A DNA stretch of 13,916 nt from Lachnospiraceae bacterium (lineage in GTDB: Bacteria; Bacillota; Clostridia; Lachnospirales; Lachnospiraceae): NCBI GenBank assembly GCA_017420605.1, contig JAFOIS010000298.1, positions 1-13,916 on the forward strand, read 5' to 3'. The notes below the pieces were generated by a model, which made no database searches, had not been told where the DNA came from, and saw only the letters and a list, made by a program, of their open reading frames with translations. Shown one piece after another: positions 1 through 13,916 of this stretch. The translations under genes were made by a program, and so were the position numbers. Each line of letters starts with the position of its first letter. Within the stretch, counting starts at the first letter, position 1.

Positions 1-756
1 GCGTATTCCGAGCAGTCCGATGATCAGGAAGAAAACGACCGAGATCAGGACGACAAAGAGCAGAAAGCTGGTCCCGCAGCGCTTGTGCTGCCTCGAGCTT
101 TTCATCACGTTTTCAACGGTGAGCGGCATGCCGTGCTCGATACAGTTGATGCACTTATGCTCCGCCCCGTGATACATGAATACACGCTGTATATCTTTCA
201 TGCGTGATACCAGGATCATATAGGCAAGGAAGATCACGATCCGAAGGAGCGCTTCTGCCAGCGAGACGGCGACTTCACCCGCGCCGATCCCCCGAAGAAG
301 ACTTGCGAGGAAATACGGGAGCAGGATAAAAAGTCCTACGGACAGCGCGATCGAAAAGATCACGGTCCCCGTCATCATCGCGTCCCAGCTGCCTTCCTTT
401 TTCGGTTTGTCCGGCTTTTTTTCCTTTGCTTCGCCGTCCGCGACGCTCATCTCCCGTTCTCTTTTGCCGGCCTGCTTCTTTTTACCGTCTTCGCCGGCGG
501 TATCCTCCTCATCGTAGAACTCGGCCGAATACATCAGGCACGAGATCCCCACGACCAGGGAATCCACGAAAGCCGACACACCGCGAAGGATCGGTATCTT
601 TTCGATACCGGCAACGGGGATGGTCGTTTTATAGGGCTCCGTTTTCACGACGATCTCGCCGTCGCTCTTCCGCACCGCGATCGCGTACTGCGAAAGATGG
701 CGCATCATGATGCCTTCCAGGACGGCCTGCCCGCCGATATTTGATGGTTTCTGCAT
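1..756 (-). CDS. yqhQ: YqhQ-like DUF1385 membrane protein (3' end outside window)
   Basis: Reading the minus strand from the ATG at 756 gives 252 codons without a stop up to the window edge, so the C-terminus is missing; family members are usually around 300 residues. The N-terminus GGQAVLEGIMMR (residues 8-19), the HGAEHK motif (196-201) and RCGTSFL (226-232) are hallmarks of the DUF1385/YqhQ family. Hydrophobic segments lie near residues 131-154, 168-185 and 231-250. Between residues 82 and 122 there is a lysine/glutamate-rich, probably cytoplasmic linker. A GGAGAG ribosome site lies just before the ATG. The biochemical function of the family is not established. The gene follows rho and rpmE on the same strand, an arrangement seen in other Clostridia. 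The RCGTSFL and HGAEHK histidines and cysteines could bind a metal, but that is only a guess. Confidence 0.9.
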   Translation of the reverse strand, partial: MQKPSNIGGQAVLEGIMMRHLSQYAIAVRKSDGEIVVKTEPYKTTIPVAGIEKIPILRGVSAFVDSLVVGISCLMYSAEFYDEEDTAGEDGKKKQAGKREREMSVADGEAKEKKPDKPKKEGSWDAMMTGTVIFSIALSVGLFILLPYFLASLLRGIGAGEVAVSLAEALLRIVIFLAYMILVSRMKDIQRVFMYHGAEHKCINCIEHGMPLTVENVMKSSRQHKRCGTSFLLFVVLISVVFFLIIGLLGIR

Positions 757-769
757 ACTCTCTCCGGAA

Positions 770-822
770 TTATTTTATGATAAACCGATAGGGACGGTGC
801 GTCTCCGCCCGTCCCTACCGGT
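770..822 (-). terminator. Long hairpin between rpmE and yqhQ, possible leaky terminator
   Basis: On the minus strand the arms at 809-822 and 784-797 pair over 14 base pairs with a single G-U, around an 11-base loop. The following sequence (783-770) begins TTTATCAT, a weak U-tract. It may end part of the rpmE transcripts while letting some reach yqhQ, or act as a 3' stabilising structure. The stem is certain; its termination activity is inferred. Confidence 0.55.
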
Positions 823-836
823 ATCCTCGCAATATA

Positions 837-1049
837 CTAATTGGCCGAATTTGACATTCCGTACTTCTTGTTGAATGCCTCGATCCGTCCGCGCGCCTGC
901 GCAGCCTTCTGCTGACCCGTATAGAACGGATGGCACTTCGCGCAGATTTCAACGTGGATATCTTTCTTCGTCGACCCGGTCACAAACGTATTCCCGCAGT
1001 TGCAGGTCACCGTAGCCTGATAGTATTTCGGATGAATGCCCTCTTTCAT
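837..1049 (-). CDS. rpmE: Ribosomal protein L31 (bL31), zinc-binding type
   Basis: The product is a 70-residue protein of the large ribosomal subunit. It begins [10 protein letters not shown] and carries the zinc-binding cysteines C16, C18, C36 and C39, so it is the four-cysteine (C+) form that is normally displaced by a zinc-free paralogue during zinc starvation. The length is typical of the family. The reading frame is open further upstream to an ATG at 1121, but the start at 1049 is chosen for three reasons: it gives the canonical L31 N-terminus, a purine-rich ribosome site (GGTGAGGTGAAGG) precedes it, and a promoter lies inside the longer frame at 1093-1121. The gene follows rho and precedes yqhQ, a common Bacillota order. 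No zinc-repressor operator was recognised upstream. Confidence 0.97.
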
Positions 1050-1092
1050 GTCCTTCACCTCACCCTTAGGTTCTAACTCAAAAGCGAATGCT

Positions 1093-1121
1093 ATTTTAAC
1101 ATAACTCCCCGCCCTGTGCAA
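1093..1121 (-). promoter_or_regulatory. Candidate sigma-A promoter for rpmE
   Basis: On the minus strand TTGCAC (1121-1116), a 17-base spacer and TAAAAT (1098-1093) precede rpmE by about 40 bases. The -10 box matches five of six consensus positions and the -35 box three of six. It separates rpmE expression from rho. Confidence 0.55.
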
Positions 1122-1197
1122 GCGGAAATAGGAACAATTTTTTGCGGCATGACCGGGGCCGTTTTTCGGCCGGCCGCCGCGTTTTTGGCGCCTGGCG

Positions 1198-3114
1198 TCA
1201 GAACATTTTTCTCGACAGGATCGCCTGGATCACAAGCGAGTTGGTCTTGAGCCTCGAGAACATGTTGATGATCGCGTCCGCGGCCTCTTCGGCACGGATA
1301 CCGGACAGCGAACGGCGCATCACGCCGACTGCTTCCAGCTCCTCCGGCGTAAGAAGAAGATCCTCGCGCCTTGTGCCGGATTTGGCGATATCGATCGCCG
1401 GGAAGATCCGCCGCTCCTGGAGCTTGCGGTCCAGGATCAGTTCCATGTTGCCGGTGCCCTTGAATTCTTCGTAAACGACGTCATCCATCTTGCTGCCGGT
1501 ATCGACGAGCGCCGTCGCGAGGATCGTGAGCGAACCGCCTTCCCGCATCTTCCTGGCCGCGCCGAAGAAGCGCTTCGGCATATAGAGCGCCGTCGGATCG
1601 AGACCGCCCGAGAGCGTCTTCCCGCTCGGCGGGACGAGGATATTGCAGGCGCGCGCAAGGCGCGTGATGGAATCGAGAAGGATGACAACGTCCTGCTTGT
1701 GCTCGACGAGCCTTTTCGCGCGTTCGATCACCATCTCGGATACGCGCTTGTGATGATCCGGCAGTTCGTCGAAGGTCGAATAGATGATCTCCACGTTCTT
1801 GCCGTGGACGGTCTCCTTCATATCCGTCACTTCCTCGGGCCTTTCGTCCACGAGCAGGATGATCAGGTTGGCCTCGGGATCCTTATAGAGGATCGAATTC
1901 GCGATATCCTTAAGAAGCGTCGTCTTGCCGGCCTTCGGCGGGGAAACGATCATGCCGCGCTGCCCTTTTCCGATCGGACTGATGAGGTCCACGATCCGGG
2001 CCGCGGTGGTTCCGTCCGGCCGCTCCAGACGGATCCTCTCGTGCGGAAATTCCGGCGTCATATGTTCAAAAGCCGGACGCGTCCTTGCCTCTTCGGCCGG
2101 GAAGCCGTTCACGCTCTCCACATAGAGGAGGGCTCCGAATTTTTCTCCCTGCGCCCGGTCACGCGTAAACCCGCACACCATGTCGCCTGTCTTCAGATTG
2201 AACCGGCGGATCTGGGACGGCGATACATAGACGTCATTGTCCCCGGGCAGGAAATTATCGCTCCGGAGGAAACCGAAGCCGTCGGACATGACCTCCAGGA
2301 TCCCCCGCGTGCGCGATCCCTCGCGGGCGCGGTTCTCATCCCTGGTTTCCGCAGGCGCTTCGGCCTCCTCCGCGCCGTTTTTCGCGTCAGGCGTATCCTG
2401 CGGGACCGCCGCCGTCTCCGGCTCGGCGTTTCCGGCGGCTTCCTCCCTGCGTGGCTCTCTTGCGCCGTTCCGGCGTCCGCGGGATGCTCTTCCGCGTCCC
2501 CTGCCGCCCTGTTCGGGCTTTCTCGCCTCTTCCTTTACGGCTGCGCCGGCCATCTCCGTGCCGGCCGCCTCCGTGCCGGCCGTCTCCGGTCCGGCTGTAT
2601 CCGCACTGCCCGGAGCTTCTTCTTTCGTCTCCGTGCTCTTTACGGCCTCGTTTCCGGCGCCTTTGCGCTTCCGGATCACGCGTCCGGCATTTGCGGCCTT
2701 ATGTCCGCGTCCTTCTGCGCCCTCCGTCCTGGGCTGCGCGCCTTTTGCGGTCTCGCTCTTCCGCTCCGCGTTCTTATCGTTTTCGGTCTTCTGTTCCGGA
2801 CTTCTGTCGTTTTCGCTCTTCCGGTCCTGACTCTTATCGTTTTCGCTCTTCCGTTCCGGGCTCTTTTCATTTTCAGACTTCCGCTCCGGACCGGCTGCAT
2901 GCCCGCCTTTCCGTCTGCGCTCCGTACCGGCATCCTGCCGGCGGGATTCCCTGACCTTTTCCTGAAGCTTCGCAACTTCCTCGGCCGTATCCATGGCCAG
3001 CATCGTTTCGATCAGTTCATCCTTTTTCATCGCATAATAGTGCTTTACACCGCGCGCTTTCGCAATATCTTTGAGCGCGGCAGCAGAAAGCGTCATATAC
3101 CGTTCTTTTGTCAT
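1198..3114 (-). CDS. rho: Transcription termination factor Rho with long repetitive N-terminal insert
   Basis: This is a 638-residue Rho, the hexameric RNA-dependent ATPase that ends transcription; the E. coli protein is about 420 residues. Residues about 6-48 form the Rho N-terminal helical domain. Residues about 270-338 are the cold-shock-type RNA-binding domain, with GFGFLR at 279-284. The motor domain follows, with Walker A PPKAGKTT (392-399), Walker B VVILLDS (476-482), the Q-loop region at 501-522 and the arginine-rich C-terminal part. The excess length is residues about 50-268: a charged, low-complexity and presumably disordered insert. It holds five decapeptide repeats of the type [10 protein letters not shown] (76-125), a pentapeptide series of type TExAG (171-190) and an RGRGR-rich patch (203-223). 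An AAAGGAG ribosome site lies before the ATG. It is transcribed divergently from the tRNA cluster. Confidence 0.98.
2545..2604 (-). repeat. Four 15-bp tandem repeats inside rho
   Basis: Codons 171-190 of rho read [20 protein letters not shown], a five-codon periodicity. It is distinct from the ten-codon series further upstream in the gene. Confidence 0.75.
2725..2889 (-). repeat. Five 30-bp tandem repeats inside rho
   Basis: Within rho, codons 76-130 repeat with a ten-codon period. The protein units run [40 protein letters not shown] and [10 protein letters not shown], decaying towards the C-terminal end. At DNA level the unit includes the plus-strand string TTTTCGCTCTTCCG. All copies keep the reading frame. 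Confidence 0.9.
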
Positions 3115-3168
3115 GCATACTCCTTTGGTATGAAATTCAAATACGGACCTTTTCGGGGAATCGGGACA

Positions 3169-3188
3169 TACCGGAAGGATCTCCGGTA
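3169..3188 (-). promoter_or_regulatory. Hairpin in the rho leader
   Basis: TACCGGA (3169-3175) and TCCGGTA (3182-3188) form a perfect 7-bp stem with a 6-base loop, in the leader between the candidate rho promoter and the ribosome site. No U-tract follows, so it is not an intrinsic terminator. A role in rho leader control is only a possibility. Confidence 0.4.
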
Positions 3189-3216
3189 CTCTTACCCGTT
3201 GAGATAGGCTGTGCTT

Positions 3217-3245
3217 ATCCTAACACAGGGTTTTTTGAAATGCAA
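3217..3245 (-). promoter_or_regulatory. Candidate promoter for rho
   Basis: On the minus strand TTGCAT (3245-3240), a 17-base spacer and TAGGAT (3222-3217) lie about 100 bases upstream of the rho ATG. The spacing is ideal but the boxes match only partly (three and four of six). It lies back to back with the tRNA promoter. Confidence 0.4.
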
Positions 3246-3285
3246 GAGCGCGTACTTTAAAACGTCGAAAACAGTAACAAAGTGT

Positions 3286-3314
3286 TTGACAAACCCCCAT
3301 CGTTACTATATAAT
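3286..3314 (+). promoter_or_regulatory. Full-consensus sigma-A promoter for the tRNA cluster
   Basis: TTGACA (3286-3291), a 17-base spacer and TATAAT (3309-3314) match the consensus at all twelve positions. The first tRNA starts 66 bases after the -10 box. This is the kind of very strong promoter expected for stable RNA operons. Confidence 0.95.
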
Positions 3315-3337
3315 CTACGTCGTGCCCGACACGAGGG

Positions 3338-3355
3338 ATGGACGGTTGCGTCCAT
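3338..3355 (+). other. Leader hairpin ahead of the first tRNA
   Basis: ATGGACG (3338-3344) and CGTCCAT (3349-3355) form a perfect 7-bp stem with a GTTG loop, between the promoter and tRNA-Pro. No U-run follows. It may help processing of the 5' leader; the function is not shown by the sequence. Confidence 0.4.
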
Positions 3356-3379
3356 GAGCAGGCAAGGCAGCGCAGGCCA

Positions 3380-3454
3380 CGGGGTGTGGCTCAGTTTGGC
3401 TAGAGCGCCTGCTTTGGGAGCAGGAAGCCGCAGGTTCGAATCCTGTCACCCCGA
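3380..3454 (+). tRNA. tRNA-Pro (anticodon TGG)
   Basis: Complete cloverleaf: acceptor CGGGGTG pairs with CACCCCG, anticodon stem CCTGC/GCAGG encloses TTTGGGA, and the T-loop is TTCGAAT. The discriminator is A. The terminal CCA is not encoded, since CTC follows. It is the first gene of the cluster. Confidence 0.97.
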
Positions 3455-3480
3455 CTCTTACCGGAGAGACAACACTACGC

Positions 3481-3551
3481 GCGGGCGTAGTTCATCGGTA
3501 GAACACCAGCCTTCCAAGCTGGATAGGTGGGTTCGATTCCCATCGCCCGCT
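3481..3551 (+). tRNA. tRNA-Gly (anticodon TCC)
   Basis: Acceptor GCGGGCG pairs with CGCCCGC, anticodon stem CCAGC/GCTGG encloses CTTCCAA, and the T-loop is TTCGATT. The discriminator is T, usual for bacterial glycine tRNA. CCA is not encoded. Confidence 0.97.
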
Positions 3552-3557
3552 CTTTAC

Positions 3558-3631
<74 letters not shown>

Positions 3632-3646
3632 TTCTGGCAATTATAT

Positions 3647-3721
3647 GGTGGGTGTGGCGTAGTTGGTTAACGCGCCAGATTGTGGATCTGGAGATCGTGG
3701 GTTCAAGTCCCATCTCCCACC
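3647..3721 (+). tRNA. tRNA-His (anticodon GTG)
   Basis: Anticodon stem CCAGA/TCTGG encloses TTGTGGA. The extra 5' G (position -1, at 3647) faces discriminator C at 3721, the identity feature of histidine tRNA. In the acceptor GTGGGTG/CTCCCAC the sixth pair is a T-T mismatch. CCA is not encoded. A small TCGGC-GAA-GCCGA hairpin (3723-3735) fills the spacer to the next tRNA. Confidence 0.96.
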
Positions 3722-3742
3722 TTCGGCGAAGCCGAGACCAAT

Positions 3743-3814
3743 TGGGCTATCGCCAAGGGGTAAGGCACAGCACTTTGACTGCTGCATTCGGTGGTTCAAA
3801 TCCACCTAGCCCAG
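3743..3814 (+). tRNA. tRNA-Gln (anticodon TTG)
   Basis: Acceptor TGGGCTA pairs with TAGCCCA, anticodon stem CAGCA/TGCTG encloses CTTTGAC, and the T-loop is TTCAAAT. The U1-A72 type first pair is typical for glutamine tRNA. The discriminator is G and CCA is not encoded. Confidence 0.97.
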
Positions 3815-3819
3815 TACCT

Positions 3820-3892
3820 GGAGCATTAGCTCAGGCGGTAGAGCACTTGACTTTTAATCAAGTTGTCCGGGGTTCGAGTCCCCGATGCTTCA
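3820..3892 (+). tRNA. tRNA-Lys (anticodon TTT)
   Basis: Acceptor GGAGCAT pairs with ATGCTTC (one G-U), anticodon stem CTTGA/TCAAG encloses CTTTTAA, and the T-loop is TTCGAGT. The discriminator is A and CCA is not encoded. Confidence 0.97.
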
Positions 3893-3903
3893 TGATGTAA
3901 ATG

Positions 3904-3933
3904 AAAGCCGCGGTTTCAGCCGTCGGCTTTTTT
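3904..3933 (+). terminator. Intrinsic terminator-like hairpin between tRNA-Lys and tRNA-Leu
   Basis: AAAGCCG-CGG (3904-3913) pairs with CCG-CGGCTTT (3920-3930) across one bulged T, with loop TTTCAG, and a six-T run ends at 3933. By form it is a good intrinsic terminator, yet tRNA-Leu begins seven bases later. Confidence 0.75.
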
Positions 3934-3939
3934 CATTCC

Positions 3940-4021
3940 GCGGCTCTGATGGAATTGGCAGACATGCAGGATTTAGGTTCCTGTTCCTTTCGGAGTAGGG
4001 GTTCAAGTCCCCTGAGCCGCA
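3940..4021 (+). tRNA. tRNA-Leu (anticodon TAG)
   Basis: This is a class II tRNA with a long variable arm (GTTCCTTTCGGAGTA region). Acceptor GCGGCTC pairs with GAGCCGC, anticodon stem CAGGA/TCCTG encloses TTTAGGT, and the T-loop is TTCAAGT. The discriminator is A and CCA is not encoded. No promoter of its own could be found in the short gap after the preceding hairpin. Confidence 0.96.
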
Positions 4022-4083
4022 CTCACAAAGCTGCGCCGGCAGAAAACGGCGTGAAACGCGCGGCCGCCCGGTAAGGGCACGGT

Positions 4084-5400
4084 TTACGATCCGCCCCCTG
4101 TTTCGGCCTTAAGACGGTGGAGAATACTGCTTCCGATCCGTTTCTCCATCTCGCGGTACTGCCGTATCTCTTCTTTCGTGAATCCCGCAAAACATACCGT
4201 ATCGAGGTCCCGGTCCAGCTGCCGCAGTTCCTCTTCAAGCTCCGGTGCCCGGAATGAAAAGCGTTCTTTTCCTCCGGAAGGCGTTTCGCGCCTTACCCGG
4301 CCGTCCGCCAGAAGCCTCGCCACCCCCGCGATCACGGCAGGCCTCCCCATTCCGGTCAGCAGACACAGACTCTCAACGGTGCAGGGCCCCTGCAGCTTTT
4401 CCATGCAGTATAAAAGTTTTATTCCGGCCTCATCCATTCCGTATTTCCGGCCCAGCGTTTCCATATACCGTTCAAGGAGACGCGCTTCCAGGACCGCGCT
4501 GCGCATCGGGAAGCCGGTCCCGCTTACGGCGGACAGGGCAGACAGTGCTTCTCCTTCCTCTATCTTCCGGGTACCCGGTGAAAACGGCAGCGCAAGACTG
4601 TCATGACTGACGGCCAGAAGATAGCCGTAAATCACCGGCAGCCGCTCCTGATAGGCGGGGGCGTCAAAGGTCTTTTTGAAAAACTCGTTATAGTAGCCTA
4701 TGACGTTTTTCTTCATTTTGATTGTGCTGCTCAGATTCAGGCTTTGGTCTACCAGGGAGTCTTTGGTGTACTGGTAGTAATAAACCGGGGCTTTCAGGAT
4801 CGCTATGTTCTTGACATGGAGAAGGTATTCCAGATTGAAGATCATATCCTCGCTGTAGCTGATATTCTCGTCCATGCGTATGTCGTAACGCTCAATGATG
4901 TCTCTCCGGTACAGTTTGTTCCACAGGACGCCGAAATAAAGATCCGCAGGCGCGAGCATCATCTCATCGGCATACTGCCGGAGAGAAAGCGTCCCGTTTT
5001 TTTCGATGGATCCTTTTTCAGAAACGTTTCCGTCTACAACGCGGTAAAAATCGCCTACGACAAGCTCGGCCGCCTGCGCTTCCATTTCCCGTGTAAGAAG
5101 TTTTGTGGCGTCCATCGGCAGCCAGTCGTCCACATCCGCAAACTGCACGTAGGTTCCGTCCGCTTCGGCAAGGGCCCGGTTCCGGGCAGAAGACACACCG
5201 CCGTTTTCCTGGTGGATCGCCTTCACCCTGGGATCCGCGGCGGCAACAGCCTGCATGATCTCAAAGGAGCGGTCCCGGCTGCCGTCGTCTACCAGGATCA
5301 GTTCCAGTTCGGAGTAGTCCTGATTCAGAATGCTTTCCGCACAGCGTTTGATACTTTTCTCTCCGTTATAAACGGGAACGATGACACTGACTTTTTCCAT
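4084..5400 (-). CDS. Family 2 glycosyltransferase with C-terminal MarR-like winged-helix domain
   Basis: The product has 438 residues. Residues 1 to about 240 form a GT-A fold, family 2 transferase: VSVIVPVYNG (4-13), LILVDDGSRD (34-43), NGGVSSARN (66-74), a metal/nucleotide-sugar motif ADVDDW (88-93), NKLYRR (161-166) and SEDMIF (183-188), where D185 is the likely catalytic base. No membrane segments are evident. From about residue 302 the protein looks different: it matches the MarR-family pattern, with a helix entering GMDEAGIKLLYCMEK (321-335), a helix-turn-helix at about 340-364 (VESLCLLTG then RPAVIAGVARLL), a basic wing (365-383), and a C-terminal dimerisation-type helix opening GFTKEEIRQY (406-415). 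The domain call is by eye. It sits three bases downstream of the gtrA-like gene, with GAAAGGA as ribosome site. The sugar and acceptor are unknown. Confidence 0.85.
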   Translation of the reverse strand: MEKVSVIVPVYNGEKSIKRCAESILNQDYSELELILVDDGSRDRSFEIMQAVAAADPRVKAIHQENGGVSSARNRALAEADGTYVQFADVDDWLPMDATKLLTREMEAQAAELVVGDFYRVVDGNVSEKGSIEKNGTLSLRQYADEMMLAPADLYFGVLWNKLYRRDIIERYDIRMDENISYSEDMIFNLEYLLHVKNIAILKAPVYYYQYTKDSLVDQSLNLSSTIKMKKNVIGYYNEFFKKTFDAPAYQERLPVIYGYLLAVSHDSLALPFSPGTRKIEEGEALSALSAVSGTGFPMRSAVLEARLLERYMETLGRKYGMDEAGIKLLYCMEKLQGPCTVESLCLLTGMGRPAVIAGVARLLADGRVRRETPSGGKERFSFRAPELEEELRQLDRDLDTVCFAGFTKEEIRQYREMEKRIGSSILHRLKAETGGGS

Positions 5401-5403
5401 TCT

Positions 5404-5964
5404 TTATTCCTTTCTGAACAACACGTATTTTTCCAAAGGGAACAGCACTGCAACCTGCACAAGTCCCGCAGCCGTGGCGGCAATGGTCCTGGCCGGCGCC
5501 GCAAAGGCTGTTACGGACAATCTGGCGGTGATCCATCCCTGCAGCCAGGTGGAAAAGAGGATCAATGCCGTAAGGACCGCAAGATACGCGATGAGACCGC
5601 TGCGGCTTCCCTTTCCGCGGAACGTGGTCTTCATGTTCATGAAATAGCCGTAAATATTGGCCAGAAAATTGGACAGGAAGAAAGGCAGCACATATCCCCA
5701 GGTCACCACGCCCCCGACCACATAGGGGGAAGGCCCTTCAAAAAGGGTCTCCGGCCGGAAGAGCGGGCTCAGAAACGGAGGCAGCTTTGCAGTTACGCCG
5801 TCAAAGAGCAGAGGCAGCAGATTGGCCAGGGCAAGCTGCAGCAGGGTGATGCTGAAGGATACCAGGTTGAACTTGATAAACTGCCAGAGGGCACTGTCGC
5901 CGAACCGGACATCAAGTTTTCTCAGAATATTCATGCTCTCCTTCTTATGTAAACTCTCATTCAT
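5404..5964 (-). CDS. GtrA-family membrane protein
   Basis: This is a 186-residue protein with four hydrophobic segments, at about residues 29-52, 84-108, 122-147 and 157-178. The pattern NFLANIYGYFMNMKTTFRGK (99-118) and the ending PLEKYVLFRKE fit the GtrA family. Members of that family are thought to move or help transfer polyprenyl-phosphate-linked sugars across the membrane for wall, teichoic acid or O-antigen decoration, and usually pair with a family 2 glycosyltransferase, as here. Residues 53-83 form an extramembrane loop longer than in many relatives. The start at 5964 follows an AGGAG ribosome site. It is the first gene after the CIRCE-covered promoter and overlaps nothing. The substrate cannot be told from sequence. 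Confidence 0.88.
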   Translation of the reverse strand: MNESLHKKESMNILRKLDVRFGDSALWQFIKFNLVSFSITLLQLALANLLPLLFDGVTAKLPPFLSPLFRPETLFEGPSPYVVGGVVTWGYVLPFFLSNFLANIYGYFMNMKTTFRGKGSRSGLIAYLAVLTALILFSTWLQGWITARLSVTAFAAPARTIAATAAGLVQVAVLFPLEKYVLFRKE

Positions 5965-5990
5965 TTCATATCGATCTCCTGTGCGCCCAT

Positions 5991-6019
5991 GTTATACCAC
6001 AGGTTTTAGCACTCGTCAA
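5991..6019 (-). promoter_or_regulatory. Sigma-A promoter of the gtrA-glycosyltransferase operon
   Basis: On the minus strand TTGACG (6019-6014), a 17-base spacer and TATAAC (5996-5991) each match five of six consensus positions. The start point falls near 5984, about 20 bases before the gtrA-like ATG. The -35 box and the start of the spacer lie inside the CIRCE element, so a bound repressor would block polymerase. Confidence 0.9.
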
Positions 6020-6032
6020 TAGAGAGTGCTAA
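6006..6032 (-). promoter_or_regulatory. Perfect CIRCE operator (HrcA binding site)
   Basis: TTAGCACTC (6006-6014), nine bases, GAGTGCTAA (6024-6032) is an exact match to the CIRCE inverted repeat that binds the heat-shock repressor HrcA. Known CIRCE elements control mainly hrcA-grpE-dnaK and groES-groEL. Here the only downstream genes within reach are the gtrA-like and glycosyltransferase genes on the minus strand. On the plus strand no gene starts nearby. Confidence 0.95.
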
Positions 6033-6090
6033 CGCCATTTGAACGATCCTATTGTATGCCGGTACGGCGCGGGCCGCTTCCCGCACGATG

Positions 6091-6117
6091 AAAAAGCGCC
6101 TGCTTACGCAAGCGCTT
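6091..6117 (-). terminator. Intrinsic terminator of the rlmL-rdgB operon
   Basis: On the minus strand the arm 6117-6108 pairs with 6103-6094 (ten pairs, one G-U) around a four-base GTAA loop, followed by T residues at 6095-6091. The TAA stop codon of rdgB (6106-6104) lies in the loop, so the last codons of the gene form the terminator. It isolates rdgB from the CIRCE-controlled operon. Confidence 0.85.
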
Positions 6118-6721
6118 CTTTTATGAGAGATTCCATTTTCCGCATTGCCTTGCCGCGGTGGCTGATCCGGTTTTTTTCTTCATCCGTAAGCTCCGCTGCC
6201 GTTCGTCCGTCTTCGCCGGCCACAAAAACGGGGTCGAATCCGAATCCGTTTCTGCCGCGCGCTTCGTGGCCGATCTTCCCCTCCATCGTCTCCTCCGCAA
6301 GATACGTACGGCCGTCCGGAAACGCGGCCGCGATCGCGCAGACGTACCTCGCCGTCCGCTTCTCCTCCGGCACGTCCGAGAGCATGGAAAGGATCGCCGC
6401 GTTTTTCTTATCATACGGCGTTTCGTGTCCCATGAACCGCGCGGAATGCACGCCCGGGCGTCCGTCCAGCGCATCGATCACAAGACCGGAATCATCGGCG
6501 AGGGTTATGCAGCCGAGCGCGCCGCAGACGGTCTTTGCCTTGATCATGGCATTGTCGGCAAAGGTCTCCCCGTTTTCGTCGATATCTCCCGTAAAGCCGG
6601 CCTCCTTCATGGAAACGACTTCGACGGGAAGATCCGAGAGGATCTCCCGGATCTCCCGAAGCTTATCGGCGTTTCCCGTTGCAAATACGACCTTTTTGAT
6701 TTCTTTATCCGCGCTGTCCAT
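6104..6721 (-). CDS. rdgB: XTP/dITP pyrophosphatase (RdgB/HAM1 family)
   Basis: The 205-residue enzyme hydrolyses the non-canonical purine triphosphates XTP, dITP and ITP to monophosphates, keeping deaminated purines out of DNA and RNA. Family motifs are all present: TGNADK (15-20), GETFADNA (51-58), ADDSGLVIDAL (75-85) with the catalytic aspartate, GVHSARF (90-96), NGFGFDPVF (158-166) and SHRGKA (187-192). The length is typical. The start overlaps the end of the upstream methyltransferase gene by 17 bases in another frame, which suggests translational coupling; GGAGAG lies upstream. The stop codon lies in the loop of an intrinsic terminator. Confidence 0.96.
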   Translation of the reverse strand: MDSADKEIKKVVFATGNADKLREIREILSDLPVEVVSMKEAGFTGDIDENGETFADNAMIKAKTVCGALGCITLADDSGLVIDALDGRPGVHSARFMGHETPYDKKNAAILSMLSDVPEEKRTARYVCAIAAAFPDGRTYLAEETMEGKIGHEARGRNGFGFDPVFVAGEDGRTAAELTDEEKNRISHRGKAMRKMESLIKEALA

Positions 6722-7925
6722 ACCCGGCGTCTCTCCCTTCCTGCGCTGCCCCGTCCGAAGCCTCTTCCGTTCCGGCCGGCCGTTTCGGCGGCTTCGGCCC
6801 CGGATACTGGTAAAACCGCGTCTCGATCATGCCGTTGTAGATCTTCCGGTTCTTTGCGGCTTTCTTTCCGACATAGAGTTCGGTATCCTCATATGCGGAG
6901 ATCAGATACATGGACCAGTCGCCGAGGGATTCATATACCCTTCCGAAGGTCCGGAAAAGCTCCGGCAGTGTTTTTTCGTTTTCCAGACGCTCCCCGTAAG
7001 GCGGATTCGAAACGAGGAATCCGTAATGCTTCGGATGCGAAAAGTCTGCGAGCGCTCTTGCCTGAAAATGGATATCCCCGCCGACGCCCGCCGCTTTCGC
7101 GTTATCCCGCGAAAAGGCCGCCGCTCTCGGATCGATGTCGTAACCCTGCAGGTCCGATTCCGCGGACGGAAGGATCAGCGACTGTGCTCTCTCCTTTTCC
7201 ATGCGGACCGCCCTTTCGCCGCCGAGATTCTCCCACGTCTCCATAAGGAACGGACGTGTAAGTCCCGGCGCCCGGCGCTTCGCCATCCATGCGGCTTCGA
7301 TCAGGAACGTCCCGCTTCCGCAGCACGGATCCACGAGGATCCTGCCCCTCTTCCACGGCGTCAGCATAAGAAGGCCGGCCGCAAGCGTCTCCGAGATCGG
7401 CGCGATCACCGGCGATACGCGGTACCCCCGCTTATGCAGAGACTCCCCGGAAGTGTCAAGGCACACCGATACCTCGTCGTTGCGGATCTGGACGCGGAAC
7501 TGATAGGACGGCCCGTCCTCCGGAAACCAGCTGATCCGGTAACGTCCCTTGAGTTCTTCCACCATCGCCTTTTTGACGATCGACTGGATATCGGACGGCG
7601 AAAAAAGGCGGCTCCGGATCGAGGATGCTTTTCTCACCCAGAAACGGCCGTTCCGAGGGATCCACTTCTCCCACGGCACGGCCCTGATCCCTTCGAACAG
7701 TTCGTCGTAGGTCTCCGCCCGGAAGCGGGCGCATTCGATCATGACGCGCTCTGCGCTCCGCAGATGCACGTTGGCAAGCGCGGCTTCGGCGATCCCTCCG
7801 TCAAAGAGAACGCGCCCGTCCTCGGTCGCGACCCTGTCGAAGCCGAGATCCGAAAGTTCCCTTTTCAGGACTGCCTCCAGTCCGAAATGACACGGAACAG
7901 CGATTTTTGTTACATTTTCCTGCAT
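6705..7925 (-). CDS. THUMP-domain 23S rRNA guanine-N2-methyltransferase (RlmL/YpsC type)
   Basis: This is a 406-residue predicted class I RNA methyltransferase. Residues about 1-155 hold a ferredoxin-like plus THUMP RNA-binding unit. HKRGYR (164-169) opens the UPF0020 domain. The S-adenosylmethionine motif is DPCCGSGTFLIEAA (199-212) and the catalytic motif for amino-methylation of guanine is NPPYGERL (307-314). In E. coli the homologous half of RlmL makes m2G2445 in 23S rRNA; the Bacillus homologues are shorter proteins of this size. The last 25 or so residues are low-complexity. It is followed with overlap by rdgB. The Shine-Dalgarno upstream of the ATG is poor (CGGGGT), so expression may be low or the real start may differ slightly. 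The exact target base is inferred. Confidence 0.9.
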   Translation of the reverse strand: MQENVTKIAVPCHFGLEAVLKRELSDLGFDRVATEDGRVLFDGGIAEAALANVHLRSAERVMIECARFRAETYDELFEGIRAVPWEKWIPRNGRFWVRKASSIRSRLFSPSDIQSIVKKAMVEELKGRYRISWFPEDGPSYQFRVQIRNDEVSVCLDTSGESLHKRGYRVSPVIAPISETLAAGLLMLTPWKRGRILVDPCCGSGTFLIEAAWMAKRRAPGLTRPFLMETWENLGGERAVRMEKERAQSLILPSAESDLQGYDIDPRAAAFSRDNAKAAGVGGDIHFQARALADFSHPKHYGFLVSNPPYGERLENEKTLPELFRTFGRVYESLGDWSMYLISAYEDTELYVGKKAAKNRKIYNGMIETRFYQYPGPKPPKRPAGTEEASDGAAQEGRDAGYGQRG

Positions 7926-7975
7926 TTTTTACCCCGAAACAGCCTTTTTCATCCCACCGGTGAAAGATTTTGCAG

Positions 7976-8004
7976 TTGCATTTATGCGAAAGGTGTACTA
8001 TAAT
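7976..8004 (+). promoter_or_regulatory. Candidate plus-strand promoter in the methyltransferase leader
   Basis: TTGCAT (7976-7981), a 17-base spacer and TATAAT (7999-8004) give a perfect -10 box at ideal spacing with a weak -35. It points away from the methyltransferase gene into a gene-free stretch, so it could drive a small RNA. Chance occurrence in this AT-rich patch cannot be excluded. Confidence 0.45.
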
Positions 8005-8019
8005 CAATCACGTAAAAAG

Positions 8020-8048
8020 AATTTACCCTTCAATAATTTTTTTTACAA
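8020..8048 (-). promoter_or_regulatory. Weak candidate promoter for the methyltransferase-rdgB operon
   Basis: On the minus strand TTGTAA (8048-8043), a 17-base spacer and TAAATT (8025-8020) each match four of six positions. A start near 8013 would give an untranslated leader of about 90 bases. It faces the plus-strand candidate head-on. Confidence 0.3.
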
Positions 8049-8076
8049 CCCCTTATTTAATTATTTATACTCCCCT

Positions 8077-8113
8077 GAAGGGCCGTCGGCAGCTCCCCTG
8101 CCGGCGGTCTTTC
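8077..8113. other. Very stable 16-bp hairpin
   Basis: The arm 8077-8092 pairs along its full length with 8098-8113 (three G-U pairs) around loop CTCCC. On the plus strand the 3' arm ends CTTTC, giving some terminator character; on the minus strand no U-run follows. It is the first of three hairpins sharing a CGGCAG/CTGCC core. Confidence 0.7.
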
Positions 8114-8118
8114 TATAC

Positions 8119-8192
8119 TCCGGCAGATCCGGCCTGCCCGTCTTCCGTCTCAGCTTCCGGCAGACTTTGCCTGCCCGTCTCCCGCCTCAGCT
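8119..8192. repeat. Two tandem 37-bp direct repeats with internal hairpin arms
   Basis: The copies at 8119-8155 and 8156-8192 agree at 31 of 37 positions (both begin TCCGGCAGA and end CTCAGCT). Each contains GGCAG and CTGCC arms that can pair, echoing the stem of the large hairpin immediately before them. The second copy runs into the stop codon of the NUMOD-like gene on the minus strand. Confidence 0.75.
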
Positions 8193-8414
8193 GCGGGCCG
8201 TCTTCGCCTTTTCTTTTGGCGCAGGGACTTCCTTCTTTTCCCCGGCGTCATCCGCATAACGCCAGATGAAGCCTCCGTCCTTATTGCGCTGCCCGCGGCA
8301 TACGCTGGAGATATGCGTTATGCCGTAGATCAGCTGCGCCTCCCGCACGCTGGCGTAACGGCACAGTTCTCTTCCCGACAGGTCATACTGGATCACACCG
8401 ACGTTTCTGCTCAT
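8187..8414 (-). CDS. Free-standing NUMOD-type DNA-binding protein
   Basis: This is a 75-residue protein. Residues about 5-54 match the NUMOD modular DNA-binding unit found at the C-terminus of HNH and GIY-YIG homing endonucleases: VIQYDLSGRE (7-16), then a helix-turn-helix-like SVREAQLIYGITHISSVCRG (22-41), then GGFIWRY (47-53). No nuclease domain (HNH or GIY-YIG) is attached or encoded nearby. The tail (56-75) is lysine-rich and polar. A GGGAGG ribosome site seven bases from the ATG supports it as a real gene. A TATACT box at 8453-8448 might serve as its -10, though no good -35 pairs with it; alternatively it is read through from sigH, whose stop lies 103 bases upstream. Its function is unknown. 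It could be a remnant of a mobile element or a recruited small regulator. Confidence 0.75.
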   Translation of the reverse strand: MSRNVGVIQYDLSGRELCRYASVREAQLIYGITHISSVCRGQRNKDGGFIWRYADDAGEKKEVPAPKEKAKTARS

Positions 8415-8517
8415 ACTTTACCTCCCTGTTTTTCCGGTTACGAAGCCAGTATAGCGTCCATGCCGTTTCAGGGAAAAGAAAAAGCAGTATCACAGAATGT
8501 CAAAAGATGTACACTTT

Positions 8518-9102
8518 TTACGGGAGCGCCGCGCGCGTCTTTTTCCGGATCCGCTGCAGCGCGTTGTCGATCGATTTCGGAGGCCGGCCCATCCGCGCGG
8601 CGATCTCCGTGTATTCCAGTCCGGCCAGATAATACCGCAGGACCTCTTTTTCCATTTTACTGAGGGAAACGCGGATCTTTTCCAGCATCTCGTCCGCCGT
8701 CTCCCGCTCGATCACAAGATGCTCGGGGCTGAGCGTAAGCGAAGCCGCGCCGGACGCATCGTTTTCTTCCGGAAGAGGCTCGGAGTGATTGAGGGGGTCG
8801 TTTTTCTTGCGGTTGGACGCGGTGATCGCCGTCTCCAGCTGCCGGACCACGCACAGATAGGCAAACGTCGAGAACGCGGCGCAGCGCGCTTCGTCGTATC
8901 CCATCACGGCTTTGAAAAGGCCGATCATGCCCTCCTGCAGAAGGTCATCCTCTTCGCCGCCCGCAAGATACCGCGCGCGGGTCAGGCGCCGTACCATCGG
9001 CTTGTATTTTTCAAGTAGGAAATCCATCACGGCGCCGTCGCCGGCCCGGAAGAGGCGCAGCAGCTCACCGTCCGCCAGCTTTCCGTACCGTTCAGCGTCC
9101 AT
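8518..9102 (-). CDS. sigH: RNA polymerase sigma factor SigH (sigma-H)
   Basis: This is a 194-residue sigma-70 family protein. Region 2 covers about residues 24-98, with DDLLQEGMIGLFKAV (52-66) and FSTFAYLCVVRQ (77-88). Region 4 covers about 145-191, with a helix-turn-helix in LEYTEIAARMGRPPKSIDNA (162-181). Sigma-H directs transition-phase and early sporulation or competence genes in Bacilli and Clostridia. The identification rests on these regions plus position: it is the last gene of cysE-cysS-mrnC-rlmB-sigH, as in Bacillus, where yacP also intervenes (absent here). It is somewhat shorter than the roughly 218-residue Bacillus protein. Its start overlaps the rlmB end by 11 bases and GGAG precedes it by seven bases, suggesting coupled translation. 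No terminator was found after it. In the usual order rpmG-secE-nusG would follow; here the NUMOD-like gene does. Confidence 0.92.
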   Translation of the reverse strand: MDAERYGKLADGELLRLFRAGDGAVMDFLLEKYKPMVRRLTRARYLAGGEEDDLLQEGMIGLFKAVMGYDEARCAAFSTFAYLCVVRQLETAITASNRKKNDPLNHSEPLPEENDASGAASLTLSPEHLVIERETADEMLEKIRVSLSKMEKEVLRYYLAGLEYTEIAARMGRPPKSIDNALQRIRKKTRAALP

Positions 9103-9967
9103 TGCGCATCTCCGCCTTTGCGTCTCTCTGCCGGAGCGCCTCGTATGCGAGCACGCCGCAGGCGACCGACGCGTTCAGGCTTTCGATCTCTCCGCGAAGG
9201 GGGATCGAAACGATCAGGTCGCATTCCTCGCGGACCAGGCGGCTTACGCCGTCACCCTCGTTGCCGATCACAAGGCACAGGGGGCCGGTAAGGTCCGCCC
9301 TGCCCATCGGCTGCCCGTCCATATCGGCGCAGGCAAACCATACGCCGGCTTTTTTCATTTCCTTCATGACCGCACAAAGATTCGTCGCCTTGGCGACAGG
9401 CGTGTGGTTCACGGCGCCTGCCGAGGCACGCGCACACGCGGCGGTCACGGTCGCGGCCCGGTGCTTCGGAATGATGACCCCGTGCGCGCCGACGGCGTTC
9501 GCGGTACGGATGATCGCGCCGAGATTATGCGGATCCTCGATCCCGTCCAGCATGAAAAGGAACGGATCCTCGCCCTTCTCCTTCGCGATGCGCAGAAGAT
9601 CCTCCGGCGCAGCGTATCCGATGGCCGCGGCCTGCGCGATCACGCCCTGGTGCTGTCCGGTGAGGGACATGCCGTCGAGCTTCTCGCGGGAAAGAAACGT
9701 CACGATCGTGCCGGCTTCCTTCGCATAGCGGAGAATGGTCTCGACCGCGGTATCGCTGATGCCTTCCTGCACGTAGAGCTTGTCGATCGTACGCCCTGCG
9801 CGGTATGCTTCCCTGACGCTCTGGCGCCCCTCGAGGCGCGTTTCCTCGAAAATGTCATTCTCCGGGGCACGCCGTTCCCTGTCGCGCGCCTCCTGCGGGC
9901 GCTTCGGATACGCGTCTTTTCCGTACCGTTTCGGGGATGCGTGCTTTCTGTCTGAATATCCGCTCAT
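9092..9967 (-). CDS. rlmB: 23S rRNA 2'-O-ribose methyltransferase RlmB-like (SpoU/TrmH family)
   Basis: This is a 291-residue SPOUT-class methyltransferase. After a basic, probably unstructured 38-residue N-terminus comes the substrate-binding domain (about 41-118, with LEGRQSVREA at 45-54 and GQHQGVIAQ at 104-112). The knotted catalytic domain follows: motif 1 NLGAIIRTA (148-156), motif 2 GNEGDGVS (235-242) and motif 3 IPLRGEIESLNASVA (255-269). E. coli RlmB methylates G2251 of 23S rRNA; the Bacillota homologue in this locus (YacO) may instead act on a related rRNA position, so the exact site is inferred. A strong CCGGAGGT ribosome site precedes the ATG, which overlaps the mrnC stop as ATGA. 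Confidence 0.95.
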   Translation of the reverse strand: MSGYSDRKHASPKRYGKDAYPKRPQEARDRERRAPENDIFEETRLEGRQSVREAYRAGRTIDKLYVQEGISDTAVETILRYAKEAGTIVTFLSREKLDGMSLTGQHQGVIAQAAAIGYAAPEDLLRIAKEKGEDPFLFMLDGIEDPHNLGAIIRTANAVGAHGVIIPKHRAATVTAACARASAGAVNHTPVAKATNLCAVMKEMKKAGVWFACADMDGQPMGRADLTGPLCLVIGNEGDGVSRLVREECDLIVSIPLRGEIESLNASVACGVLAYEALRQRDAKAEMRNGR

Positions 9968-10392
9968 TGCATTACCTCCGGACGCAGGATGAGGTCAAGG
10001 AGCTCCCCGATCCTTTCGCTGCGCCCGCACAGAGAAAGGTATCCGAAGACCGCCTCCAGGCCCGTGGCCCGGCGGTAATCGGATACCGATGCGTTTTTTG
10101 CCGTATTTTTCGGATTGGCGTTGCGGCCGCGGCGGAAAATATCCGCCTCTTCGGCCGTCAGATTTTCCAGAAGCGTCTCCGCCATGGCGGACTGGGCTGC
10201 CGCGCTGACGAGTCTTTTCGACAGACGGCGCCATTCTTTCGCCGGCCGGCTTCCCATACGGACGAGCCGCTCGCGGACGCCCAGTTCAAAGACCGCGTCT
10301 CCGAGATAAGCCAGCGTAAGAGGCGAATACTGTTCCGGCATGACCGGCGAAGCGCCGGCCGCCGGCCTGCCCGCATTTACGCTCTCGACCAC
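9964..10392 (-). CDS. mrnC: Mini-ribonuclease III (MrnC), 23S rRNA maturation
   Basis: This 142-residue protein consists of an RNase III catalytic domain without a double-stranded RNA-binding domain. The signature YLGDAVFELGVRE (29-41) supplies the catalytic aspartate, and ATGLEAVFGYL (109-119) the second acidic residue; GRNANPK (89-95) is also family-typical. In Bacillus the enzyme trims 23S rRNA precursor ends, with L3 stimulating it. The start is taken as GTG at 10392, because GGGAGG lies seven bases upstream while the internal ATG at 10341 has no ribosome site. It overlaps the cysS end by 16 bases and couples to rlmB through ATGA. Confidence 0.95.
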   Translation of the reverse strand: MVESVNAGRPAAGASPVMPEQYSPLTLAYLGDAVFELGVRERLVRMGSRPAKEWRRLSKRLVSAAAQSAMAETLLENLTAEEADIFRRGRNANPKNTAKNASVSDYRRATGLEAVFGYLSLCGRSERIGELLDLILRPEVMQ

Positions 10393-11780
10393 TTCACGCC
10401 CTCCCGCGTGTCCTGCAGGATGATGCCCTTCGCAAGCAGTTCGTTGCGGATGGCGTCCGCCCGCGCGAAGTCCTTCGCGCGCCGCGCCGCCTGCCGTTCC
10501 GCGATCATCGCCTCGATCTCTTCTCCCGGCAGTTCTTCCTTTTCGGGAAGGCGGATGCCGAGCACGTCGAGCAGTTCCATCAGCGTCTTCAGGTACGCAT
10601 CCGCGACGGCGGGCGCATTTTCCTCGCTGACGTTCATATTCGCGTAACGCACAAGGTCAAAGACGACGGCGAGCGCGTCGGCCGTGTTGTTGTCGTCGTC
10701 CATTTTTTCGTCGAATTTCTCCGTGAAGGACGGGCATTCCGCAAGGAGCGCGGCGTCCCCTTCCGAGGCCGCCCCTTCCGGACGGGCCGCAAGGTCCCTG
10801 AGACGTTCGACGCAGCGGGCGATCCGGGAAAGCGAGCTCTTCGCCGATTCCAGAAGATCCGCACTGTAGTTCAGCGGGCTCCTGTAGTGCGCGGACAGCA
10901 TAAAGAGGCGCAGCACCATGAGATCGTAGTGCTTCGCGATATCCCGCACTTGGGTGAAGTTGCCGAGCGATTTCGACATCTTCACCTTGTCGATCGTCAG
11001 GAAACCGTTATGCATCCAGTACCGCGCGAACGGAACGCCGTTGGCACATTCCGACTGCGCGATCTCGTTTTCGTGGTGCGGGAAGATCAGGTCCTCGCCG
11101 CCGGCATGGATATCGATCGTATCGCCGAGATACCGCTTTGCCATGACGGAGCACTCGATATGCCAGCCCGGACGCCCGTCGCTCCACGGCGACGGCCAGA
11201 AAGGTTCGCCTTCCTTCTTCGGCTTCCAGAGCACAAAGTCGAGCGGAGCCTCTTTTTCCTCTTCCCCGGTGACCTTGATCTCGCGGAATCCGGACCGCAG
11301 CTCGTCCAGGTTCTTCCAGGAGAGCTTGCCGTACTGCCGGAACTTTCTGGTCCGGAAATAGACCGTTCCGCCGCGTTCATACGCGAAGCCGTCGTCGATC
11401 AGCTTCCCGATCATTTCGATCATGCCGTCGATCTCCATGGTCGCAAGCGGGTGAACGGTCGCGGGCATGACGTTCATGCCCTCCATATCCTTTTTGCATT
11501 CCGCGATATACCGCTCGGCGATCTCCTGGGCGCTGACGCCTTCCTCGATCGCCGCCTTGATGATCTTGTCGTCCACATCCGTAAAATTGGAGACATAAAC
11601 GACATCATACCCTTTATGCATAAGATAGCGCCGGAACGTGTCGAACACGATCATCGGGCGCGCGTTCCCGATATGGATCAGGTTATAGACGGTCGGTCCG
11701 CACACGTACATCCGGACACGTCCTTCTTCCAGCGGCACGAATTCTTCTTTCCGCCGCGTCATCGTATTGAATATTTTCAT
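10377..11780 (-). CDS. cysS: Cysteinyl-tRNA synthetase
   Basis: This is a 467-residue class I aminoacyl-tRNA synthetase charging tRNA-Cys. Visible hallmarks are the HIGN signature (36-39), KMSKS (267-271) and a zinc site that recognises the cysteine thiol, made by C27, C210, H235 and E239 (within WHIECS and FPHHENE). GGEDLIFPHHENE (227-239) is highly conserved in the family. The C-terminal helical and anticodon-binding part runs to the end at normal length. GGAG lies eight bases before the ATG, which overlaps the cysE stop by four bases (ATGA). Pairing it with cysE links cysteine synthesis to its use in translation. No T-box leader was found in front of the operon. Confidence 0.98.
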   Translation of the reverse strand: MKIFNTMTRRKEEFVPLEEGRVRMYVCGPTVYNLIHIGNARPMIVFDTFRRYLMHKGYDVVYVSNFTDVDDKIIKAAIEEGVSAQEIAERYIAECKKDMEGMNVMPATVHPLATMEIDGMIEMIGKLIDDGFAYERGGTVYFRTRKFRQYGKLSWKNLDELRSGFREIKVTGEEEKEAPLDFVLWKPKKEGEPFWPSPWSDGRPGWHIECSVMAKRYLGDTIDIHAGGEDLIFPHHENEIAQSECANGVPFARYWMHNGFLTIDKVKMSKSLGNFTQVRDIAKHYDLMVLRLFMLSAHYRSPLNYSADLLESAKSSLSRIARCVERLRDLAARPEGAASEGDAALLAECPSFTEKFDEKMDDDNNTADALAVVFDLVRYANMNVSEENAPAVADAYLKTLMELLDVLGIRLPEKEELPGEEIEAMIAERQAARRAKDFARADAIRNELLAKGIILQDTREGVKWSRA

Positions 11781-12472
11781 ACTTCCGCTCCGTTCTTTCC
11801 TGACGGTCCCGCATCCGGAAGCAGCGCGGAAACGACGCGTTCCAGCTCCGTGACACGGTTTTTCAAAGCTGCATTCTGATTGGCGAGTGTCCTGATATCG
11901 TCGAGGACCGGGTCCGGCAGATCCTGTGCGAGGCTCTCCCGCGGGATCGGCGCGCCCGCGATGCGCACGATACGTCCCGGCACCCCGACGACCGTACAGT
12001 TCGGCGGGACAGGGTCTATGACGACGGAACCTGCGCCGATCTTCGTATTCTTACCGATCGTGATGGAACCCAGGACTTTTGCGCCGGCGCTGACCATGAC
12101 GCCGTCCTCCAGCGTCGGATGTCGCTTGCCGTGTTCCTTGCCCGTACCGCCCAGCGTCACGCCCTGATAGAGCGTTACGTTGTCGCCGATCTCCGCTGTT
12201 TCCCCGATCACGACGCCGGTCCCGTGGTCGATGAAGAATCCTTTTCCGATCACTGCGGCGGGATGGATCTCGATCCCCGTCCGGCGCGCGGCGCGCTGCG
12301 AGACCGCCCTCGCGCGGAACGTATGGCCGGCAAGCCACAGCCTGTGCGCCCTGCGGTAGCTCCGGATCGCGTGAAAACACGGATAGAGCACGACGTCCCA
12401 GTAAGAACGGATCGCCGGGTCTCTTTCCCGGAATATCGGATAAGCTTCTTTCATGTCACGCAGGATGCCCAT
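11777..12472 (-). CDS. cysE: Serine O-acetyltransferase
   Basis: This 231-residue enzyme makes O-acetylserine from serine and acetyl-CoA, the first step of cysteine synthesis. The N-terminal helical part (about 1-65) is short, as in the Bacillota enzymes. The left-handed beta-helix of hexapeptide repeats runs from about 68 to 170, with catalytic D82-H83 in IDHGTG (81-86), the acetyl-CoA region LGGTGKEHGKRHP (107-119) and VGVPGRIVR (162-170). The tail after about 188 contains a heptad-like helix (about 190-218), probably a short coiled coil. A GGGAGG site precedes the ATG. It is the first gene of the five-gene operon ending with sigH. Confidence 0.96.
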   Translation of the reverse strand: MGILRDMKEAYPIFRERDPAIRSYWDVVLYPCFHAIRSYRRAHRLWLAGHTFRARAVSQRAARRTGIEIHPAAVIGKGFFIDHGTGVVIGETAEIGDNVTLYQGVTLGGTGKEHGKRHPTLEDGVMVSAGAKVLGSITIGKNTKIGAGSVVIDPVPPNCTVVGVPGRIVRIAGAPIPRESLAQDLPDPVLDDIRTLANQNAALKNRVTELERVVSALLPDAGPSGKNGAEV

Positions 12473-12517
12473 TGCACGCCTCCCGTTGCAGCGTTTCTTT
12501 TCACGTTTGCTCTTTCA

Positions 12518-12546
12518 AGAATATTAGGACGGCGCCGGTTTGTCAA
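12518..12546 (-). promoter_or_regulatory. Promoter of the cysE-cysS-mrnC-rlmB-sigH operon
   Basis: On the minus strand a perfect TTGACA (12546-12541), a 17-base spacer and TATTCT (12523-12518) lie about 45 bases upstream of cysE. They come directly after the terminator of the preceding operon, so the five genes form a separate transcription unit. Confidence 0.8.
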
Positions 12547-12554
12547 GCGGACAC

Positions 12555-12616
12555 AAAAAGCCCCGGCCCTCCCCGTCCCTTATGCGGGACGGCGGCATTC
12601 GGGCCGGGACTTTTTT
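12555..12616. terminator. Branched, bidirectional-looking terminator after the DUF4340 gene
   Basis: The outer arms 12559-12569 and 12601-12611 pair over 11 bases (one wobble). Inside, CCGTCCC (12573-12579) and GGGACGG (12586-12592) form a second perfect 7-bp stem. T-runs flank both sides: minus strand 12559-12555, plus strand 12611-12616. It ends the upstream minus-strand operon, beginning right at that gene's stop codon. Confidence 0.85.
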
Positions 12617-13172
12617 ACGGCCCGGACGCGTCGGGAAGAAAATCCTCCGGCGTCTTCTCGAAATTGGCCCTGACGGAGGGCGCGCAGACATAAATGCGTG
12701 ACGGATCGCCGTTCAGCATGATATAGACGACGTTTGCCGAAGGGAACGTCCTGCTGATGCGCATTTCCGTTTCCTTCCCGTCCGTATCCGTGATCTTCAC
12801 CGTCACGAACGGCACAGCAAGCCCGAACTTCTCCAGTTCTCCGGACGCGTTTTCGATCACCCGTTTCAGACCGACGCCGGTCGTTCCGGCGCAGAACGCG
12901 TACACCTTCTGACTGTCCGGTTCTATCTCCGGCTCTTCCGGTATGACCCACTTTTCCCCTTCACGGCGGAAATGCGTTCCCGTCCCTTCTTCCGTCTCGT
13001 ACGAGATCTCCGCGATCCTGTCCGCGGTAAGGCCGCCCAGCAGCATTTCGGTGCCGGGCGCCGTCTCCTCTCCCGTTTCCTTCGGATGCGTCAGGATATA
13101 GTAGGCAAGGAGCAGACCCGCAAGGACGAGAAGAAGCAGAATGAGCGGCAGCGCCTTCTTCCACCGCTTCAT
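12615..13172 (-). CDS. DUF4340-like membrane-anchored protein
   Basis: This is a 185-residue protein with a basic N-terminus and one transmembrane segment (about residues 6-28), then an extracytoplasmic part. LTADRIAEISYE (48-59), EGEKWVIP (71-78) and LEKFGLAVPFVTVKI (113-127) follow the pattern of DUF4340 domains, in which a strand-rich unit repeats with a W-x-I/V motif. Proteins of this family are usually encoded with GldG-like ABC transporter subunits, and this one overlaps such a gene by ATGA. It is shorter than most DUF4340 proteins (around 300 residues or more), with only one clear unit before the stop. Its role in transport is unknown. The family call is from pattern and neighbourhood. 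Confidence 0.75.
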   Translation of the reverse strand: MKRWKKALPLILLLLVLAGLLLAYYILTHPKETGEETAPGTEMLLGGLTADRIAEISYETEEGTGTHFRREGEKWVIPEEPEIEPDSQKVYAFCAGTTGVGLKRVIENASGELEKFGLAVPFVTVKITDTDGKETEMRISRTFPSANVVYIMLNGDPSRIYVCAPSVRANFEKTPEDFLPDASGP

Positions 13173-13916
13173 GCGCGCCTCCTCCGGCGGATGTAAACGA
13201 TGAGCCCCGCCGCAAGGACGAGCGCCGGCAGAACGAACATGATGACGGTTCCGAACACGGCGCCCTCCTTCTCCGTTATGGAAAGGGCGACGATCTCGGT
13301 CGATTTCGCCGGAATCGAAATACGCGTATCCCGCTCCGCAAGATACGCCAGCGTCGCGTCGAAGAGCGCCGTATTTCCTGCGGGAAGCGTCACGCTCGCG
13401 TTCAGGAACTGCATAAGGACTTCTTTACTGAAAACACACGGCGTCGTATACAGGATCAGTTTCATGCCGGTCGACGTATCCTCCGCCGTTTCGGCAAGCA
13501 CAAACGGTCCGTCCGCATCGCTCTCCGTCTTTTCATAGCTGCCCGTGGACGTGTCCGTCCTGGCAAACGCTTTGTCCGATGTCACCAGGACCTTCCGGTA
13601 GCTGAGCCCTTCGACTTCCTTCACGCTGATGCCCTGCGCGAACGGATAGACCACGTTCTGCCCCTTAAGTTCCTTCGTGACAGGCGATGAGGTACTGAGC
13701 TCCGGGATCAGAAGGTACGGCACCTGCGTATAGTACGCGGCGTCGCCTTCCAGGACATAGCCGTCCACTCTGGAAAGGCCGTAGCCGGCAAGAAGGCCGT
13801 CAAGGACGGGCATTTCCGTATCGAGATAGGCCGTCGTTACGAAAAGGTGTCCGCCGCCCGCAAGATAGGCGCGGATCTTCTCCGTCTCTTCTTCCGTAAT
13901 GTCGGTCATCGGCGTA
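13169..13916 (-). CDS. GldG-like ABC transporter auxiliary protein (5' part outside window)
   Basis: The frame runs from the window edge (13916) to the stop at 13169, so the N-terminus is missing. The visible part starts TPMTDITEEETEKIRAYLAG, which matches the region after the P-x-x-D-I/L-T motif of GldG/ABC_transp_aux domains, followed by GGHLFVTTAYLD. It ends with one transmembrane helix (within the last 30 residues) and a basic RRRRRA tail facing the cytoplasm. Such proteins accompany an ATPase and a permease (GldA/GldF-like) that would lie further right, outside the window. An ATG at 13909 is open, but family comparison suggests it is internal. It couples by ATGA to the DUF4340-like gene. 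Confidence 0.85.
   Translation of the reverse strand, partial: TPMTDITEEETEKIRAYLAGGGHLFVTTAYLDTEMPVLDGLLAGYGLSRVDGYVLEGDAAYYTQVPYLLIPELSTSSPVTKELKGQNVVYPFAQGISVKEVEGLSYRKVLVTSDKAFARTDTSTGSYEKTESDADGPFVLAETAEDTSTGMKLILYTTPCVFSKEVLMQFLNASVTLPAGNTALFDATLAYLAERDTRISIPAKSTEIVALSITEKEGAVFGTVIMFVLPALVLAAGLIVYIRRRRRA

Follow-up and report, generated by a model that had tools for sequence, protein, structure and literature searches.

A consensus CIRCE operator ahead of a gtrA-like gene and a glycosyltransferase gene in a Lachnospiraceae bacterium: probable inheritance from a mobile hsp20 operon

HrcA is usually viewed as a switch for protein-folding genes. It might be thought surprising, then, that a CIRCE operator should stand directly in front of two genes with a presumed role in sugar transfer. 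This is the arrangement in the DNA analysed here, a contig of 13,916 nt from a Lachnospiraceae bacterium, which is called the window below. The question is how the operator came to lie there and whether the gene pair behind it is likely to be controlled by HrcA.

The operator, its promoter and the gene pair

The features on which the argument is built are the following:

6091-6120, minus strand: 13-bp hairpin where rdgB ends, spanning its stop codon; probable terminator
6006-6032, minus strand: CIRCE operator, 18 of 18 arm positions, with a corresponding site in eight relatives
6019-6014, minus strand: -35 hexamer TTGACG, lying within the loop and 3' arm of CIRCE (by eye from the sequence)
5996-5991, minus strand: -10 hexamer TATAAC after a 17-nt spacer, preceded by TGG, an extended -10 (by eye)
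5404-5964, minus strand: gene for a gtrA-like small membrane protein of 186 aa, open from start to stop
4084-5400, minus strand: gene for a family 2 glycosyltransferase (GT2; PF00535, 2.4e-35) with a predicted MarR-like winged-helix domain, 438 aa, open from start to stop

The operator is an exact TTAGCACTC-N9-GAGTGCTAA, and its loop reads TCTATTGAC on the minus strand. With up to 3 mismatches allowed the window contains no second match, and 200 dinucleotide shuffles gave a mean chance expectation of 0.01. The initial annotation had described a perfect CIRCE overlapping the -35 box of a near-consensus promoter, and this description (18/18, TTGACG-17-TATAAC) stands. The promoter is absent from a consensus promoter scan, which requires T at the last -10 position; the bases TATAA of the -10 box are kept in all eight CIRCE-bearing relatives. 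Just upstream of the promoter lies the rdgB-end hairpin (-25.1 kcal/mol, z -4.5). Because a strong hairpin separates it from rdgB, the CIRCE promoter should start a transcript of its own. The operator is real and looks functional, ahead of genes that do not encode chaperones.

The two downstream genes had been named as gtrA-like and as a glycosyltransferase-MarR fusion, and both proved to be intact. For gtrA an alternative start is possible at 5934, after AAGGAG. Its product scores 24.1 bits against PF04138, just below the cut-off of 26.1, and is not among the matches of the genome-wide profile search at E 0.001. A simple scan finds two hydrophobic segments in it, and its identity is 78-84% in eight aligned relatives and 52-57% in four more distant ones. 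The GT2 protein consists of a GT-A fold (residues ~1-265) and a C-terminal part (~298-435) for which models and fold searches predict a MarR-like winged helix. The MarR-like part of the window's own protein reaches 15.6 bits against a Pfam cut-off of 27, and the MarR_2 profile was found in 21 of 30 aligned family members, so that both fold and profile point to the MarR type. The simple scan gave no hydrophobic segment in GT2. The other genes tested have GC contents of 0.518-0.637, and gtrA and GT2, at 0.537 and 0.544, fall within this span.

The HrcA regulon of the genome and the genus

Published members of the HrcA/CIRCE regulon include groESL, hrcA-grpE-dnaK-dnaJ and rpoH (PMC545781) as well as htpG (PMC3828012). 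In the genome of the window hrcA is present (C66; TIGR00331, 303.8 bits against a cut-off of 197.2). A genome-wide search at up to 3 mismatches found six CIRCE sites, while the reversed-pattern control gave none. The five sites outside the window precede lon, hrcA, htpG and hsp20, all named by profile, and groES-groEL, recognised by eye. The presence of hrcA, which the initial annotation had made a condition of its proposal, and of further operators, for which it had advised a scan, is thereby confirmed. Among 29 genomes queried hrcA was found in 28, that is in 27 of the 28 besides the window's; the 28 other genomes hold 28 of the 57 GtrA loci described below.

All 42 genomes of a genus sample carried CIRCE sites at up to 2 mismatches (2-9 per genome), and the reversed control gave none in 40 of them and one in each of the other two. 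For classification we used 74 sites from 13 of these genomes (G000-G012), again at up to 2 mismatches. Sites were labelled from the one or two open frames that follow them, compared by BLAST with the genes of the window's genome, and the ClpB and FtsH labels were assigned after profile searches. The labels were Hsp20 (12), GroES (12), GroEL (1), Lon (11), HrcA (11), HtpG (11), ClpB (10), FtsH (2), GtrA (1, the window) and other (3). Thus 70 of the 74 sites precede hrcA, groES/EL, htpG, lon, hsp20, clpB or ftsH, and the regulon is wider here than the dnaK and groESL operons that had been taken as the main HrcA targets.

The sites differ in how the promoter is placed. In a set of 91 sites, made up of the 74 and a single exact site from each of 17 more genomes (G013-G029), a -35 sequence TTGAC lies inside CIRCE at 14/14 hsp20 sites, at 10/10 clpB sites and at the window's site, but at 0/66 others; for clpB the strand was chosen by script via TTGAC and is in each case the strand tabulated for the gene. 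By its promoter sequence the window's site is thus of the hsp20/clpB subtype. It shares with the class I HrcA/CIRCE regulon the operator, the repressor gene and a repressor site lying over a housekeeping-type promoter, and it is of the same type as the hsp20 and clpB sites of the genus. Unlike in that regulon, the first gene encodes neither a chaperone nor a protease. Predicted members outside the chaperones have been described before: CAC2705, a membrane protein of unknown function adjoining groESL (PMC3828012), and in L. plantarum lp_1880 (unknown function) and lp_1268 (integrase), both of which change in an hrcA mutant (PMC3842655).

Some further sites of the genus deserve mention. In two genomes ftsH directly follows CIRCE, with 0 mismatches (L161, G006) and 1 mismatch (L219, G007). 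On G011:C84 a CIRCE-like sequence with 1 mismatch (L241, 1801-1827) lies 26 bp ahead of a gene for a 409-aa CD-NTase (1854-3083, plus strand; SMODS 1.6e-8 in Pfam, PADLOC Cyclase 4.3e-84), possibly a single case of an anti-phage cyclase gene under HrcA. On G011:C257 (L240) CIRCE and hsp20 are followed by a gene with a J-domain-like start (by eye), and a CIRCE-like sequence with 1 mismatch, to which no gene could be assigned, was found close to a contig end (L236, G010:C73:201-227).

The operon in relatives and the deletion junction

With the window's GtrA as query we found 57 loci, 25 of which also carry this GT2. Nine of the 25 are cut by a contig end. Among the 16 with enough upstream DNA, CIRCE heads gtrA-GT2 in eight (L069, L070, L072, L077, L078, L080, L081 and L083, with 0-1 mismatch) and is absent from the other eight (L071, L079, L082, L084, L087, L094, L095 and L123). 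Not even a weak CIRCE precedes the latter, the best candidates having 6-8 mismatches, like shuffled sequence. Since half of the testable loci lack the operator, a link with HrcA is not needed in every host. The comparison with relatives, which the initial annotation had proposed, gave a mixed picture: the operator recurs, but two of the loci without it, L071 and L084, are close relatives of the window. Just upstream of gtrA in L071 there is a stretch (~5550-5994) flanked by matching inverted ends of ~30 bp (by eye), which may be a small mobile element tied to the missing CIRCE.

Five of the eight CIRCE-bearing relatives have the order CIRCE-hsp20-DUF308-gtrA-GT2 and two the order CIRCE-hsp20-gtrA-GT2. 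In the eighth, L080, CIRCE is followed by the tail of hsp20 only, a shortened DUF308 gene and then gtrA-GT2. The window has no hsp20 between CIRCE and gtrA. The distance from CIRCE to gtrA is 671-1253 bp in six relatives and 41 bp in the window, and these 41 bp can be divided, together with their margins, as follows:

5982-6005, minus strand: CIRCE-side leader, 19/24 identical to the CIRCE side of the L069 hsp20 operon
5974-5981, minus strand: presumed deletion junction of 8 nt, CAGGAGAT, which may include a ribosome-binding site serving the first ATG
5955-5973, minus strand: gtrA-side stretch, 18/19 identical to the L069 DNA just before and into gtrA

Over the 44 bases of CIRCE and promoter the window is identical to L038 at 39. 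Both ends of the leader thus match the hsp20 operon while its middle is absent, as would be expected had hsp20 and the DUF308 gene been deleted.

The direction of the change is suggested by a tree of GtrA and GT2 with 25 rows, from which L070, with only a short piece of GT2, was omitted. With support 88 the window falls together with L069 (CIRCE-hsp20-DUF308), L072 (CIRCE-hsp20) and L071 (no CIRCE), and the other ingroup clade also contains CIRCE-hsp20-DUF308 members; several inner nodes are weak (support 14-71). As this gene order occurs in both ingroup clades, loss in the window would be the simpler history. The hsp20 genes of L073 and L090 belong to a separate lineage, 56-58% identical to the L083 type, and also precede gtrA-GT2, an indication that hsp20 and the sugar pair were joined, or joined anew, on more than one occasion. 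On a contig of the same genus (L166/L237, G011:C31) the CIRCE is identical to that of L078 and the hsp20 is 95% identical to the L083 operon type; the contig stops 673 bp past the CIRCE start, before any gtrA position is visible.

We consider it probable that the window has retained its promoter from a mobile hsp20 operon whose chaperone gene was lost, and that HrcA control now extends to the sugar pair. The ancestral form would have been CIRCE/promoter, hsp20, DUF308 gene, gtrA and GT2-MarR; after deletion of hsp20 and the DUF308 gene the hsp20-type promoter would read directly into gtrA-GT2. HrcA, held active by free GroEL, would cover CIRCE and the -35 box and keep the promoter off. On heat, or whenever unfolded proteins occupy GroEL, HrcA would release the operator and gtrA-GT2 would be transcribed along with the chaperones. 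The products would then alter a cell-surface glycan, GT2 using a nucleotide sugar and the GtrA-like protein moving or presenting a lipid-linked sugar. Such HrcA control of the pair is likely and the best reading, because hrcA is strongly matched, five other CIRCE sites exist in the genome and CIRCE precedes the pair in half of the testable relatives. Since a second CIRCE-hsp20 is kept in the genome, loss of this one need not have hurt.

The least improbable alternative is that CIRCE and promoter are mere leftovers of the lost hsp20, giving no useful response, with gtrA-GT2 simply next in line and decaying or constitutive. The hsp20 gene is indeed damaged or gone repeatedly: it matches residues 38-149 only in L069, is split over two frames in L078, where a sequencing error is possible, and is reduced or missing in L080 and the window. 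The gene loss along the operon could be decay on the way out. To this may be added the half of the testable loci in which the pair has no CIRCE, and L038, whose gtrA has no obvious in-frame start, possibly again through a sequencing error (L038, from the same-genus genome G020, and L078 each lie on a contig of 10,363 bp and are probably the same record). In the window, however, all 18 arm positions are kept, the -35 and -10 boxes are near consensus and both genes are full length, and in L080 as in the window it is the chaperone that has gone and the switch and the sugar genes that were retained. We therefore regard a relic as unlikely. A deleted chaperone operon, with the operator left behind as a relic, had been named beforehand as a refuting outcome; the chaperone does appear to have been lost, but the operator looks inherited from a chaperone operon and not relic-like, with site, promoter and both genes intact.

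The initial annotation had spoken of an HrcA regulon member outside the chaperones, which can be read as another origin, the recruitment of a sugar operon by HrcA independently of them. A CIRCE promoter would then have arisen or been captured before gtrA-GT2 without ever passing through an hsp20 operon. Other promoters are evidently workable, as shown by the CIRCE-less pairs outside the close clade (L079, L082, L087, L094, L095 and L123), and in one of these, L082, a good separate promoter can be recognised by eye. But hsp20 stands between CIRCE and gtrA in seven of the eight CIRCE-bearing relatives and a remnant of it in the eighth, CIRCE and promoter align with those of an hsp20 operon (L038), the other end of the leader aligns with the DNA before gtrA in L069, the window is placed among carriers of the hsp20 operon in the tree, and the -35 box inside CIRCE is the fingerprint of the hsp20/clpB subtype. 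An independent origin is thus very improbable; of the original claim, control of the pair by HrcA is the part that remains.

Chromosomal place, transfer and known systems

On this account the window would hold, at a new place between rdgB and a tRNA array, a shortened copy of a mobile heat-shock operon controlled by HrcA. All 26 congeneric loci with an rdgB ortholog (L127-L152, each from a different genome) have yfcE in the same orientation as rdgB and no more than 300 bp downstream of it; three further rdgB matches were set aside, L154 because a contig end cuts it and L153 and L155 at 33-34% identity. At 18 of these 26 loci tRNA genes come after yfcE in the same orientation, at L136 there is just one tRNA, on the opposite strand, and seven show none in the available DNA. 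In the window yfcE is missing beside rdgB, only weaker relatives (35% and 39%) being found elsewhere, and CIRCE-gtrA-GT2 occupies its place. The tRNA genes downstream of GT2 are on the opposite strand and form a seven-gene array (3380-4022) that is inverted with respect to the 18 congeneric loci. Genes typical of the genus flank the operon, namely L31, rho (recognised by eye) and the set of tRNAs in one direction, rdgB and rlmL in the other. The operon appears to be foreign to this position. Among the loci examined there was no exact sister carrying gtrA-GT2 at the rdgB site. Flanks differ among most hosts of the operon, with some pieces common to L072, L078 and L083 upstream and to L077, L080 and L083 downstream. 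That the CIRCE-gtrA-GT2 piece is an artefact of assembly or binning and foreign to this chromosome is hardly credible: the assembly comes in 332 contigs and 9 of the 25 operon contigs stop before the CIRCE position, as repeats do in assembly, but the 13.9-kb contig carries genes typical of the genus to either side of the piece, and the GC of both genes is within the range of the others tested.

Protein identities also speak for movement of the unit. In eight hosts (L069-L072, L075, L076, L080 and L083) HrcA is 31-33% identical to that of the window's genome, whereas GtrA is 80-85% and GT2 83-88% identical (one L075 piece 75%); L077 shows the same contrast, with 28% for HrcA, 81% for GtrA and 83% for GT2. 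In operon copies that stand further off (L079, L082, L087 and L090) GT2 identity is 58-65%. Among GT2 relatives encoded on metagenome contigs, the 119 best-ranking other proteins listed have 82-87% identity. The contrast between high GtrA/GT2 and low HrcA identity points to horizontal transfer; as the relatives are metagenome bins, in which a wrongly binned contig can mimic transfer, misbinned contigs are possible too. At E up to 1e-25 GtrA was found in the window's genome, in 0/391 other genomes of the order and in 1/390 other genomes of the class (the samples overlap), and this near-absence marks the gtrA-like gene as sporadic. No GtrA relative was found among viral contigs, and none of the 30 plasmid records matched covers 80% of GT2, the best covering 60%.

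Among the closest known systems are the transmembrane glycosylation systems of the CsbB-GtcA-YfhO type in Bacillus, Listeria and Staphylococcus, in which a GT-A glycosyltransferase is likewise paired with a membrane protein of the GtrA type. Moreover csbB is a stress gene, under sigma-B and sigma-X (PMC8035078). Of the three components of such a transmembrane glycosylation set the operon holds the GT-A enzyme and the GtrA-type protein. It has no GT-C gene; one YfhO-family protein, a possible third component, is encoded elsewhere in the genome (C98). The present pair differs further in that its GT2 has a MarR-like domain and no hydrophobic segment, and in that its stress switch would be HrcA; no sigma-B ortholog is reported as known in Clostridium (PMC3828012). 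The wall teichoic acid glycosyltransferases TarS and TarP of S. aureus and RmlT of Listeria share only 22-26% identity with GT2, and a shared fold shows no substrate. In the titles and opening lines of the abstracts found no CIRCE-controlled gtrA or glycosyltransferase gene is reported, which is not proof that none has been published.

A bolder reading is possible, though doubtful. CIRCE could be a universal plug for horizontal transfer, the sugar pair being part of the HrcA response of several rumen-type Clostridia, with the chaperone shed repeatedly and the pair in a csbB-like role. If so, a travelling operon with a consensus CIRCE would fall under the HrcA of its new host immediately, even at 31-33% identity, and the pair would do in Clostridia without sigma-B what csbB under sigma-B does in Bacillus. 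The MarR-like domain could even let the glycosyltransferase report back on its own expression.

Apart from this, a surface-sugar module seems to have been wired into the HrcA switch through an inherited chaperone promoter. If this is true, the regulon would have gained a non-chaperone member by loss of a chaperone and not by a new site. The -35 box inside CIRCE, which among the sites examined is confined to those of hsp20 and clpB (24/24, with 0/66 elsewhere), offers a handle for tracing the origin of CIRCE promoters. The arrangement would tie the glycans of the clostridial cell envelope to protein-folding stress in a way that can be tested.
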